A DNA stretch of 64,000 nt from Halorubrum alkaliphilum (lineage in GTDB: Archaea; Halobacteriota; Halobacteria; Halobacteriales; Haloferacaceae): positions 1-64,000 of the forward strand of contig NZ_JAGGKQ010000003.1 in NCBI RefSeq assembly GCF_017873815.1, written 5' to 3'. The position numbers and the translations under genes are program-made. The notes below the pieces were generated by a model, which made no database searches, had not been told where the DNA came from, and saw only the letters and a list, made by a program, of their open reading frames with translations. Below are positions 1 through 64,000 of this stretch, one piece after another (position 1 is the stretch's first letter; each line of letters begins with the position of its first letter).

Positions 1-451
1 CCATACGAAGAACTTCGTCGAGTCGTCAGCAATAATGAGGTTATCTCACGGGCTCACGCTGTGCCGGCTGTCGAGACCTCGGGGTAAACACGTACAATTG
101 AACGAAGCGGTCGGCGTCGCCAACGAGGCTGGGAAGGTGGAGGGCGGTTGCGGTGCGCGCTGGGGCTTTGGAGGCGTCCATCGCTGATTCGCCGTCAACC
201 ACTTATAAGCGAACGGCAGCAAGCCGCTCCGCGCCCCTGGAAGCCGGCGGCGAAGCCCCCGGCAACTGAGGATTTGTAGGTATTCACCGGCGATTCGCAT
301 TCAGCCGTTTATAAATAACCATCGTAATCACAACCACACGGAGCACGCGATCCGCGCCGGACGGTACACATCGGTGGTGCGCTCGTAGCGTCGTGATCCG
401 AGGGTAAATGTCCGTGGGGTTCGAAGGACATGATACGACGTATCCCGATCG
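1..451. other. gene-free leader region with modular repeat
   Basis: I see no convincing gene here. The stretch contains a GC-rich box (CTGGGGCTTTGGAGG, 160-174), the string TCAACCACTTATAAG (195-209), an imperfect hairpin at 243-263 and a TTTATAAATA box at 307-316. The same modules recur, in a different order, at 8760-9000. Just before the first gene there is a short perfect palindrome, GATACG-A-CGTATC at 432-444. Weak reading frames exist but they cross the repeat modules and resemble nothing I know. Confidence 0.6.
120..318. repeat. modular hairpin/TATA repeat, copy A
   Basis: Modules seen: GACGAGGCTGGG-like unit at 123-143, CTGGGGCTTTGGAGG at 160-174, TCAACCACTTATAAG at 195-209, hairpin GCCGGCGGC-GAA-GCCCCCGGC at 243-263 (one mismatch), and GTTTATAAATA at 306-316. 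Copy B lies at 8760-8996. The modules match closely between copies but their order and spacing differ, so this is a mosaic family rather than a simple duplicated segment. There are no terminal repeats or transposase, so I do not call it an insertion element. Function is unknown. Confidence 0.6.
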
Positions 452-991
452 ATGACTACAGAGAACACTGACCCGGAAACGGACGAGGGATCCGACCAGC
501 GCATCGGCGACGACTCGGCTGGCGGTCGCGAGTCGGCGGTCGACGGCGAGTCGGCGGTCGACGAGGAGACCGTCGCTCCCGAGTCGGTTCCGACCGACCA
601 CCCCATCGTGTTGTTCGACGGCGTCTGTAACCTCTGTAACGGCGTCGTTTCCTTCCTGATCCCGCGGGACCCGAAGGGGCGGCTCCGGTTCGCGTCGCTC
701 CAGTCGCCGGTCGGGCAGGCCCTCCTCGAACGGCACGACTTCCCCACCGAGGCGTTCGACTCGTTCGTCCTCGTCGAGGGCGACCGGACGTACACGAAGT
801 CGGGCGCGGCGATCCGGATCGCGGAGCTGATCGGGTGGCCGTATCGGATCGGGACCCTTGGCCGGGTCGTCCCGAAGTTCATCCGCGACCGGGTGTACGA
901 CGTGGTCGCGAGCAACCGATACGACTGGTTCGGGCGAAAGGACCAGTGTATGATCCCCGACGAGGATGTCAGCGACCGGTTCCTTTCCTAA
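452..991 (+). CDS. DCC-family (DUF393) thiol-disulfide oxidoreductase-like protein
   Basis: The 179-residue product has an acidic, low-complexity N-terminus of about 48 residues and then the DCC/DUF393 domain (YuxK family). The family signature is clear: VLFDGVCNLCNG with Asp56, Cys59 and Cys62, followed by the typical FASLQSP strand near residue 88. The fold is thioredoxin-like and a thiol-disulfide exchange role is assumed for the family, but substrates are unknown. The N-terminal extension contains an 18-base tandem duplication (530-562) encoding two ESAVD units. It begins eight bases after a 13-base palindrome and is followed by a rhodanese gene on the same strand, a plausible sulfur/thiol context but with a gap of over 100 bases. 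Confidence 0.85.
   Translation: MTTENTDPETDEGSDQRIGDDSAGGRESAVDGESAVDEETVAPESVPTDHPIVLFDGVCNLCNGVVSFLIPRDPKGRLRFASLQSPVGQALLERHDFPTEAFDSFVLVEGDRTYTKSGAAIRIAELIGWPYRIGTLGRVVPKFIRDRVYDVVASNRYDWFGRKDQCMIPDEDVSDRFLS
530..565 (+). repeat. 18-bp tandem duplication inside the DCC gene
   Basis: GAGTCGGCGGTCGAC occurs at 530-544 and again at 548-562, giving two in-frame ESAVD units in the disordered N-terminus. It looks like a simple replication-slippage duplication. Confidence 0.8.
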
Positions 992-1103
992 CACTTCGGA
1001 TCGCGAGACGGCGGGGATACTGCCGTCGAAAAGCGTTAACCGCGGCGGCGGGTATCCGGAGACATGAGTGCTCGGCAGTCGGCGGAAACGGGGTGTCCGT
1101 GAC

Positions 1104-1442
1104 GTGGTCGAAGAGGTGACGCCCGAGGAGGTCAGAGACCGGGTCGAAGCCGGCGACGTTCGCGTGATCGACACGCGTTCGCCGACCCAGTACGAGCGGG
1201 GGCACATCCCCGGCGCGATCAACGTGCCGCTCGGCGAGTTGCCGTCGCGAGTGCCCGAGATCGACTGGGACGGACGGGACGTGGTCTGTGCCTGTCCGAT
1301 CGGCCAGTCCTCGAAACAGGCCGCGATGCTCGTCAACAGTTACGAGGAGGTCGAGGAAGACGTCCTCGTCGCGAGCATGGCGGGCGGCTATGAGGAGTGG
1401 GAGTTCGAGTTGGAGCGCGGCGCGGACGCCGATCGGGACTAG
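1104..1442 (+). CDS. single-domain rhodanese
   Basis: About 112 residues, the usual size of a single-domain rhodanese. The N-terminal VIDTRSPTQYERGHIPGAINVP block is the CH2A region in slightly diverged form, and the active-site loop is C-P-I-G-Q-S-S with the nucleophile at about Cys64. Sulfurtransferases of this type move sulfane sulfur to thiols or cyanide; the physiological acceptor is unknown. I chose the GTG at 1104 because homologous domains begin about eight residues before the conserved VIDxR strand; a GTG at 1068 would add twelve residues with no family support. A TATA-like or ribosome-binding element is not decisive. Confidence 0.85.
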   Translation: MVEEVTPEEVRDRVEAGDVRVIDTRSPTQYERGHIPGAINVPLGELPSRVPEIDWDGRDVVCACPIGQSSKQAAMLVNSYEEVEEDVLVASMAGGYEEWEFELERGADADRD

Positions 1443-1511
1443 CGTCCTCCGACCGACCGGTCCGACCGCTCCGCCGACAGGTTTCTCCCCAACGCGCACC
1501 TCCGATCGGGT

Positions 1512-2459
1512 ATGAGCGATTGGACCGCCGCGGACATGCCGCGGCTCGACGGGAAGACGATCGTCGTGACCGGCGCGAACAGCGGGCTCGGCTTCGAGGG
1601 GACGCGCGAGTTCGCGAGGAAGGGCGCGACCGTCGTGATGGCGTGTCGAAGCGTCGAGCGCGGCGCGGACGCGGCCGACGACCTCCGTGCGACCACCGCC
1701 GCAGATCTCGATCTCGACGTCCGCGAGTGCGACCTCGCCTCACTGGCCTCCGTCCGCGAGTTCGCCGAGGGGATGGCCGACGACTACGACGCCCTCGACG
1801 TCCTCTGTAACAACGCCGGCGTGATGGCGATCCCGCGAAGCGAGACCGAGGACGGCTTCGAGACACAACTCGGCGTCAACCACCTCGGCCACTTCGCGCT
1901 CACGGGCCGGCTGTATCCCCTTTTAACAGCGGCCGACGGGATCGATGGCCGGGCACGCGTGGTGACCCAGTCGTCGGGCGCACACGAGACCGGAGAGATG
2001 GACTTCTCGGATCTCAACTGGGAGGAGTCGTACGGCAAGTGGAAGGCCTACGGCCGGAGCAAGCTCGCGAACCTGCTGTTCGCCTACGAGCTCCAGCGCC
2101 GTGTGGACGGAGATGCGGATCCGACCCTTCGCAGCGTCGCTTGTCATCCCGGCTACACCGACACCAACCTCCAGATCCGGACCGGCGAGGCGAGCGGCAA
2201 CCCCCTCATGAAGGTCGGAATGCGCGTCGCCAACGCGGTGCTCGGTCAAGACGCCGCAACGGGAGCGGAGCCCATGCTGTACGCCGCGACCGCGGACGTC
2301 TCCGGCGGCGCGTACGTCGAGCCCGGCGGTCTCATGAATATGCGCGGACATCCGACCGTCGGCCGGTCGAACGACGCGTCCTACGATCGCGCGGACGCTC
2401 GCCGGCTCTGGGAGTACTCCACCGACGCGACGGGAGTCGAGTTCCCCTTCGATGAGTAG
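1512..2459 (+). CDS. short-chain dehydrogenase/reductase, protochlorophyllide-reductase-like
   Basis: A 315-residue classical SDR. The NAD(P)-binding motif TGANSGLG lies at residues 20-27, NNAGVMA near residue 100, a catalytic serine in QSSG near 155, and YGRSKLANLL supplies the catalytic Tyr and Lys. Basic residues after the first beta-alpha unit (VMACRSVERG) favour NADP(H). The closest general group is the retinol dehydrogenase/WW-oxidoreductase/light-dependent protochlorophyllide reductase type, which haloarchaea carry in several copies with unknown substrates; chlorophyll chemistry is not implied. It follows the rhodanese by about 70 bases on the same strand. Confidence 0.9.
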   Translation: MSDWTAADMPRLDGKTIVVTGANSGLGFEGTREFARKGATVVMACRSVERGADAADDLRATTAADLDLDVRECDLASLASVREFAEGMADDYDALDVLCNNAGVMAIPRSETEDGFETQLGVNHLGHFALTGRLYPLLTAADGIDGRARVVTQSSGAHETGEMDFSDLNWEESYGKWKAYGRSKLANLLFAYELQRRVDGDADPTLRSVACHPGYTDTNLQIRTGEASGNPLMKVGMRVANAVLGQDAATGAEPMLYAATADVSGGAYVEPGGLMNMRGHPTVGRSNDASYDRADARRLWEYSTDATGVEFPFDE

Positions 2460-2486
2460 CCGTGTTCACCGGGCTCTTGGGTCGTT

Positions 2487-3041
2487 TCAGTGGAGCGTGC
2501 CCTCACGGACGTGGTCGTCGTACGCGAACAGCGCGTAGCCGACCTCGACCGGCGTGTACCCCGTTTCCGCGGCCAACTTCCGAATCGGCCCGATCATCGC
2601 CACGTAGTCGGCGGCGTCGAACGTCTCCTTCCGCCCGTCGAGGTAGCCCAACCGCTCCAGCGACGCCCACACCCGGGTGTCGACGACGGCGTGGTTGTCC
2701 CCGTCGAGCGCGGCCAGCACGCACGAGGCGGTCGGAGCCTTGAACCCGCGGAGCCCGCCGATCAGGTGGATCTTCGAGAAGTCGCCCTCGACCGCACGAA
2801 CGTTTCGGGTCACTTCCCGACAGCGTTCTGCCGGGTTGTTTCGGACGTGATACGCGCTCCGCGTCGACGACTCGTAGGCGATATCGTACAACTGCTCGCG
2901 CGTCAGATACCCCTGATCGCGATAGGTCTCGCCGAACTCCTCCAATCGCTCGGGCAATACGCCCTGCGTTTCGGCGTAGCGATCGAGGTTCTCGGCGATG
3001 AACGAGTCGGGGTTGGGCGGCATCTCCGGTGAGTTCGTCAT
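2487..3041 (-). CDS. uncharacterised HhH-GPD-like protein
   Basis: A 184-residue protein I cannot name. The central part reads LIGGLRGFKAPTASCVLAAL and, about fifteen residues later, AVVDTRVWASLERLGYL. That layout (helix-hairpin-helix glycine turn, a lysine, then a conserved Asp in a VDxRV helix start) is what base-excision DNA glycosylases of the HhH-GPD superfamily show around their catalytic Lys and Asp. No FeS cysteine cluster follows. The N-terminal ninety residues are acidic and helical. A repair or nucleic-acid role is inference; it may also be one of the non-catalytic HhH relatives. It is convergent with the SDR gene (27-base gap). Confidence 0.6.
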   Translation of the reverse strand: MTNSPEMPPNPDSFIAENLDRYAETQGVLPERLEEFGETYRDQGYLTREQLYDIAYESSTRSAYHVRNNPAERCREVTRNVRAVEGDFSKIHLIGGLRGFKAPTASCVLAALDGDNHAVVDTRVWASLERLGYLDGRKETFDAADYVAMIGPIRKLAAETGYTPVEVGYALFAYDDHVREGTLH

Positions 3042-3182
3042 GCGCGGTTCGTCGAACGGCAGGAGGAAAACGGCAGCGACGCGGCCGGGTCACGGCCCGA
3101 TATCGTTCACGACGCTGTCGCTAGCGACGATAATAATACGCGGGACACGTTTCGGGGGCTGTGCGAGCGGTCGGAGTCGCCG

Positions 3183-3377
3183 TTACAGCCGAGTGAGGTT
3201 CGTGGCGCGCGGACCCTTGTCCGCCTCCTCGATCTCGAACTCTACTTCCTGGCCTTCCTCGAGGTCCGGGCCGCCGACGTCTTCCATGTGGAAGAACACG
3301 TCCTCGTCAGCGTCGTCAGTCTCGATGAATCCGTAGCCGCCGGTGTCGTTGAAGAAGTCGACCTTGCCTGTCGCCAT
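3183..3377 (-). CDS. cspA: cold-shock domain protein
   Basis: A 64-residue single cold-shock (OB-fold) domain: GKVDFFNDTGGYGFIETDD carries RNP1 (GYGFI) and DVFFHMEDV carries RNP2 (VFFH), then the EGQEVEFEIEEADKGPRATNL ending typical of archaeal and bacterial Csp proteins. It binds single-stranded nucleic acid, melting RNA structure. An upstream in-frame ATG at 3407 would add ten residues, but the TATA-like element at 3405-3412 places the transcription start near 3380, so the ATG at 3377 is right and the mRNA is nearly leaderless. Confidence 0.95.
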   Translation of the reverse strand: MATGKVDFFNDTGGYGFIETDDADEDVFFHMEDVGGPDLEEGQEVEFEIEEADKGPRATNLTRL

Positions 3378-3404
3378 CGCGTCCTCACAAACGCGGAACC
3401 GGGA

Positions 3405-3416
3405 CATAAGTGTTGT
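3405..3416 (-). promoter_or_regulatory. promoter of cspA
   Basis: On the minus strand ACAACACTTATG lies 28-39 bases before the cspA ATG, the correct place for a haloarchaeal BRE/TATA. The identical twelve bases precede thrS at 45869-45880. Confidence 0.6.
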
Positions 3417-3614
3417 GCGTATCCGGTCTGATCCCTACTCGGACGGCCCCTCACGTCGTTTCACGGGCGTTTCGACTCTGAGATCCGCTCATACGTCCAT
3501 CCTGTTCTCTAGGATCCACCGGATGCGCTTTCGATTCCAAAGTCGAAACGTGCCCACACATCCGGTATCATAAGCGCAACCCGCATGAGTAGGGGACCCG
3601 TATGTATTATCGAG

Positions 3615-6329
3615 ATGAGTACCCGCAACGCGCACCTCGAGATAGGCGGGATGTCCTGTTCGACCTGCTCGGGGACGGTCACGGAGGCGTTGGAGTCGCT
3701 TCCGGGCGTCGAGGAGGCCTCCGTCAGCTTCGCAACCGACGAGGGGACTGTCACGTACGACCCCGAACGTGTCTCGCTCGCCGACCTGTTCGACGCGGTC
3801 CGGGACGCGGGCTACGATCCGGTCTCCGAGAGCGCGACCGTCGGGATCGGCGGGATGAGCTGTTCGACCTGCGCCGCGACCAACGAGGAGGCCATCGGCG
3901 GCGTGAACGGCGTGATCGCCGTCGACGTCAACGCCGCGACTGACGAGGCGCGCGTCGAGTACAACCCCGTCGACGCCGATCTCACTGCGGTGTACGCCGC
4001 GATCGAGGACGCCGGATTCGACCCGGTTCGGGAGACGGATGTGGCCGGCGAGGTGCGCGGCGAGCGCGACGGAGACAACGACGCTGACGATGGGACACGC
4101 CAGAGCGCCGCCGAGCGGGAGCTGGCCCGCCAGCGACGCCTCGTGATCGGCGGTGGCGTTCTCACGATCCCGTTCTGGTACCTGATGGGCGGGATGTTCG
4201 GGCTGTACGAGGTCCCCGCGTCGGTTGCCGGCATCGGGCTCGGGTGGATAGAGTTCGCGGTCGCGACCGTCCTGATGGGGACGCTCGGCCGGGTGTTCCT
4301 TGCCGGCGCGTGGCGCGCGTGGTCGAACGCCCGCGACGTCAACATGGACACGCTGGTCGCGATCGGCACCTCAGCCGGCTACCTGTTCAGCACGGGTGTC
4401 CTGATCGGTCCGATCGTGGGCTATCCGCTCGTCGGCGACTTCTACTTCGAGGCGGTCGCGTTCATCCTCTGGTTCATCACCGTCGGAAACTGGCTGGAGG
4501 CGCGCTCGAAGGCCCGCGCGAGCGACGCGCTCCGTGAACTCCTCCGGCTGAGTGCCGACGAGGCCACCCTCGTCGACGACGATGGCACCGAGCGAACCGT
4601 CGCGGTCGAGGAGATCGCGGTGGGCGACGTGATGAAGATCCGGCCGGGCGAGAAGGTTCCCACGGACGGCGTGGTCGTCGAGGGTGAAAGCGCGGTCGAC
4701 GAGTCGATGCTGACCGGTGAGTCGGTCCCCGTCGAGAAGGAACCCGGCGACGAGGTCGTCGGCGCGACGATCAACGAGAACGGCGTGCTGCTCGCCGAGG
4801 CGACGAACGTCGGAAAAGACACGGCGATCCAACAGATCGTCGAGCGCGTCCGGGAGGCACAGTCCCGCCAACCGGACATCCAGCGGCTCGTGGACGAGGT
4901 CTCCGGGATCTTCGTCCCGGTCGTCATCGCCAACGCCGTCCTCTGGGCGACCGTGTGGGCGCTGTTTCCCGAGACCCTCGCAGCGTTCGTGAACTGGCTG
5001 CCGTTGTGGGCACCGGTCGGTGGCGGCCCCGTTGCCGGCGGCGTGAGCATCCTGGAGTTCTCAATGGTCGTGTTCGCCTCCGCCGTGCTCATTGCGTGCC
5101 CCTGCGCGCTCGGGCTGGCGACGCCAGCGGCGACGATGGTCGGATCCACCATCGCGGCGACCAACGGGGTGCTGTTCAAGGGCGGTGACGTTCTGGAGCG
5201 CGTCCGCGACGTCGACGTCGTCGTCTTCGACAAGACCGGGACGCTCACTCACGGCGAGATGGCGCTGACCGACGCCGTCCCGGTCGAGGACGGGGAGCCG
5301 ACCTCCCACTCGCGGACCGCGGGAGGAGGAGCGGACGCGACCCCCGATGGCGGGGTCGCGGTCGGGGCCGACGGCGATGAGGCGACGGCGGACGACTCGA
5401 CGCCGAGGCCCATCGCGGACGCCGAGACCCGACTGCTCCGGGCGGCCGCGAGCGCCGAGTCCGGCAGCGAACACCCGCTCGGGAAGGCGATCGTCGAGGG
5501 TGCTCGCGATCGGGGGATCGACATCGAGGAGCCGGATGAGTTCGAGAACGTCCCGGGTCACGGGATTACGGCGACGACCGTGCTGGGCGAGGTGCTCGTC
5601 GGGAACCGGAAACTGCTCCGTGAGAACGGAGTCGACCCGGATCCGGCGGAGACAACGATGGAACGGCTCGAACGCGAGGGGAAGACCGCCATGCTCGTCG
5701 CGGTCGACGGCGAGCTCCTCGGCGTACTCGCGACTGCTGACACGGTCCGCGAGAGCGCACGCGAGACGGTGAACGTGTTGCGCGAGCGGGGCATCGCGGT
5801 CTCGATGCTCACCGGCGACAACGAGCGGACTGCCCGCGCGGTCGCGGAGCAGGTCGGCATCGACTCGGATCGCGTGCGTGCGGAGGTCCTCCCCGAGGAC
5901 AAGGCGGACGCCATCGACGCGATCCAGGCCGACGGGAGCCGCGCGGTGATGGTCGGCGACGGCGTCAACGACGCGCCGGCGCTCACGACCGCCCACGTCG
6001 GGATCGCGATCGGATCCGGGACCGACGTGGCTATCGAGTCGGCTGACGTGACCCTGATGCGTGACGACCCGCGGGACGTGCTGAAGGCGCTGCGTGTCTC
6101 CGAGGCGACGATCGCGAAGGTCCGGCAGAACCTGTTCTGGGCGTTCGCGTACAACACGACGCTACTCCCGATCGCCTCGCTCGGCCTGTTGAACCCCGCG
6201 CTCGCCGGGTTTGCGATGGCCGGATCGTCGGTGTCGGTGATGTCGAACAGCTTGGCGTTCCGCCGCTGGACGCCCGACACGGACTACCGGTTTTTGCCCG
6301 TGCGACCGCTCTACCGGCTGTTCGACTGA
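3615..6329 (+). CDS. copA: copper-translocating P1B-type ATPase
   Basis: A 904-residue Cu(I) exporter. It has two N-terminal heavy-metal-associated domains (GGMSCSTC near residues 11-18 and again near 88), eight predicted membrane helices, the TGES actuator loop, the CPC metal site in helix 6 (Cys495 and Cys497), the phosphorylation motif DKTGT (Asp539), the SEHPLG nucleotide-binding motif, and GDGVNDAP. Between DKTGT and SEHPLG there is an acidic Asp/Gly/Thr-rich insertion of about fifty residues that the family does not need. The ATG at 3585 is an alternative, but a TATA-like TATCATAAG at 3568-3576 argues for the start at 3615. No copper chaperone or repressor gene is adjacent. Confidence 0.95.
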
Positions 6330-6419
6330 CCACGGTCGCCGGGCAGCCGGGAGTCGAGAGCTGGTCCGGGACGGTCCCCGACCGAAACGCCAAGGACGCC
6401 CCGGCCCCAACCGGTACGT

Positions 6420-7076
6420 ATGGTCACCCTCCTCGTCGTCGGCGGTAGCGGGTTCATCGGTCGGTCGATCTGCCGGATCGCGGTCCGTGAGGGCCACGAG
6501 GTGCGGAGCGTCTCCCGAAGCGGCCGACCGGACGTGGACGCGCCATGGACCGACGAGGTCTCGTGGACCAGCGCCGACCTGTTCCGTCCCGACGCGTGGC
6601 GGGATCGGCTCGACGGCGTGGACGCGGTCGTCCACTCGGTGGGTATCATCTCGGAGGCGGCGACGACCGGAGTCACCTTCGAGCGCGTCAACGGTGATAG
6701 CGCGATCCTCACCGCCCTCGAAGCCGAGCGTACGGGCGTTGAGACGTACGTCCTACTCTCCTCGGCGGTGAAACCGCCGGGTGTCAGGAACGCCTATGTG
6801 ACCGCGAAACGGCGGGCGGAGACCGCCATCGCCGACCTCGACATCGACACCGTCACCCTCCGCCCCGGACCGGTGTACGGACCGGACCAGCCGCACTTCC
6901 CGTCCGGCGTGAACGCCCTGCTCCGACTGGTCGCGTCCGTGCCGCCGCTCGCCGAACGGCTGGGCGAGTCACGTCCGCTCCACGTCGATACCGTCGCACG
7001 GGCGGCGTACCGGACCGCGCTCGATCCCGGTGAGTCGCTGCTCGACGTCGGGGATGTCCGATCCGTGGGTCGATAA
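6420..7076 (+). CDS. NAD(P)-binding epimerase-like SDR (NDUFA9-type)
   Basis: A 218-residue atypical SDR with the Rossmann motif GGSGFIG (residues 8-14), VHSVGI near residue 73 and VLLSSAVKPPGVRNAYVTAKRRAE, where the usual Tyr-x-x-x-Lys is Y-V-T-A-K. LRPGPVYGPDQ follows. This is the sequence style of the mitochondrial complex I NDUFA9 and NmrA-like group. At 218 residues it is shorter than the roughly 290-residue haloarchaeal NDUFA9-like proteins because it lacks part of the C-terminal substrate domain, yet it ends cleanly. It sits 90 bases downstream of copA in the same direction; a functional link is not evident. Confidence 0.8.
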   Translation: MVTLLVVGGSGFIGRSICRIAVREGHEVRSVSRSGRPDVDAPWTDEVSWTSADLFRPDAWRDRLDGVDAVVHSVGIISEAATTGVTFERVNGDSAILTALEAERTGVETYVLLSSAVKPPGVRNAYVTAKRRAETAIADLDIDTVTLRPGPVYGPDQPHFPSGVNALLRLVASVPPLAERLGESRPLHVDTVARAAYRTALDPGESLLDVGDVRSVGR

Positions 7077-7157
7077 GCCGGAACGCGAAAGACCGTCTCG
7101 GTCGCCGACTCCCGAAACGTTAGTAGCGTCCTCACCGTAGTTTTCCGTAGACTCTCC

Positions 7158-8651
7158 GTGGGGAACGACGACGCGCGCGTCGACATGACGACGGGGGCGA
7201 TCTCCCCGAAGCTGTTCAGCCTCGCGTGGCCGCTCGTTTTGGGTAATCTGCTCCAGACTCTCTACAATCTCGCCGACATGTTCTGGGTCGGGCGGGTGAG
7301 CACCGAGGCGGTCGCCGCCGTTTCACTCATGTTCCCGCTGTCGTGGCTGTTCGTTTCCACCGCGATGGGGCTCACGGCCGCGACCATCGCCCTCGTCTCC
7401 CAGTACGTCGGTGCCGACGAGGACCGTCGCGCCGACGAAGTCGTCGCTCAGACCGTGTTGCTCGCGACCGTCGTCTCCGTCGTGCTCGCGCTCGTCGGGT
7501 TCGCGACCCGCCACTGGCTGGTGTACTGGATCGGCGCGCGTGACGCGGTGTTCGTCGAGGCGCTCGCGTACATCGAGGTGATCTTCCTCACCCTCCCGCT
7601 CACGTTCCTCTTTTTCGCGTTCCGTTCGTCGCTTCAGGGCGCGGGCGACACCAAGACGGCGATGTGGCTCGTCGCGGTCTCGGCGGGGATCAACATCGTC
7701 ATCGACCCGTTCTTCATCCTCGGATGGGGACCGTTCCCGGCGCTCGGAACGCAGGGTGCCGCGGTCGCGACGCTTATCGCCCGACTGTTCGCGACCGCGA
7801 TCGGGATCTGGATCCTGATAAACGGGAGCTGGGGCGTGAAACTGTACGTTCGCGATCTGAAGCCGAACCCGACGCTGCTCCGGAAACTGATCGACATCGG
7901 CTACCCCTCGACGCTCGACGGCTGGGCGCGGTCGTTCGCGGCCGTGTTCATGGCCGCACTCGTCGCCCGATTCGGGCCGGCAGCGACGGCGGCGTACGGG
8001 ATCGGCGTCCGACTGATGTCCGTCTCGTGGTCGGTCGCGGGCGCGGTCGGGCAGGCGACCGCGACCGGCGTCGGGCAGAACCTCGGCGCGAGGACCCCCG
8101 ATCGCGCGGCGGCGGTCACGCGCGCGGCCACCGCCGGAACGATGGTGCTTCTCGCTGCCGCCGGCGGGGTGGTGTGGCTGTTCCCGGCGACCGCGATGGG
8201 GGCCTTCGTCGACGACCCGGAGACGATCGCCGAGGGGGTCGTCTTCCTTCGGATCGTCGCGCTCTCGTGGGCCTTCTTCGGCGGACTGATGGTGGTACAG
8301 GGCGGGTTCCGCGGGGCCGGTAACACCGGGATCGCGATGGTGCTCTCGATGCTCTCACGGTGGGTGTTCCGGATCCCGCTCGCCGCGCTGCTGGCGTTCG
8401 GAGCCGTCAGCGTCACCCTCGGCGGGTTCGACGTCGGACCCCTTGCCGTCCCCGCGGTCGAGATCGGGTACACCGGACTCGACTGGGGCGTCGAGGGACT
8501 CTGGTGGGCATACACGACCGCCGCGGTCGCCTCCTTCGTCGTCGGTGTCGCGTGGTTCCTCCGGGGGACATGGCGAGAGGGTGTGATAGACGAGACCGAT
8601 GACGAGACCGGCGTGGAGTCGGAACCGGTGTCGGGAACGACGGACGACTGA
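7158..8651 (+). CDS. MATE-family multidrug/organic cation exporter
   Basis: About 497 residues with twelve predicted membrane helices in two repeats of six, as in the MATE (NorM/DinF) family. Typical sequences are FSLAWPLVLGNLLQTLYNLADMFWVGR at the start, GAGDTKTAM in the first half and GAGNTGIAM in the second half, which are the paired Gly-rich loops of the two repeats. MATE proteins expel drugs or metabolites in exchange for sodium or protons. The GTG at 7158 is used here; ATG at 7185 is almost as good. The hydrophilic tail is acidic. It closes the plus-strand run and is followed by a gene-free repeat region. Confidence 0.9.
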   Translation: MGNDDARVDMTTGAISPKLFSLAWPLVLGNLLQTLYNLADMFWVGRVSTEAVAAVSLMFPLSWLFVSTAMGLTAATIALVSQYVGADEDRRADEVVAQTVLLATVVSVVLALVGFATRHWLVYWIGARDAVFVEALAYIEVIFLTLPLTFLFFAFRSSLQGAGDTKTAMWLVAVSAGINIVIDPFFILGWGPFPALGTQGAAVATLIARLFATAIGIWILINGSWGVKLYVRDLKPNPTLLRKLIDIGYPSTLDGWARSFAAVFMAALVARFGPAATAAYGIGVRLMSVSWSVAGAVGQATATGVGQNLGARTPDRAAAVTRAATAGTMVLLAAAGGVVWLFPATAMGAFVDDPETIAEGVVFLRIVALSWAFFGGLMVVQGGFRGAGNTGIAMVLSMLSRWVFRIPLAALLAFGAVSVTLGGFDVGPLAVPAVEIGYTGLDWGVEGLWWAYTTAAVASFVVGVAWFLRGTWREGVIDETDDETGVESEPVSGTTDD

Positions 8652-8759
8652 GCACGAACACGGCCACGTAGGTGTGGCGATGAACGACGCTGGGAGTGAC
8701 TCGCTCAGATCGGCAGCGACGCGATGTACTTAAATGGATGTGCGTGGCCGAGACGATTG

Positions 8760-8996
8760 TTTATAAAAGGACGATGCGGTGGCGTTGCCGGTGCTACGCG
8801 CCGACAGGGCGAGAGCAAAGCGCTCGCTTGCAACCGGCGGCAAAGCCGCCGGTGACGAGGCTGGGGCTTTGGAGGTCGTCACCGTCGATCTCTACTCTCC
8901 TACTTATAAACGAACCATCCGGGATCTGGACGCATCCGGTACCGCATCAACCACTTATAAGTAGCCGCCAGCAACGCCACCCGCTCGCTTATAAAA
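8760..8996. repeat. modular hairpin/TATA repeat, copy B
   Basis: Modules: TTTATAAAA at 8760-8768, a near-palindrome around 8809-8827, a perfect hairpin ACCGGCGGC-AAA-GCCGCCGGT at 8833-8853, GACGAGGCTGGGG with CTGGGGCTTTGGAGG (8861-8875), CTTATAAAC near 8903, TCAACCACTTATAAG at 8947-8961 and CTTATAAAAA at 8988-8997. Compare copy A at 120-318: in A the hairpin follows the GGGGCTTTGGAGG box, in B it precedes it. No transposase, no terminal inverted repeats and no target duplication are seen. Confidence 0.6.
8833..8853. repeat. perfect 9-bp stem hairpin in copy B
   Basis: ACCGGCGGC, a three-base AAA loop and GCCGCCGGT form a perfect stem. The related hairpin in copy A (243-263) has one mismatch and a GAA loop. 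Confidence 0.75.
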
Positions 8997-9131
8997 AGCA
9001 TCGTCTCAGTATACTCGATACACTCCCGTTATCGGTCGAGAGACGGTTTCGATACGGAGTCGCATGGATCCGAGACGTGTCCGAGGCGCAGGCTTCGACG
9101 TGGTGTTCCGCCGCGTTGACCCCGAGGCGGT

Positions 9132-9392
9132 TTATCGGTTCTTCTTCGCGATCTCCAGCGAGATGAAGAAGCCGAAGTACGCGGGGATCCCGGTGAGCAT
9201 GAACATATAGTACGCCCACGTCGGCGCGTTGACGAAGACGAGATCGAAGAGCAACGAGACAAGCGCCACCCACGCCACCGCGAACACGAGGTCGTGGAAC
9301 ATCCCGGTTCGGTTCTCCGAGACGTGCGAGCGAACCCGATCGGCGATGCTCGGGTCGGGATCGGTCTCCTCCGGCGGGTTCGTGTCCGTCAT
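9132..9392 (-). CDS. small two-helix membrane protein, unknown
   Basis: An 86-residue protein with a polar acidic N-terminus of about 35 residues and two membrane helices (roughly residues 38-55 and 61-80), ending in a basic EIAKKNR tail. I do not recognise a named family. The ATG at 9392 is preferred to one at 9410 because the shorter product begins directly with the polar MTDTNPPEE stretch. It is the last minus-strand gene of the acetate locus, about 140 bases beyond the stress-protein gene, so co-transcription is possible but not shown. Confidence 0.7.
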   Translation of the reverse strand: MTDTNPPEETDPDPSIADRVRSHVSENRTGMFHDLVFAVAWVALVSLLFDLVFVNAPTWAYYMFMLTGIPAYFGFFISLEIAKKNR

Positions 9393-9535
9393 GGGTGTGT
9401 GTCGTCGCACTCGCAGGTCGGTCTTTCGGGATCGGTCCTTCGGAAGCGTTCGGTCGTCGGGTCGAAGCGTTCGGTCGTCAGTTTGGAAGCGGGCAGTCGT
9501 CGGTTCGAAGCGGGTCGTGGAGTTGGGTGGACCGC

Positions 9536-9997
9536 TTACCGTCCCTCGACGTAGTCGACGACGAAGACGGGGACGTGCGTCGACCGCAGGGTCCGTTCGG
9601 TGACGCTGCCCAGCAGCGCACGGCGGACGCCGGAGCGGCCATGGCTCCCCATCACGATCAGGTCGATGTCGTTGTTTCGGGCGTAGTCCGCGATCACGTC
9701 GTGCGGTTGGCCGCCGGCGTGGCGCTCGACGAAGTCGAGGCCGGCCGCCTCGGCCCGCTCACGGACGAAGCCGGTCGCCTCCTTGGCGTCGTCGGCGAGT
9801 TCGGTCATCTCGCCGAATTTGCCCTGCCGGATCCTGTCCACTTGCTCGGTGCCGAGGCTGTACGCGACCATGTCCGTGTCGGCCACGAACAGCGCGTGGA
9901 CCTCCGCGTCGTACTTCTCCGCGAGATCGATCGCGTGTTCGACCGCGTTGTTCGCCACCTCGCTTCCATCGGTCGGGATGAGTATTTTGTCGTACAT
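9536..9997 (-). CDS. universal stress protein, UspA family
   Basis: A 153-residue single Usp domain beginning MYDKILIPTDGSE, with the ATP-binding signature GSHGRSGVRRALLGSVTE (G-x2-G-x9-G-S/T) near residues 121-138. Such proteins bind ATP and dimerise; their targets are usually neighbours in the genome. Only three bases separate it from the stop of the sodium/solute symporter gene, so it is almost certainly co-transcribed with that transporter. Usp genes linked to DUF4212/SSS transporters are common in halophiles, which suggests a role in modulating the carrier. Confidence 0.93.
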   Translation of the reverse strand: MYDKILIPTDGSEVANNAVEHAIDLAEKYDAEVHALFVADTDMVAYSLGTEQVDRIRQGKFGEMTELADDAKEATGFVRERAEAAGLDFVERHAGGQPHDVIADYARNNDIDLIVMGSHGRSGVRRALLGSVTERTLRSTHVPVFVVDYVEGR

Positions 9998-10000
9998 TGG

Positions 10001-11704
10001 TCAGTCGTCCGCGGGAGCGTCGTCTACCTTCTCGGAGACGACCTGTGCGGCCGTCTTGTCCTTCGGCATCGGATCGGGGCTGTGACACTGTCGGACCATC
10101 CGTTTGGTCCGCAGCGGCGGTTCGTCGGTGACGTACGAGACGAAGATTGTGATGGCGAAGACGAGCGGCACGCCGATCAGCCCGGAGCCGACGGCCGGCA
10201 TCCACGTCGCCAAGAACTCGATCCCGAAGCCGGCACCGCCGTCAACGAGGCCGAACTGTCCCTCGTTGAGCATCGGGATGAACCAGATGACGATACCGCT
10301 CGTCATCCCGGCGAGCGCGCCGGGGCGGTTCGTGTTCTCCCACCAGAGTCCGAGGAAGAACATCGGGAACAACACGATCGCGGCCAGCGAGAACGCGAAG
10401 GAGACCAGCGCGGCGATGGGTGCCTGCGGGTCCAGCGCGAAGAGGATCGTCAGGAGCCCGATGCCGATGATGCTCAGCCGACCGACGAGCACCTGCTGGC
10501 GCTGGGTCGCGTCCTCGTTGATGATGTTCGCGTAGATGTCGTGGGAGATGGCCGACGAGGCGGCGATAAAGAGGCCGGATGTCGTTGCGACGGCGGCCGC
10601 GATCCCGCCGGCAGCGACGAACCCGACGAGCCACGTCGGCAGATTCGCCAGCTGTGCGGCGAGGACGACGATGACGTCGGCCGCGGCGTCGCTCATTCCC
10701 GGATCACCGTACGTCGGACCGAACTGGGAGTTGGTGTACAGATCCGTCCCGAACGCCGCGAATGCGGGCGCGGAGAGGTAGAGCACGGCGATGAAGAACA
10801 AGCCCCACGTACAGGACCAGCGGGCGGTCCGCTCGTTCTCGACGGTATAGAACCGGACGAGTACGTGCGGCAGCCCGCACGTACCGAACGCGAGGCTGAA
10901 GCAGGTCGCGATCCAGAGGTAGTAGCTCCCGCCCGCGAACGGATCGGAGAACTCGGCGCTCAGCTCGCTTATCAACATCCCGTACTCGATCTGCGGGAGG
11001 ATCGTCGAGTAGCCGGCGGTCCATCCGGTAGCCAGCAGGCCGATCAGGAACGCGCCGATGAGGATGACGTACTGGAGCGCCATGTTCTTGGTCGCGCCCA
11101 GCATTCCGGAGAGGGTAAGATACGCGATGGTGACCAGCATGAACAGCACCATCATCGCCTGATACGCGCTGAGCCCGGGGATCGCGATCACGTTGTTGAT
11201 GTCGCCGAGGACGTACATTCCGACGAGCCCCATCCCGCGCGCCTGTCCGAGCGCGTAGACGAAGCCGATCAGGAACGTCGTGATCGCCGCAAGTGCGCGG
11301 GCCGTATCGGAGTTGAACCGGTCGCCGACGAAGTCCGGCGCGGTGTACTTCCCGAACCGGCGCATCTGTGCGGCCATGAAAATAAGCAGGACGAAGTAGC
11401 CGGTCGTCCAGCCGACGACGTACGCTAGGCCGTACACGCCCGAGAGCGCGATGAGGGCGGCCATGCCGAGATACGACGCCGCGGACATCCAGTTCGCGCC
11501 GATCGCCATCCCGTTCTCGATGTTTCCGATCGAGCGGCCGGCGACCCACATGTCGTCGGTGTCGGCGACCTTGAACGCGAACCCGACCGCGAGGAACAGC
11601 GCCATCATCGAAATGACGATGACCGCCGGAACGAGTTTGAACCCGATCTCGAGTCCCTCGGGGAGGAGATCGCCTGCCTGTAGGAGGAGTGACGACGGGA
11701 TCAC
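10001..11704 (-). CDS. sodium:solute symporter (acetate/short-carboxylate type)
   Basis: A 567-residue SSS-family carrier with about thirteen membrane helices. It reads like the ActP/PutP group: SIGNIENGMAIGANWMSAASYLGM near the start, AGGIAAAVATTSGLFIAASSAISHDIY in the middle (sodium-site serines) and WWENTNRPGALAGM near the end. It should import acetate, propionate or a similar anion with sodium. The start is a GTG at 11704 that overlaps the stop of the DUF4212 small-subunit gene in a GTGA four-base overlap, indicating translational coupling of the two subunits. Neighbouring acetyl-CoA synthetases support acetate as substrate. Confidence 0.92.
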   Translation of the reverse strand: MIPSSLLLQAGDLLPEGLEIGFKLVPAVIVISMMALFLAVGFAFKVADTDDMWVAGRSIGNIENGMAIGANWMSAASYLGMAALIALSGVYGLAYVVGWTTGYFVLLIFMAAQMRRFGKYTAPDFVGDRFNSDTARALAAITTFLIGFVYALGQARGMGLVGMYVLGDINNVIAIPGLSAYQAMMVLFMLVTIAYLTLSGMLGATKNMALQYVILIGAFLIGLLATGWTAGYSTILPQIEYGMLISELSAEFSDPFAGGSYYLWIATCFSLAFGTCGLPHVLVRFYTVENERTARWSCTWGLFFIAVLYLSAPAFAAFGTDLYTNSQFGPTYGDPGMSDAAADVIVVLAAQLANLPTWLVGFVAAGGIAAAVATTSGLFIAASSAISHDIYANIINEDATQRQQVLVGRLSIIGIGLLTILFALDPQAPIAALVSFAFSLAAIVLFPMFFLGLWWENTNRPGALAGMTSGIVIWFIPMLNEGQFGLVDGGAGFGIEFLATWMPAVGSGLIGVPLVFAITIFVSYVTDEPPLRTKRMVRQCHSPDPMPKDKTAAQVVSEKVDDAPADD

Positions 11705-12180
11705 CCCTCGACACCTCCATCGGCCGCCGCGGTACTCTCGGCGTCGGCGTCTGCCGCAAGCGCCTCGTTGTCGACCTGTTCGATCCCGTACTTCTCGTCG
11801 ATGGCGTCACGCTTCTTTGCGTACCACACGGAGAGGAGCAGCGCGGCACCCGGTGCGCCGATCGCTATCGCGAAGTAATGGAACGGGAACCCGATGATCG
11901 GCATCGCCGTCGTCATCAGATCGGGGGCGATCCGCGTGGCGGTGATCGGGCCGAACGTGGTGACCACCCAGATCGCGAACCCGATCCAGATCACCCGGAG
12001 GTGGTCCTTCATGAACGGCGTCGCCGGGTCCAAGAGGTTGATCTCCACTTCGAGGTAATCCATCTCCTGTTCTCGCTGGACGTCGCTGGTTCCGCCGTCG
12101 GCTCTAAGCGATGCGTCCTCGGGATGATCCCCGGTGTGCTGGTCTCCCGCGGCGGCTGAATGTGTGTCGTTATCTGGCAT
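11701..12180 (-). CDS. DUF4212 small subunit of sodium/solute symporter
   Basis: About 159 residues. The N-terminal 50 residues are acidic and disordered; the conserved DUF4212 part has two membrane helices (VIWIGFAIWVVTTFG and FHYFAIAIGAPGAALLLSVWYA) joined by a short loop and closed by KKRDAIDEKYGIE. This family always accompanies an SSS carrier and is regarded as its small subunit. The ATG at 12180 is chosen over one at 12234 because the extra residues are basic and unlike the acidic family. It overlaps the carrier gene by four bases and follows acsA by about 90 bases. Confidence 0.92.
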   Translation of the reverse strand: MPDNDTHSAAAGDQHTGDHPEDASLRADGGTSDVQREQEMDYLEVEINLLDPATPFMKDHLRVIWIGFAIWVVTTFGPITATRIAPDLMTTAMPIIGFPFHYFAIAIGAPGAALLLSVWYAKKRDAIDEKYGIEQVDNEALAADADAESTAAADGGVEG

Positions 12181-12267
12181 GGATTGCGTGTGTCGTCTCG
12201 GTTCTGTGGCGTTCGATCGGCTCTCTCGCGACAACGATACGACGGAGTCGCCCCCGCGTGCTGCCCG

Positions 12268-14259
12268 CTACTCCTCGACCTGTTTCTGAATGTCGTCGAC
12301 GATATCGGGGTTACGGAGCGTGCTTGTGTTCCCGATCTCCTCGCCGTCGGCGATGTTCTCCAGCAGCCGGCGCATGATCTTTCCGGAGCGGGTCTTCGGA
12401 AGGTCGGGGGTAAACACGACCTGCTCCGGTCGGGCGATCGGGCCGATGGCGTCCTCGACCCCCGCGACGACGCGGTCGCGCAGTTCGTCGGTCCCCTCGT
12501 AGCCGTCCTCGGTGATCACGTACGCGTAGACGGCCTCGCCCTTGATATCGTGGTTGCCGCCGACGACCGCGGCCTCGGCGACACCCTCGACGCCGACGAT
12601 GGCAGATTCGATCTCCATCGTCCCGAGCCGGTGACCCGACACGTTGATCACGTCGTCGACGCGGCCGAGCACGGTGATGTAGCCGTCGGCGTCGATCTTC
12701 GCGCCGTCCTCCGGGAAGTACACCCAGTCGTCGGGGTCGTCGCTGTCGACGTCGGAGTACTCCGCCCAGTACTCGTTGATGTATCGCTCGTCGTTGTTGT
12801 ACAGCGTCCGCAACATCCCCGGCCACGGCTTCTCGACGGTGAGATAGCCGGCCTGCCCGGGTTCGATCTCCTCGCCCATCGTGTCGACGATCCGAACGTC
12901 GAGCCCCGGTAGCGGTGGCCCCGCCGACCCGGGTTTCATGTCGCTGACTCCCGGGAGCGTGGTGATCATCATCCCACCGGTCTCCGTCTGCCACCACGTG
13001 TCGACGACGGGACAGTCCTCGCCGCCGACGTGTTTGTAGTACCACTTCCAGGCGCGCGGGTTGATCGGCTCCCCGACCGTTCCCAGCAGCCGCAACGAGG
13101 AGAGGTCGTGGGCGTCGGGGTACTCCGTCCCCCACTTCATGAACGCGCGGATCGCGGTGGGCGCGGTGTACAACTGGGTCGCGTCGTACTCGTCGACGAT
13201 CTCCCAGAGGCGGTCGCGCTCGGGGTAATCGGGCGTTCCCTCGTACATCATCGTCGTCGTCCCGAGCGCGAGCGGGCCGTAGACGATGTAGGAGTGACCG
13301 GTGATCCAGCCGATGTCGGCCGCACAGAAGTACGTGTCACCCGGCTTGATATCGAGGACCGCCTGCGAGGTCCACGAAACCCACGAGAGGTAGCCGCCCG
13401 TCGTGTGTTTCACGCCCTTCGGCTTGCCCGTCGTCCCCGAGGTGTACATCAGGAAGAGCATGTCCTCGGCGTCACGGACGACGGGATCGACCTCGGCACC
13501 GGCCTGTGCTTCGACGAGGTCATCGTAATCGAGTTGGTCGTCGGTCAGGTCGTGCCCGAAGTTGTCCCCGTTCGGGCCGAGTCGGTCGACGACGACCGTC
13601 GTGGTGCCGTGGTCGACACCGGCCAGCCCCTCGTTCGCCTTGTCGAGGTGGTCGAGTGGGTCTCCGCGGCGGTAGTAGCCGTCGCAGGTGACGAGATACT
13701 CCGAGTCGGCGGCGTTCATTCGGGTCGCGAGCGCGTCCGCGGAGAACCCGGCGAACACGACGCTGTGGGGCGCGCCGATCCGGGCACACGCCAGCATCGC
13801 GATCGGGAGCTCCGGGATCATCGGCATGTACAGCGTTACCACGTCGTCGGCCTCGACGCCCCGTTCGCGGAGCGCGGCGGCGAACTCGTTCACCTCGCGG
13901 TGGAGCTCCTCGTAGGTGTACGTCCGGTTCGCCTCGTCGACCGGTTCGCCGACCCACTCGATCGCGGCCTCGTCGCCCCGCTCGTCGAGGTGTCGGTCGA
14001 GGCAGTTCGCGGAGGCGTTCAGCTCACCGCCGGTGAACCACTCGTAGAAGGGCGGATTCGAGTCGTCGAGCACCTGATCGTAGTCGGTCTCCCAGTCGAG
14101 CAGGTCGGCCGCACCCTCCCAGCAGGCCGGCCAGTTCTCCTCGAACTCCTCGTAAATGTCGGGATCGGTCACGTTCGCGCCGGATACGAACGATTCCGGC
14201 GGTTCGAACACCTCCTGTTCGGCGAGCCGCGCTTCCAGTTGGCCGTCTTCCTCCGTCAT
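12268..14259 (-). CDS. acsA: acetyl-CoA synthetase, AMP-forming (copy 1)
   Basis: A 663-residue ANL-superfamily enzyme that converts acetate, ATP and CoA to acetyl-CoA, AMP and PPi. Diagnostic blocks are all present: YTSGTTGKPKGV (P-loop), WWQTETGG, the GxDD-type DVINVSGHRLGT hinge and TRSGKIMRRLL with the lysine that acylating enzymes regulate. Full family length. A TATA-like GTTTATG lies 31-37 bases before the ATG. It heads a minus-strand run with the DUF4212/SSS transporter downstream, so uptake and activation of acetate are probably one unit. A paralogue, closely similar along its whole length, lies at 16326-18287. Confidence 0.96.
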   Translation of the reverse strand: MTEEDGQLEARLAEQEVFEPPESFVSGANVTDPDIYEEFEENWPACWEGAADLLDWETDYDQVLDDSNPPFYEWFTGGELNASANCLDRHLDERGDEAAIEWVGEPVDEANRTYTYEELHREVNEFAAALRERGVEADDVVTLYMPMIPELPIAMLACARIGAPHSVVFAGFSADALATRMNAADSEYLVTCDGYYRRGDPLDHLDKANEGLAGVDHGTTTVVVDRLGPNGDNFGHDLTDDQLDYDDLVEAQAGAEVDPVVRDAEDMLFLMYTSGTTGKPKGVKHTTGGYLSWVSWTSQAVLDIKPGDTYFCAADIGWITGHSYIVYGPLALGTTTMMYEGTPDYPERDRLWEIVDEYDATQLYTAPTAIRAFMKWGTEYPDAHDLSSLRLLGTVGEPINPRAWKWYYKHVGGEDCPVVDTWWQTETGGMMITTLPGVSDMKPGSAGPPLPGLDVRIVDTMGEEIEPGQAGYLTVEKPWPGMLRTLYNNDERYINEYWAEYSDVDSDDPDDWVYFPEDGAKIDADGYITVLGRVDDVINVSGHRLGTMEIESAIVGVEGVAEAAVVGGNHDIKGEAVYAYVITEDGYEGTDELRDRVVAGVEDAIGPIARPEQVVFTPDLPKTRSGKIMRRLLENIADGEEIGNTSTLRNPDIVDDIQKQVEE

Positions 14260-14289
14260 GAGTACGGTCGTACACAGCGAACACCCCTA

Positions 14290-14296
14290 CATAAAC
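14290..14296 (-). promoter_or_regulatory. TATA-like element of acsA copy 1
   Basis: GTTTATG on the minus strand, 31-37 bases before the start codon at 14259, in an AT-rich upstream stretch that separates acsA from the Bat-type regulator gene. Confidence 0.45.
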
Positions 14297-14327
14297 AACC
14301 ACGCTAAATACGAAAAAATCGTGAAGG

Positions 14328-16196
14328 TTACTGTTCCCGGCCGTCCTCGAAGAGCGTCTCCAGTAGCGCCCGCTGTGCCTTCCGGAGGTGGTTGTGGAAC
14401 GTCGGCGAGGAGACATCCATCGCGTCGGCGACCTCCTCCGCGGTGCTCCCTCGCGGCCAGTCGAAGTAGCCGCTGTGATACGCCGCGGACAACGTCGCCC
14501 ACTGCCGATCGGTGAGTCGTTCGGTGACGCCCTCACGGAGCGTCGATTCGCTGTGTGGCGACCGCGTGACCGACTCCTTGCTCACCAGTCTGACGCCGGG
14601 ATACACCTCACGAAGGCCGTCGGCGATGGGTCCGACGTCGGTACCGTCCGGGAGGTCGGCGACGACTCGGACCTCGCCGCTCTCGGCGACAGCGTCCCTG
14701 ATGGTTGCGCCGTGTTCCGCGAGGGTCCGGACGAGCGAGCCGCCCGCGACCCGGATCGAGACCGTACAGCCCGCCTCGCGGGTCTCGATCACGCGTAGCT
14801 CCGAGACGCCGTGGGCCGCCTCGACTGCGTCCGCGAGCGCCTTCGGTCCGGCGTCAGACACGCGGAGGTAACACCGGGAACTCGACTCGGAGACCGTCAC
14901 CGCCGACTCCAACTCGATCCGGCAGCCGAGCGCGTCGCTCGCGCCCGCGAGAAACGCGTCCGTGTCGGCCGTGCGGAACTCGACCCGAGTGACCGCGTCC
15001 GAGTGTAACAGGTCCTGCCACCGACCCGCGGTGATCCCCCAGCCAAGACAGCGGCCGAGCACCGCGACCGCCCTGCGCTCCGCGGCGGTGACCGGTTCTG
15101 TCTCGTCGCGCCGGAGACACAACGCCCCGTAGGTCGCGTCGCGGTGACCGACGGGGACCGCGAGAACCGATCCGGTGGCCGACCGGTTGGTCTCCTCGCC
15201 GACGAAACCGTCCTCGCCGATCCGACCGACCGTCGGCTCTCTCTCCTCGATCGCGACTTGCCATGGTGCGCACTCCTCGTTCGGGACGGTCGAGAGCCCG
15301 GTGTGCTCCGGGCTCCCGTCGCCGGCCACCGCGACGACATCGACGTCGGCGTTGGTTCCGGACGTGGCCCCACGAACGACTCCGGCGGTCCGCCAACGCT
15401 CCCCCGCAGCCAGCCGTTCGACGACGGCCTCGAAGAGCGCCTCCCGGTCAGTAACCGCCGGGATGGCTGCGAACGCGTCGAGGAGGGGCTCCCAAGCGCC
15501 CCGCGGCGGGGATATCGGGTCATCCGTGTCGTCACGAGGGAGCACCGCGTCCCCGTCGTCCGTAACCTCGCCGTCTTCAGAGTCGACGACGGCCTCGACG
15601 ATCGCTTCGCCGTCGAGCGGGTCGAGATACGGGTCGAGCGCGTCCATGGACCCCCAGCCGCCCGTCTCCCGGACGACGTGTGCGTCGACGCCGCGGTCCA
15701 GCAGTCGCCGCGCGAACGTCCGACGGAGGTCCCGGGGCGTTATCGAGGACAACGCGGGATCGTTCGACAGCGTCGCCGCGCGGTCGGCAGTCTCGCTCAC
15801 CAACATCTGGACGCGCCGAGGCGAGACGTCGACGAACGGCTCCTCGCTCGCCACGCCGGCGCTGTCGGCGTATCGACGGAGTTCCGTCGAAACCGACGCC
15901 GGAACGAACGCTTCGCGGTCGACCGGCTCATGCTTCACGTCGTCGGGCTCCCCGTCCGCGTCGCTGCTCCCGTCCGCGTCGTCTTTGGCGCCGGACGCGG
16001 GGATCGAGAGGATCGCCGCCCCGGTGACACGCTCCGAGTCCCGGATGTCACACGGTCGTATTCGGGGTATCTCCGCTGTCCGAAGGCCGACCTCACCCGC
16101 GAGCCGGACCACGAGCGCGGACCGATACGTCTCGGCCGCGCTCACGAGGTCCTCGTATGCCGACTGCGGGATCGGATCGTCCATACGTTTCGTCAT
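14328..16196 (-). CDS. Bat-type HTH-10 regulator with tyrosine-recombinase-like N-terminus
   Basis: A 622-residue fusion. Residues about 10-215 resemble a tyrosine-recombinase catalytic domain: LAGEVGLRTAEIPRIRPCDI contains the first Arg, TPRDLRRTFARRLLDRG corresponds to the HxLRHTxA box with the His replaced by Arg, and GGWGSMDALDPYL matches the LGHxxxxTxxYxY end including a Tyr. Residues about 240-390 form a GAF domain, 400-545 the bacterio-opsin-activator (BAT) region, and 560-610 the HTH-10 winged helix (LTDRQWATLSAAYHSGYFDWPR, STAEEVADAMDVSSPTFHNHLRKAQR). It is probably a DNA-binding regulator, not an integrase. Its position between the two acetyl-CoA synthetase genes makes acetate metabolism its likely target. 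Confidence 0.9.
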   Translation of the reverse strand: MTKRMDDPIPQSAYEDLVSAAETYRSALVVRLAGEVGLRTAEIPRIRPCDIRDSERVTGAAILSIPASGAKDDADGSSDADGEPDDVKHEPVDREAFVPASVSTELRRYADSAGVASEEPFVDVSPRRVQMLVSETADRAATLSNDPALSSITPRDLRRTFARRLLDRGVDAHVVRETGGWGSMDALDPYLDPLDGEAIVEAVVDSEDGEVTDDGDAVLPRDDTDDPISPPRGAWEPLLDAFAAIPAVTDREALFEAVVERLAAGERWRTAGVVRGATSGTNADVDVVAVAGDGSPEHTGLSTVPNEECAPWQVAIEEREPTVGRIGEDGFVGEETNRSATGSVLAVPVGHRDATYGALCLRRDETEPVTAAERRAVAVLGRCLGWGITAGRWQDLLHSDAVTRVEFRTADTDAFLAGASDALGCRIELESAVTVSESSSRCYLRVSDAGPKALADAVEAAHGVSELRVIETREAGCTVSIRVAGGSLVRTLAEHGATIRDAVAESGEVRVVADLPDGTDVGPIADGLREVYPGVRLVSKESVTRSPHSESTLREGVTERLTDRQWATLSAAYHSGYFDWPRGSTAEEVADAMDVSSPTFHNHLRKAQRALLETLFEDGREQ

Positions 16197-16325
16197 AAAG
16201 CGGATGCGCGAAACAAGAACGTTGCGACTCTCGAACCATGGGTGCGTCTTCTGTTGTTTCTCTCGTGGGCCGTCCGGCGGATCACTGCTGACGTTCGTTT
16301 CGTGGATCGTGTCTGATCCGAAACG

Positions 16326-18287
16326 TCACTCCTCACCTCGGACCGTCGACTCAATCTCCCCGACGACCTCGGGGTTTCGGAGGGCACTGACGTCGCCGAA
16401 CTCCTCGCCGCGGGCGATGTCCTCCAGCAGACGGCGCATGATCTTCCCGGAGCGCGTCTTCGGGAGGTCGGGCGTGAACACGACCCGATCGGGACGGGCG
16501 ACCTCCCCGACCGCGTCGGCGACGTGGCTTTCGACCGACTCGCGGAGCGTCGAGTCGGGGTTGACGTTGCCCTGCGTCGTCACGTATGCGACGACACCGC
16601 CAGAGTCGTCGCCGACGACCGCAGCCTCGGTGACTCCGTCGACGGCGACGATGGCCGACTCCAACTCCGCGGTGTTGAACCGGTGGGCACGAACGTTGAT
16701 CACGTCGTCGACGCGGCCGAGGATCGTGACGTAGCCGTCCTCGTCGACGGTCGCGCCGTCGCCGGTGCGGTACCGCCACCCTTCGTCGGTCTCGACCCAG
16801 TACTCGCGCCGGTAGCGCTCCGCGCCCTCGCGAAGTCCACGAAGCATCCCCGGCCACGGCCGGTCTATCGTGAGGTAGCCGGTCTCGCCCGGATCGACCG
16901 GGTCACCGTCGCGGTCGACGACCTGCGCCTCGATACCCGGAAGCGGCGGGCCGACCTTTCCGGGTTTCATCGGCGTCACGCCGGGCAGCGTCGCCACAGC
17001 TATCGCGCCCGTCTCCGTTTGCCACCACGTGTCGACGACCGGCGCGGTCCCGCCGCCGACGTGCTCGCGGTACCAGTGCCACGCCTTCGGCGTGATCGAC
17101 TCCCCGACCGTCCCGAGCAGTCGGATCGAGGAGAGGTCGTGGGCGTCGGGGTACTCAGCGCCCCACTTCATGAACGAGCGGATCGCGGTCGGGGACGTGT
17201 AGAAGACGCTGACGGCGTTGCGCTCGATCAGGTCCCACACGCGCTCGCGGTCGGGATAGTCGGGCGAGCCCTCGTAGATCAGGGAGGTCGTTCCCAGCGC
17301 GAGTGGGCCGTACACCCCGTAGGAGTGACCGGTGATCCAGCCGATGTCGGCGGCACACCAGTAGGTGTCGTCCGGCCGGACGTCGAGCACGTTCTTGGTC
17401 GTCCACGCGACGTGTGAGAGGTAGCCGCCCGTAGCGTGTTCGACGCCTTTCGGTCGCCCGGTCGTCCCCGAGGTGTACATCACGAACAGCAGGTCGGTGG
17501 CGTCGCGCGCGACGGGCTCGACGGTCTCGCCGTCGTGGGGCGCGAGCAGCGCTTCGTAGTCGTGTTCGTCCTCGCCGAGCGCGATCTCAAGTGCGTCGCC
17601 GAGGCGGTCCACGACGACGGTCGCCGCCAACTCGCCGTCGATCCGGAGGGCCGCGTTGTCGGCACGCGACTTCTGGTTGAACGCGTCCTCGCGGCGGTAG
17701 TAGCCGTCACAGGTGACGAGGTACTCGGAGTCGGCGGCGTCGATCCGGGTCGCGAGTGCCTCCGCCGACAGCCCCGCGAAGACGACGTTGTGGGGCGCGC
17801 CGATGCGAGCACACGCGAGCATCGTCACCGGAAGTTCCGGGATCATCGGGAGATACAGGGTGACGACGTCGTCCTCCTCGACGCCGAGTTCGCGGAGGCC
17901 CGCCGCGGCCGCGTTCACCTCCCGATGGAGGTCCGCGTAAGTGTACGAGCGACGCTCGCCGCGCTTGCCGAACCACCGGATCGCGAGCTGGTTCCGGCGC
18001 TCGTCGAGGTGGCGGTCGACGCAGTTGACGGACGCGTTGAGCCGGCCGTCCGGGAACCACTCATAAAAGGGGGGGTTCGAGTCGTCGAGCACGGTGTCGG
18101 GCTCGCGCGCCCAGTCGAGGAGGTCGGCGGCGCGGCCCCACGCGTCGGGCCAGTCGCGCTCGAACGCCTCGTACACGTCGGGATCGACGACGGCGGCCGA
18201 CTCGCGGAACGACTCCGGCGGATCGGTGGCGTTCCCATCGCTCGAAACCGCCACTGCGTGCCGGCCGTCAGTCCCGGCCTCGTCCAT
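16326..18287 (-). CDS. acsA: acetyl-CoA synthetase, AMP-forming (copy 2)
   Basis: A 653-residue paralogue of the enzyme at 12268-14259 with the same ordered motifs: YTSGTTGRPKGV, WWQTETGA, DVINVRAHRFNT and TRSGKIMRRLL. The hinge SGHRLG of copy 1 has become RAHRFN, and several acyl-pocket neighbours differ, so the acyl preference (acetate, propionate or another short acid) may differ. Full length, no truncation. A good TATA box (AAAGTATAC) lies 26-34 bases before the ATG, giving a nearly leaderless transcript of its own. The Bat-type regulator gene follows 129 bases downstream. Confidence 0.95.
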   Translation of the reverse strand: MDEAGTDGRHAVAVSSDGNATDPPESFRESAAVVDPDVYEAFERDWPDAWGRAADLLDWAREPDTVLDDSNPPFYEWFPDGRLNASVNCVDRHLDERRNQLAIRWFGKRGERRSYTYADLHREVNAAAAGLRELGVEEDDVVTLYLPMIPELPVTMLACARIGAPHNVVFAGLSAEALATRIDAADSEYLVTCDGYYRREDAFNQKSRADNAALRIDGELAATVVVDRLGDALEIALGEDEHDYEALLAPHDGETVEPVARDATDLLFVMYTSGTTGRPKGVEHATGGYLSHVAWTTKNVLDVRPDDTYWCAADIGWITGHSYGVYGPLALGTTSLIYEGSPDYPDRERVWDLIERNAVSVFYTSPTAIRSFMKWGAEYPDAHDLSSIRLLGTVGESITPKAWHWYREHVGGGTAPVVDTWWQTETGAIAVATLPGVTPMKPGKVGPPLPGIEAQVVDRDGDPVDPGETGYLTIDRPWPGMLRGLREGAERYRREYWVETDEGWRYRTGDGATVDEDGYVTILGRVDDVINVRAHRFNTAELESAIVAVDGVTEAAVVGDDSGGVVAYVTTQGNVNPDSTLRESVESHVADAVGEVARPDRVVFTPDLPKTRSGKIMRRLLEDIARGEEFGDVSALRNPEVVGEIESTVRGEE

Positions 18288-18640
18288 GGGTCATACTCCC
18301 GACCGCAGGACCGTATACTTTGTCCGGGACCGCGTCGCGGATGCCGACGACACGGTCACCGACGGGAGAGCCCGATCGGAGACCACGGCGTCGGTGATCG
18401 TGTCGGTGTCGGGGCGATCGAACCGGCTTCGGTGAGGACCCGTTTTTAAGATCGTAGTGGCCCGGCACGATCGAACGATCGAGATCGGTTCATGATCGGT
18501 GACCGGAGTAGACGGCGTGTAGAGTCGGAGTGTTCATTTATTTAAATAGTGAATTACAAAGTCGGTCCGACACCGCCACCGGAAGACCGGGCTCCGACCT
18601 GATTTAAATAGTCCGTCGAGTCGGCTCAAAGCTCGATCGA
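18288..18640. other. upstream region of acsA copy 2
   Basis: No gene seen. The gap holds the acs promoter near 18313 and two copies of ATTTAAATAG on the plus strand, at about 18541-18550 and 18602-18611. The latter are AT-rich, nearly palindromic and 60 bases apart; they could be promoter or operator elements read from either strand, but are far from either start codon. Confidence 0.5.
18313..18321 (-). promoter_or_regulatory. TATA box of acsA copy 2
   Basis: AAAGTATAC on the minus strand, 26-34 bases before the ATG at 18287; spacing is right for a leaderless haloarchaeal mRNA. Confidence 0.6.
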
Positions 18641-19126
18641 TCAATCATTATCGAAGTCGAGATCCTCGCCGATATCGAGTTCATCCTCAGTGACTTCGAT
18701 CGACCGATCCAGCAGGATCGACTCGCTCGGCTGGTGGATCACGCGGATCCGAACGTCCTCGCCTTCGGAGATCTCACCATTGTTTTCAGTGAACTCACCA
18801 GTCTCCGATTCACCGACCGAGAACCTGTTCTCAAACACGTCGTTGGCCTCCGCTCGCTGCTCGTCAGGGCCGGTGACCACGACTCGCAGCGACTCCGACG
18901 AGATCGAGTCGCCGCCGTTGTGCTCGATGGTCAGATCAGGTTCGTCCTGATCGAGATCAACACTCAACTGTGCGGTCGGCTGGTTGTCACCGAGCGAGTC
19001 GCCGAGCCCGAGCACAAAGGTCCCGATGACCGCCGCCAGGATCACAGTGATGGCGACCATAAGGATGACTCCGATAACGGGGCTTACTGCGCGGTCGTCG
19101 TCGTCGAACTGGATGTCCGGTAACAT
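18641..19126 (-). CDS. type IV pilin-like protein (Pilin_N domain)
   Basis: A 161-residue protein with the archaeal class III signal: a short acidic leader ending DDDDR, then [23 protein letters not shown], the hydrophobic helix that forms the filament core. The prepilin peptidase PibD would cut after the Arg. The rest is an acidic beta-rich head ([20 protein letters not shown]) as in haloarchaeal PilA and DUF1628 proteins. Haloarchaea carry many such orphan pilins used in adhesion or surface structures; no pilus assembly ATPase is adjacent. AT content around this gene is higher than in its neighbours. Confidence 0.9.
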
Positions 19127-19305
19127 ATTTGGATCCAGCTATCACCCGAACGGCCTGCTTACGGCCGTCTACGGTGCCGTTCGGAACGCTGGCTACCTCG
19201 TGGTTGCGTCTTCATATATAAGTGCTTGTTCCATCGTACACGTTTCGAGAGAGAGTGAAACTAGCACGCGGGTCGGGCCGTGAACACCCTTCGAGCATCG
19301 CCAGC

Positions 19306-19314
19306 GTATTTACG
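19306..19314 (+). promoter_or_regulatory. TATA-like element of the stress-protein gene
   Basis: GTATTTACG lies 23-31 bases before the ATG at 19337. Confidence 0.5.
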
Positions 19315-19336
19315 TTCCCAACGCGTCGGTGGGGAC

Positions 19337-19768
19337 ATGACCTTGGTCGTGGTGCCGGTCCGGTACCCGCTGACGGCACACTCCGAGAAGACGCTCCGGG
19401 AGGGGGTCCGCGTCGCCGAGGAGCGCGACGCCGATCTCACCGTCTTCCACGTCGACCTCTATCAGAACTCCGGCGGCGTCTCCCGCAGCGACCTGAAACG
19501 CGCGGTCGAGCGCCGAACCGGGCCCCTCGACCGCGCCCGCTACGTCGTCCGTCGGGGGTTCCTCGTCGAGGAGACCATTCTGGAGGAGATCGTCGCGGAG
19601 GACGCCGACGTGGTCGTCATCGGCTCGAAACAAGCCGGTCGCTGGCGACGGATGGTCCAGAAGCTCCTCTCGGACCCCGACATCGACACCTTCCTGCGCG
19701 ACCAACTCGACTGTACGGTGATCACCGTCGACGGCGAGGGCAACACCGTCGGCGGCGGCGATATTTAA
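19337..19768 (+). CDS. UspA-like stress protein, diverged
   Basis: About 143 residues with the Usp fold: VVVPVRYPLTAHSEKTLREGVRVAEER at the start and VVVIGSKQAGRWRRMVQKLLSDPDI near the end, where the usual ATP-binding glycine loop G-x2-G-x9-G is degraded (S-K-Q-A-G-R-W). It is therefore probably a non-ATP-binding Usp relative. The ATG at 19337 is chosen because a TATA-like element lies just before it; the GTG at 19280 would extend over the promoter. It is convergent with the DJ-1/PfpI gene. Confidence 0.8.
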   Translation: MTLVVVPVRYPLTAHSEKTLREGVRVAEERDADLTVFHVDLYQNSGGVSRSDLKRAVERRTGPLDRARYVVRRGFLVEETILEEIVAEDADVVVIGSKQAGRWRRMVQKLLSDPDIDTFLRDQLDCTVITVDGEGNTVGGGDI

Positions 19769-19788
19769 GGAGCCGAGCGATCCGGAGA

Positions 19789-20454
19789 CTACCCGTCCGA
19801 CATCCCGCGGGCGACCTCGTAGCGACGGTCGTACTCGATGACGGTCGCGACGCGGTCGGCGACCGCCGCGCCGAACTCCTGCTCCACGATATATAAGGCG
19901 AGATCCAGTCCGGACGTGACTCCGCCAGCGGTGAGGAGGTCGCCGTCGTCGACGACCCGGGCGTCAACGACCCTTGCGCCGGAGTCACGGAGTTCGTCGA
20001 GCGCGCTGGCGTGTGTGACCGCTCGCCGGCCGTCGGTGACGCCCGCCGCCGCGAGCAGCATCGATCCGGTACAGACGCTCGCGATCCGGACGCCCGCGGC
20101 GTGGTACTCGGCGAGCGCGTCCGGAATGGCTCCCCGTTCGGCCTCCGCCCACGCGCTGGCGGTCTCGTCGCGCCCGGTCCACCCCCCGCCGGGAACGACG
20201 AGGAGGTCCGGGGCATCCCCGGCGTCCGGCTCCGGGAGCACGGCGTCGACCCCGACGCGCGTCCCGTGGCTCGCGGTCACGCGGTCGCGGTCCGCAAGCG
20301 TCACGTAGCGGAGCCGACGCGCGGGCTCCGCGTCGGTCTCAACGGAGCCAGCCGACTCCTCCGCAGCGAACTCCAGCGCGTATTCGAACACCTCGTACGG
20401 GCCGATCGCGTCGAGTTCGTCGAAGCCGTCGTACAACAGGACGTCGACGTTCAT
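19789..20454 (-). CDS. DJ-1/PfpI family protein
   Basis: A 221-residue class I glutamine amidotransferase-like fold. The N-terminal VLLYDGFDELDAIGPYEVFEYA contains the conserved Glu, and IASVCTGSMLLAAAGV is the nucleophile elbow with the Cys near residue 111, followed by RAVTHASALDELRDSG. Relatives include isonitrile hydratases and AraC-linked DJ-1 domains; there is no attached DNA-binding domain here. The substrate is not predictable. It lies 31 bases after the photolyase gene on the same strand and may be co-transcribed with it. Confidence 0.88.
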   Translation of the reverse strand: MNVDVLLYDGFDELDAIGPYEVFEYALEFAAEESAGSVETDAEPARRLRYVTLADRDRVTASHGTRVGVDAVLPEPDAGDAPDLLVVPGGGWTGRDETASAWAEAERGAIPDALAEYHAAGVRIASVCTGSMLLAAAGVTDGRRAVTHASALDELRDSGARVVDARVVDDGDLLTAGGVTSGLDLALYIVEQEFGAAVADRVATVIEYDRRYEVARGMSDG

Positions 20455-20485
20455 ACCGCGGGAACGCGGGGGACGAACATGGAGC

Positions 20486-22030
20486 TTACTCTTCCGGGTC
20501 CTCGCCGCGTGCTCGCTTGTACATCGCCAGCGCGTCCTCGCGACGCTCCGAGTGGTCGACGATCGGCGCGGGGTACTCCGGGGCGGCGTTTGCGCGCTGA
20601 GTCGGCGACAGCTCGTGCCACTCGTGGATCAGGTCCGCGTCCACCTCGCGAAGCTCCGGGACGTACCGCTTGATGTACTCCGCATCTGGGTCGTAGCGTT
20701 CCCCCTGTGTCATCGGGTTGAAGATGCGGAAGTACGGCTGGGCGTCCGTCCCGGTCGAGGCGGCCCACTGCCAGCCGCCGTTGTCGTTGGCGGTGTCGTG
20801 GTCCGCGAGTCGCTCGCGGAAGTGCTCGTAGCCGTGTCGCCAGTCGGCGAGCAGGTCCTTCGTCAGGAAGGAGGCGACGATCATCCGCACGCGGTTGTGC
20901 ATGAACGCCTCCTCGCGAAGCTGGCGCATCCCGGCGTCGACGATCGGGTAGCCCGTCTCGCCGCGTTTCCACGCCCCGATCTCCTCGGGGTCATCACGCC
21001 AGTCGATCCCCTCCTCGTACTCCTTGTAGTTGTCCGTGACGACCGAGGGGTTGTGGTACAACACCTGCGTGTAGAACTCGCGCCACGCGAGCTGCTGTTG
21101 GAACGCCTCGACGTGGTCCGTGGCGTCCCCGTGGTCCGTGGCGTCCCCGTGGTCCGTGGCGTCCCCGTCGTCCGTGTCGTCCCCGTCGTCTCCGGTGTTC
21201 GCCTCGGAGCGGTCCTCGGCGTCGGCCAGCGCCGTCTCGGTCGCCTCGTACGCCTCTCGGATCCCAATCTCGCCGTACTTCATGAACGTCGAAATCCGCG
21301 ACGTTCCCTTCCGTGCGGGGTAGTCGCGCTCGTCGTCGTAGGTGAAGACGCCGGACGAGAGGAACGCGTCGAGCCGCTCGCGGGCGGCCGCCGTCCCCGC
21401 CGGGCCCACGTCCGCGTCCGGCTCGGAGAATCCGAGGTCGGCCGGCGTCGGGAGGTCCCCGACGGCGACATCGAGGTCGACGCCGTCGAGTCCGGACTTC
21501 TCGGCGGTCCGAATCCCGTCGGCATCGACGAGGTCCGCCTCGGTCGGAGTCGGTGCCGGCGGGTCCGTGTCCCGGTCGGTCCACTTCCTCCAGTAGTAGG
21601 TGTATACGGAGTAGGGGTCGCCGGCGTTCGTCCGTATCGAATCGGGCGTGTGTAACACGGCGTCGTGGTGTGCTTCGCGTCGGACGGCGGCGTCGTGAAG
21701 GGCCTGTCGAACGCCGGCGTCGCGCTCACGGGCGAGCCCGGAGTAATCGCGGTTCCAGACGACTCGTTCGGCGTCGAGCTCGTCGGCCAACTCCGGGAGC
21801 ACCGCCGCCGGGTCGCCGTGAGCCACGAGGAGGTCGCTTCCGCGGTCGCGGTAGGCGCCCCGTAGCGCCGCCAGTCCGTCGAGCAGTCGACGCACGCGGA
21901 CGTCGCTCGCGTGGTCGAGCACGTCCGGGTCGAACACGAACACCGGCGCGACCGCGTCGCGGTCGGCGGCCGCTGCGAGTCCGACGTTGTCGTCGATCCG
22001 GAGGTCCCGTCGGTGCCAGAACAGCTCCAT
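20486..22030 (-). CDS. phr: deoxyribodipyrimidine photolyase
   Basis: A 514-residue cryptochrome/photolyase-family protein. It starts MELFWHRRDLRIDDNVGL (antenna-cofactor domain) and contains RKGTSRISTFMKYGEIGIRE, QQLAWREFYTQVLYHNP, DAGMRQLREEAFMHNRVRMIVASFLTKDLL and GGWQWAASTGTDAQPYFRIFNP, which together form the FAD pocket and the lesion-binding surface of class I CPD photolyases. It repairs UV-induced cyclobutane dimers with blue light. An acidic insertion of about 35 residues before the QQLAWREF helix carries tandem GDATDH repeats (21113-21184). The insertion sits in a loop and the FAD motifs are intact, so the enzyme should be functional. Confidence 0.95.
   Translation of the reverse strand: MELFWHRRDLRIDDNVGLAAAADRDAVAPVFVFDPDVLDHASDVRVRRLLDGLAALRGAYRDRGSDLLVAHGDPAAVLPELADELDAERVVWNRDYSGLARERDAGVRQALHDAAVRREAHHDAVLHTPDSIRTNAGDPYSVYTYYWRKWTDRDTDPPAPTPTEADLVDADGIRTAEKSGLDGVDLDVAVGDLPTPADLGFSEPDADVGPAGTAAARERLDAFLSSGVFTYDDERDYPARKGTSRISTFMKYGEIGIREAYEATETALADAEDRSEANTGDDGDDTDDGDATDHGDATDHGDATDHVEAFQQQLAWREFYTQVLYHNPSVVTDNYKEYEEGIDWRDDPEEIGAWKRGETGYPIVDAGMRQLREEAFMHNRVRMIVASFLTKDLLADWRHGYEHFRERLADHDTANDNGGWQWAASTGTDAQPYFRIFNPMTQGERYDPDAEYIKRYVPELREVDADLIHEWHELSPTQRANAAPEYPAPIVDHSERREDALAMYKRARGEDPEE
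21113..21184 (-). repeat. 18-bp tandem repeat inside photolyase
   Basis: GTGGTCCGTGGCGTCCCC is repeated perfectly at 21113, 21131 and 21149, followed by a degenerate fourth copy to 21184. On the coding strand it specifies repeated Gly-Asp-Ala-Thr-Asp-His units. Unit length is a multiple of three, so the frame is kept whatever the copy number. Confidence 0.9.
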
Positions 22031-22144
22031 GCGATCGGGTGGGGCGGGAGAACCGTGAAAGCACCGCTATCATCGACGGAGCGATCCGGCGCTATCGTTG
22101 ACGACCCGATCCGACACGGGAGAGGTCGATGGGCCCGGGACGGG

Positions 22145-22837
22145 TCACAGTCGCCGACCCCGCGTGTATCGGACGTGTGCGACCGACGAAACGAGGAGCA
22201 CGAGCGTCAACGCGGCCATCAGTATCACTGGGCCGATCGAGGCGAACGGCGGCGTCCCCGTGGCGAACGCGAGCGTCACCGCGGCGAACAGTCCCGTCAG
22301 CCCGAGGTAGAACTCCGACCACGTGAACTCGTTCTCGCCGACGACCTCCAGATAGGCGTCGAACCCCTCGGCTTTCGGTCCGAGCGTCACCATCCCGCTG
22401 TTCCGGTCGTACTCTATCACGCCGCTGCGTTCCATCCGCGGGAGATGTGACTGATACAACGAGGTGTAGAGCCGTTTTCGTTGGGTGTAGTTCACCTCGA
22501 CTGGTTCGAGGTCGTTCTCCTCGGCGGCGATGGCCGTCGCCAGCTCGCGGAGCTTGATCTCGCCGCCGTTCTCCGAGAGGAACTCGAGGACGTGTCGCCG
22601 TCGACCGTTGCTCAACAGCGCGAACAACTCGTCGGTCGATATCGAGTCGTTCCCCCTCCCGCTCTCGTCAGGTGCCCGTTCGGATCCGGTTTCGTCCGCC
22701 GCAGGATCCGGTTCCAGCGACGGTCCTGATCTCGGCGAGGACCCCGACTCCGACGAAAGTTCCGACTCGCCCGTCTCGTCGACCGTATCGTCGTTCGCTG
22801 CCTCATTCCGTTGGTCGGTCGTCCGCGTGTGATTCAT
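22145..22837 (-). CDS. winged-helix regulator with C-terminal membrane helices (DUF7344-like)
   Basis: About 230 residues. The N-terminal 70 residues are Ser/Glu/Asp-rich. A winged-helix domain follows: DELFALLSNGRRRHVLEFLSENG, KLRELATAIAAEE, QRKRLYTSLYQSHLPRMERSGVIEYDRNSGMVTLG, the pattern of the haloarchaeal DUF7344 family. Two membrane helices close the protein (FYLGLTGLFAAVTLAFATG and IGPVILMAALTLVLLVSSVAH). It is probably a membrane-anchored transcription factor; targets are unknown. The ATG at 22837 is used; the upstream GTG at 22900 adds a basic stretch with no family support. Confidence 0.8.
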   Translation of the reverse strand: MNHTRTTDQRNEAANDDTVDETGESELSSESGSSPRSGPSLEPDPAADETGSERAPDESGRGNDSISTDELFALLSNGRRRHVLEFLSENGGEIKLRELATAIAAEENDLEPVEVNYTQRKRLYTSLYQSHLPRMERSGVIEYDRNSGMVTLGPKAEGFDAYLEVVGENEFTWSEFYLGLTGLFAAVTLAFATGTPPFASIGPVILMAALTLVLLVSSVAHVRYTRGRRL

Positions 22838-23295
22838 TCGTGGTTTCCCGTAGTCACGTGTTCTCCGGATCGGTTTCGCTCCCGTTCCGCCCGATACCAC
22901 CGCTCTCGTCTCCCGGACCGTGTTTCGACCACGTTTTGGTATGCCGTCACCACTGACGATACTGCGTCCGTGGGTCTGCGTTCAGTTCGTTTCACCCACC
23001 GGATAACTTCGCGCTTCGGTATCGTTACGCAATCGAACACCACGCCACGTATTAAAAATTCCTATATATCAATAAGCAGTAATATATGCGGGAAAATCAC
23101 GACTTTGATGGCTGAATCCGTATTTCAGTCAGTTTTCTCGGTTCTCAGTAAGCGGGACTATCATAAAACGAATATACTGAGTTCGATGTCGTTCGATCCG
23201 TCGCGTCGGTCGAGGGCGGTACGGCCGGGCTCGGACCGGGATGACTCGCCGGTATGGCTGTCATACCTATATCCGATCGAACCCTCCATCCGTCC
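22838..23295. other. AT-rich divergent intergenic region
   Basis: This 458-base gap separates two divergent genes. Roughly 23045-23190 is strikingly AT-rich for this genome, with TATATATCAATAAG near 23064, ATATATG near 23082, a short CTGAA...TTCAG inverted repeat near 23113-23129 and AATATACTG near 23171. I see no plausible protein or structured RNA gene. It probably contains the promoters of both neighbours, but it is longer and more AT-rich than other promoters here. Confidence 0.5.
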
Positions 23296-24246
23296 ATGGA
23301 TACGTCATCACGGCTCTCGCTCTGGCTTCGGAACCCACGATACACCGGCGAGAACCGGTGTGTTCCGTGTACGCTCGTCAACTTGCTCATCGCCGTCGTT
23401 CTCGCGGTCGGCGTCGCGATCGTGTCGACCGCGTGGGCGCTCGTCGTGCTCGTTGCCGCCGTCGCGACCATCGCCGTCCGCGGGTACCTCGTTCCCGGCA
23501 CACCCGCTCTGACGAAGCGATACCTTCCCGACCGCGTGTTGGTGCTCTTCGATAAGGCTCCCGAACGGGCGACCGTCGGTTTCGACGGAACCGACGTGGA
23601 GGCGACGGCCGAGCGGAACGCCGTCCCTCAAGAGGGGCCGGACGCTCCGGAGTCGACGGAACCGGTCTTCGACGCCGCACGAGTCCTCGTCGACGGCGGC
23701 GTTCTGGTTGACGACCCCGTCGCGGACGACCTCGTCGTCGATGCGTCGTTCCGTGAGGCGTGGGAACGTCGCTCCCGCGAGCTCGCGGACCGCGGCAGCA
23801 ACACGGGCCAGTACGTCGACACGGACCGCGACAGCAACGCGGACCGCCGCGCGCTCGCGCGGTTCCTCGATATCGACCCGGACTCGGTCTCGCTCGTCGA
23901 CCGCGGCTACGCGTACGTGGCGTCGATCGACGGCGAGCCCGCGGGTCGATGGGAGTCCCGCCCGGCGTTCGTCGCCGATCTCGCCGCCTCCGACGTTCTC
24001 ACGGAACGCTGGGCGGACTGGACGACGCTGCCGACGGCACACCGGAGCGAGCTGCTCGGGAGCCTCCGGCTGTTCGTGGAGACGTGCCCGACGTGCGACG
24101 GGACGGTGACGCTCGATTCGACCGTCGTCGAGTCGTGTTGCCGGCAGTACGACGTGCTCGCCGCCACGTGTGGAGACTGCGGCACTCGGCTGTTCGAGGC
24201 CGACGTCGATCCGGAAGCGCTCGAACGGATCGCGAACCCCTCGTGA
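23296..24246 (+). CDS. membrane protein with C-terminal zinc ribbon, unknown
   Basis: About 316 residues. I do not recognise the family. An N-terminal NPRYTGENRCVPCTLVNLL segment with a CxxC pair precedes two closely spaced membrane helices (residues about 34-70). A long acidic cytoplasmic region follows, and near the end CPTCDGTVTL...CC...CGDCGTRLFE supplies two CxxC knuckles of a zinc ribbon. I use ATG at 23296 because the product then begins MDTSSRLSLWLRNPRYTGE, close to the conserved-looking segment; ATG at 23254 is possible. A sensory or regulatory role is only a guess. Confidence 0.7.
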   Translation: MDTSSRLSLWLRNPRYTGENRCVPCTLVNLLIAVVLAVGVAIVSTAWALVVLVAAVATIAVRGYLVPGTPALTKRYLPDRVLVLFDKAPERATVGFDGTDVEATAERNAVPQEGPDAPESTEPVFDAARVLVDGGVLVDDPVADDLVVDASFREAWERRSRELADRGSNTGQYVDTDRDSNADRRALARFLDIDPDSVSLVDRGYAYVASIDGEPAGRWESRPAFVADLAASDVLTERWADWTTLPTAHRSELLGSLRLFVETCPTCDGTVTLDSTVVESCCRQYDVLAATCGDCGTRLFEADVDPEALERIANPS

Positions 24247-24283
24247 GCGACTCCGGACGTACCGCCCCGGTTCGTGTTTCCGT

Positions 24284-26068
24284 TCACTCCTTGGTGACGA
24301 ACTCGAAGCGAGCCCCGCCCGACTCGCTTTCGCCCACCGAAACGCTCCAGCCGTGTGCGTCCGCGATTCCCTTGACGATCGCGAGGCCGAACCCCGTCCC
24401 GTCCTCGCGGGTCGTGAATCCCGTCTCGAACACCGCGTCCGGGTCATCTAACGCGATCCCCGGCCCGTCGTCCGCCACGTAAAACCCGCCATCGGCCATC
24501 CCGACACGCACTCGAAGGCCGTCGGACTTCGTCCGACTGCTCGTGGAATGGTTCGAAAACTCCGCGGAGTTTTCGTCATCACGAGAGACGGCGTCGCCGT
24601 CTCTCGAACGACCGTGTTCCACGCTGTCGCCGGGCTCCGCCCGGCTGCTAGTCGAGCCGTGCTCGACACTGTCGTCGGACTTCGTCCGACTGCTCGTGGA
24701 ACCGTGTTCCACACTGTTTCGAAACAGGTTCTCGATGAGCTGTTGTAGCCGGGTCGGGTCAGCATGGACGGTTCCGTCGTCCTCGACCGAGAGGGTCGCG
24801 TCGCCGGTTTCCACGGTCGTCCATGTCTCCTCGGCGACCGTACGGAGCGAGACCGGCTCCGGGTCGACGTCGCTCGCGCCCCGTTTGGCGAGCGCGAGGA
24901 CATCGTCGATCAGCTCCGCCATCCGATCGTGAGCGTTCTCGACCGCCTCGAACTGTTCGGCAGCGTCGTCGCCGACGTTGGCACACGCTGCGCGTGCCAG
25001 TTCGAGACGACCTTGTGCGACGTTCATCGGGTTTCTGAGGTCGTGACTGACGATGCTGGCGAACTCTTCGAGACGCTCGTTCTGGCGTTCGAGCTCCTCG
25101 GTACGTCGGCGGAGCTGACGCTCGACATCGAGTTGTGTGAGCCGGGCACGAGTGTGTGCGGCGAGGAGTTCGACAGCACGCAGATCGTGTTCGTCGAACG
25201 CACCGACCGCCTTCGAGGCGGACTGGAACAGCCCGATGTCGCCGATCGGAACGGTCAACAGCGACCGGAACTCTGAGTCGGCCGGCGCGGCCTCGTGCTC
25301 ACGGAGGTCGTCGATGACGCTGGAGTCCCCGGTTCGATACGCCTCGGCCGCGACGTTGTCCTCGGCGTCGATCGGCGTCTCCTCGTAGTACCCCTCGCCG
25401 CCGAGGTTCGACGAGATCGCTTTCGGAACGAGTACGCCGTCGACCGCGGCGTCGACGAGCGCGAAATCGAAACGGAGGATCCGCTCGACCGCCCGGATCA
25501 CCGTGTCGTACACCTCATCCGGAGTAGTACACTCACCTAGATCCGTCGCAACGCCGTGAAGGGCCTCGATCTCTCGTTTCCGCTCGCGGAGCCGGCGTTC
25601 AATCCCTCGACGGTCCGGGGGCCGACGACAGACACAGACGAGAACGGGATCCCCGCCGATCGCTCCCTCACGAACGGATATCACGACGGACGCCTCGTGC
25701 CCGTCCGCATGGACGAGCGGGACGTCAGCACCGCCCCGACGGGATCCGGTCTCCTCCGTCCCGGCGTCAGTCCCGCCGTTCCCCTCGATCGATTCGACGC
25801 CGGTTCCGTCCGGCCCGAGATACGAACGGATGTCGTCGGACCGATCGTCGTGGAATCGGTCGGGTATCAGTTCCGTTCCCGGCCGGCCGATCAGATCGTC
25901 GGGAGAATACCCGAGGAGCCGTTCCGTTGCCGGGTTCGCATACGATATCACCCCGGTCCGGTCGAGGGCAATGATCGCCTCCGGGGCGTTCTCCAACACC
26001 CCGCGATCGAACCCGTCGTCGCTGGACGCGGACGCCGACCCGATCCGCTCACCTCCGGTCTCATCCAT
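24284..26068 (-). CDS. PAS/GAF sensor histidine kinase with repeat cassette
   Basis: About 594 residues. Order: PAS domain (ENAPEAIIALDRTGVISYANPATERLLGYS, residues about 20-130), a linker, GAF domain (about 190-320), coiled coil, the HisKA H-box IVSHDLRNPMNVAQGRLE, then HATPase_c with N-box QLIENLFRNSVEHG, G1 box VADDGPGI and GTGFGLAIVKGI. Between the N-box and the G1 box an extra stretch of about fifty residues repeats the N-box tail (SVEHGSTSSR) and coincides with five perfect DNA palindromes (24521-24690). No membrane segment, so it is cytoplasmic. No response regulator is adjacent. ATG at 26068 is chosen; 26113 adds fifteen poorly supported residues. Confidence 0.9.
   Translation of the reverse strand: MDETGGERIGSASASSDDGFDRGVLENAPEAIIALDRTGVISYANPATERLLGYSPDDLIGRPGTELIPDRFHDDRSDDIRSYLGPDGTGVESIEGNGGTDAGTEETGSRRGGADVPLVHADGHEASVVISVREGAIGGDPVLVCVCRRPPDRRGIERRLRERKREIEALHGVATDLGECTTPDEVYDTVIRAVERILRFDFALVDAAVDGVLVPKAISSNLGGEGYYEETPIDAEDNVAAEAYRTGDSSVIDDLREHEAAPADSEFRSLLTVPIGDIGLFQSASKAVGAFDEHDLRAVELLAAHTRARLTQLDVERQLRRRTEELERQNERLEEFASIVSHDLRNPMNVAQGRLELARAACANVGDDAAEQFEAVENAHDRMAELIDDVLALAKRGASDVDPEPVSLRTVAEETWTTVETGDATLSVEDDGTVHADPTRLQQLIENLFRNSVEHGSTSSRTKSDDSVEHGSTSSRAEPGDSVEHGRSRDGDAVSRDDENSAEFSNHSTSSRTKSDGLRVRVGMADGGFYVADDGPGIALDDPDAVFETGFTTREDGTGFGLAIVKGIADAHGWSVSVGESESGGARFEFVTKE
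24521..24690 (-). repeat. in-frame palindrome array inside the kinase gene
   Basis: Five perfect palindromes: GTCGGACTTCGTCCGAC at 24521-24537 and again at 24674-24690, GAAAACTCCGCGGAGTTTTC at 24555-24574, a 25-base one at 24582-24606 (stem CGAGAGACGGCG), and GCCGGGCTCCGCCCGGC at 24629-24645. They are separated by partial copies of the adjoining coding sequence (TGCTCGTGGAACCGTGTTCC-like). The frame is kept throughout and the array encodes SVEHGSTSSR-type units with T-K-S-D, A-E-P-G-D and E-N-S-A-E-F inserts. Confidence 0.9.
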
Positions 26069-26148
26069 CGGTTTCGACTCCCAATTTACGCCATATATTC
26101 GCTCCACGTACATGAATCTGGCCCGTCGATCGGGACGAGCACGGCCGA

Positions 26149-26583
26149 TCAGGTCGTGATATCGATGCGGTCCAGCAGGAAGTATCCGAACACGAGCGTC
26201 AGGATCAGGACCGCGAACGCGAGCGCGACCGAGAGCGCCTCGTCGCCCCCGCTGTAATCGGCGACACGAAAGCTGATCACCTCACGGGAAACCGCGATGA
26301 TCCCGGCGCTCACGACGATCCGGAGGACGGGTTCCTCGCGGGCGTACGCGATGAGCGTCCGATGTACCTCGACGATGATGAGAAGCAGGAGGACGGTATC
26401 GAGCAGGTCGACGACCGCGATCGGGTCGGTGAACCGGCCGGTGACGAAGAGCTCGTACAGCGACAGCAGCATGTCGAACAGCCCGATGACGAAGAGAACC
26501 AGCAGGAAGTAGGCTGCGCCGAGCACGAGCCACTGCATCGCAGTGACGGACGGCTCCGTGACATCCCTGATGTCGGCCGGCAT
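26149..26583 (-). CDS. PsiE-like membrane protein
   Basis: A 144-residue protein with four membrane helices: residues about 17-43, 63-80, 87-103 and 117-137. The DLLDTVLLLLIIVEVHRTLIAY and VVSAGIIAVSREVISF segments match the phosphate-starvation-inducible PsiE family. Function of PsiE is not established. It follows the kinase gene region head-to-tail (both minus strand, 80 bases upstream of the kinase start), so it may be transcribed with the kinase. Confidence 0.8.
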   Translation of the reverse strand: MPADIRDVTEPSVTAMQWLVLGAAYFLLVLFVIGLFDMLLSLYELFVTGRFTDPIAVVDLLDTVLLLLIIVEVHRTLIAYAREEPVLRIVVSAGIIAVSREVISFRVADYSGGDEALSVALAFAVLILTLVFGYFLLDRIDITT

Positions 26584-26631
26584 CGAACAGACGGACGAGC
26601 GCGAACCGGAAATCAGTTGTGCCGAACCGTG

Positions 26632-29025
26632 TCACACCGTGTGCCCGCTGTCGGCGTCGTCCGAGCCCGCGGTCCCGGTCAACGACTCCAGCAGACGGAC
26701 CGCGGTCGGCTTCGCGAGCGGCTCGTTCGCATTCCCACAGTGGGGCGACTGGACGCAGGCGGGACACCCCGACTCACAGCCGCAGCCGTCGATGAGCCGG
26801 GCCGTCCGGGCGAACAGCTCCTCGGCTCGCTCGTGTCCCCGGCGCGTGAGACCCACGCCACCGGGATACCCGTCGTAGACGAACACGGCCGGCGAGTCGG
26901 TGTGGGGATGGTACGGCGTCGAGATCCCGCCGACATCAGCGCGATCACACAGCAAGTGGAACGGAAACAGCGAGATGATCCCGTGTTCGGCCGCGTGGAT
27001 CCCACCGTTGAATCCGTACTCGCCGCCGATGCCGACCTCGTCGCCCAGCGTTCGCATCTCACTCTCGATATCCTCGGGAACCGGGAAGTACAGGGCTTTC
27101 GTTCGCAGCGTCGTCTCGGGGAGATCTACGGTCGATTCGCCGAGCGATTTTCCGGTCGCCGCGTCCTTCCGAACGAACCCCGTGATCTGCTCCGTCACGG
27201 TGACGTCCGCGAACCGGACCGGTACGTCGGGACGGGCGGGGAGCGTCCGCTCCGCGAGGCCCTCGTTCACGACCATATCTTTCTCGGAGAGTACCTGCGT
27301 GTAGTAGTCCGCCCACGAGCTGTCCAACTCCGCAATGTCGCGGTCGAGGTCGAGGTCGGTCACCTCGTAGGTCCGGCCCTGCTGGTGGTAGATCGCGCCC
27401 GGGTGTGCGTCCCGGAGCGCGTCCGCGAAGCCCAGCGAGGCGATGGACTCCCCGCTCGACCGGTCGATCAACTCGATCTCCCGCTCTTCCGCCGTCCGGA
27501 GGTTCATCGCGTGCTGGGGGCTCTCCGATCCCGCGTGCGTCCAGCGCGTGCCGTCCGCGGCGTCGCGCCGCTTCAGGACCCCGTCGTCGGTGAGGTCAGC
27601 AACGACACCCGGGAACGACTCGCCAAAATACGCCTCGTCCGCGGGCGAGAGCCACTGCTCGTCGGCCGCACACGCGACGTGTCGCGGCAGCAGTTGGTCG
27701 TTCTCGGGGTCACAGATCGCGTCTTCCGGCGGGGCATCGAAGAAGTCCTCGGGGTGGTTCATGAGGTACTGGTCGAGACCGTCCTCGCCGCCGACCATGA
27801 CGACGAGCGCTGGATCCGTTCCCCGTCCCGCCCGTCCCGCCTGCTGGAACGCCGACATCCGGGTTCCGGGGTAGCCGTCGAGGATCACGGCGTCGAGCCC
27901 GCCGACGTCGACGCCGAGTTCGAGGGCGTTCGTCGACCAGACCCCCCGAAGCTCGCCGGAATGGAGGTCTGCCTCGATGTCGCGGCGCGTTCCGTCCTTC
28001 AGGGCGGCCTGATACGCGCCGACCCTCCCGGCGAGGTCGTGGTTCCCGCGGCTCCGGAGCTCGCTCGCGCTGTCGGTCGCGTACTGTTCTGCGGTCTGTC
28101 GCGCACGCGTGAACGTCAGCGTCTGCCGGCCGCTCTCGACGAGATCGACGAACAACCGCTTGCTCTCCGTGTGACTCGACTTCCGGCGGCCGGCGTCCTC
28201 GCCCGTCCGCTCCGCCCAGTCCTCGTCGTACTCCGGCGGGTTCCAGAGCACCCAGTCGCGCGGGCCCCGGCCGGAGGTGTCCTCGTCGACGAGGGTGATC
28301 CCGTCGGGGTCGCGGCCGGTGACGGTCGAGACGTGCTCGACCGGGTTGTTGATCGTCGCCGAGCAGCTCACGAACGTCGGATCCGAGCCGAACCGCTCGC
28401 AAGTCCGCGCGAGTCGCCGGAGGGTCATCGCGACCTGCGAGCCGAACACGCCGCGGTAGCCGTGGACCTCGTCGATGACGACGTGCTCCAGCGAGGCAAA
28501 GAACCACTCCCAGAGCCGTCCGGCGTAGGGCAACAGCGCGTAGTGGAGCATATCCGGGTTCGAGAGCAGGACGGTGGGGCGGGCGTCCCGAACGTCCCGC
28601 TTTTCGGCCCGCGAGAGCCGCCCGGTGTACGACTCGACGGACACCCGGCTACCGAAGCCGAGCCCGTGGGCGAGTTCCGAGAGCGACTCCTCCTGGTCGG
28701 CGATCAGCGCGTTCTGCGGGCCGATATACAGCGTCCGCCCGCCGTGATCCATCGCAGCCTCGAAGGCCGGAACGGTGTACGCGAGCGACTTTCCGCTCGC
28801 GGTCTCGGTTGCGAGCACGACGTCGTCGCCGTCCCGAACCGCCTCGATCGCCGTCGCCTGATGCTGGTAGAGGCGGTCGACGCCGCGGTCGTCGAGCGCG
28901 CCCGCCAGACGGGGTTCCACCTCGATGTCGGCGAACTCGGGATCCCGCGCCGGAAGGCGACGATGCTCGGCGATCTGTCCCTCGTAGAAGGGCCGGTTCC
29001 GGAGCCAGTCGATGGCGTCTGCCAC
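26632..29025 (-). CDS. mrfA: MrfA-type DEAD/DEAH helicase with DUF1998 domain
   Basis: A 797-residue superfamily 2 helicase. Q-motif-like YQHQATAIEAV, Walker A ATETASGKS (about residues 72-80), Walker B DEVH (about 191), SCSAT motif III, and in the second RecA domain GVWSTNALELGVDVGGLDAVILDGYPGT with QQAGRAGRG. The C-terminal DUF1998 region carries GCGCESGCPACVQSPHCGN, the four-Cys metal site of the MrfA/Hrq1-like family. In Bacillus subtilis MrfA acts in mitomycin C repair, so excision or crosslink repair is likely here. Full length. It has a standalone position and no MrfB exonuclease gene beside it. Confidence 0.9.
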   Translation of the reverse strand: MADAIDWLRNRPFYEGQIAEHRRLPARDPEFADIEVEPRLAGALDDRGVDRLYQHQATAIEAVRDGDDVVLATETASGKSLAYTVPAFEAAMDHGGRTLYIGPQNALIADQEESLSELAHGLGFGSRVSVESYTGRLSRAEKRDVRDARPTVLLSNPDMLHYALLPYAGRLWEWFFASLEHVVIDEVHGYRGVFGSQVAMTLRRLARTCERFGSDPTFVSCSATINNPVEHVSTVTGRDPDGITLVDEDTSGRGPRDWVLWNPPEYDEDWAERTGEDAGRRKSSHTESKRLFVDLVESGRQTLTFTRARQTAEQYATDSASELRSRGNHDLAGRVGAYQAALKDGTRRDIEADLHSGELRGVWSTNALELGVDVGGLDAVILDGYPGTRMSAFQQAGRAGRGTDPALVVMVGGEDGLDQYLMNHPEDFFDAPPEDAICDPENDQLLPRHVACAADEQWLSPADEAYFGESFPGVVADLTDDGVLKRRDAADGTRWTHAGSESPQHAMNLRTAEEREIELIDRSSGESIASLGFADALRDAHPGAIYHQQGRTYEVTDLDLDRDIAELDSSWADYYTQVLSEKDMVVNEGLAERTLPARPDVPVRFADVTVTEQITGFVRKDAATGKSLGESTVDLPETTLRTKALYFPVPEDIESEMRTLGDEVGIGGEYGFNGGIHAAEHGIISLFPFHLLCDRADVGGISTPYHPHTDSPAVFVYDGYPGGVGLTRRGHERAEELFARTARLIDGCGCESGCPACVQSPHCGNANEPLAKPTAVRLLESLTGTAGSDDADSGHTV

Positions 29026-29135
29026 GTCACTCAGCTACGGGATCGACGGTTCTAACGGTTGTGGTCCGACGGGTGTGCGCGCAGTTGCCAGCGAAGAGGC
29101 CATTCCCTCGCTTCACCGCGTCGTCGACTCCTGAG

Positions 29136-30821
29136 TCACGACTCAGTGAGGGTGTTCCAGAGCGCACGCTGCGCCCGGTAGAGGGTGTAGGCGACCGAGA
29201 GACAGACGAACGCAACGCCTACCGCGGCGGCGGCAAGCACGGGACCGGACGCCGGCTGCTTCAGCTCTCTCCCGGTCTCACAGTTCCCGCACCCGTCTTC
29301 TCCACAGTTCCCGCAGCCGGGGAGATCCGAGTCGCCGGTGGCGGTCGCGTCGCCGGTGGCGGTCGTGTCGGTGGTGGCGGTCGTGTCGGTGGTGGTCGTG
29401 TCGGTGGTGGCAGTCACGTCGGTTGCGTCGGCCGTGGGTATCTGGTCAGTGGCTTCGACATCGACGGAGATGTCGGTGTCCCGAGAACCTCGGGACGTCT
29501 CACCTTCAACCGCGGTCGGGTCATCCCCGTGTTCCGGCTGCGCTCCGGTCGAAGGCCCGCCGGCGTGTGTCGTTTCCTCGGGATCGGTGGACGCAGTATC
29601 GGGCTCGCCAACCCGAACATCTTCCTCGTCGAACAGCTGTGGCGCGTGTGTGCGGAGCGCGTCCAGCCCGCGCTCAATCTCCTCGCGGTCCTCGTGGCCA
29701 ACCGCGAACGCCGCAAGGTCCTCGACCATCGCCTTCGCGCGCTCCGGGTGGTCGGTCTCCACGTAGCTTCGGGCCGCATCGAACATCGCCCGCCCGAGCC
29801 AGTGTTCGAAGACGGGATTATCGTGCTGCTGTTCGAGCTCTTCGAGGCGTTCAAGCGCGTCTTCGCCGGCAGCCACGTCACCCGCAAAGAAGGACGCCCG
29901 CGCGGAGAAGAACGTCGCCACCGCACACCACGTCGCCGTCGACGGGGTCGACAGCCGGTCGTGGTGCTCGGCGGTCGCGTCGGCCCAGTGGTCGACGCGG
30001 CTCGGCTCGGCGGCCTCGAAGCTCGCCCGCGTCGCGTTCGCCGTCGCGACCGGCAGCCACCGAAGTATCGACGCCTCCTGTGCGGGATACCGGTCCGCGA
30101 GGGCCTCGATTCGCCCGATCCGGTCCTCGATGGCGTCTACGTCGGTCCGCTCGGCGTCCGCGTTCGTCCGTCCGGCGAGAACGCCCGCGAGCCCTGCGGC
30201 GACCTCCCCGTCGGGATGGGCTCCGAACAGCTCTTCCGCACGGTCGAGCCGGTCGCGTTCGGACTCGTCACCGAGGTATCGCTCGGCGTGAGCGTACGCC
30301 CGCAACAGCGAGGCGGCGATGTCCGGCTCCTGATGGGCGTCGTACACCGTCTCGATCCGCTCGACGAGCGGGCCGATCCGGTCGCGGCGGTCGCCCTTCG
30401 CGTTCGCGTGGATCGTCTCGGCCGTCGCCCGGGCTAGCGGCGCTGCGATCGCCGCTTCGGGACGACGGTCGTACACCGACTCGATCCGGTCACGATACGC
30501 CGCAAGTCGATCCGGATCGATCGCGGTCTCGTACACGTGTTCACGACCGCGAACGCTCGTCGCGTTCGCGAGGACGACCGCAAGATGAACCTCGACATCA
30601 ACGGGGTCGTCCGCGCCGTCGCGTCCGAGACGGTCCAACCGCTCGATCATCTCGGCCTCCGCGTCGAACTCGCCACGGTTCCCGTAGGCGTCGGCGAGTG
30701 CGACCAGCGCGTCCGTCAGCCGCGCCCGGTCGTCGTCGTCCATCTCGTCCGGCGTCGTCGCGTCGAACGCCTCGACGCGCCGTTCGAGTTCACCGACGGA
30801 TCGCGTGTCAGTTGTCACCAT
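29136..30821 (-). CDS. TPR-like protein with Cys-rich motif and C-terminal membrane anchor
   Basis: About 561 residues. Residues 1-390 are alpha-helical repeats in an acidic background (repeated ALADAYGNRGEF, LARATAETIHANAKGD-type helices), consistent with tetratricopeptide-like solenoids though no single unit is canonical. A long Thr/Asp/Gly-rich linker with TTDTTATTD repeats (about 29332-29415) follows, then CGNCGEDGCGNCETG, a duplicated CGxC cluster that could bind metal, and one membrane helix (VLAAAAVGVAFVCLSVAYTLY) near the C-terminus. Topology suggests a tail-anchored protein with a cytoplasmic solenoid. Function unknown. The ATG at 30821 is chosen because upstream residues are basic and non-haloarchaeal in composition. 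Confidence 0.75.
   Translation of the reverse strand: MVTTDTRSVGELERRVEAFDATTPDEMDDDDRARLTDALVALADAYGNRGEFDAEAEMIERLDRLGRDGADDPVDVEVHLAVVLANATSVRGREHVYETAIDPDRLAAYRDRIESVYDRRPEAAIAAPLARATAETIHANAKGDRRDRIGPLVERIETVYDAHQEPDIAASLLRAYAHAERYLGDESERDRLDRAEELFGAHPDGEVAAGLAGVLAGRTNADAERTDVDAIEDRIGRIEALADRYPAQEASILRWLPVATANATRASFEAAEPSRVDHWADATAEHHDRLSTPSTATWCAVATFFSARASFFAGDVAAGEDALERLEELEQQHDNPVFEHWLGRAMFDAARSYVETDHPERAKAMVEDLAAFAVGHEDREEIERGLDALRTHAPQLFDEEDVRVGEPDTASTDPEETTHAGGPSTGAQPEHGDDPTAVEGETSRGSRDTDISVDVEATDQIPTADATDVTATTDTTTTDTTATTDTTATGDATATGDSDLPGCGNCGEDGCGNCETGRELKQPASGPVLAAAAVGVAFVCLSVAYTLYRAQRALWNTLTES
29332..29415 (-). repeat. Thr/Asp-coding tandem repeat
   Basis: Repeated GTGGTGGCGGTCGTGTCG-like units encode the Thr-Asp-Thr-Thr-Ala linker of the TPR-like protein. 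Copies are imperfect. Confidence 0.7.
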
Positions 30822-30891
30822 GTTCGTTGCTTCGAGATTGGGATGAAGGAACCTAAACGATCGCTTTCGAGCGACCCCGCGGGCGACGGAG

Positions 30892-31584
30892 CTACGGCGA
30901 CTCGCTGTTTCGATGTGGAGGACTGTCGCCCGCGCTCTGTCGCAGCGCCGACCCCTCGGGGGCGGTCGTGCCGGCGGGTTCAACCGGGCCCTCACGGACA
31001 AGTGGAGGCCAGCGGACTTCGGTCGCAACCGGATCGTCGAGCGGGAGCTCCATCCGGAGGTCACCGTTCCGCTCGACCGTCCGGAACCCGACCTCGTCGT
31101 AGACGGTTCGTGCGACCCGGTTTCCTGTCTCGACGTGTAACACGAGCGCGTCGCGGTCCCCCGCCGCGGCGTCCGCGATCAGCTGCCGACAGAGCTCGGT
31201 CCCGACGCCCCGACCCTGCGCGTCGGGGTGAACGAACACCGCAATCTCCGGGCAGTCGGCGTCGAGGGGCGTGTACACCGCATGGCCTCGAACACGACCG
31301 TTCCGCTCGGCGAGGACGTTGCTGCCGTCCGCAAGCAGGGAGTCGACCCAGTCGACTCGCCGGTCGGGGTTGGCCGGCGGAATCCCCTGTGCGCGGTCGG
31401 CGGTGCCGAACGCCTCGTACATCCCGAGGAGTCGGTCGGCGTCGCCCGAGTCGGCGAATTCGACGGTCCACGGATCGCCGTGTTTGTCGATGAACCGGGG
31501 ACACCGCGGAGGACAGTGGACCGTCCCCTCGCACTCGCTGCCGTTCCACCCGTCACAGGCAACGTCCGGCGTATCGGCGTCCAT
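30892..31584 (-). CDS. GNAT-family N-acetyltransferase
   Basis: About 230 residues. The first 30 residues contain Cys at five positions (CDGWNGSECEGTVHCPPRCPRF), an arrangement that may bind metal. The GNAT fold follows, with the acetyl-CoA loop HPDAQGRGVGTELCRQLI (Q/R-x-x-G-x-G) and the later LHVETGNRVARTVYDEVGFRTVER motif D/E. The protein ends with a proline/serine-rich tail. Acceptor substrate cannot be predicted. The ATG at 31584 is preferred over 31623 because it directly precedes the Cys-rich segment. Confidence 0.85.
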   Translation of the reverse strand: MDADTPDVACDGWNGSECEGTVHCPPRCPRFIDKHGDPWTVEFADSGDADRLLGMYEAFGTADRAQGIPPANPDRRVDWVDSLLADGSNVLAERNGRVRGHAVYTPLDADCPEIAVFVHPDAQGRGVGTELCRQLIADAAAGDRDALVLHVETGNRVARTVYDEVGFRTVERNGDLRMELPLDDPVATEVRWPPLVREGPVEPAGTTAPEGSALRQSAGDSPPHRNSESP

Positions 31585-31683
31585 ACGCGGGTGTCTGTTT
31601 CGAACCCTGTTATACCCTGACAACCAGTTTCACTCGGTGGGAACGCCGCCGGCTGAGGCAGTCGATCGACGAGCGTCGACGGG

Positions 31684-32565
31684 TCACCGTCCGCGTCGCC
31701 TGAGGCGGTCCAATATCCCGTCACTGGTGCCGGGTTCGGTGTGTTCTGTACGCGGCTCTGGTTCTCCGTCGTTCCACGCCATGAGCCGAGGACGGTCCTC
31801 CAAGACGAGATACGTGTTCTCGCTGTCCAGCCATGCGCCGCTGTTTGCGACGTTGGTGTCCGGTCTAATACCGGCACAGTGCGTGTGACCGATACAGAGC
31901 CAATCGGTGTCTGGACGGTCGGCGACGTACTGTCCGGCGGACCCAGGCTGTTCGTTGAGGTCGTGGTCTCCACATCGATCCATCTTCCCTAGTCTGTCTG
32001 CCCACGTTCCATGGCTCACCCGGTCCGTCGCGAGCTTCAGGAGCGCGTGAAACATCTCGGCGACGCCGTTGACTTCACTGAAAAGTGCCCACTTCTCACT
32101 GAACGTCGCGCCGACCGAGTCGGTGCTGATCACGGCCAATTTGTCGAAGTACCACTCGTCCTGTACTGGGTCGAACTGGTGGCCGTGCATGAACGTGTAC
32201 GTCGTTCCATCGGTCGAAATCGTCAACTGTTCCGGGTACTCAGAGTCGTAATACGCTTTTTCGCCACGACCACCGGTAACCTCCAGATCCTTCCGTGCGT
32301 ACCAGTCGTGGTTTCCGAGCACGTAATGAACCTCGATCCCGGCATCTCGAAGCTCGCGTAACCGGGTGAACACGTCGTAGTTCTCCCGTGTCAGCGTGCG
32401 CATGTCGCGCCGCCAGAAATCCTCGATGTCGCCGTTAAGAACTAGGTGTGTCGGCTGGAGGTCATCCCGAAGATATCGGAGGAACCGTTTGAACTCGTCC
32501 CGGTCCGGATCGACCGAATCGAGATGTGCTGTCCCGAGATGTGTGTCCGACACGGCGACTATCAT
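31684..32565 (-). CDS. calcineurin-like metallophosphoesterase
   Basis: A 293-residue phosphoesterase with all metal-binding motifs in order: AVSDTHLG (D-x-H), VLNGDIEDFW (G-D-x-x-D), YVLGNHDWYARKD (G-N-H-D), FMHGHQFD and LCIGHTHCAG (G-H-x-H). This group includes UDP-2,3-diacylglucosamine hydrolase-like and phosphodiesterase enzymes. It lies 93 bases downstream of mscS on the same strand, in the unit that begins with the c-di-AMP synthase gene, so a nucleotide phosphodiesterase role is a reasonable hypothesis, not shown by sequence. Confidence 0.88.
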   Translation of the reverse strand: MIVAVSDTHLGTAHLDSVDPDRDEFKRFLRYLRDDLQPTHLVLNGDIEDFWRRDMRTLTRENYDVFTRLRELRDAGIEVHYVLGNHDWYARKDLEVTGGRGEKAYYDSEYPEQLTISTDGTTYTFMHGHQFDPVQDEWYFDKLAVISTDSVGATFSEKWALFSEVNGVAEMFHALLKLATDRVSHGTWADRLGKMDRCGDHDLNEQPGSAGQYVADRPDTDWLCIGHTHCAGIRPDTNVANSGAWLDSENTYLVLEDRPRLMAWNDGEPEPRTEHTEPGTSDGILDRLRRRGR

Positions 32566-32658
32566 GGGTACACCAGCTGTATGACTGTTCTCATCAGATA
32601 AATAACTACACCGCCGATCCGAGGAACGGCGTGATGATACCGCCGCAAACCCGCGGCG

Positions 32659-33495
32659 TCACTCCCGTATCAGGACGATTCCGTCGCGGAACACGGCGTG
32701 GTTCGGGAGGACGTGCTCGCCGTCGTCGGTCTCAATGTGGGTGACGAACAGGTCGACCTCCTGTACAATCCCCCGCTGGCCCGCCACCCGGACCTCGTCG
32801 CCGATGCCGTACGGCTGCCGAAGGAGGAGAAAGACGCCGGCTGCGGCGGCCGCGAGCAGGTCTTTCGTCGCTAGGGCGGTCAACACGACCAGCGCGAGGG
32901 CGTACGCACCGAGGAGGACGACGAGCGCGAGCGTCTGTACCCCGACCTGTGCGAGCGCGATGAGCGCGGCGACGTAGACGACGCTATACTTCACGAGCGC
33001 CGGGATCACTCCCACCTCCGGGAGTTTGATCTCCCGGAGACGCTCGGCTACGAGCAGTTCGGCCTTATCGCCGACGACGACCCCAATGATGAGAACGATG
33101 ACGGCCACGAACAGCCGAGGAACGAACGTGGCGAGATCCGCCCAAAACAGGTCCGCGAACTCGACTTCGGCTACGCTGAACGCAACGATGACCGTCACGG
33201 CGACGATGAAGTACGTCGATAGTTTTGCGACAATCTGGACCGTCGAGGTACCAAACTCGCGGGCGGTGCGCTCGAATGTGGTCCCTTCTATCGCCTCGGG
33301 GACGCCGGCTCGCCGCAGAAGTCGCCGATTGAGAACGCCGGCGAGATACGCCAGAACCAGTCCGAGGAGAAGCACCGCAAACGCGAGCCATATCCGGTCT
33401 GGGATCGCGTTTAGGAGTTCGGCAACCGCTTGGTCAGGTTGGAATCCCCCGGAAAGAACTGTCGCCGTCGAAGGGAGCGCGAACGCCCCAGTCAT
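32659..33495 (-). CDS. MscS-family mechanosensitive channel
   Basis: A 278-residue small-conductance mechanosensitive channel. An N-terminal helix and about four more membrane segments lead to the pore-lining region (AAAAAGVFLLLRQPYGIGDEVRVAGQRGIVQEVDLFVTHIET), the hallmark TM3/beta-domain junction of MscS with the QPYxIGD segment, and the sequence ends in the beta domain VLPNHAVFRDG. The family opens under membrane tension to release solutes after hypo-osmotic shock. The protein lacks the long alpha/beta vestibule of E. coli MscS. Its ATG overlaps the TAA stop of dacZ by one base (TAATG), so translation is coupled. Confidence 0.9.
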   Translation of the reverse strand: MTGAFALPSTATVLSGGFQPDQAVAELLNAIPDRIWLAFAVLLLGLVLAYLAGVLNRRLLRRAGVPEAIEGTTFERTAREFGTSTVQIVAKLSTYFIVAVTVIVAFSVAEVEFADLFWADLATFVPRLFVAVIVLIIGVVVGDKAELLVAERLREIKLPEVGVIPALVKYSVVYVAALIALAQVGVQTLALVVLLGAYALALVVLTALATKDLLAAAAAGVFLLLRQPYGIGDEVRVAGQRGIVQEVDLFVTHIETDDGEHVLPNHAVFRDGIVLIRE

Positions 33496-34313
33496 TAGTA
33501 CTCCTCCGGATCGATCTCCAGAACCAGTGAGCCACCCTTGAACGCCCGGACGAGTCCGTCGGACTCGGAGAGGACGATGGCCGTCGCGTTCGTGTCACGG
33601 GTGATCGCCCCGCCGGCCATGTGGCGCGCGCCGAGCCCCTTCGGGATGTCGACGCCCTCGGCGGCGGGTTCGAGGTACCGGTACGCGGAGACGATCTTCC
33701 CGGAGTCGGAGACCACGAACGCGCCGTCAAGCCGTGAGAACTCCTTGAGCATGACGTTCACGATGGGGTCACCGACGTGAACGTGGGACTTCTCGAAGGG
33801 GTTGTACGACAGCGCACGCGATTTGTTCATCACCTTGCCGGCGTCGCCGACGACGAACAGCGCGCCGACCGGCTTCCCCTTCTGTCCCTTCTTCCCGAGC
33901 TCGATCGCAACCTCGAAGACGTTCCGAATGACGCCGGGGTCGGCGCGGGAGTCGACGAACAGGTCGTAGATGCCGGAGTTCGCCGTCTCGTCGACGGTGA
34001 CGCGAATGATCGCGTCCGACTCTCCCTCGAAGACGGAGGCGATACAGACGACCTCGTCGCCCTCGGAGACGAGCGACGCGTCCATCGCCCCCTCGATCCC
34101 GAACCGGATCCGATCCCGGACGTTCCGGAACGGAAGCGGCAGCTCGACGAACGACTCCGCGCCGACATCGTCGTCGGGGGCGGCGACGATCACGTCGGTG
34201 TCGCCGGTGTCGCCGTCGATGAACCGGTCGTGGAACGAGGCGGTCGGCGAGAACAGGATCACCGCGTCGGCGTCCTCGACGAGGTCGGCCAAGTGGTCAG
34301 TGAGTGACGCCAT
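33495..34313 (-). CDS. dacZ: diadenylate cyclase (c-di-AMP synthase)
   Basis: A 272-residue protein ending in a DisA_N/DAC domain. Catalytic motifs are LDGAFVVSDSG (Asp196-Gly197-Ala198) and GARHMAGGAIT (Arg230-His231), the archaeal form of the bacterial RHRAA. Residues 1-120 form the PK-like N-terminal domain found in archaeal DacZ. It makes cyclic di-AMP from two ATP; in Haloferax volcanii DacZ is essential and c-di-AMP level matters for osmotic balance. The coupled MscS gene and the phosphoesterase gene downstream fit that role. Confidence 0.93.
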   Translation of the reverse strand: MASLTDHLADLVEDADAVILFSPTASFHDRFIDGDTGDTDVIVAAPDDDVGAESFVELPLPFRNVRDRIRFGIEGAMDASLVSEGDEVVCIASVFEGESDAIIRVTVDETANSGIYDLFVDSRADPGVIRNVFEVAIELGKKGQKGKPVGALFVVGDAGKVMNKSRALSYNPFEKSHVHVGDPIVNVMLKEFSRLDGAFVVSDSGKIVSAYRYLEPAAEGVDIPKGLGARHMAGGAITRDTNATAIVLSESDGLVRAFKGGSLVLEIDPEEY

Positions 34314-34432
34314 TGACTCAAAACGACTCCCGCTCGACGTATAATCGTTGTGACGTGTCGTACGCGCGTCTGACGACCGTCCAGCCGAACGAGGCCGGTC
34401 GCGGTCCGTTCGTGGTCCGGTCGCGGTTCGCT

Positions 34433-34441
34433 TTTATATAT
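34433..34441 (+). promoter_or_regulatory. TATA box of aldo/keto reductase gene
   Basis: TTTATATAT about 23-31 bases before the ATG at 34464, consistent with a leaderless transcript. Confidence 0.7.
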
Positions 34442-34463
34442 CACGCCCGTCGATCGAAGCGAG

Positions 34464-35582
34464 ATGGCGACCCGAGACGCGCTGTGGGCGTATCGCGACC
34501 GGTTTGGCGACGCGTTCGGACGGACCTACTTCCGGCGGTTCGGGCCGGGCGTCGCCGCCAGCGTCGGCCTCGGGACGTACTTCGGGGAGCCGACCGACCG
34601 CGTCGACGAGGCGTATCGGCGGGTCGTCCGCCTCGCGATCGAGTCCGGTGTGAACCACGTCGACACCGCCGTGAACTATCGGTGTGGTCGATCCGAGCGG
34701 GCCGTCGGCGAGGCCGTCCGCGAGACGGTCCGCGAGACGGCGGTCGACCGCGAGGCGGTCGTCGTCGCCACGAAAGGCGGGTTCCTCCCGTTCAACGGCG
34801 AGCGGCCGGACGATCCGTCCCGATACGTCCGCGAGCGGTTCGTGGAGTCGGGGATCGTCGACCCCGCGGACCTCGCCGGCGGCCACTGTCTCGCGCCCGA
34901 CTATCTGGCGTGGTCGCTTGACCGCTCGTTGGATCGTCTGGGACTCGACACCGTCGACTGTTACTACGTCCACAACCCCGAGGCCCAACTCGCCACACGC
35001 TCCCGATCCGACGTGTACGAGGCGCTTGAGGCCGCATTCGAACGTCTGGAGCGTCGGCGCGCCGCCGGCGACATCGGACAGTACGGCGTCGCGACGTGGC
35101 GGGCGTTTCGGGTGCCCGAGGGTCACGACGCGTACCTCTCGCTCGGGGAGGTGCTCGCGCGCGCCGAGGCCGCGGGGCGGTCGGTCGGCCCCGACGACGA
35201 CCACGGGTTCGCGGCGGTCCAACTCCCGTTTACTATCCGGATGGCGGACGCGTTCACGCGAACGAACCAGCGACCGCCCGACGATCCCGACGGCGACCCG
35301 GTGTCGACCTTGGAGTTCGCCCACGAGGCGGGACTCTCGGTCGTCACGAGCGCGAGCATCGGTCAGGGGGAGTTGGCGAACGAGAACGCGATCCCGGAGG
35401 CGGTCGACGAGCAGCTCGCGGGCGACACCCCGGCCCAGCGCGCGCTCAACTTCGCGCGTAGCGCGCCGGCGGTGACCTGCTCGCTCGTCGGGACGACGGA
35501 CCCCGAACACCTCCGGGAGAACGTCGCCGCGGGCACGTTCGACCCCCTCGGCGCGTCCGCGTTCGACGCGGTGTTCGAGTGA
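34464..35582 (+). CDS. aldo/keto reductase
   Basis: A 372-residue member of the AKR superfamily. The TIM-barrel catalytic tetrad is visible: Asp and Tyr in NHVDTAVNYRCGRSE, Lys in VVVATKGGF and His in DCYYVHNPE. The NADP-binding region near SLVGTTDPEHLRENVAA is typical. The N-terminus has a short extension (MATRDALWAYRDRFGDAF) before GLGTYFGEPTD. Substrate unknown; it is longer than standard AKRs by about forty residues. Confidence 0.9.
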   Translation: MATRDALWAYRDRFGDAFGRTYFRRFGPGVAASVGLGTYFGEPTDRVDEAYRRVVRLAIESGVNHVDTAVNYRCGRSERAVGEAVRETVRETAVDREAVVVATKGGFLPFNGERPDDPSRYVRERFVESGIVDPADLAGGHCLAPDYLAWSLDRSLDRLGLDTVDCYYVHNPEAQLATRSRSDVYEALEAAFERLERRRAAGDIGQYGVATWRAFRVPEGHDAYLSLGEVLARAEAAGRSVGPDDDHGFAAVQLPFTIRMADAFTRTNQRPPDDPDGDPVSTLEFAHEAGLSVVTSASIGQGELANENAIPEAVDEQLAGDTPAQRALNFARSAPAVTCSLVGTTDPEHLRENVAAGTFDPLGASAFDAVFE

Positions 35583-35651
35583 CCGCGACGTGTGTCGCGA
35601 TGACTCCGGTCGCGACTCGGAACGGTCGGATCGTATATAACAGACGCTCGC

Positions 35652-35822
35652 CTACCGCAGTTCCTTAAACCGGGCATCACACTCCGGACAGAGCCGCACG
35701 GCGAACACCTCGTCCGGGTCGTTCTTCTTTTTAAGTACCTTGTCGCACTCCGCGCAGTTCAGCCGCTCGTAGGTGTCCTTGAACAGGTCACCGTCCCGTA
35801 GCGCCTTGCGCGTCGATTTCAT
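35652..35822 (-). CDS. HVO_0758-like zinc-finger microprotein
   Basis: A 56-residue protein: MKSTRKALRDGDLFKDTYER, then LNCAECDKVLKKKNDPDEV and VRLCPECDARFKELR, i.e. two CxxC knuckles (C-A-E-C and C-P-E-C) that should form one zinc ribbon. It matches the small haloarchaeal zinc-finger proteins of the HVO_0758 type, characterised only as stress- and growth-relevant microproteins. The ATG at 35822 follows a TATA box by 25 bases, so the mRNA is leaderless; an apparent longer frame starting at 35963 runs across that promoter and is rejected. Confidence 0.85.
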   Translation of the reverse strand: MKSTRKALRDGDLFKDTYERLNCAECDKVLKKKNDPDEVFAVRLCPECDARFKELR

Positions 35823-35845
35823 ACAGCAGTCTTCGGCAGCGGCGG

Positions 35846-35854
35846 GTATAAAAA
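35846..35854 (-). promoter_or_regulatory. TATA box of zinc-finger microprotein gene
   Basis: TTTTTATAC on the minus strand, centred 28 bases before the ATG at 35822. Confidence 0.65.
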
Positions 35855-35956
35855 CCTCGTACGACGCTCGTCGGACTCCGGAGTCATCTCCACGTCGTCC
35901 GTCACCGACCACGCCGGATTCGCAACACTTGTGGCCGTCCGCGGGGAACCGCGAGC

Positions 35957-37129
35957 GTGTCACGGACCCGGCTGTTCGGCTCGCTGTGTGGGCTGGTGTT
36001 CCTCGTCAACTTCGCGCGGGTCGTGTTCGCACCCCTCGTCGGCGAGTTCATCGACGAGTTCACCATCCGGGAGGGGACGGCGGGGCTGATAGTCACGCTC
36101 GCGTGGCTCGGCTCTGCCTCACCACGGATCCCGACCGGCTGGGCGCTCACCCGGTTCTCGCGGGTTGCCGTCGTCGTCGCCTCCGGCGTGACGCTTACGC
36201 TCGGCGCGCTCGGGGTCGCCCTCGCGCCGGGCGTTCCGACGCTGATGGTCGCCGCGTTCGTGGTCGGCAGCGCCTCCGGCGTCTACTTTGTTGCCGCCAA
36301 CCCGTTCGTCTCCGAGCTGTTCCCGGACCGCGTCGGCCGAGTGATGGGCGTTCACGGGATGGCGAGCCAGCTCGCCGCGGTCGCGGCCGCACCCGTCGTC
36401 ACGGTCACGCTGTGGTACGACTGGCGGTACGCCTTCTACGGGCTCGCGCTCGCGGCCGCGCTCACGACGGTCCTCTTCGTCGCGCTCGCCGGGCGAACCG
36501 ACCTCCCCGAGGCCGGCACGAGCGACACCGATTTCGTCGCCGGCGCGCGCTCGGAGTGGAAGCTGATCACTGCGGGCGTCGTCCTCCTCGGACTGACGAG
36601 TTTCGTCTGGCAGGGGCTGTTCAACTTCTACGAACTGTACATGATCGACAAGGGGCTCGACCCGGCGACCGCTCGTAACCTGCTCACCGTCATCTTCGCG
36701 GCGGGAGTCCCGGCGTTTCTCGTCTCCGGCGATCTGGCCGACCGGCTCCCCCACGTGCCGTACATCCTCGGGATCGTGACGACGTTCGTCGGCAGCGTCG
36801 TCCTCGCGGTGTACGCCTCGGGGCTCGTCGCGGTCGTCCTCGCCAGCCTCCTCGTCGGCTTCACGATCCACATGCTGTTTCCGGCGGGCGACACCTACCT
36901 GCTCGACTCGCTGCCCGACGGGACCCGCGCGTCGGCGTACGCCGTCTTCTCCGCGGGGATGATGACGACGCAGGCGGCCGGCTCGTGGGTCGTCGGCGAG
37001 GCGATCGAGGCTGGCTTCGCGTACGACGCCGTCTTCCTGTCGCTTGCGGGCGGTCTCGGCGCGCTCGTGGTCGTCTACGCCGCCTTGAACGCGCTCGGAC
37101 GCGTTCCGGGCGGAGCGGCACACCCCTGA
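35957..37129 (+). CDS. MFS transporter
   Basis: A 390-residue twelve-helix major facilitator. Early motifs include LFGSLCGLVFLVNFARVVFAPLVGEFIDEF and, in the helix 2-3 loop, WLGSASPRIPTGWALTRFSR, a diverged form of the G-x-L-a-D-r-x-G-r motif; PFVSELFPDRVGRVMGVHGMASQLAAVAAAP resembles the motif-C type region of drug and oxalate/formate-like carriers. Substrate not predictable. It starts with GTG at 35957; no good ATG lies nearby. Confidence 0.85.
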   Translation: MSRTRLFGSLCGLVFLVNFARVVFAPLVGEFIDEFTIREGTAGLIVTLAWLGSASPRIPTGWALTRFSRVAVVVASGVTLTLGALGVALAPGVPTLMVAAFVVGSASGVYFVAANPFVSELFPDRVGRVMGVHGMASQLAAVAAAPVVTVTLWYDWRYAFYGLALAAALTTVLFVALAGRTDLPEAGTSDTDFVAGARSEWKLITAGVVLLGLTSFVWQGLFNFYELYMIDKGLDPATARNLLTVIFAAGVPAFLVSGDLADRLPHVPYILGIVTTFVGSVVLAVYASGLVAVVLASLLVGFTIHMLFPAGDTYLLDSLPDGTRASAYAVFSAGMMTTQAAGSWVVGEAIEAGFAYDAVFLSLAGGLGALVVVYAALNALGRVPGGAAHP

Positions 37130-37196
37130 CCAGCTTCGGGCCCTCGGCCACGGGTCGTCTCCACCCGGAGGCCGACGCGACCCCCGGTATCGTGCG

Positions 37197-37205
37197 TATT
37201 TAGGG
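37197..37205 (+). promoter_or_regulatory. TATA-like element of the glycosyltransferase gene
   Basis: GTATTTAGG, 24-32 bases before the ATG at 37229. Confidence 0.5.
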
Positions 37206-37228
37206 GCTCGTCCACCTGTGATCGGGTG

Positions 37229-38374
37229 ATGGAGTACGTACAGGAGCGCGTGACGACGCTTCACGCGCTGACGGACCACCGGCCCTCCGCGCCGACCGGC
37301 CGTACGGCGGTCGTGGTGCCGATGACCGAACGCGAGTACGGCACCCTCGCGGCCGAGAACGTCCTCACCGCCCTCGAAACCGTCGACCCGGCGCGGGTGA
37401 TCGTCCCGCTCCGCGCCACCCCCGACCGCGCCGGCCCCTTCGCGGACTGGCTCGACGGGTTCGATCTCGACGTGGAGACGCTGTGGTGTGACGGCCCGCA
37501 GCTCTCCGCGCTGCTCGGGGACCGCGGCGTCAACGGGAGTCGCGGGAAGGGTCGGGACGTGTGGCTCGCGCTCGGGCGGGCGCTGGACGAGGAGTTCGTT
37601 GTCGTTCACGACGCCGATACGAAGACGTACTCGCCCGCGTTCGTGAATCGGCTGCTGTTCCCGATCGCCCACGGCCACGAGTTCTCGAAGGGGTACTACG
37701 CTCGCGTCGAGGACGGCGCACTGTACGGGCGGCTGTTCCGGCTGTTCTTCCGCCCGCTCGTCCGTGCGATCGACGACGCGCACGACGCGGCGGTACTGGA
37801 GTACCTGAACGCGTTCCGGTACGCGCTCGCGGGCGAGTTCGCGGCGACGACCGACCTCGTCGCGAAGCTCCGCGTCCAGCGCGGTTGGGGACTGGAGGTC
37901 GGCACGCTCGGCGAGGCGTTCGCCCACGCCGGCTTCGAGGGGAGCGCACAGGTCGATCTCGGTCGATACGAACACGACCACCGCTCCGTGGAGGGCCCGA
38001 CGGGGCTCGCGGACATGAGCCGCGCGGTGAGCGCGGCGACCCTCCGAGCGGTGGCCGACGCCGGCGTCGACGTTGACTACGACACGCTCCCCGCCCGCTA
38101 CAGAGAGGTCGCCGACCGAATGACCCGGCAGTACGCGACCGACGCGGCGTTCAACGGGCTCGACTACGATCGCCCCGCCGAGCGCGACCAGATCGCGACC
38201 TACGCGGAGGCCATCGCGGAGCCGGGCCCCGACACCCGGTTACCGGCGTGGAACGACGCGCCGCTCACGCCCGAGGAGGTCGCTGACGCGGCCCGTGCGG
38301 ATCTGGACGCCGTCTCGGAGGGGAGAGAGACGGACGGGGCCGCCGCCGACCCGGTCGAGGGAGACGACGCATGA
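37229..38374 (+). CDS. GT81-like glycosyltransferase (glucosyl-3-phosphoglycerate synthase type)
   Basis: About 381 residues. A GT-A fold sugar transferase: VVVPMTEREYGTL near the start, RGKGRDVWLALGRALD, the metal site VVVHDADTKTY (Asp128-Ala-Asp130), FSKGYYARVEDGALYGRLFRLFFRPLVRA and GWGLEVGTLGEAF. This order is that of GpgS (GT81), which makes glucosyl-3-phosphoglycerate, precursor of the solute glucosylglycerate. Assignment to this substrate is inference: no phosphatase partner is next to it. A GTG at 37226 adds one residue. It overlaps the downstream gene by four bases (ATGA at 38371). Confidence 0.8.
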   Translation: MEYVQERVTTLHALTDHRPSAPTGRTAVVVPMTEREYGTLAAENVLTALETVDPARVIVPLRATPDRAGPFADWLDGFDLDVETLWCDGPQLSALLGDRGVNGSRGKGRDVWLALGRALDEEFVVVHDADTKTYSPAFVNRLLFPIAHGHEFSKGYYARVEDGALYGRLFRLFFRPLVRAIDDAHDAAVLEYLNAFRYALAGEFAATTDLVAKLRVQRGWGLEVGTLGEAFAHAGFEGSAQVDLGRYEHDHRSVEGPTGLADMSRAVSAATLRAVADAGVDVDYDTLPARYREVADRMTRQYATDAAFNGLDYDRPAERDQIATYAEAIAEPGPDTRLPAWNDAPLTPEEVADAARADLDAVSEGRETDGAAADPVEGDDA

Positions 38375-38988
38375 CTGACGAAGGGGAGGACGGCCCCAGC
38401 GTCGCAGCCCGCGACGACCTCGCCGGCGTGGTCGACCTGTTCGGCTCGCTCACCCGGGCGGAGCTGTCCCGGGCGCTCTCGGAGCTGGCTTTTAAACAAC
38501 GAACCGAGATCGACGAGGACGCCATCGCGGCGGCGATAGACCTCGCGGTCGCGGAGTACGCGATCGTTCCAGCCCCGGAAGCGGCGGTGTCGGCGGCGGA
38601 CAGCGCGGGCGGCGGTGACTGCGCGGACGGCGCGGGCGGCGGTGACTGCGCGGACGGCGCGGGCGGCGGTGACTGCGCGGACGGCGCAGGTGACGATCCG
38701 GACGCCGAGCCGACCTTCCTCGCGGTTGGCCCGGCCGCGTTCCCGTCCCTTCCGGCTGGGGCCGAGGACCTACCACACATCCTCGACGTGCCGGATCGGG
38801 CGGTCGACCGGGAGGCCCTGTCGAGCGCGGTGCTCGATCGGCTCTCCGACGACGCGGTCGCCGCCATCGAGTCGGGTGACGCGGATCGCCTCGCGGTTCT
38901 CGCGGACGTGACCTACGATATCGAGGCGTGGGCCCCCGTCGACGCGGGGCCGATCCGAGAGCGAATTGTCGCCGAACTCGACGAGTAG
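38371..38988 (+). CDS. unknown acidic protein with Cys-containing tandem repeats
   Basis: A 205-residue protein I cannot assign to a characterised family; the layout resembles small haloarchaeal proteins encoded after glycosyltransferases (DUF7109-type). The N-terminal 60 residues are helical (VVDLFGSLTRAELSRALSELAFKQ), the C-terminal 80 are helical as well (AVDREALSSAVLDRLSDDAVAAIESGDADRLAVLADVTYDIEAW), and between them three identical nine-residue units AGGGDCADG (38604-38684) bring one Cys each. The ATGA overlap with the glycosyltransferase shows translational coupling. The repeat may be a flexible linker. Confidence 0.7.
   Translation: MTDEGEDGPSVAARDDLAGVVDLFGSLTRAELSRALSELAFKQRTEIDEDAIAAAIDLAVAEYAIVPAPEAAVSAADSAGGGDCADGAGGGDCADGAGGGDCADGAGDDPDAEPTFLAVGPAAFPSLPAGAEDLPHILDVPDRAVDREALSSAVLDRLSDDAVAAIESGDADRLAVLADVTYDIEAWAPVDAGPIRERIVAELDE
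38604..38684 (+). repeat. 27-bp tandem repeat, three perfect copies
   Basis: GCG-GGC-GGC-GGT-GAC-TGC is the start of each unit; units begin at 38604, 38631 and 38658 and are identical, encoding AGGGDCADG. Perfect identity suggests recent expansion. Confidence 0.9.
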
Positions 38989-39090
38989 CAGGCATGAATC
39001 GCGACTGGATCGCCGTACTGAACGATGAGTGCGGATCGCGCTCGGGGTAGACGGGGTTACTGAATTGAACGACGGTGAGCCGCCGTTAGT

Positions 39091-40608
39091 TCATACGATC
39101 TCCACGCCCGTGATCTCGAACCGGGCTCCGCCCTCGCGCCCGTCGGTCACGGAGATCTCCCACTCGTGGGCCGCGACGATTTCAGAGACGATACTGAGTC
39201 CGAATCCGGTCCCGTCGGTCGTGGTCGTGTAGCCGGTCTCGAACACGCGTTCTCGCTCCGATTCCGGGATCCCCGGCCCGTCGTCCTCGACGTAGAAACC
39301 GCTCCCGCTTGGGAGTCTCCCGACCGCAACGGAGACCGAGTCGCCGCCGTGTTCGGCGGCGTTCCGGAACAGGTTCTCGAGGAGCTGTCGGAGTCGAGAC
39401 TCGTCGGCGGAGATCCGAAGCTCGTTGACGTCGACCTCGACCGTCGCGCCCGCCCGATCCGTCGTCATCCACGCGTCATTCACGAGATCCGAGAGATCGA
39501 CGGCAGTCAGTTCCTCGACCCGGACGCCGTCACGGGCCAACACGAGGAGATCCTCGATGAGCGTATCCATCCGCGAGAGCGAGCGACGTATCGGCGGAAG
39601 GTGGTCGCTGTCACACTCTCCCGAAAGCAGTTCAGATCGCCCCTTGGCCGTGTTCAGTGGGTTCCGGAGGTCGTGGCTCACCACGCTCGCGAACTCGTCG
39701 AGGCGGTCGCGCTCCCGTTCGATCTGCCGCTGTGCGTGCTGTCGCTCCAGTTCGTAGCTGACCCATCGAGTCAACAGCTCGACGAACGTCCGCTGCGTGT
39801 CGGTGAACGGCTCCTCGCGCGGCTCCGTGTCCGCGAAACACAGCGTTCCGTACAGCTCTCCGTCGACTTCGACCCGGCCGCCGATGTACGTCCCGAGCCC
39901 GAACCGATCGTGAGCCGGATCCCCGTCCCAGCCCTCCTCGACCGCGTTCGCGGCCGTCAGAAGCTGGTCCATCTCTATCGTTCGCCGGCAGTACGCCTCG
40001 TCGAGCGGGCAGCTCTCGCCGGCCTGTAGGTCCGGATGATCCGCTCGGGACCGCTCGACGTGCTGTGTTCCGTCGTCGATATGCGTGAGGAATCCATTCG
40101 GGAGGTCTAGGTACTCGCGACTCAGTTCGAGCAGCGCGTCGATCTTCTCCCCGAACGACAGCTCCCGGTCAGACGACACCGCGTACAGTCGTTGAATTGC
40201 ATGGAGGCTCTCCCGTCGCTGGCGCTCCAGCCGCCGTTCCTCCGTGATGTCGCGGAGGTAGACGGAGAGTCCACTGTCGGACGGAAACGCACGCACGTCG
40301 AACCACGTCCGCAGTGGCGGATAGTACTCGTCGAACGAGACGTCCTCTTGCGTCTCCATCGCGTCGTGATATCGTTCGTAGAACTCCGTGTCGACCGCGT
40401 CGGGGATCGAGTCCCAGAAGTGGAGTCCCTCGATGTCGTCTACAGAGTCGAGTACCTCGTCGGCCATCGCCGCACGGAGTATCTCCTGACCGCGGTCGTT
40501 TGCGTAAATAAGGCGCCACTCGGTGTCAACGGCAAAGAACCCATCTCCCATCCGGTTGAGGATGGTCTCAAAGTCATCCGAACCCAGTCCGGACGGAACG
40601 TCAGTCAT
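39091..40608 (-). CDS. PAS/GAF sensor histidine kinase
   Basis: About 505 residues without membrane segments. PAS domain at residues about 14-120 (ILNRMGDGFFAVDTEWRLIYANDRGQEILR), GAF domain at about 140-290 (SYELERQHAQRQIERERDRLDEF ends it), HisKA H-box VVSHDLRNPLNTAKGRSELLSGE, N-box LLENLFRNAAEHGGD, G1 VEDDGPGIPESERERVFETGYTTTTDGTGFGLSIVSEI. It is a paralogue of the kinase at 24284-26068 but its N-box to G1 distance is normal, with no palindrome array. The ATG at 40608 is favoured over 40638. Confidence 0.9.
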   Translation of the reverse strand: MTDVPSGLGSDDFETILNRMGDGFFAVDTEWRLIYANDRGQEILRAAMADEVLDSVDDIEGLHFWDSIPDAVDTEFYERYHDAMETQEDVSFDEYYPPLRTWFDVRAFPSDSGLSVYLRDITEERRLERQRRESLHAIQRLYAVSSDRELSFGEKIDALLELSREYLDLPNGFLTHIDDGTQHVERSRADHPDLQAGESCPLDEAYCRRTIEMDQLLTAANAVEEGWDGDPAHDRFGLGTYIGGRVEVDGELYGTLCFADTEPREEPFTDTQRTFVELLTRWVSYELERQHAQRQIERERDRLDEFASVVSHDLRNPLNTAKGRSELLSGECDSDHLPPIRRSLSRMDTLIEDLLVLARDGVRVEELTAVDLSDLVNDAWMTTDRAGATVEVDVNELRISADESRLRQLLENLFRNAAEHGGDSVSVAVGRLPSGSGFYVEDDGPGIPESERERVFETGYTTTTDGTGFGLSIVSEIVAAHEWEISVTDGREGGARFEITGVEIV

Positions 40609-40724
40609 CACCAAGCGTAGTACGGCAAGGTACTTCATCCCGGTGGATGACGTGAACCGCGAAGCGTCGGATTCAGGACACTCGGTCCGTCGTGTTTTTT
40701 ATGCTACCCTCATGACCGATCGGT

Positions 40725-41897
40725 ATGGCTGACCGTCAAACCGGAGTGTCCGCGCGGGAGCAACCGCCGGATGTCGGCGAACTGACGCCGCCGGACCGCA
40801 CCCTAATGGGCCCCGGCCCGAGCGACGTCCATCCGCGCGTGCTTCGCGCGATGAGCACCCCACTCGTCGGTCATCTCGACCCCTCGTTCGTCGAGATCAT
40901 GGACGAGGTACAGGAGCTGTTGCGATACACCTTCCGAACCGACAACCGATGGACGATCCCGGTGTCAGGCACCGGATCCGCGGCGATGGAGTCCGCCATC
41001 GGCAACCTCGTCGAACCCGGCGACACCGCCTTGGTCCCGACGAACGGCTACTTCGGCGGGCGGATGGCGTCGATGGCCGAGCGCGCCGGCGGCGACGTCG
41101 TCACCGTCGACGCACCGTGGGGCGAGCCCCTGGATCCGGTCGACGTGGAGCGCGCCTTCGACGAACACCAACCGGACGTGTTCGGGTTCGTCCACGCTGA
41201 GACGTCGACCGGGGTTCTCCAGCCGGACGTCCCCGAGTTGACCGGGATCGCACACGACCACGACGCGTACGTCATCGCCGACTCGGTCACCTCACTCGGC
41301 GGCGTGGAGTTCCGTGTCGACGAGTGGGACATCGACGCCGCCTACTCGGGCCCACAGAAGTGCCTCTCCTGTCCGCCCGGCGCGAGCCCCCTCACCCTCT
41401 CGGATCGGGCGATGGACAAGGTGCTCGACCGCGAGACCGATCCGCGGTCCTGGTACCTCGACCTCTCGCTTTTAGAGGGGTACTGGGGCGACGACCGCTC
41501 GTATCACCACACCGCCCCGATCACGAACGTGTACGCGCTCCGAGAAGCCCTTCGGCTCGTCGCAGAGGAGGGGATCGAGGAGCGCTGGGACAGACACCGA
41601 CGCGTCGCTGAGGACCTGAAAACCGGCGTTCGCGAACTTGGCCTCGAAATGAACGCCCCCGACGCGTACTGGCTCCCCAGTCTCAACGCGGTTCGCGTAC
41701 CGGAGGGCGTCGACGACAGCGCCGTCATCGACCACCTGCTCGCCGAGTACGACCTCGAGATCGCCTCCGGCCTCGGTGACCTCGCCGGCGACGTGTGGCG
41801 GATCGGCTGTATGGGCCACTCCGCACGCCCGAAAAACGTCGAGTACCTGCTCGCGGCCTTGGAGGACGCGCTGGCGACACAGGGGTTCGAAGGGTAG
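40725..41897 (+). CDS. class V aminotransferase (alanine-glyoxylate / serine-pyruvate type)
   Basis: A 390-residue PLP enzyme. LMGPGPSDVHPRVLRAMSTPLVGHLDPSF is the typical start of this group; VPVSGTGSAAMESA and FGFVHAETSTGVLQ follow; DAAYSGPQKCLSCPPGASPLTLS carries the PLP lysine in GPQK-C-L. It transfers amino groups from alanine or serine to glyoxylate or a similar acceptor, so glycine/serine metabolism is a likely role. An exact substrate cannot be told from the sequence. Confidence 0.93.
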   Translation: MADRQTGVSAREQPPDVGELTPPDRTLMGPGPSDVHPRVLRAMSTPLVGHLDPSFVEIMDEVQELLRYTFRTDNRWTIPVSGTGSAAMESAIGNLVEPGDTALVPTNGYFGGRMASMAERAGGDVVTVDAPWGEPLDPVDVERAFDEHQPDVFGFVHAETSTGVLQPDVPELTGIAHDHDAYVIADSVTSLGGVEFRVDEWDIDAAYSGPQKCLSCPPGASPLTLSDRAMDKVLDRETDPRSWYLDLSLLEGYWGDDRSYHHTAPITNVYALREALRLVAEEGIEERWDRHRRVAEDLKTGVRELGLEMNAPDAYWLPSLNAVRVPEGVDDSAVIDHLLAEYDLEIASGLGDLAGDVWRIGCMGHSARPKNVEYLLAALEDALATQGFEG

Positions 41898-41969
41898 CGA
41901 CGACGGATCAACGGCGGGTTCTCACAGGTCGTCTAGATCGGTACCGACTCGCTTCTCCCGACCGCTCGA

Positions 41970-42767
41970 TCACTCCTCGCGCAAACTCGGGTGTGTGGGT
42001 TGATCCCCCGGATGCGGCTCGGAAAACCGCTCACGCATCGTTTTAAGCGAATCAGCCTCGCGTCGTCGTCGCTCTGGGTCGTCGATCTCCTCACAGCCCG
42101 GAGGGACCTCCCGCCCGCGATCGGTGAAGTACCCGTCGGGCGCGACCCAGTCGTGATAGAACGGTCGGTCGTCGTCCTCTAACAGCGTGACCGCCACCTC
42201 AGCGCCGTGGCCCGCACACACCGCGGCCTGATGCGGCTTCTCCGCCAAGCGTCCGGCCGCGTATAGTCCGTCGACGCCGGTGCGGCCGCGCTCGTCGGTG
42301 TCGACGAACGCCTTTCCGCGATCGATCAGGCCGACCCCGTCGATCCCGTCGAGATACGCCGTCTCGTTTTTCGTGGCGGCGATGACGTACTCGGCAGTGA
42401 CGCGGTCGTCGTCCGTCGTTTGGACCCGGAAACGTCGGTCGTTCGCGTCGGTCGCGTTGTTCGCGTTGTTCGCGTCGTTCTCGCCGTCTGGACCGTCGTC
42501 GCGCGTCGTGTCCGTTCGCTCGACCGCGGTCACTCTGCTTTCTCTGCGCTCCGCGCCCGCGTTTTCCGCTTGTTCGACCAGCAGGTCCGAGAACTGCCGC
42601 GAGTTGACGCCCGACGGGAAGCCGGGAACGTTCTCCAGATGTGCGTTTCGGCGTATCAGCGACCCGCCCGCGTCGAGAACGAGCGTTTCCAACTCGGCTC
42701 TCGCAGTGAACGTAGCCGCCGACAGCCCCGCGACTCCGCCGCCGACGATCACGACATCGTACTCCAT
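41970..42767 (-). CDS. thioredoxin reductase-like FAD protein lacking the redox Cys pair
   Basis: About 265 residues. The FAD-binding motif EYDVVIVGGGVAGLSAATFTARAELETLVLD starts at residue 2, SLIRRNAHLENVPGFPSGVNS and DLLVEQAENAGAERRESRVTAVERTD follow, and GVDGLYAAGRLAEKPHQAAVCAGHGAEVAVTLLED is the second FAD contact. The C-x-x-C of thioredoxin reductases and the full NADPH insertion are absent, as in other flavin oxidoreductase-like haloarchaeal TrxB homologues, so it is not a standard thioredoxin reductase. A run of DANNANNATDAND residues (about 42439-42484) is a coding slippage repeat. The final 50 residues are helical and basic/acidic mixed. Confidence 0.85.
   Translation of the reverse strand: MEYDVVIVGGGVAGLSAATFTARAELETLVLDAGGSLIRRNAHLENVPGFPSGVNSRQFSDLLVEQAENAGAERRESRVTAVERTDTTRDDGPDGENDANNANNATDANDRRFRVQTTDDDRVTAEYVIAATKNETAYLDGIDGVGLIDRGKAFVDTDERGRTGVDGLYAAGRLAEKPHQAAVCAGHGAEVAVTLLEDDDRPFYHDWVAPDGYFTDRGREVPPGCEEIDDPERRRREADSLKTMRERFSEPHPGDQPTHPSLREE
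42439..42484 (-). repeat. Asn/Ala-coding microrepeat in the TrxB-like gene
   Basis: GTTCGCGTT/GTTCGCGTC units in tandem encode NNA/ND runs; imperfect copies. Confidence 0.7.
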
Positions 42768-42892
42768 GCTCGCCCACAACCGGCCCGTCGTCATAACGCC
42801 GCCGACGCGTGACGAGTGTCGAGATCGGTCGGATTGTACTGCGGTACCGGTCCTCGAAGGGGATTTTTGTGATGGCTCCCGGTAGAGCCGAC

Positions 42893-43609
42893 ATGACCGA
42901 CGCGTTCGGCCGGGCGATCCGCGACCACTACCGCGACGAGCGGACAGAGCCGCTCTATCACTCCGACGGCGAGGCGTCTGTCGAACACCCGATCGAGTCC
43001 TTCTATTTCACCCCGTTCGATCCCAATACTGGAACGAACGACTGGTTGGCGTCACATCTCCAAGGACCGCTTGTCGATCTCGGGGCAGGAACCGGACGCC
43101 ACGCCCTATTCTTTCAGGAGCGGTTCGAGACGGTCGCCATCGAGCCCAGTTCGGCGCTCGTCGAGACAATGCGCGACCGCGGCGTCGAGGACGCGCGGGA
43201 GGGTGACATGTTCGAGCTACGCGAGACGTTCGATCGGGACCGGTTCGGCTCCGCGCTGTCGAACGGGACCCAACTCGGACTCGCCGGGTCGATGCGGGGA
43301 CTCTCCGCGTTCCTCGACGATCTGGCGTACGTCACCCGACCCGACGGAACCGCCGTTGTCGACTGTTATGACCCCGACCACCCCGACACCGCGGAGCTGA
43401 TCGGGTATCGGGACGACCCGACGCCGGGGCTCGCGCACCGCGTGATGTTCTTCGAGTACGAGGGCGAGCGCAACCCCGTCCTCCAGCTTCGACTGTTCAG
43501 TCCTGATCGGCTACGTGAGGCCGCCGTCGGGACCGGCTGGACAGTCTCCGACGTGACCCGTGGTGACGGCTCCGAACATCACTACCGGGCGGCACTGGAG
43601 AAGGCGTAG
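42893..43609 (+). CDS. class I SAM-dependent methyltransferase
   Basis: About 238 residues. LVDLGAGTGRHALFFQERFETVAIEPS is SAM motif I and its Asp/Glu-containing neighbour. The N-terminal FYFTPFDPNTGTNDWLAS block and later DRFGSALSNGTQLGLAGSMRGL match haloarchaeal class I methyltransferases of unknown substrate. The ATG at 42893 is chosen because a T-rich TATA-like segment lies near 42862; two upstream in-frame ATGs exist at 42872 and 42809, of which the latter would overlap the TrxB promoter. Confidence 0.85.
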   Translation: MTDAFGRAIRDHYRDERTEPLYHSDGEASVEHPIESFYFTPFDPNTGTNDWLASHLQGPLVDLGAGTGRHALFFQERFETVAIEPSSALVETMRDRGVEDAREGDMFELRETFDRDRFGSALSNGTQLGLAGSMRGLSAFLDDLAYVTRPDGTAVVDCYDPDHPDTAELIGYRDDPTPGLAHRVMFFEYEGERNPVLQLRLFSPDRLREAAVGTGWTVSDVTRGDGSEHHYRAALEKA

Positions 43610-43894
43610 GACGGCCGACCGGTCATCCGGTGTGTGCCTTCTCGCGCGTGCCGAGCGAGCTGAGACTCCCGCGAGCGGCCGGCGTTCGTACTGCGGCGCG
43701 GTTTCGCGGCTGCCGGTCGAGGCCCGGAACGATCGAACCGAGGTGGTCGTGCGGGCGGGACTCGAAAGGATGGCCTTGATTCCCGCTCACGTTGCTCACG
43801 AGACCAACAGCTGGGGCTTCGAAACCGCTCACCGAACCGCCGGCGAGTCAGAAACGGTTCCCCCTACGGGGGGTTCGACGGAGCGTCCGCGTCC
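43610..43894. other. convergent intergenic region with tRNA-like fragment
   Basis: No gene. On the minus strand 43750-43766 reads TTCGAGTCCCGCCCGCA, which looks like a T-arm and acceptor 3' end of a tRNA without the rest. A CTGGGGCTTCGAA string at about 43810 resembles the GC-rich box of the 160 and 8861 repeats weakly. Likely a relic of repeated or integrated DNA; nothing else is seen. Confidence 0.45.
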
Positions 43895-45844
43895 TCACTC
43901 CGCGTCGACGAAATCCGGGGCCGTCCGCTTCTCGTCGCGCTCGTCGACGAGGTGGTCGCGGAACTCGTCGACGTCGACGTCGCCGAGCTGGTTCTCGAAG
44001 CGGTCCCGAACCGAGACGGTGCCCGCCTCCTGCTCGTCGTCGCCGACGATGACCATGTACGGGACGCGGTCGTCGTGGCCGGCGCGGATCTTGCGGCCGA
44101 CTGTCCAATCGCGGTCCTCGATTTCGACGCGGAAGCCGGCGTCTTCGAGGTCGTTTTTCACGCGATGGGCGTAGCCGAGCGTCTCGTCGGAGACGGGGAG
44201 GATCCGGACCTGTTCGGGTGCGAGCCACAGCGGGAAGTCGCCGTCGAAGTGCTCGATGAGCACCATGAAGAAGCGCTCGTAGGAGCCGTACAGCGCCCGG
44301 TGGATCATCACGGGCCGGTGCTCCTCGTTGTCCTCGCCCGTGTACGTCAGATCGAACCGCTCGGGCATGTTGAAGTCGAGCTGGACCGTCGGCCCGTCCC
44401 AGACGCGACCGAGGGCGTCCTCGAAGCCGAAGTCGATCTTCGGGCCGTAGAAAGCCCCGTCGCCCGGCTCGACATCGTAGTCGTACCCACCGGAATCCAG
44501 CACGTCACGGAGCTGGTCCTCCGCGGACTCCCAGATCTCGTCGCCGCCGACCGATTTGTCCGGGCGCGTCGCCAGAGCGACCTCGACCTCCAGATCGAGC
44601 GTCTCGACCACCTCGAAGATCATGTCGATGACGGACTCTATCTCCCGCCGGATCTGGTCGGGCCGGACGAACAGGTGGCCGTCGTCGATGGTGAACGACC
44701 AGACGCGCGAGAGCCCCGATAGCTCGCCGCGCTGTTCCTTCCGGTACACCTTCCCGTTCTCGAAGTAGCGTTTCGGAAGGTCACGGTAGGACCACGAGGA
44801 CTGATCGAAGATGGTCGCGTGACCCGGGCAGTTCATCGGCTTTAGCCCGTACTCCTCGTCGTTGACGTCGAGGAGAAACATGTCGTCTTTGTAGTTCTCG
44901 TAGTGGCCGGACTGCTTCCACAGCTCCGTCCGGAAGACGTGTGGCGTCTCGACCTCCTCGTAGCCGTTCTCGCGGTTGAGCGCGTTCGCGAACGCGGACA
45001 GTTCGTTCAACACCGTTTTTCCCGGTGGGTGATACAGCGGGAGCCCCGGACCGGTCACCGTCGGGATCGAAAAGAGGTTCATCTCCTGACCGATCTTCCG
45101 GTGGTCGCGCTCTTTCGCCTCCGCGCGCAACGCTAGATACTCCTCAAGATCCGATTCGCTCGCAAACGCGGTACCGTACACCCGCGTGAGCGTGTCGTTT
45201 TCCTCGTCGCCGCGCCAGTACGACGAGGAGATGTTGAGCAGCGTCGCCGCCCCGACCTCGCCCGTCGACTCGACGTGTGGCCCCTGACAGAGGTCCTGCC
45301 AGTCGTCCTGACGATAGAAGGTGACCGTCTCGCCCGATGCCTCCTCGTCGAGGATCTCGCGTTTGTACTCGTTGTCCGCGTAGATTTCCTTTGCGTCCTC
45401 CCGGGACCGAACGACGCGTTCGATGTCGTAGTCGGCCTCGATTATCGCGTCCATCTCCGACTCTATCTCGCGGAGGTCGTCCTCGTCGAGGTCGACGTCG
45501 GTCACGTCGTAGTAGAAGCCCTCGTCCGTGTACGGGCCGATCGTCAGCGTCGCCTCCGGACGGAGCCGCTGGAGCGCCTGTGCAAAGACGTGTGCGGCCG
45601 AATGCCGAAGCACTTGGAGGTACTCGTCGGACTGGTCGGTGACGATCTCTATCCGCGCGCCGTCGTGGACGGCGGCGTGTTTCTCGACGAGTTCGCCGTC
45701 GATCTTCCCCGCGACGGTGTCGCGACCGAGCCCGGGGCCGATCTCGTAGGCGACGTCCTCGACTGTCGACCCGGACGGTACGGAGAGTTCTGATCCGTCC
45801 GGAAGGACGACCGTCACGTCGGCCTGCGCATCGGTCTCGCTCAT
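43895..45844 (-). CDS. thrS: threonyl-tRNA synthetase
   Basis: About 649 residues, bacterial-type ThrRS as usual in haloarchaea. Order: TGS domain ([27 protein letters not shown]), editing domain with [12 protein letters not shown] and [10 protein letters not shown], class II catalytic core with the zinc site residues in [12 protein letters not shown] (Cys), [36 protein letters not shown] and [18 protein letters not shown], then the anticodon-binding domain ([12 protein letters not shown]). It charges tRNA-Thr. The start is the ATG at 45844; a much longer apparent frame upstream is rejected. The promoter at 45869-45880 supports this start. Confidence 0.97.
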
Positions 45845-45868
45845 ACCGTTTGGAAGCCGGACGAACGG

Positions 45869-45880
45869 CATAAGTGTTGT
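45869..45880 (-). promoter_or_regulatory. promoter of thrS
   Basis: ACAACACTTATG on the minus strand, 25-36 bases before the ATG at 45844; the same twelve bases precede cspA. Confidence 0.6.
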
Positions 45881-45967
45881 TCGATCCGTCCGTATCCGCC
45901 ACGCCACCACGGGCACGGAATCCCCGGGATGGAAAGGCACAAACCGACCGGCAACAGTTGCCACTGT

Positions 45968-46948
45968 ATGACCGACCACCGCGAGCCGCTCCCCTCCGTG
46001 TTGGAGACCATCGGGGAGACTCCCCTCGTCCGGGTTCACGACTCGCCGGACGCGGTCCCGGTGTACGCGAAACTCGAGTCGTTCAATCCCGGCGCGAGCA
46101 TCAAGGACCGTATCGGGAAGTACATGCTCGAACGCATGCTCGAGGACGGAACACTCGAACCCGGCGGAACCGTTATCGAGCCGACTGCGGGTAATACCGG
46201 TATCGGGATCGCAGTCGCAGCCGAACAGCTCGATGTCGACGCCGTCTTCGTCGTTCCCGAACGGTTCTCCGTCGAGAAACAGCAGCTCATGCGCGCGCTC
46301 GGTGCTGACGTGATCAACACGCCGAGCGAAGACGGGATGGGCTACGCCATCGAGCGCGCACACGAGCTCTCGGAGGAGCTGGACGGCGCGGTGGTTCCCC
46401 AACAGTTTTCCAACCCGCTCAACGCGGAGGCCCACTACGCGACCACCGCCCCCGAGATCGACGAGGCCCTCGACGGTGCGGTCGGCGCGGTCGTCGCCGG
46501 CTGCGGCACCGCTGGGACACTCATGGGAATGGCGGAGTACTTCCGCGAGCGGGACGCCGAGACACACGTCGTCGCCGTCGAACCGGCAGGCTCCGCCTAC
46601 CGGGAGTTCTTCGGCGAGGACGTCGACCACGAGGAGTACAAAACGGAAGGGATCGGGACCCACGACATCGAGACGAACGAGCTGTTCGACCCGGACCTCG
46701 TCGACGACGTCCACGCGATTCCCGACCGCAAGGTCCACGAGGAGATGGCTCGGCTCGCCCGCGAGGAGGGGCAGCTCGTTGCCTCCTCCGCCGCCGCCAA
46801 CTCCATCGCGGCCAAGCAGGTCGCTCGCGCCATCGCCGACGGAACGATCGACGCGCCCCACGACGCGGTCGTCACCGTGTTCGCGGACTCCTCCGAACGC
46901 TACCTCTCGAAGGGCGTCTACCGCTCGTTCGAGGAATGGACCGGGTGA
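45968..46948 (+). CDS. cysteine synthase-family PLP enzyme
   Basis: A 326-residue fold-type II PLP enzyme. [38 protein letters not shown] carries the PLP lysine (S-I-K-D-R), [18 protein letters not shown] is the substrate loop, and [15 protein letters not shown] the phosphate-binding glycine loop. Its similarity is to CysK/CysM and cystathionine beta-synthase; O-acetylserine or O-phosphoserine would be the substrate, but the exact one cannot be told. An ATG at 45968 is used; ATG 45929 adds a Cys-containing N-terminus without family support. It is divergent from thrS with 123 bases between. Confidence 0.92.
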
Positions 46949-46992
46949 GGCCGCAGATCACCCGCCTTCCGGACATCGAACTCGGCCGAACC

Positions 46993-47415
46993 TCAGTCCA
47001 TCAACCGTCGATGTTCGACTTTCATACAGCGGTCCTGTATCACGTCGACCCCCGCCGCCTCCGCGGTCTCCGCCGCTTCGTCGTGGCTGATCCCGAGTTG
47101 GAGCCACGCAGTCCCGGCGTCGCCGTGGTTCGCGTGTCGCTCGCGGACCACGTCCAGAAGCTCTGGAACCTCGTCGCTCGGTCGAAACACGTTCACGAGG
47201 TCGATCTCCGCCTCGATGTCCCCGAGCGAGTCGTACGCGTGTTCGCCGAGGATCGACTTGGCGAACGGATTGACCGGTATCACCCGATATCCGTGCTTTT
47301 GAAGATACGCGGGGACGTCGTGAGCTGCCTTTCCGGGCGTCGTCGAACAGCCAACGACCGCGACCGTTTCGGCTTCGAGCGCACGCACCAGTCCGGAGTC
47401 ATCAGTGATAGGCAT
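46993..47415 (-). CDS. CoA-binding protein (YccU family)
   Basis: A 140-residue Rossmann-like CoA-binding domain: ETVAVVGCSTTPGKAAHDVPAYLQKHGYRVIPVNP at the start, DLVNVFRPSDEVPELLD, and AGTAWLQLGISHDEAAETAEAAGVDVIQDRCMKVEHRRL with the conserved Cys-Met-Lys. Homologous to the CoA-binding half of succinyl-CoA synthetase, function unproven. It is convergent with the cysteine synthase-like gene. Confidence 0.9.
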   Translation of the reverse strand: MPITDDSGLVRALEAETVAVVGCSTTPGKAAHDVPAYLQKHGYRVIPVNPFAKSILGEHAYDSLGDIEAEIDLVNVFRPSDEVPELLDVVRERHANHGDAGTAWLQLGISHDEAAETAEAAGVDVIQDRCMKVEHRRLMD

Positions 47416-47487
47416 ATATGCGACTCCGTGACGGATCGTCGTAAACCCTTCCGAGCGACGAACGGAACGGACTGCGACGGATCGTCG

Positions 47488-48090
47488 TCAGGCGAGTCGG
47501 ATCTCGGGTTCGTCGTCCTCGGAGAGCGTGACGATTCCGTCGAACAGTTGTTTGAGCGTGTTGAGGCTCTGATCGTCGTGGGCGGTCGAGTCGATGCTGA
47601 ACAGTCCGAGTCCGTTGACGCTCTGGACCCGACCAGTAAAGACGTGAAGGAACCGGAAGACGGTCTGGAGGTCCGAGTACATCAGTAGCGTCGACAATGA
47701 GTGGACCATGATCCGGTTGCGCTCGATCCCGCGGTCGCCGAACGCTTGGAGGAACTCGGAGAGCTTGATCCCGATCCCGGTCATATCGACGGGCGAGGAA
47801 GCGTACTTGATCCGGTCGTCCTCTCGGACATCGCCGACGCCCTGCTGGCGGGTGACACAGTCGACGACGGCGACCGGCTTCCCTTGATACCCGGTACGTT
47901 TCTCGTAGTCCTTCAGGACGCGATCGGCACCGTCCTTCGTGGTGACGACGATCGCGCCGTCACCCGCGTCGGTGCCGGCTGCGAGCACGTCCATCGCGAG
48001 CGAACGCTTTCCGGTGAGAGGAGGTCCGGTCAACAGGAGACTCGTTCCCGGTTCCACCTCCGCGTCGAGGTGGGGACGTAGATCATACAT
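47488..48090 (-). CDS. RecA/KaiC-like ATPase (HTR-like)
   Basis: About 200 residues. SLLLTGPPLTGKRSLAMDVL is a Walker A loop in the KaiC/RadA style; RIMVHSLSTLLMYSDLQTVFRFLHVFTGRVQSVNGLGLFSIDST corresponds to Walker B strand regions but lacks a clear catalytic Glu. Haloarchaea carry many short KaiC-related proteins of this kind near chemotaxis and circadian-like genes; their role is unknown. The ATG at 48090 is chosen because the apparent upstream extension runs antisense through the tRNA-Arg gene and cannot be real. Confidence 0.8.
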   Translation of the reverse strand: MYDLRPHLDAEVEPGTSLLLTGPPLTGKRSLAMDVLAAGTDAGDGAIVVTTKDGADRVLKDYEKRTGYQGKPVAVVDCVTRQQGVGDVREDDRIKYASSPVDMTGIGIKLSEFLQAFGDRGIERNRIMVHSLSTLLMYSDLQTVFRFLHVFTGRVQSVNGLGLFSIDSTAHDDQSLNTLKQLFDGIVTLSEDDEPEIRLA

Positions 48091-48188
48091 ATGAGTACCT
48101 CGGACGCCGGAGAACGGACTCGTGGCAGGCGTTCGACGGACGTACCGTCCCACCGGGATACATCGGCTATCAAGAATATCTCCGGTGC

Positions 48189-48199
48189 GAATAATATTC
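48189..48199. repeat. small AT palindrome between the ATPase gene and tRNA-Arg
   Basis: GAATA-A-TATTC, an 11-base perfect palindrome within an AT-rich stretch, about 100 bases upstream of the ATPase start and 110 bases upstream of the tRNA. Could be an operator or a promoter element. Confidence 0.4.
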
Positions 48200-48308
48200 T
48201 TTTTGATCGGCGGCCGGCAGCCGTCCGTGAACAGGGTCGGGACGTGGTCGCGTCGATATCGTTCCGGATCGCGGGAGTTAAAAGCATTAGCGGAATATCC
48301 GTGAGTAC

Positions 48309-48383
48309 GGGCGCTTAGCTCAGTCTGGATAGAGTGCTTGGCTTCGGACCAAGCTGTCGCGGGTTCAAATCCTGCAGCGCCCA
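48309..48383 (+). tRNA. tRNA-Arg (anticodon TCG)
   Basis: A complete cloverleaf: acceptor stem GGGCGCT paired with AGCGCCC, discriminator A83 (48383), D-arm with GCTCAG, anticodon stem CTTGG/CCAAG with loop CTTCGGA giving anticodon TCG, and T-arm GCGGGTTCAAATCCTGC. The anticodon TCG reads CGA arginine codons. No intron and no encoded CCA. Confidence 0.97.
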
Positions 48384-48471
48384 TTTACTACGGAACTCAA
48401 CGGCGACCGAGACACGCGTTCAGCGGTCGCCGGTTCGGCTATCAGTATGAAACGACGCGTCCACGTGCTGC

Positions 48472-49215
48472 TCAACACTCGTCCGGGGCACGTTCGGCCA
48501 ACACCGGTATCTCCGACAGCGTCTCCTCGTCGAGGAGGTCCCAGTCGACGCCGGTCGGCCGCTCCGCGCTTCCGGTCGGTCGAACGACGCGGTCCGGCGT
48601 CACAATCAAGTCCATCGGCACGTCGTGGCGGTCGGGACCGGGCAGGCCGTCGACGTCATCGATCGGGGACTCGGGACTGTCGACGACCTGGCACTCGTGA
48701 ACCGTCGTGGCGACCGTGGTCCCGTCGTCGACCGCGTCGAGTTCACGGAGGACCGCCCACTCCAGATCGCTGTATCCCTCACCCTTGCCGATCCGGGTGC
48801 CGTCGGTCCTCACCGCGACCGATCCGGAGACGACGAGGTCGATTCGGGGGACCGCCTCCGGAGCGACCGGGACGCCGTGTTTCGACACGCCCGAGACGGT
48901 CGTCGCCTCGTCGATGTCGGTGACCTCGTCGGGATCGAGGCGGAGGAACGGCTTCGGATCGCGGAGCCGCGGTTGTGCCATGTACACCGTCTTTCCGGCA
49001 CGCATCGCGGCCCGGCGAACCGGGAGCTGTGGTGCGTCCGGATTGGCCTTCACCGTCGTTGCCGACGCCCACGCCGCCGTTTCCGTAAGTCGAGTACATG
49101 CGTCCGACGCGCCGGCAAAGTTCGGGATCCGTCCGTGTGGCGGGAACGGGAACCGCGCCTCGCCTCGGTCCGCAAGCGCATCCCAGACGGCCTCCCGGAC
49201 CGTTTGCTTGTCCAT
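48472..49215 (-). CDS. 5-formyltetrahydrofolate cyclo-ligase-like protein
   Basis: About 247 residues. It starts MDKQTVREAVWDALADRGEARFPFP, and the signature GTRIGKGEGYSDLEWAVLRELD matches the G-x-G-x-G-Y-Y-D ATP-binding loop of MTHFS. The family converts 5-formyl-THF to 5,10-methenyl-THF with ATP. It is more like the haloarchaeal MTHFS-related group than the short bacterial enzymes, and whether the substrate is folate is not certain. ATG 49215 is chosen because upstream in-frame codons run past the oppositely oriented engB promoter. Confidence 0.85.
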   Translation of the reverse strand: MDKQTVREAVWDALADRGEARFPFPPHGRIPNFAGASDACTRLTETAAWASATTVKANPDAPQLPVRRAAMRAGKTVYMAQPRLRDPKPFLRLDPDEVTDIDEATTVSGVSKHGVPVAPEAVPRIDLVVSGSVAVRTDGTRIGKGEGYSDLEWAVLRELDAVDDGTTVATTVHECQVVDSPESPIDDVDGLPGPDRHDVPMDLIVTPDRVVRPTGSAERPTGVDWDLLDEETLSEIPVLAERAPDEC

Positions 49216-49351
49216 GTCGGCAGTCGGACCGGCGGACGCGTAAACGATCCGGGAGCACAGTGGCCAGTGGCTCACTTTGGAAGAACTCGGTCGTCATCGC
49301 CACCGCGGGCGCGACGCGCCTTTTAACCGGGTCGGGCGTCCACGGAGGAGT

Positions 49352-49972
49352 ATGTTCGAAGACCGGCCGGACCGCGACGCGGAGGTCGTCCTCGTCGGAC
49401 GGTCGAACGTCGGCAAATCGACGGTGATGCGCGAGCTAACGGGCCACGATTTCTCTACCGGCGGAAAACCCGGTGTCACCCGTCAGCCGAACCACTACGA
49501 CTGGGTCAGCGAGTCGTTCATGTTCACCGATCTGCCGGGGTTCGGGTTCATGTCCGGCGTCGAAAGCGACCGCCGTGAGGAGATCAAAACCGACGTGATC
49601 CGGTACGTCGAGGATAACGCCGACCGGATCCTCACGGGCGTCGTCGTTCTCGACGGTAAGAGTGCGGTCGACATCATCGATCGGCACACGGAACGGGGAA
49701 ACGTTCCCCACGACGTGGAGATGTTCGGGTTTTTGGAGGAGGTCGGCGTCGACCCGATCGTCGCGGTGAACAAGACCGACAAGATCGACGACCTCGACGA
49801 GCGGCTCGACGACATCTGCGATCGGCTCGGACTGTTCCCGCCGTGGCAGCAGTGGTCGGACACGGTCGCACCGATCTGCGCGAAGCGGGGCGATATCGGT
49901 GCGCTGGAGGACTGTCTCAGCGAGCGCTTCCACGCGCACAACCGCGACGACCTGCTGAAGTTCGTCTCGTAG
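49352..49972 (+). CDS. engB: EngB (YihA) GTP-binding protein
   Basis: A 206-residue small GTPase. G1 [10 protein letters not shown]3 DLPGFG and G4 NKTD are present, with the switch region [12 protein letters not shown]. EngB helps ribosome large-subunit assembly. A GGAGGAG sequence directly upstream of the ATG could act as a ribosome-binding site, which helps pick the ATG at 49352 over a GTG-like frame at 49277. Confidence 0.93.
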
Positions 49973-49979
49973 CGGCTTT

Positions 49980-51026
49980 TTAAACCTCGAAGCCGACCGC
50001 GTCGTCGTCAGGAGCCAGCGGGCTCCGCGGATACGGCGGCGAGGCGTTCGGGTCGTTGAACGCCCCGGGGGCGACATCGTTGGGCGCGTCGGGATAGAAC
50101 AGCGCGGCGAGCGTCTGGATCGCGGTCCGCCCGCTGGCGAGCTCGAACTGGCCGCCCCCGTACATGTCGATCCCGTTCTCGCGGCAGTACGCGATCGTCT
50201 CGAACAGGGATTCGAGCGTGCCGAACCGCGAGGGCTTGACGTTACACCACCCGGGATCGACGGGGAGCGACTCGATCGCCTCGACGCCGTCGATCGGGTA
50301 ATCGAAGGCGAGGCGGTCGGCCTGTGGTTCCAGAATCGGCGTCGTCTCCGAGGTGAACGCGGCGTCCTCGACGACCGCAGCGGGAAACGCGGCGAGCACG
50401 TCACGATACAGCTCCGGGTCAGCCTCGACGTCGACATCGGTTCCTTCGTACCAGCCCTTGAGATCGAGGACCCGAACCGCGTCGGTCTCACGGAGTTCGA
50501 CGAACACCTCCTCCGGCCAGTCGGGTGTCGGGTCGAGTTTGAACTCCAGATTCCCGTTGCGGTCGAGAAGCGACATGACTCGGTCGGTCGTCGGTGGATC
50601 CCCGAGTCGCGTCGACACGACGAACCGGATCGGTTCGGGTTCGATACCGAGGAACTCGCCGAGCGAAGTCTCGGTCTGTCGCAGTCCGAGGTCGAGCGCG
50701 GCGCTCTCGACCGCCCACCGCCGATAGTTTCGGGAGGCGGCCTGCTCGGGCGACTTCGTCGCGAACAGGTCGATGTCGTCGAGGGCGGCCGACAGCTCCG
50801 CGATCGTCCACTCACCCTCGATATCGATCGGGTCCGTCCCCGCGAGCGCGTCGTGGTCGGCGGTCTCGTAGGTCACGTCCTCGCCGCGGCCGACGACGCC
50901 GTCGCCGGAGAGCCGGAACTCCGTGGTCGTTCGCTCGAAGTCGCTCGTCGTGTCGGCGGTGTGTCGGCGTCGGGCTACCGACTCGATCGTGACCGACAGG
51001 TCGGCGATCCGCTCGTAAGCACTCAT
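49980..51026 (-). CDS. enolase-superfamily protein (mandelate racemase / muconate lactonising type)
   Basis: A 348-residue enolase-superfamily enzyme. First catalytic Lys in NLEFKLDPTPD, second acid/base Lys in CNVKPSRFG, metal ligands in RVLDLKGWY (Asp), VVEDAAF (Glu) and DYPIDG. The capping domain with ETADHDALAGTDPID lies at the N-terminus. It resembles o-succinylbenzoate synthase and N-acylamino-acid racemase relatives, but no menaquinone genes flank it, so I leave the function as family-level. It is convergent with engB. Confidence 0.85.
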   Translation of the reverse strand: MSAYERIADLSVTIESVARRRHTADTTSDFERTTTEFRLSGDGVVGRGEDVTYETADHDALAGTDPIDIEGEWTIAELSAALDDIDLFATKSPEQAASRNYRRWAVESAALDLGLRQTETSLGEFLGIEPEPIRFVVSTRLGDPPTTDRVMSLLDRNGNLEFKLDPTPDWPEEVFVELRETDAVRVLDLKGWYEGTDVDVEADPELYRDVLAAFPAAVVEDAAFTSETTPILEPQADRLAFDYPIDGVEAIESLPVDPGWCNVKPSRFGTLESLFETIAYCRENGIDMYGGGQFELASGRTAIQTLAALFYPDAPNDVAPGAFNDPNASPPYPRSPLAPDDDAVGFEV

Positions 51027-51097
51027 ACACCTCCGTCGTCCCGAACTGTCTTAAATGAGGTCGCGGCAGGCGATAGGAGTTCTACGGCTTCCGTCTC

Positions 51098-51790
51098 CTA
51101 GCTTCGTGCCCGAAGCGTCGCCACACGCGTGCCGAGCGCGAAGAACAGCGGGACGATCGTGAGCGTCACTGCCCCGGCAGCCGCGACCTGAAGCACCGTG
51201 GTCGTGAACCACGGGGTGCTGCTGGCGTACGGGATCGAGGTGTGGGTGACATCGCCGACGAGCGGAATGAAGTAGTCCATCAGCAGATCGACGGTGTACC
51301 ACGTCGCCGCGATCGCGACCGCCTTGACCGGGAAGTCGGTCATCCGGTGTAGCACGAACGCCTGCACAACCATCGCGAGGTGGCTCACGAGGAGGAACGC
51401 GTACATCGCCGGCCCCGAGTTCGCAAGGAACGCGGGGTAAAAAACAACGAGAACGTACGGGGTCCACAGCCCGAGTTTGATGTTGCCGAAGAAGGCCAAA
51501 GCGGCGAGCGTGTCGCTCGACCGACCAACCGCCCACGACGCAAGCGCGAGGGCAATAAACAGCGTCGCGAGCGGGCTGTCAGGGATGAACGCCCACATCT
51601 CGACCGGATGTCGACTGAACTGGAACCGGTAGTACCAGAAGCCGAACGCGGTGCCCAGCAGGTTAATGGCGACGATGACCCAGACGAATCGGTAGGCGAT
51701 GTCCTCCACCGCCTTCGGCAACGGGGCGACCCACCGCGGCAGCGACTCGCGATCCGGAGGCTCGCGACCGAGTGCGCCGACGATGTCCAT
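51098..51790 (-). CDS. DUF1405 membrane protein
   Basis: About 230 residues with six membrane helices. VEDIAYRFVWVIVAINLLGTAFGFWYYRFQF near the start, WAFIPDSPLATLFIALAL and FFGNIKLGLWTPYVLVVFYP are hallmark segments of DUF1405. Function unknown; possible rhomboid-like or transport role cannot be inferred. The ATG at 51790 starts MDIVGALGREPPD just before the first helix. Confidence 0.9.
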   Translation of the reverse strand: MDIVGALGREPPDRESLPRWVAPLPKAVEDIAYRFVWVIVAINLLGTAFGFWYYRFQFSRHPVEMWAFIPDSPLATLFIALALASWAVGRSSDTLAALAFFGNIKLGLWTPYVLVVFYPAFLANSGPAMYAFLLVSHLAMVVQAFVLHRMTDFPVKAVAIAATWYTVDLLMDYFIPLVGDVTHTSIPYASSTPWFTTTVLQVAAAGAVTLTIVPLFFALGTRVATLRARS

Positions 51791-51959
51791 ACGCTCGGCT
51801 GGAACCCGCCCGTCAAAGCGGTGGCGGTCGCGGACGATACGGCGCGATCCCGTCGGGGGGCGACTCAGTCGGAGGTCGTCCCGGACCGGAGTCCCCCTGT
51901 CCCGGCGCCCACCGTCCGCGACGAAAAGGGCTATGGGTGCCGGGCGGAAACCGTGAGGC

Positions 51960-52622
51960 ATGCGCCCGCGAACGCTGCTCGCGTTGCTCCTCGTCGTCCC
52001 GCTCGTGGACGCGTTGTTCCTCGTCTTCGTCGCGACACGGCTCGGGTGGGTCCTGACCGTCGGGCTCGTCGTGTTGACGGCGATTCTGGGGATGCTCCTG
52101 TTGCGTGCCGAAGGGCGGGCGACGCTCGCGCGAGTCCAACGTAAACTCGCGCAGGGCCAACCCCCGACCGACGAGTTGCTTGACGGCGGCCTCCTGATCG
52201 CTGCCGGCGCGTTCCTGCTCACGCCCGGGTTAGTGACGGACGCGCTCGGCTTTCTCCTCGCGCTCCCGCTCACCCGGATCCCGATCCGGATGGCGGTGAA
52301 AAAGTACGTCGTCGTCCCGTACATCGACCGCGAAACGGGCGGGTTCGCCACCGGAAACGTGTATATCGGCGGGTTCCCGGGTGGGGACGGCGACGCAGGC
52401 GGCTTCGGGAACGTCGACTTCGGGGGTAGCGAGTTCGACGGCGAGGGGTTCCCCGGCGGCGATGACTTCCCCGGCGGGTTCCCGAACGACGGCGGAAACG
52501 GTGGAGACGACGCCGACGGGTTCTCGGGGGACGCCGGAACCGGAGACGAGGGCGACGACGTCGTCGACGTGGATTACACGGTCGAGACTGAGGGCGGGGA
52601 GTCAGAGAAACGCGGGGAGTGA
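51960..52622 (+). CDS. FxsA-family membrane protein
   Basis: A 220-residue protein. The N-terminal 125 residues are the FxsA domain with four hydrophobic segments (LLALLLVVPLVDALFLVFVATRLGW; TPGLVTDALGFLLALPLTRI), followed by a long Gly/Asp/Phe-rich tail. In E. coli FxsA overproduction relieves F-plasmid PifA exclusion of phage T7; its normal role is not known. The tail is a haloarchaeal acidic expansion. Confidence 0.9.
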   Translation: MRPRTLLALLLVVPLVDALFLVFVATRLGWVLTVGLVVLTAILGMLLLRAEGRATLARVQRKLAQGQPPTDELLDGGLLIAAGAFLLTPGLVTDALGFLLALPLTRIPIRMAVKKYVVVPYIDRETGGFATGNVYIGGFPGGDGDAGGFGNVDFGGSEFDGEGFPGGDDFPGGFPNDGGNGGDDADGFSGDAGTGDEGDDVVDVDYTVETEGGESEKRGE

Positions 52623-52753
52623 CCGTCGGAACTCGGTCCCGCGGTCGGCCCGGTTCGGTCCCGCGATCCGTCGGAAAAACCGCCGGACGGCGACCCGCTT
52701 TTGAAAGGAAACCCTTAAAATCCTACCCACGAAACGACCTAATGCGCTCACCT

Positions 52754-52827
52754 GGGCCAATAGCTCAGTCAGGTTGAGCGCTCGGCTGATAACCGGGAGG
52801 TCCACGGTTCAAATCCGTGTTGGCCCA
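52754..52827 (+). tRNA. tRNA-Ile (anticodon GAT)
   Basis: Acceptor GGGCCAA pairs with TTGGCCC; discriminator A at 52827. D-arm TAGCTCAGTCAGG, anticodon arm CTCGG-CTGATAA-CCGGG (anticodon GAT, isoleucine AUC/AUU), T-arm with GGTTCAAATCC. No intron seen. It is followed by two strong hairpins at 52838-52888. Confidence 0.97.
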
Positions 52828-52837
52828 CCTACGACGC

Positions 52838-52888
52838 GCACGGTCTTTGGCCGTGCGGGATTGGTGGGCTGGGACTCCCCAGCCACCC
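52838..52888. terminator. two hairpins after tRNA-Ile
   Basis: GCACGG-TCTTTGG-CCGTGC at 52838-52856 and a second longer hairpin (GGTGGGCTGGG / CCCAGCCACC with one bulge) at 52863-52888. The first could end tRNA transcription. Archaeal terminators are usually T-tracts, so this is a weak call. Confidence 0.35.
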
Positions 52889-53109
52889 AATTTCGGTATT
52901 CTACTACTCAAGAGCGACCGCTCTCGCGGATTGTCCAGGAATATTTTGAGCCGGTAGTCCACGCCATCCCGCGATCAGGGTTAGCCGAGGTGGTCTCGAC
53001 ATGAGATCGCTCCGTTTCGGTTGGCGTTCTCACCCGCTTTTGTCTCTGGTTCTCGATTTTGATACCGGATCGATAATAGTTATCCCCCGGTGTCGACCAC
53101 CGGATATCA
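52889..53109. other. gene-free region before the kinase gene
   Basis: No gene supported. There is a possible promoter for the kinase at about 53060-53090 (an AT-rich GATTTTGATACCGGATCGATAATAG string) just upstream. Confidence 0.45.
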
Positions 53110-54249
53110 ATGCGGATGACACGGGTCCGATGTGTCGGGGAGTTGGGACTGCTCGCGGCCGTCGGCCTCGCTCCCCTCGGATACCACTTGATCTCGCTGG
53201 CGGCGATGAGCGATCCCACCATGATCGTGACCGGTGCGCTCGTGCCGATCACGTGTAGCGCGCTCGTGGTCGCCGCAACGGTTCCGGTAGCTCGGTCGCC
53301 GCTTTTTCCGTCGTACACCCTCCGTATCACCGGCTGGAGTGTTCTGGGAGCAGCGACGATCGGCGGGGTCGCACTGCTTTTCGTCACCTACGGGATGAGT
53401 GACCGACCGCCGATGGAGCGGCCGAGCGTCGTGGTCATCGGTGCGATGTCGGTCGGATCGGTGTTCGGGCTCGCGTTGGGATTGACCGACGCACAGCAAC
53501 GGCGTGCGGAGGACCAACTCGAACGGGCGAACGCTCAGCTCACGGTGTTGAACCGCGTTCTCCGCCACAACATTCGAAACGCGATGACGGTCATCGACGG
53601 GCGGGTCGAGCTACTGCGCAAGCGCGCCGACGGCGGCGAGGAGAGCGCCGCCGTCGTGGCCGAGAACGTCGACCGACTGCTGTCCGTGAGCGAGCACGCC
53701 CGCCACATCGGCGAGGTGATGGGTTCCGGCGGCTCCGACGAACCCGTAGAAGCGGTCGTAAATCTCGTCGACGTCGTTGACGGCGTGATAGAGCGGCTTC
53801 AGGCTGAGCATCCGAACACCAGGTTCGACGCGCCCGTCGCCGAGACGTGTCGAGTACGGTCACATCCACTCACGGAGGCCGTCATCTCTGAAGTGATCGA
53901 GAACGCGGTGATCCACAACGAGGGCGACACGCGGCGGGTCTCGGTCTCGATCCGCTCGGTCGGAGACGGCGTCGCGCTCCGCGTCGAGGACGACGGCCCG
54001 GGGATCCCCGATGAGACCATCGAAACCCTCCAGCGGGGCTACGAGACCTCGATGCGGCACACGAACGGGCTCGGACTGTGGCTCGTGTGGTGGGTCGTCG
54101 ACCGATCCGACGCCGACCTCGCGTTCGAGTCGATCGGGGACGGCCAGGCCGTTCAGGTCGGGTTCGAGCGTGTCGAGGTAACCGAGGCGGTTCCCGCAGC
54201 CTCGGATCCTCCCGAGCGAGCGCCGGAGGACGACGCCGACCTTTTGTGA
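53110..54249 (+). CDS. membrane histidine kinase
   Basis: About 379 residues. Four membrane helices in residues 10-130 (ELGLLAAVGLAPLGYHLISLAAM, MIVTGALVPITCSALVVAAT, GWSVLGAATIGGVALLFVTYG and VVVIGAMSVGSVFGLALGL) form a small sensor; a coiled coil leads to a haloarchaeal H-box VLRHNIRNAMTVIDGRVELLR (His and Asn), N-box EVIENAVIHNEG, G1 EDDGPGIPDETIETL and GLGLWLVWWVV. No periplasmic domain, so it may sense the membrane. No response regulator nearby. ATG at 53110 or 53116 is possible. Confidence 0.9.
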   Translation: MRMTRVRCVGELGLLAAVGLAPLGYHLISLAAMSDPTMIVTGALVPITCSALVVAATVPVARSPLFPSYTLRITGWSVLGAATIGGVALLFVTYGMSDRPPMERPSVVVIGAMSVGSVFGLALGLTDAQQRRAEDQLERANAQLTVLNRVLRHNIRNAMTVIDGRVELLRKRADGGEESAAVVAENVDRLLSVSEHARHIGEVMGSGGSDEPVEAVVNLVDVVDGVIERLQAEHPNTRFDAPVAETCRVRSHPLTEAVISEVIENAVIHNEGDTRRVSVSIRSVGDGVALRVEDDGPGIPDETIETLQRGYETSMRHTNGLGLWLVWWVVDRSDADLAFESIGDGQAVQVGFERVEVTEAVPAASDPPERAPEDDADLL

Positions 54250-54270
54250 CGCGCGGCGGTATGTCCGTTC

Positions 54271-55311
54271 ATGCGCGCAGCCGTCTTCAACGAACCCGGG
54301 GACATCGGCGTCGAACAGCGACCTCGTCCCGAGATCGAGGCTCCGACCGACGCGATCGTCCGCGTGACTCACACCGCGGTCTGCGGCTCCGATCTCTGGT
54401 TTTATCGGGGTGACAGCGACCGTGACGCCGGCTCGCCGGTCGGCCACGAACCGATGGGGATCGTCGAGGCGGTCGGCGAGGACGTGACCTCGGTCGCGCC
54501 CGGGGACCGCGTGCTCGCGCCCTTTGCCATCTCCTGTGGCGAGTGCGAGTTCTGTCGCAAGGGCCTCCACACCTCCTGCGAGAACGGCGACTCGTGGGGC
54601 GGCGATAACGGCGGCGGACAGGGCGAGTACGTTCGGTCGACGCACGCCGACGGCACCCTCGTCCGCGTTCCGAACCGTTACGCCGACGACGAGTCGACGC
54701 TCCGGTCGCTGCTCCCCCTGACCGACGTGATGGGCACCGGTCACCACGCGGCCGTGAGCGCGGGCGTCGAGGAGGGATCGACGGTCGCGGTGATCGGCGA
54801 CGGTGCGGTCGGGCTCTGTGGCGTGCTCGCTGCCCGCCGACTCGGTGCCGAGCGGATCATCGCGGTCGGCCACCACGAGGACCGGCTCGAACTCGCGGCG
54901 TCGTTCGGCGCGACTGAGACGGTCTCCGAGCGCGGCGAGGCCGCCGTCGACCGAGTACGCGAACTCACCTACGGGGGACCGAACCACGTGATGGAGTGTG
55001 TCGGTGCCGCGAGCGCGATGAACGCCGCGATCGACGCGGTCCGGCCGGGCGGCACGATCGGCTACGTCGGCGTCCCGTACGGCGTCGAGGACGAGGGACT
55101 CGACGTGTTCGGCATGTTCGGCGACAACGTGACGCTCGCGGGTGGCGTCGCGCCGGTCCGGGCGTACGCCGAGGAACTGATGGCCGACGTGTTACAGGGA
55201 ACGCTCGATCCCGCACCGATCTTCACCGAGACGGTCTCGCTCGACGAGATCGGCGAGGGATACCGCATGATGGACGAGCGCGAGGCGATCAAGGTGCTCG
55301 TCAAACCGTGA
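54271..55311 (+). CDS. zinc-dependent alcohol dehydrogenase family protein
   Basis: A 346-residue MDR enzyme. The catalytic zinc ligands are in TAVCGSDLWFY (Cys) and GHEPMGIVEAVGED (His-Glu), the structural zinc site is CGECEFCRKGLHTSC (four Cys), and the NAD(P) loop GDGAVGLCGVLAARRLGAERIIAVGHHEDR. GG-rich GDSWGGDNGGGQGEYVR follows the structural site. Substrate not predictable; similar to bacterial tdh/fdh-type dehydrogenases. It starts 21 bases after the kinase stop on the same strand. Confidence 0.92.
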   Translation: MRAAVFNEPGDIGVEQRPRPEIEAPTDAIVRVTHTAVCGSDLWFYRGDSDRDAGSPVGHEPMGIVEAVGEDVTSVAPGDRVLAPFAISCGECEFCRKGLHTSCENGDSWGGDNGGGQGEYVRSTHADGTLVRVPNRYADDESTLRSLLPLTDVMGTGHHAAVSAGVEEGSTVAVIGDGAVGLCGVLAARRLGAERIIAVGHHEDRLELAASFGATETVSERGEAAVDRVRELTYGGPNHVMECVGAASAMNAAIDAVRPGGTIGYVGVPYGVEDEGLDVFGMFGDNVTLAGGVAPVRAYAEELMADVLQGTLDPAPIFTETVSLDEIGEGYRMMDEREAIKVLVKP

Positions 55312-55479
55312 CGCCGCCGTAGCGCGACCGTCCCGATCGGCCACGAGACGCGGTCTGCCGAACGCAGCTCGTGACCGGCCGCCAGCACTCGTTCCCGATC
55401 CGGACGATCCTATCCGTCCCCGCGACGGCGACGGGATCGAGGGGAACCCTTTTTGATTGGCCGGCGGGTACTCGGCGGT

Positions 55480-55815
55480 ATGACCGAGTACACCGTCGAG
55501 TTCGTCGGCACCGGCGAGATCATAGAGGTGTCGGACAAGGAAACGATCCTCGCCGCCTGTATCGAGGAGGGGATCGCACAGGAGTACTCCTGTCGCGTCG
55601 GAATGTGTCTCGCGTGCTCGGCGGAGATACTCGACGGGGACGTAACCCAGCCGGCCGCCCGCGGGTTCACCGACGAGGAGGCCGAGGAGTACGCGCTCAC
55701 CTGTATGGCCCGCCCCCAGTCCGATCTCCGACTCGACCGCGGGACGTACCCGCCGAGCATCGAAGCCGAAGAGGACGCCGGCGCGGAGGCACGAGCGGCG
55801 GCCGACGACGACTGA
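55480..55815 (+). CDS. 2Fe-2S plant-type ferredoxin
   Basis: A 111-residue ferredoxin with the cluster motif YSCRVGMCLACSAEIL (C-x4-C-x2-C) and a fourth Cys in LTCMARPQSDLRL. It carries electrons with a 2Fe-2S cluster; the acidic C-terminal tail and the ADD-rich end are haloarchaeal features. Partner unknown. The ATG at 55480 follows a TTTTTGATT TATA-like element 24-31 bases upstream; ATG 55453 lies inside that promoter. Confidence 0.92.
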   Translation: MTEYTVEFVGTGEIIEVSDKETILAACIEEGIAQEYSCRVGMCLACSAEILDGDVTQPAARGFTDEEAEEYALTCMARPQSDLRLDRGTYPPSIEAEEDAGAEARAAADDD

Positions 55816-55849
55816 GCTTCGCGATCGACGACCGGAACCGGGGAGCCGT

Positions 55850-57160
55850 TTATAAATAGTCGCGGGTGACGGTCGCGGCTCGCGCTCCGCTCTTCATCGC
55901 GCCCTGTATCGCCGACCATTCGGTGTACTCGCCCGCGAGAACCACCGGTCCCTCGGGGTCGTCCGCGTCCGGGAGTGCCGCGTGGACGCCCGGGGGCTGT
56001 GCGAACTGTGCGAAGGGCACTCGGTCGACGTCGACCGTTTCCAGGCCCTCGAAGCCGCGCTCGGGGAACCATGCCGAGAGGGCGTCCCGGGTGTCCGCCA
56101 GCAGGTCCGCGTCGTCGCGAGCGAGCGCGTCCTCGCCGAGGAACGTCGCGCCGAGCAGCGCCCGGTCCGGGGGAGCGTATTCCGGCGCGACCTCCGACAT
56201 CGGCACCACCGCGTTCGGCGACTCGCTCGCGGCATTGAGCAGGATTCGCTTCCCGGTCTCGAACTCGACGTCCTCCGGCAACGTGTACCACGCCGTGACG
56301 TTGGGGACGCCTGCCTCCGGGACCGACTCCACGCCCGTCAGCGACCGTGCCTCCGGCGGGGTCGTCGCGACGATGACCGCGCTCGCGTCGAGCGTCCCCC
56401 CGTCGAGGAGTTCGACGCGTGCCCCCTCCGCGGGGCCGACCGATCCGAGCCGGAACCGACCGCCGGAGCCGACGTCGACCGACTCCACGTCCTCGCCCGT
56501 GCGAATCTCGACGCCCGTATCCCGAGCCCGTTCCGCGAGTTGGTCCCCGATGGCAGCCATCCCGTCGGCGGGGACCGCGATCGATCCGCGACCCATCGCG
56601 CGGAACGTGTACTCGAAGACGTGTTTCGAACTCGACAACGACCGGTCGAGCGTGATCCCGCCGTAGAAGGGCTCCACGAAGTTCTCGATGTACTCCGCCG
56701 AGAACCCCCAGTTGGTCAGATACTCCCGGATCGACGCGTCGGGGCCGGCGAAGAACTCGTTCTCCTCGCGTTTCGAGAGATCGTATCGCAGCGCGAGCGT
56801 CCGGAGCTTGTCGGAGAAGGGGATCTCGTGGTTGAGCGCGGACTCGATCGCCGCGGTCGGCTCGCGCAGCGGGTCCGAGAGGACGGCCCGCGATCCCGGC
56901 CGACAGATCGTCGCGCCCGGCGAGAACGCGCGGAGGTCCAACGCGTCCGTGTCGAGCTCGCGGGCGACCGCTGGGTAGCTCGTGAACAACACCTGAAAGC
57001 CGCGATCCAGCGTGAACCCGTCGACTTCGCGGGTCCGGACCCGGCCGCCGACCGTCGGTCGCCGCTCCAGCAGGACGGTGTCCGCTCCACTCTCCGCGAG
57101 TCGCGTTGCCGAGACCAGCCCCGCGAGGCCGCCGCCGACGACGATGACGTCTGCGTCCAT
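55850..57160 (-). CDS. FAD-dependent amine-oxidase/protoporphyrinogen-oxidase-like protein
   Basis: About 436 residues. ADVIVVGGGLAGLVSATRLAESGADTVLLERRPTVGGRVRT is the FAD site, DGFTLDRGFQVLFTSYP follows, and the C-terminal GPVVLAGEYTEWSAIQGAMKSGARAA completes the Rossmann fold of flavin monoamine oxidase, phytoene desaturase and protoporphyrinogen oxidase families. Its exact substrate is unknown. It is convergent with the ferredoxin gene (34-base gap); the stop codon lies in TTTATAAATA. Confidence 0.9.
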   Translation of the reverse strand: MDADVIVVGGGLAGLVSATRLAESGADTVLLERRPTVGGRVRTREVDGFTLDRGFQVLFTSYPAVARELDTDALDLRAFSPGATICRPGSRAVLSDPLREPTAAIESALNHEIPFSDKLRTLALRYDLSKREENEFFAGPDASIREYLTNWGFSAEYIENFVEPFYGGITLDRSLSSSKHVFEYTFRAMGRGSIAVPADGMAAIGDQLAERARDTGVEIRTGEDVESVDVGSGGRFRLGSVGPAEGARVELLDGGTLDASAVIVATTPPEARSLTGVESVPEAGVPNVTAWYTLPEDVEFETGKRILLNAASESPNAVVPMSEVAPEYAPPDRALLGATFLGEDALARDDADLLADTRDALSAWFPERGFEGLETVDVDRVPFAQFAQPPGVHAALPDADDPEGPVVLAGEYTEWSAIQGAMKSGARAATVTRDYL

Positions 57161-57272
57161 ACGCGTTCCGTCGGGTCGAACGATTATAAGCGGCGGCGGA
57201 ACGCGACGTGGCATGGATCGGACTCACACCCGGGAAGCCAAGCGATTAGTCGCCGCCGCCGCAAGGGTCGGT

Positions 57273-58496
57273 ATGGAGACGACGGAGACGACGGAGGCGT
57301 TTCGCGGGCTGGAGAGTCGCGCGTCGGGCCGGGTCCACGAGACCGCGGACCCGACGACGGTTTCGGACGAGGAGCGAGCACGCGGGCTCGACCCGACCTA
57401 CGACTACGACGCGGTCGATCCCGCGACGCTGTTCGACCGGTCGAGTGCGGGTCCACACGCCGGCGTCGGCCACTGGCGGTTCGACGCGCTCCTGCCGTTT
57501 CCCGCGTCCGACGCGCTCTCGGCTGGAGAGGGGTCGACCCCGCTCGTTCCGACCGATCGGCTGGCGGACGAGCTCGACGTCGACGCGGTGTACGTCAAAG
57601 ACGAGGGGCGGAACCCGACGGGGACCGTCCTCGACAGGGGGATGTCGGTCGCGCTCACCGCGGTTGCGGGCCGTGCGGCCGCCGGCGGCGACGTGGAGCC
57701 GCTCGCGTGTGCGAGTCCCGGCAACGCCGGACAGTCGATGGCGGCGTACGCGGGTCGGGCGGACCTCCGGTCGTACGCGTTCGTCCCCTCGCGATGTGCG
57801 TTCTCGAACAAGGCGATGACGAACGTCCACGGCGGCGACATGCGCGTCGTCGGCGGTCGGTTCCCGGACGCCGCGGACGCGGTCGACGAACAGCTGGAGA
57901 CGGAGTACACGAACCTGAACGAGTTCACCACGCCCTATCGCCACGAGGGGATCAAGACGGTCGCGTTCGAGCTCGTCACGGACCTCGGCGAAGCTCCCGA
58001 CGTCGTCGTCGTCCCGACCGGCACCGGCGAGGTCATCGCCGGAATTTATAAAGGATTTCGTGAACTCGCCCGCGTCGGCGCGATCGATTCGACTCCGAAG
58101 GTGGTCGCGGCACAGGCGGCCGGCTGCGCGCCGATCGCCGCCGCGATCGAGCGCGGCCGCGACGCGCCCGAGCCGTGGTCGACGCCGGACACCATCTGCG
58201 GGGAACTGGAGATCGCCGACCCCGCGGGCGGGACGGCGGCGATCGAGGCGGTCACGGAAAGCGGGGGAACCGCCGTGAGCGTCGAGGACGACGACATCCT
58301 CGCGAGCGCGGTCGCGGTCGCACAGAACGAAGTGATGGAAACGGGCGTGACCGGCGGTGCCGCGCCCGCCGCGGCGTGGGCACTCGCGGAGGACGACTTC
58401 TTCGAGGGCGACGAGACGGTCGTTCTCGTCAACAGCGATGCCGGACTCAAGACGCCGGACGTGCTCCGAAGCCACCTGATGGGACAGGGTATTTGA
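57273..58496 (+). CDS. threonine synthase-like protein without PLP lysine
   Basis: About 407 residues, closely resembling archaeal threonine synthase: STPLVPTDRLADELDVDAVYVKDEGRNPTG, ACASPGNAGQSMAAYAGRA, NEFTTPYRHEGIKTVAFELV, VPTGTGEVIAGIYKGF. But the PLP lysine, normally in T-F-K-D-R, is replaced: here T118-V119-L120-D121-R122. The N-terminal zinc-ribbon cysteines seen in other haloarchaeal ThrC copies are absent too (GLESRASGRV). It is probably not a functional threonine synthase. ATG at 57273 is preferred over 57213 because family members begin METTxxFxGL. Confidence 0.85.
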   Translation: METTETTEAFRGLESRASGRVHETADPTTVSDEERARGLDPTYDYDAVDPATLFDRSSAGPHAGVGHWRFDALLPFPASDALSAGEGSTPLVPTDRLADELDVDAVYVKDEGRNPTGTVLDRGMSVALTAVAGRAAAGGDVEPLACASPGNAGQSMAAYAGRADLRSYAFVPSRCAFSNKAMTNVHGGDMRVVGGRFPDAADAVDEQLETEYTNLNEFTTPYRHEGIKTVAFELVTDLGEAPDVVVVPTGTGEVIAGIYKGFRELARVGAIDSTPKVVAAQAAGCAPIAAAIERGRDAPEPWSTPDTICGELEIADPAGGTAAIEAVTESGGTAVSVEDDDILASAVAVAQNEVMETGVTGGAAPAAAWALAEDDFFEGDETVVLVNSDAGLKTPDVLRSHLMGQGI

Positions 58497-58546
58497 AAAC
58501 GCGGGCCACGCCGTGATCCGACGAGCAACGACGACGTGTTGGCGGC

Positions 58547-59593
58547 CTACTCGCGTCGCGCGAGCAGTCCGGCGGCGAGCATGGCGATCACGCCGGCGAC
58601 GACGCCGAATCCGGGCACCTCCGCACTGGTGTCGTCGGCGGAGGGTTCCTCGCTGGTCTGAAGCGCCTCGACCGCGGTCGCGAGCGTCTCCGTCGACTCG
58701 ATCACGCTACGTGGCGCGGGCTGGTTGAGGTAGTGGACCGGGATCACGACGTAGTTGTCGTCGACTCCCGCCGTCGTGCTGGCGTACGGCTCCTCGTCGA
58801 GGATCGCCGCGTCGTCGTCGTTGACGATGATGAGTTCGGGATCCGTTTCGAGGATGACCTCGTCCGAGAGCTGCGGGTACCCCTCGTGTTCGGCGGCCGC
58901 GACGTTGTCGGTTCCGCCGATCGTCATGATCTCGTCGATGAACGTGTTGCCGGCGGCGACGAAGCCGTCGCCGAGCGGATATAACGCGGCGGGGCGGTCG
59001 AATGCTGCCGTCCGCTCCCGGACGTCCGCCACCGCGTCGTCCATCTCCGCGTTCGTCTCGGCGGCCGCCTCACACTCGCCGACGAGCCGTCCGATCGTCT
59101 CCGTCTTCTCGGCGATGTCGTCGACGTCGGTCGCCTCGGGGAAGTGGTAGACCGTGAGTCCCTGCTCGCGGAGGTCAGCGACCTGGTCGGCCGACGCGTT
59201 CGGTGCGAGCACGAGGTCGGGGTCGGTGTCGACGACCCGCTCGATGCTGACGCCGAGCCCCTCGGCGTCGACGCCGGTCTTCTCGTCGGCACCGTCGAGG
59301 TACAGCGCGAACTGGGTCAGGCCGACAACGCGGTCCCGTGCGCCGATCTCCCAGAGCGTTTGGGCGGCCGACGGGTTCGTCGTCGTGATCCGCTCCGGCC
59401 GTTCATCGAGCGTGACGGCCGTCCCGGTCGCGTCCGTCAGTTCGACCGGGAACGCACAGCTGTCCGCGTCGTCGTACTGGTGTACCGTCGGCTGTTCGAC
59501 TGCCGGCTGCGTGCCGGCGGCCACGCCCGCGGCGCCGCCGACGAGGGCGGTCGTCACGAGGACGGCCATCGCGATAACGGAATGCTGTCGCAT
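58547..59593 (-). CDS. btuF: cobalamin-type ABC importer substrate-binding protein, PGF-CTERM anchored
   Basis: About 348 residues. Signal peptide MRQHSVIAMAVLVTTALVGGAAGVAAG, a BtuF/FhuD helical-backbone periplasmic binding fold (RPERITTTNPSAAQTLWEIGARDRVVGLTQF; PDLVLAPNASADQVADLREQGLTVYHFP), and the C-terminal sorting signal PGFGVVAGVIAMLAAGLLARRE, a PGF-CTERM tripartite signal processed by archaeosortase with a lipid anchor. It should deliver vitamin B12 or a similar corrinoid to BtuCD. ATG at 59593 is the likely start; an in-frame TTG at 59596 is three bases upstream. Confidence 0.93.
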   Translation of the reverse strand: MRQHSVIAMAVLVTTALVGGAAGVAAGTQPAVEQPTVHQYDDADSCAFPVELTDATGTAVTLDERPERITTTNPSAAQTLWEIGARDRVVGLTQFALYLDGADEKTGVDAEGLGVSIERVVDTDPDLVLAPNASADQVADLREQGLTVYHFPEATDVDDIAEKTETIGRLVGECEAAAETNAEMDDAVADVRERTAAFDRPAALYPLGDGFVAAGNTFIDEIMTIGGTDNVAAAEHEGYPQLSDEVILETDPELIIVNDDDAAILDEEPYASTTAGVDDNYVVIPVHYLNQPAPRSVIESTETLATAVEALQTSEEPSADDTSAEVPGFGVVAGVIAMLAAGLLARRE

Positions 59594-59616
59594 CAAGTCG
59601 ATGACGCACCCGGTCC

Positions 59617-59628
59617 AATAAGTATTTA
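59617..59628. promoter_or_regulatory. shared divergent promoter of btuF and btuC
   Basis: AATAAGTATTTA lies 24-35 bases before the btuF start on the minus strand and 28-39 bases before the btuC start on the plus strand. It is nearly symmetrical, so one TATA element may serve both directions in a 62-base gap. Confidence 0.6.
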
Positions 59629-59655
59629 CCTACTACAAGTTTCGTTGGAAAACGA

Positions 59656-60798
59656 ATGAGTGCGTGGGTTCGATCGGCCGCGTGGTCGACGGGCTTAGCT
59701 GCGATGCTGGCGGTCGTCGTGGTGGTGAGCGCCGCGATCGGTCCCGTTAGAATACCGCCCGCGGAGGTGGTGAAAGCGGTGTTGAACGCCCTGGTCGTTC
59801 CGGTCGGTATCGAAACGGGATCCCCGAGCGCCGGGTCGCTGTCGGTGTCCGGGGTGAGCCTCGCGTATCGGTCCCCGTTCGCGTTCCCCGTTGAGGGCGT
59901 CCACCAGCAGATCGTCGTCGGGGTGCGGCTCCCGCGGATCCTGCTCGCCGCCCTCGTCGGCTTCGCGCTCGCGGCCGCCGGAACGGTCATGCAGGGCTTC
60001 TTCCGCAACCCGATGGCCGATCCGTCGATCATCGGCGTCTCCTCCGGCGCGGCGGTCGGTGCCGTCGCGTTCATCGTCTTCCCGGTCGCGCTGTCGACGA
60101 CGGTCGCTTTCCCCCTCGTCGGTGCGGTCGACGTGGGACTCTCGTACGGCGCGGGAGTCAGTCTCTTCGCGTTCGTCGGCGCGCTGATCGCCGCGTTCGG
60201 CGTGTACGCCATTGCGACGCAACACGGCCGGACGCCGGTAGCGACGTTGCTTTTAGCCGGCGTCGCCGTCCAGACGTTCCTCGGGGCGGTCATCTCGTAC
60301 CTCCAGCTTCAGGCCGGCGAGTCGCTTCGCCGGATCGTCGCGTGGTTGATGGGTCACCTCTCGGGGGCTTCGTGGAGCGAGGTCGCCGTGACTGCGGCCG
60401 TCGTGCCGCCGCTGTTCATCCTGTTGCTCGTCTACACGCGCGATCTGAACGTTATGCTGCTCGGCGAGGAGGAGGCACAGGGACTCGGCATCGAGGTTGA
60501 GCGTACGAAGCGGATCCTGCTCGGGGCGTCCGCGCTGATCACCGCCGCGGGGGTCGCCTTCGCGGGCGTCATCGGCTTCGTCGGCCTCATCGTCCCGCAC
60601 ATGCTCCGGCTCGTGGTCGGCCCCGATCACCGGGTGTTGCTGCCGACGGCCGCGCTCGCCGGGAGTAGCTTCCTCGTCGCCGCCGACACGGTTGCGCGGT
60701 CCGGAACGGCCGAGTTGCCGGTCGGGATCGTCACCGCCGCGGTCGGCGCACCCTTCTTCATCTATCTACTGATGAGCCGGGAGGTGCACGAGCTGTGA
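59656..60798 (+). CDS. btuC: cobalamin-type ABC importer permease
   Basis: About 380 residues with ten predicted membrane helices, as in the BtuC/FecCD family. GVRLPRILLAALVGFALAAAGTVMQGFFRNPMADPSIIGVSSGAA is the classical family signature; GVAFAGVIGFVGLIVPHMLRLVVGPDHR contains the cytoplasmic coupling helix. It overlaps btuD by four bases (GTGA at 60795), so the two subunits are translated together. Confidence 0.95.
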   Translation: MSAWVRSAAWSTGLAAMLAVVVVVSAAIGPVRIPPAEVVKAVLNALVVPVGIETGSPSAGSLSVSGVSLAYRSPFAFPVEGVHQQIVVGVRLPRILLAALVGFALAAAGTVMQGFFRNPMADPSIIGVSSGAAVGAVAFIVFPVALSTTVAFPLVGAVDVGLSYGAGVSLFAFVGALIAAFGVYAIATQHGRTPVATLLLAGVAVQTFLGAVISYLQLQAGESLRRIVAWLMGHLSGASWSEVAVTAAVVPPLFILLLVYTRDLNVMLLGEEEAQGLGIEVERTKRILLGASALITAAGVAFAGVIGFVGLIVPHMLRLVVGPDHRVLLPTAALAGSSFLVAADTVARSGTAELPVGIVTAAVGAPFFIYLLMSREVHEL

Positions 60799-62153
60799 GC
60801 AGCGATCCGTCGAGCGATACGTCCGACACGGATCCGCTCATCGAGGTGCGGGACCTGTCCGTCTCGTTCGAGACCGGGCCGGTCGTCTCCGGGGTGGACT
60901 TCGACGTCGAACGCGGGTCACTCGTCGGGCTCGTCGGGCCGAACGGGGCCGGGAAGACGACGGTTATCCGGGCGATCAAGGGAACTATCACACCCGACAG
61001 CGGCGAGATACGGCTCGACGGCGACGACGCCGCGGACCTCTCCGCACGGGAGGTGAGTCGGCGAGTCGCGAGCGTGCCACAGGCGACGGAGCTCGCCTTC
61101 GATTTCCGAGTGCGACACGTCGTGGAGATGGGTCGGACGCCGCACCTCGGACGGTTCGACGGCCACGGTCCGGACGACGAGCGGGCGGTCCGCGAGGCGA
61201 TGGATGCTACGGGCGTCACGCGCTTTGCGGACCGTTCCATCACTGCGGTCTCCGGCGGGGAGCGCCAACGAGTCCTGCTCGCACGAGCGCTGGCACAGGA
61301 GACGCCGGCACTGCTGCTCGACGAGCCGACGGAGAGTCTCGACGTCAACCACGCGGTTCGGACCGGCAAACTGATCCGCGAGATCGCCGACGGGGGGCGG
61401 GCGGCGCTGGCGGCGATCCACGACCTCGACCTGGCGGCCCGGTACTGTGACGAGGTCGTCGTCCTCGCGAAGGGCGGAGTCCACGCCGCCGGGCCGCCGG
61501 CGGAGGTGCTGACCGCGGACGCGGTGGGCTCCGCCTTCGACGCCGAGGCGTTCGTCGGGCGGAACCCGGCCACCGGATCACCGGCGATCACGGCGTTCGA
61601 CGCGCTCGCTCGCGACGATCCGAGCGACCCGAGCGAGCCTCCCGTGACCGTTCCGAGCGACGACGGAGACACGACGGACGAACCGAGCGTGACCGACCGC
61701 GACGCCCGACGCGTTCACGTCGTCGGAACGGGGCGGACGGCGGCCCGGATCGCCGCCCGACTCGTGGCCGCGGGTCACGAACTCTCCGCCGGAGTCGTTC
61801 CCGCGGGAGACGTGCTGGCCGGTGTCGTGGCCGACGCGGGTGGACGAGTCGTTACCGCGCCGCCGTTCGAGTCGGTCGTTCCGTCGACCCGGGAGGCCGC
61901 GGGCGACCTCGCGGGCGAGGCGGACGTGACGATCGTCGTCGATCGGGACGACGGAAGCGAGGGGACCGAGAGCGGTAGGACCGGGAGCGGTGGGGCCGGG
62001 AACAAGGGGCCCGACCCGAACGAGGGAGTCATCGCGTCGGCCGAACGAGTCGTTCACGTCGGTGCCGACGCGAGCGAGCGTCAACTGCTCGATGCGGTTC
62101 GGACCGACGGCAGTTACGGTCCGGAGCCCTCCGTCGACGAACGCATCGAGTGA
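60795..62153 (+). CDS. btuD: cobalamin-type ABC importer ATPase with C-terminal extension
   Basis: About 452 residues. The first 250 are an ABC ATPase: Walker A GPNGAGKTT, Q-loop in VPQATELAF, signature SGGERQRVLLARAL and Walker B LLLDEPTESLD, then an H-loop His. The last about 200 residues are an extra domain of Rossmann-like character (VHVVGTGRTAARIAARLVAAGHELSAGVVPAGDVLAGVVADAGG), found in haloarchaeal BtuD proteins but not in bacterial ones. Start is GTG at 60795. The acidic linker between the domains contains low-complexity Asp/Glu. Confidence 0.93.
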   Translation: MSSDPSSDTSDTDPLIEVRDLSVSFETGPVVSGVDFDVERGSLVGLVGPNGAGKTTVIRAIKGTITPDSGEIRLDGDDAADLSAREVSRRVASVPQATELAFDFRVRHVVEMGRTPHLGRFDGHGPDDERAVREAMDATGVTRFADRSITAVSGGERQRVLLARALAQETPALLLDEPTESLDVNHAVRTGKLIREIADGGRAALAAIHDLDLAARYCDEVVVLAKGGVHAAGPPAEVLTADAVGSAFDAEAFVGRNPATGSPAITAFDALARDDPSDPSEPPVTVPSDDGDTTDEPSVTDRDARRVHVVGTGRTAARIAARLVAAGHELSAGVVPAGDVLAGVVADAGGRVVTAPPFESVVPSTREAAGDLAGEADVTIVVDRDDGSEGTESGRTGSGGAGNKGPDPNEGVIASAERVVHVGADASERQLLDAVRTDGSYGPEPSVDERIE

Positions 62154-62184
62154 CGCGTACACGCCACGCTGCCGAAGCGTCACC

Positions 62185-62191
62185 GTTTATT
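62185..62191 (+). promoter_or_regulatory. TATA-like element of trm5
   Basis: GTTTATT, 24-30 bases before the ATG at 62215, which sets that start against the much longer upstream frame. Confidence 0.5.
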
Positions 62192-62214
62192 CCTCTGCCC
62201 GCGTCGATCCTGTA

Positions 62215-63204
62215 ATGACCGTCTCCTGTGTCGCCGTCGACCGCGAGCGCGGCGAGTCCGTCCGCGAGCGACTCGCCGACGCAGGGGTTCTCGACGGCGA
62301 CCACCGGATCGAGGTCGTCGACGGAACCATCTACCTCCCGGTGACGGATCCGGCCGGAGTCCCGTCCGACCTCGCCGAAACTCTCGTGGACCGTAACGTG
62401 GACGAGCGTGACCGACCGCGGACGCCCGCCGACCTGCTCGGATACGAGCCGTCCCTCGAACGCCTCGGCGACATCGTCATCATTGACGAGGACGACGACG
62501 GTCGAGCTCGCGAGATCGCCGACGCCGTGATGGCCTCCGATCTTCCGTGCGCGACCGTCCTCAACCGAGCCTCGCCGATCGAGGGCGACCTCCGGGTCCG
62601 CCAGTGGGACGTGCTGGCCGGAAACGGCACCGAGACGGTTCACCGCGAGTACGGCCACGAGTTCGTGCTCGACGTCGCCGAAGTGTACTTCTCGCCCCGG
62701 CTCGCGACCGAGCGCCACCGCGTCATCGAGCAGGTCGCGGCCGGCGAGTCGGTCGTCGACATGTTCGCTGGCGTCGGCCCGTATGCGATCCCGATGGCCG
62801 CACGCGGGGCCGACGTCGTCGCCTGCGATCTCAACGGGACCGCGATCGAGTACCTCCGGGAGAACGCCGAGCGGAACGGCACCAGCGACCGCGTGACCGC
62901 GATCGCCGGAGACGTTCGCGAAACGACCGGCGAGTACGCCGGCTCCGCCGACCGACTGGTGATGAACCTTCCCCACTCCGCCGACGAGTTCCTCGATACC
63001 GCGGTGACGCTAGCGGGCGAGGACGGCCTCATCCACTACTACGACATCCAGCACGAGGACGACCCGTTCGGTCCCGGAGCCCGAGCGATCCGGGCGGCCG
63101 CGGGCGACGACTACGACGTGACGGTCGAGACGGAGCGCGTCGTTCGGTCGTACGCCCCCCACGAGTACAACGTCTGTCTCGACGTCCGGCTGTCGAAACG
63201 CTGA
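62215..63204 (+). CDS. trm5: tRNA (guanine37-N1)-methyltransferase
   Basis: About 329 residues. N-terminal domain (VSCVAVDRERGESVRERLADAG...), middle domain with LGDIVIIDEDDDGRAREIADAVM, SAM-binding core ESVVDMFAGVGPYAIPMAARGADVVACDLNGTAIEYLRENAERNG, and the catalytic MNLPHSADEF (N-L-P-H) motif. It methylates G37 of tRNAs to prevent frameshifting. It follows btuD after 61 bases in the same direction, but has its own promoter. Confidence 0.95.
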   Translation: MTVSCVAVDRERGESVRERLADAGVLDGDHRIEVVDGTIYLPVTDPAGVPSDLAETLVDRNVDERDRPRTPADLLGYEPSLERLGDIVIIDEDDDGRAREIADAVMASDLPCATVLNRASPIEGDLRVRQWDVLAGNGTETVHREYGHEFVLDVAEVYFSPRLATERHRVIEQVAAGESVVDMFAGVGPYAIPMAARGADVVACDLNGTAIEYLRENAERNGTSDRVTAIAGDVRETTGEYAGSADRLVMNLPHSADEFLDTAVTLAGEDGLIHYYDIQHEDDPFGPGARAIRAAAGDDYDVTVETERVVRSYAPHEYNVCLDVRLSKR

Positions 63205-63259
63205 TTCGTTTCTATCTGGCGATAAGTTATATCCCGGTCGGGCCCGTACGATCGTTCGT

Positions 63260-63481
63260 ATGACGGACGAAACCGCACCCGAAGAGCGCATCGACGAGAC
63301 GACCACGTGGCCGGATCTGGCGATCGGTCTCTACGACCGACTCACCGGTCGAAACGCCGAGATCGTCTACGAGTTCGAGGAGATGAGCGTCGACGTCCCG
63401 AGCGGAACCGGTGACGACGTCGAGCACGCCAGCTGGCAGCTCGACGGCACCGTTCGGGTCACGACCCGTGAGCAGGACTGA
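63260..63481 (+). CDS. small acidic protein, unknown
   Basis: A 73-residue acidic soluble protein: MTDETAPEERIDETTTWPDLAIGLYDRLTGRNAEIVYEFEEMSVDVPSG... A beta-rich middle (AEIVYEFEEMSVDVPS) and VRVTTREQD end. No family I can name. The next gene starts inside its last codons (GTG at 63468), so the two are translated together. Confidence 0.75.
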   Translation: MTDETAPEERIDETTTWPDLAIGLYDRLTGRNAEIVYEFEEMSVDVPSGTGDDVEHASWQLDGTVRVTTREQD

Positions 63482-63857
63482 CTCGACCGCCCCGCTCTCG
63501 ATCACGACGGAAGATCTGACGCTTACGATCGAGGGCGTCCGGATGGACGTGCGATCGACCGGCGAACGGGTGTTCGTCGAGGTGCCGACGGTTCGGGGAG
63601 CGATCCGGGTGGCGCGGTCGCTTCCGGACGGTGTCGACGCGGATGGCCCGGCGAAGCTTCTGACCGCGGCGGATCTCACGACCGAGATCCGCGTTCGTGG
63701 CCGCACCGTGATCGTCTTCGGATCAGATGCGCGGCCGGGACCGCTCGCTCGCCGCCTCGGGATCGCCCCCGCTGAGCCACGCCTCTCCGGGTTCCTCGGT
63801 GCCGGCTGGGCCGGTCTGGTTGGGGTTCCGGTCGCGCTCCGACGGCTGTTTCGGTGA
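63468..63857 (+). CDS. small unknown protein translated with the preceding gene
   Basis: About 129 residues starting at GTG 63468, overlapping the preceding gene by fourteen bases. LSITTEDLTLTIEGVRMDVRSTGERVFVEVPTVRGAIRVARSLPDG is beta-strand-rich; SGFLGAGWAGLVGVPVALRRLF ends the protein with a short hydrophobic helix. No family recognised. Confidence 0.7.
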   Translation: MSRTDSTAPLSITTEDLTLTIEGVRMDVRSTGERVFVEVPTVRGAIRVARSLPDGVDADGPAKLLTAADLTTEIRVRGRTVIVFGSDARPGPLARRLGIAPAEPRLSGFLGAGWAGLVGVPVALRRLFR

Positions 63858-64000
63858 GAAGGATCCGGTCGATCCGATAGCAGACGCCTTCGAACGGTCC
63901 ACCGTTCGGTATCTACTGTGGAGCGGTCGCTCAAGAGGGACGTATCGGACGCAAACCGCCGTCGCCCCGAAACGGAAGTCGGGACGACGGCTCAGCCCGT
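63858..64000. other. end of window, no gene seen
   Basis: The last 143 bases hold no recognisable gene or RNA; any reading frame would continue beyond the window. Confidence 0.5.

Follow-up and report, generated by a model that had tools for sequence, protein, structure and literature searches.

In-frame arrays of small palindromic DNA repeats in the loop behind the N-box of haloarchaeal histidine kinases

In Haloquadratum walsbyi, SMR-A and SMR-B are described as short non-coding mobile repeats of 80-110 bp with inverted ends and no target duplication, and SMR-A is recorded there as inserting inside palindromes of PATEs/IS605-type elements (PMC3119063). The term 'histidine kinase' does not occur in this paper on PATE/SMR classes. 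Rickettsia palindromic elements, as cited in PMC3733652, are palindromic repeats found in frame in protein genes and tolerated as extra peptide, and REPs are short palindromes tied to tyrosine (Y1) transposases that are sometimes coding (PMC3733652). Perfect inverted repeats are also present within functional coding genes of Nematomorpha mitochondria, where arms of up to 284 bp code conserved regions (PMC6649704). Template switching in yeast homogenises arms, flips spacers (tcc/gga and ttc/gaa among them) and brings amino-acid changes (PMC8604942), and such switching can maintain RNA stems generally (PMC8794818). A literature search on the kinase insert analysed here returned nothing.

The insert lies in a 64-kb window (the whole stretch of DNA analysed, from Halorubrum alkaliphilum), where it spans 24521-24711 inside a minus-strand histidine kinase gene (24284-26113) with the Pfam domains PAS, GAF, HisKA and HATPase_c. 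The frame is open over 609 aa, so the reading frame is preserved, as the first-pass annotation had held. The linker from the N-box (NLFRNSVEHG) to the G1 box (DDGPG) is 92 residues long against 36 in the other kinase of the window, and the 56 extra residues agree with the earlier estimate of about fifty. That annotation had also reported five perfect palindromes within 24521-24690; all five inverted repeats are there, at 24521-24537, 24554-24575, 24582-24606, 24629-24645 and 24674-24690, and strictly they are hairpins with spacers of 0-3 nt.

The insert consists of two layers, namely a tandem unit, 45 nt long and comprising two 17-nt hairpins (A and B), and a 63-nt two-hairpin element (R), and its order on the coding (minus) strand is A1, B1, A2, B2, a third A split by R, and B3. 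Hairpin A1 (24696-24712, GTGGAAC-ACG-GTTCCAC) codes VEHGST and is the first N-box copy; A2 (24651-24667, GTCGAGC-ACG-GCTCGAC) also codes VEHGST and is two compensated synonymous pairs apart from A1. Hairpin B1 (24674-24690, GTCGGAC-GAA-GTCCGAC on the coding strand) codes (S)RTKSD and has the same sequence as B3 (24521-24537); both are GTCGGACTTCGTCCGAC, with 7-bp arms and a 3-nt spacer, and hence a hairpin and not a strict palindrome. B2 (24629-24645, GCCGGGC-GGA-GCCCGGC) is likewise of the 7-3-7 form and codes (S)RAEPG. Alignment of filled and empty sites identified the third A as a 5' part (GTGGAACACGG, 24612-24622) and, past R, a 3' arm (TTCCAC, 24543-24548). Element R (24549-24611) codes the RSRDGDAVSRDDENSAEFSNH stretch and has one hairpin of 25 nt about a 1-nt centre (24582-24606) and one of 22 nt without a spacer (24554-24575). 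The stretch 24612-24701 is taken up by two 45-nt tandem units, each of one A and one B hairpin. The first-pass annotation had noted partial N-box copies alternating with the palindromes; what it had missed is that the copies are themselves 7-3-7 hairpins (A1 and A2), with a third split by insertion. The insert, which lies between the helix of the N-box and the strand that follows, is predicted to be disordered (pLDDT below 50, modelled from a 14-sequence alignment). A search of 59 related genomes gave no close full-length orthologue of this PAS-GAF kinase (best match 47% identity), which precluded a strict orthologue series.

The array is not explained by chance. Perfect inverted repeats with arms of at least 11 nt were found at no other place in the 64-kb window, and single-strand folding of the insert gave z = -7.3 (DNA) and -8.3 (RNA). 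Across 149 long linkers, we counted 370 hairpins of the 7-3-7 type, a density of 11.0 per kb, whereas the flanks of the same genes held 16 (0.34 per kb); the linker density describes repeat-carrying kinases rather than all kinases, the linkers having mostly been fetched through similarity to repeat-bearing peptides. Synonymous resampling of these linkers gave a mean of 28 hairpins and a maximum of 41, compared with the 370 real ones. Hairpins with a 3-nt loop were also enriched in a 464-kb genome sample (50 vs 16 in simulated sequence for arms of at least 8). Searching the window with Rfam returned two tRNAs only, and the array was without a match. Two other repeats were seen in the window: an in-frame 18-nt tandem repeat (DATDHG) in a photolyase-like gene (21112-21190, minus strand) and a 27-nt tandem repeat of about 4 copies with 95% matches (38581-38687).

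The cassette is common to two divergent kinases of one genome, the second being at C2:53.5 kb. Identity between the two is 94-98% in the cassette and 64-68% in the flanks. Exchange between the paralogues is well supported, and recombination probably moved the cassette, with unequal crossing-over or gene conversion as the simplest route. The paralogue carries the 63-nt R at GTGGAACACGG^TTCCACGAGC, where A1 of the window kinase is unbroken, and in the latter gene R interrupts the third A hairpin instead, so that the two genes form an R-filled/R-empty pair at one A. In the window kinase, R adds 21 codons within a pre-existing hairpin A; it was identified from this exact 63-nt presence or absence between the paralogues and from its dispersed relatives.

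R-like copies with up to 3 mismatches were detected in 7 of the 52 genus genomes, and those with a recovered linker were all in kinases. The strict R pattern matched in 59 of 392 genomes and 37 of 95 genera (0 matches in the control), with ten copies in one genome. The genome of H. alkaliphilum itself holds an R-like element in an IS200 tnpA frame at C14:36755, carrying an in-frame TGA. The corresponding tnpA site is empty in Halorubrum salinarum (L366) and filled by 54 nt in Haloferax larsenii and two Natrinema (L363-L365), all from plasmid records. In several genomes, R-like elements were also present in other repeated sequences, at two insertion sites that are each filled or empty depending on the copy. 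On the H. larsenii plasmid pHl5678-1 (L363:493-945), the 54-nt R-like element is in frame inside an IS200/IS605 tnpA. The stop codon seen in other copies is changed to CGA in this gene, which stays open and is annotated as TnpA of 150 aa, with a Y1_Tnp match spanning nearly the whole model.

With a length of 54-66 nt, R is too short to code a transposase; some copies have the ends TCGTTCGA/TCGAACGA. No target duplication was evident when empty and filled sites were compared in tnpA and in the two kinases. Since R occurs within hairpin A in kinases, within the tnpA reading frame and within other repeats, in many genera and with empty and filled sites, its behaviour is that of a small mobile repeat. 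It is a mini-element of two hairpins, dispersed and precisely inserted, and for it the capture in frame of a small mobile palindromic repeat is well supported. The first-pass proposal that hairpins were captured in frame beside duplicated N-box codons is borne out by this dispersal and by relatives of hairpin B in intergenic repeats.

A close relative of hairpin B, GGCAGCCGGACGTAGTCCGGCGACTGC (flanks included), gave 14 pattern matches in the same genome (control, 0), and species-specific variants of it are present in other genomes. Two B relatives that were read closely (L186, L043) lie between genes in composite repeats rich in triloop hairpins, and the kinase B hairpin was probably captured from such intergenic repeats, judging from sequence similarity. 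The composite repeats, several hundred bases long and apparently intergenic, contain many different triloop hairpins and have the conserved flanks CCTCCCCAGCCTCG and CCCCTTTGAGTCC. They were located at L186:9600-10200, L177:4141-4560 and 16981-17220, L170:10300-10600, L181:12690-13000, L172:1530-1790 and L175:600-780; there were 8 copies in the 464-kb genome sample, and Rfam had no match in those of L186 or L177. The idea that the exact palindromes are widely dispersed elements was rejected: within its own genome exact GTCGGACTTCGTCCGAC is confined to the two kinases. One near-match of GTCGGACTTCGTCCGAC is an intergenic hairpin B relative (C7:98267) and the others look like chance. GAAAACTCCGCGGAGTTTTC was also discarded as a dispersed sequence, its near-matches in other genomes coming for the most part from a single recurring GAAAACTCCGCGGAGATTTG-type site that has nothing to do with kinases; the copy in the same genome adjoins an apparent tRNA repeat.

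Matches to the repeat peptides were obtained in 48 of the 52 genus genomes at an E-value limit of 1, at which some matches are weak, and at an E-value of 0.001 the A/B repeat peptides were matched in 162 of 293 genomes and 49 of 87 genera of the order. The recovered matches sit at the same kinase position as the insert of the window. Kinases without an insert also exist, for example in Halorussus, with the linker NAVEHGGETVVV. Instead of one cassette repeated throughout, unit number (one to five), order and type vary even among kinases with similar flanks, and R is found elsewhere; the outcome that the first-pass annotation had named as refuting, an identical cassette in all orthologues with palindromes confined to it, was therefore not obtained. 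A second B type, SPxSQxxED, was observed in kinases of other genera (L206, L215, L255, L258, L270 and others); its hairpins have covarying 6-bp arms and a conserved 10-nt loop, TCGCANRCTC, unlike the variable triloops of type 1. The kinase linker of genome G011 (L019, minus strand, from 2340) is enlarged by a duplicated DDVAIAVGALGGGANGG stretch and not by hairpin units, so this loop also lengthens in other ways.

To compare the arms, 174 linkers in 109 flank clusters were set against permutation. The first bases of codons X1 and X2 were Watson-Crick partners at a frequency of 0.92 (permuted 0.33, maximum 0.45), as were the Ser wobble base and its Asp/Gly partner at 0.94 (0.51), the V3-S3 pair at 0.86 (0.44) and the E3-G3 pair at 0.83 (0.49); clustering by flanks lowers relatedness and leaves some, and whole-unit exchange could inflate these counts. 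The values were unchanged with one unit per flank cluster, and two-sided arm changes were also seen within clusters. Two of the pairs change amino acids: at X1-X2, T goes with S, A with P and P with A, and at the other Asp or Gly appears in line with an AGT or AGC Ser codon. Each of the four main A stems is perfect in 22-43 clusters, and 17 distinct B stems are perfect. The arms remain complementary while their sequence drifts, including where this forces amino-acid changes.

The pattern search for R yielded 72 distinct copies, coding or not, with 19 two-sided and 20 one-sided arm changes, the limit of 3 mismatches in the pattern restricting what changes could be detected. Their loops are GNA or its complement TNC in 117 of 144 cases, nearly balanced at 64 vs 53. 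Between genomes, loops on like stems occur in inverse pairs (GGA/TCC, GAA/TTC and GCA/TGC), the events being unpolarised. C-GNA-G triloops form unusually stable DNA mini-hairpins. On the coding strand of the kinases, GNA loops are commoner than TNC, so that effects of the peptide or of the strand are also at work.

Could ordinary tandem duplication and exchange between paralogues of a few old hairpin types, with neither ongoing hairpin-specific mutation nor a mobile element, have produced the array? The 45-nt tandem period, the cassette common to two paralogues and the recurrence of the same stems in many clusters would fit. Tandem duplication does contribute, whereas the first-pass annotation had set the array apart from ordinary tandem slippage on the ground that the palindromes differ in sequence; the differences between units are largely paired two-arm changes and not unrelated hairpins. 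The presence of R in unrelated genes and sites of many genera speaks against duplication as the whole account, the 17 perfect B stems and the paired changes in R copies require a process that makes perfect arms, and inverse loop pairs are left unexplained. We consider this explanation unlikely, if the best placed of the alternatives.

Somewhat less probable still is selection on RNA folding, under which the hairpins would serve the kinase mRNA as a regulatory or structural element. The strong RNA folding (z -8.3), the arm covariation and the 10-nt loop conserved among type-2 hairpins would all be expected of such an element. However, broken pairs on the coding strand comprise 44 G-T vs 66 A-C and thus no G-U excess, a comparison that is a weak test alone owing to codon bias, and paired changes and loop inversions of the same kind appear in the R copies with coding ignored, at nearly balanced GNA and TNC. 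The variation from one to five units, the related kinases without an array and the lack of an Rfam match also weigh against it. A DNA-level cause is preferred over the mRNA because there is no G-U excess and because R copies show the same arm behaviour regardless of coding; the mRNA alternative put forward in the first-pass annotation is weakened to this extent. That VEHGST-SSRxxxD repeats were selected as peptide for protein function, with palindromes as a by-product of codon use, is improbable: VEHGST hardly varies (232 of 274 units) and the array is in frame in every linker used, but synonymous resampling destroys the hairpins (28 vs 370), wobble bases covary, amino acids change in pairs that preserve base pairing, and the loop is predicted to be disordered.

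We therefore favour, with a probability of roughly 0.6, an in-frame array of small palindromic DNA repeats in the loop behind the N-box, built by mobile capture, recombination between paralogues and template switching in hairpins. In such a process, R would insert precisely and in frame into a pre-existing hairpin A, B hairpins would be captured from intergenic repeats, and the cassette would spread between paralogues by unequal crossing-over or gene conversion. The arms would stay matched through DNA template switching in the hairpins, which homogenises arms and inverts spacers, and/or because mobility requires intact hairpins, and not through selection on peptide or mRNA. Maintenance of the arms by template switching appears the best reading of covariation and loop inversion together; a point against it is the 10-nt loop conserved in type-2 hairpins, which would be unexpected under neutral template switching. 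The loop may tolerate insertions since it is predicted to be disordered and exposed, and a putative TnpA of the IS200/IS605 type, working on hairpins in single-stranded DNA, is a plausible candidate for the mobilisation. What writes this part of the protein seems to be a process at the DNA level and not the function of the protein. The wider claim, that across the order hairpin copying and not protein selection dictates the amino acids of the kinase loop, with a change in one arm copied to its partner and hairpins seeded by a tiny mobile element, is one we hold at even odds. The evidence is comparative, from one genome per species, and arm, loop and insertion events are deduced by comparing genomes and paralogues.

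The hairpin array would account for the odd VEHGSTSSR repeats of haloarchaeal kinases. The linkers amount to hundreds of natural replicates in genetically tractable archaea, a readable record of hairpin-templated mutation in which non-synonymous arm covariation separates DNA-level causes from peptide selection. They also carry a warning, since coding DNA without any RNA function can acquire covariation, which is usually taken as proof of RNA structure.

Compared with the known systems, R resembles SMRs (PMC3119063) in being short and without target duplication, and its sites inside a palindrome and in an IS200/IS605 gene recall those of SMR-A; it differs in its length, in being almost wholly two hairpins and in being read in frame in the host gene. 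R works like an SMR and is not filed as one, because it measures 54-66 nt against about 80-110 bp; the comparison with the HqIRS families is by description. REPs have GTAG/CGTC tags and a RAYT partner, and the likeness here is of short, partly coding palindromes beside a Y1 transposase link. The paired arm changes and the inverted spacers on unchanged arms are like those of template switching, although, unlike the yeast cases, these are many-hairpin arrays over an archaeal order with events deduced from comparison. As in Nematomorpha, perfect inverted repeats are kept in coding DNA, but the kinase arms are 7-12 bp and lie in a variable loop, with mobile relatives. Like the Rickettsia palindromic elements, R is in frame in unrelated protein genes (kinases and one TnpA); unlike those bacterial elements, compared by description, the arrays occupy one loop of one gene family order-wide, as tandem triloop hairpins with amino-acid covariation. 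Coding palindromes (Rickettsia, worm mitochondria) and template switching (yeast) were thus already known, and here they are combined in one place.
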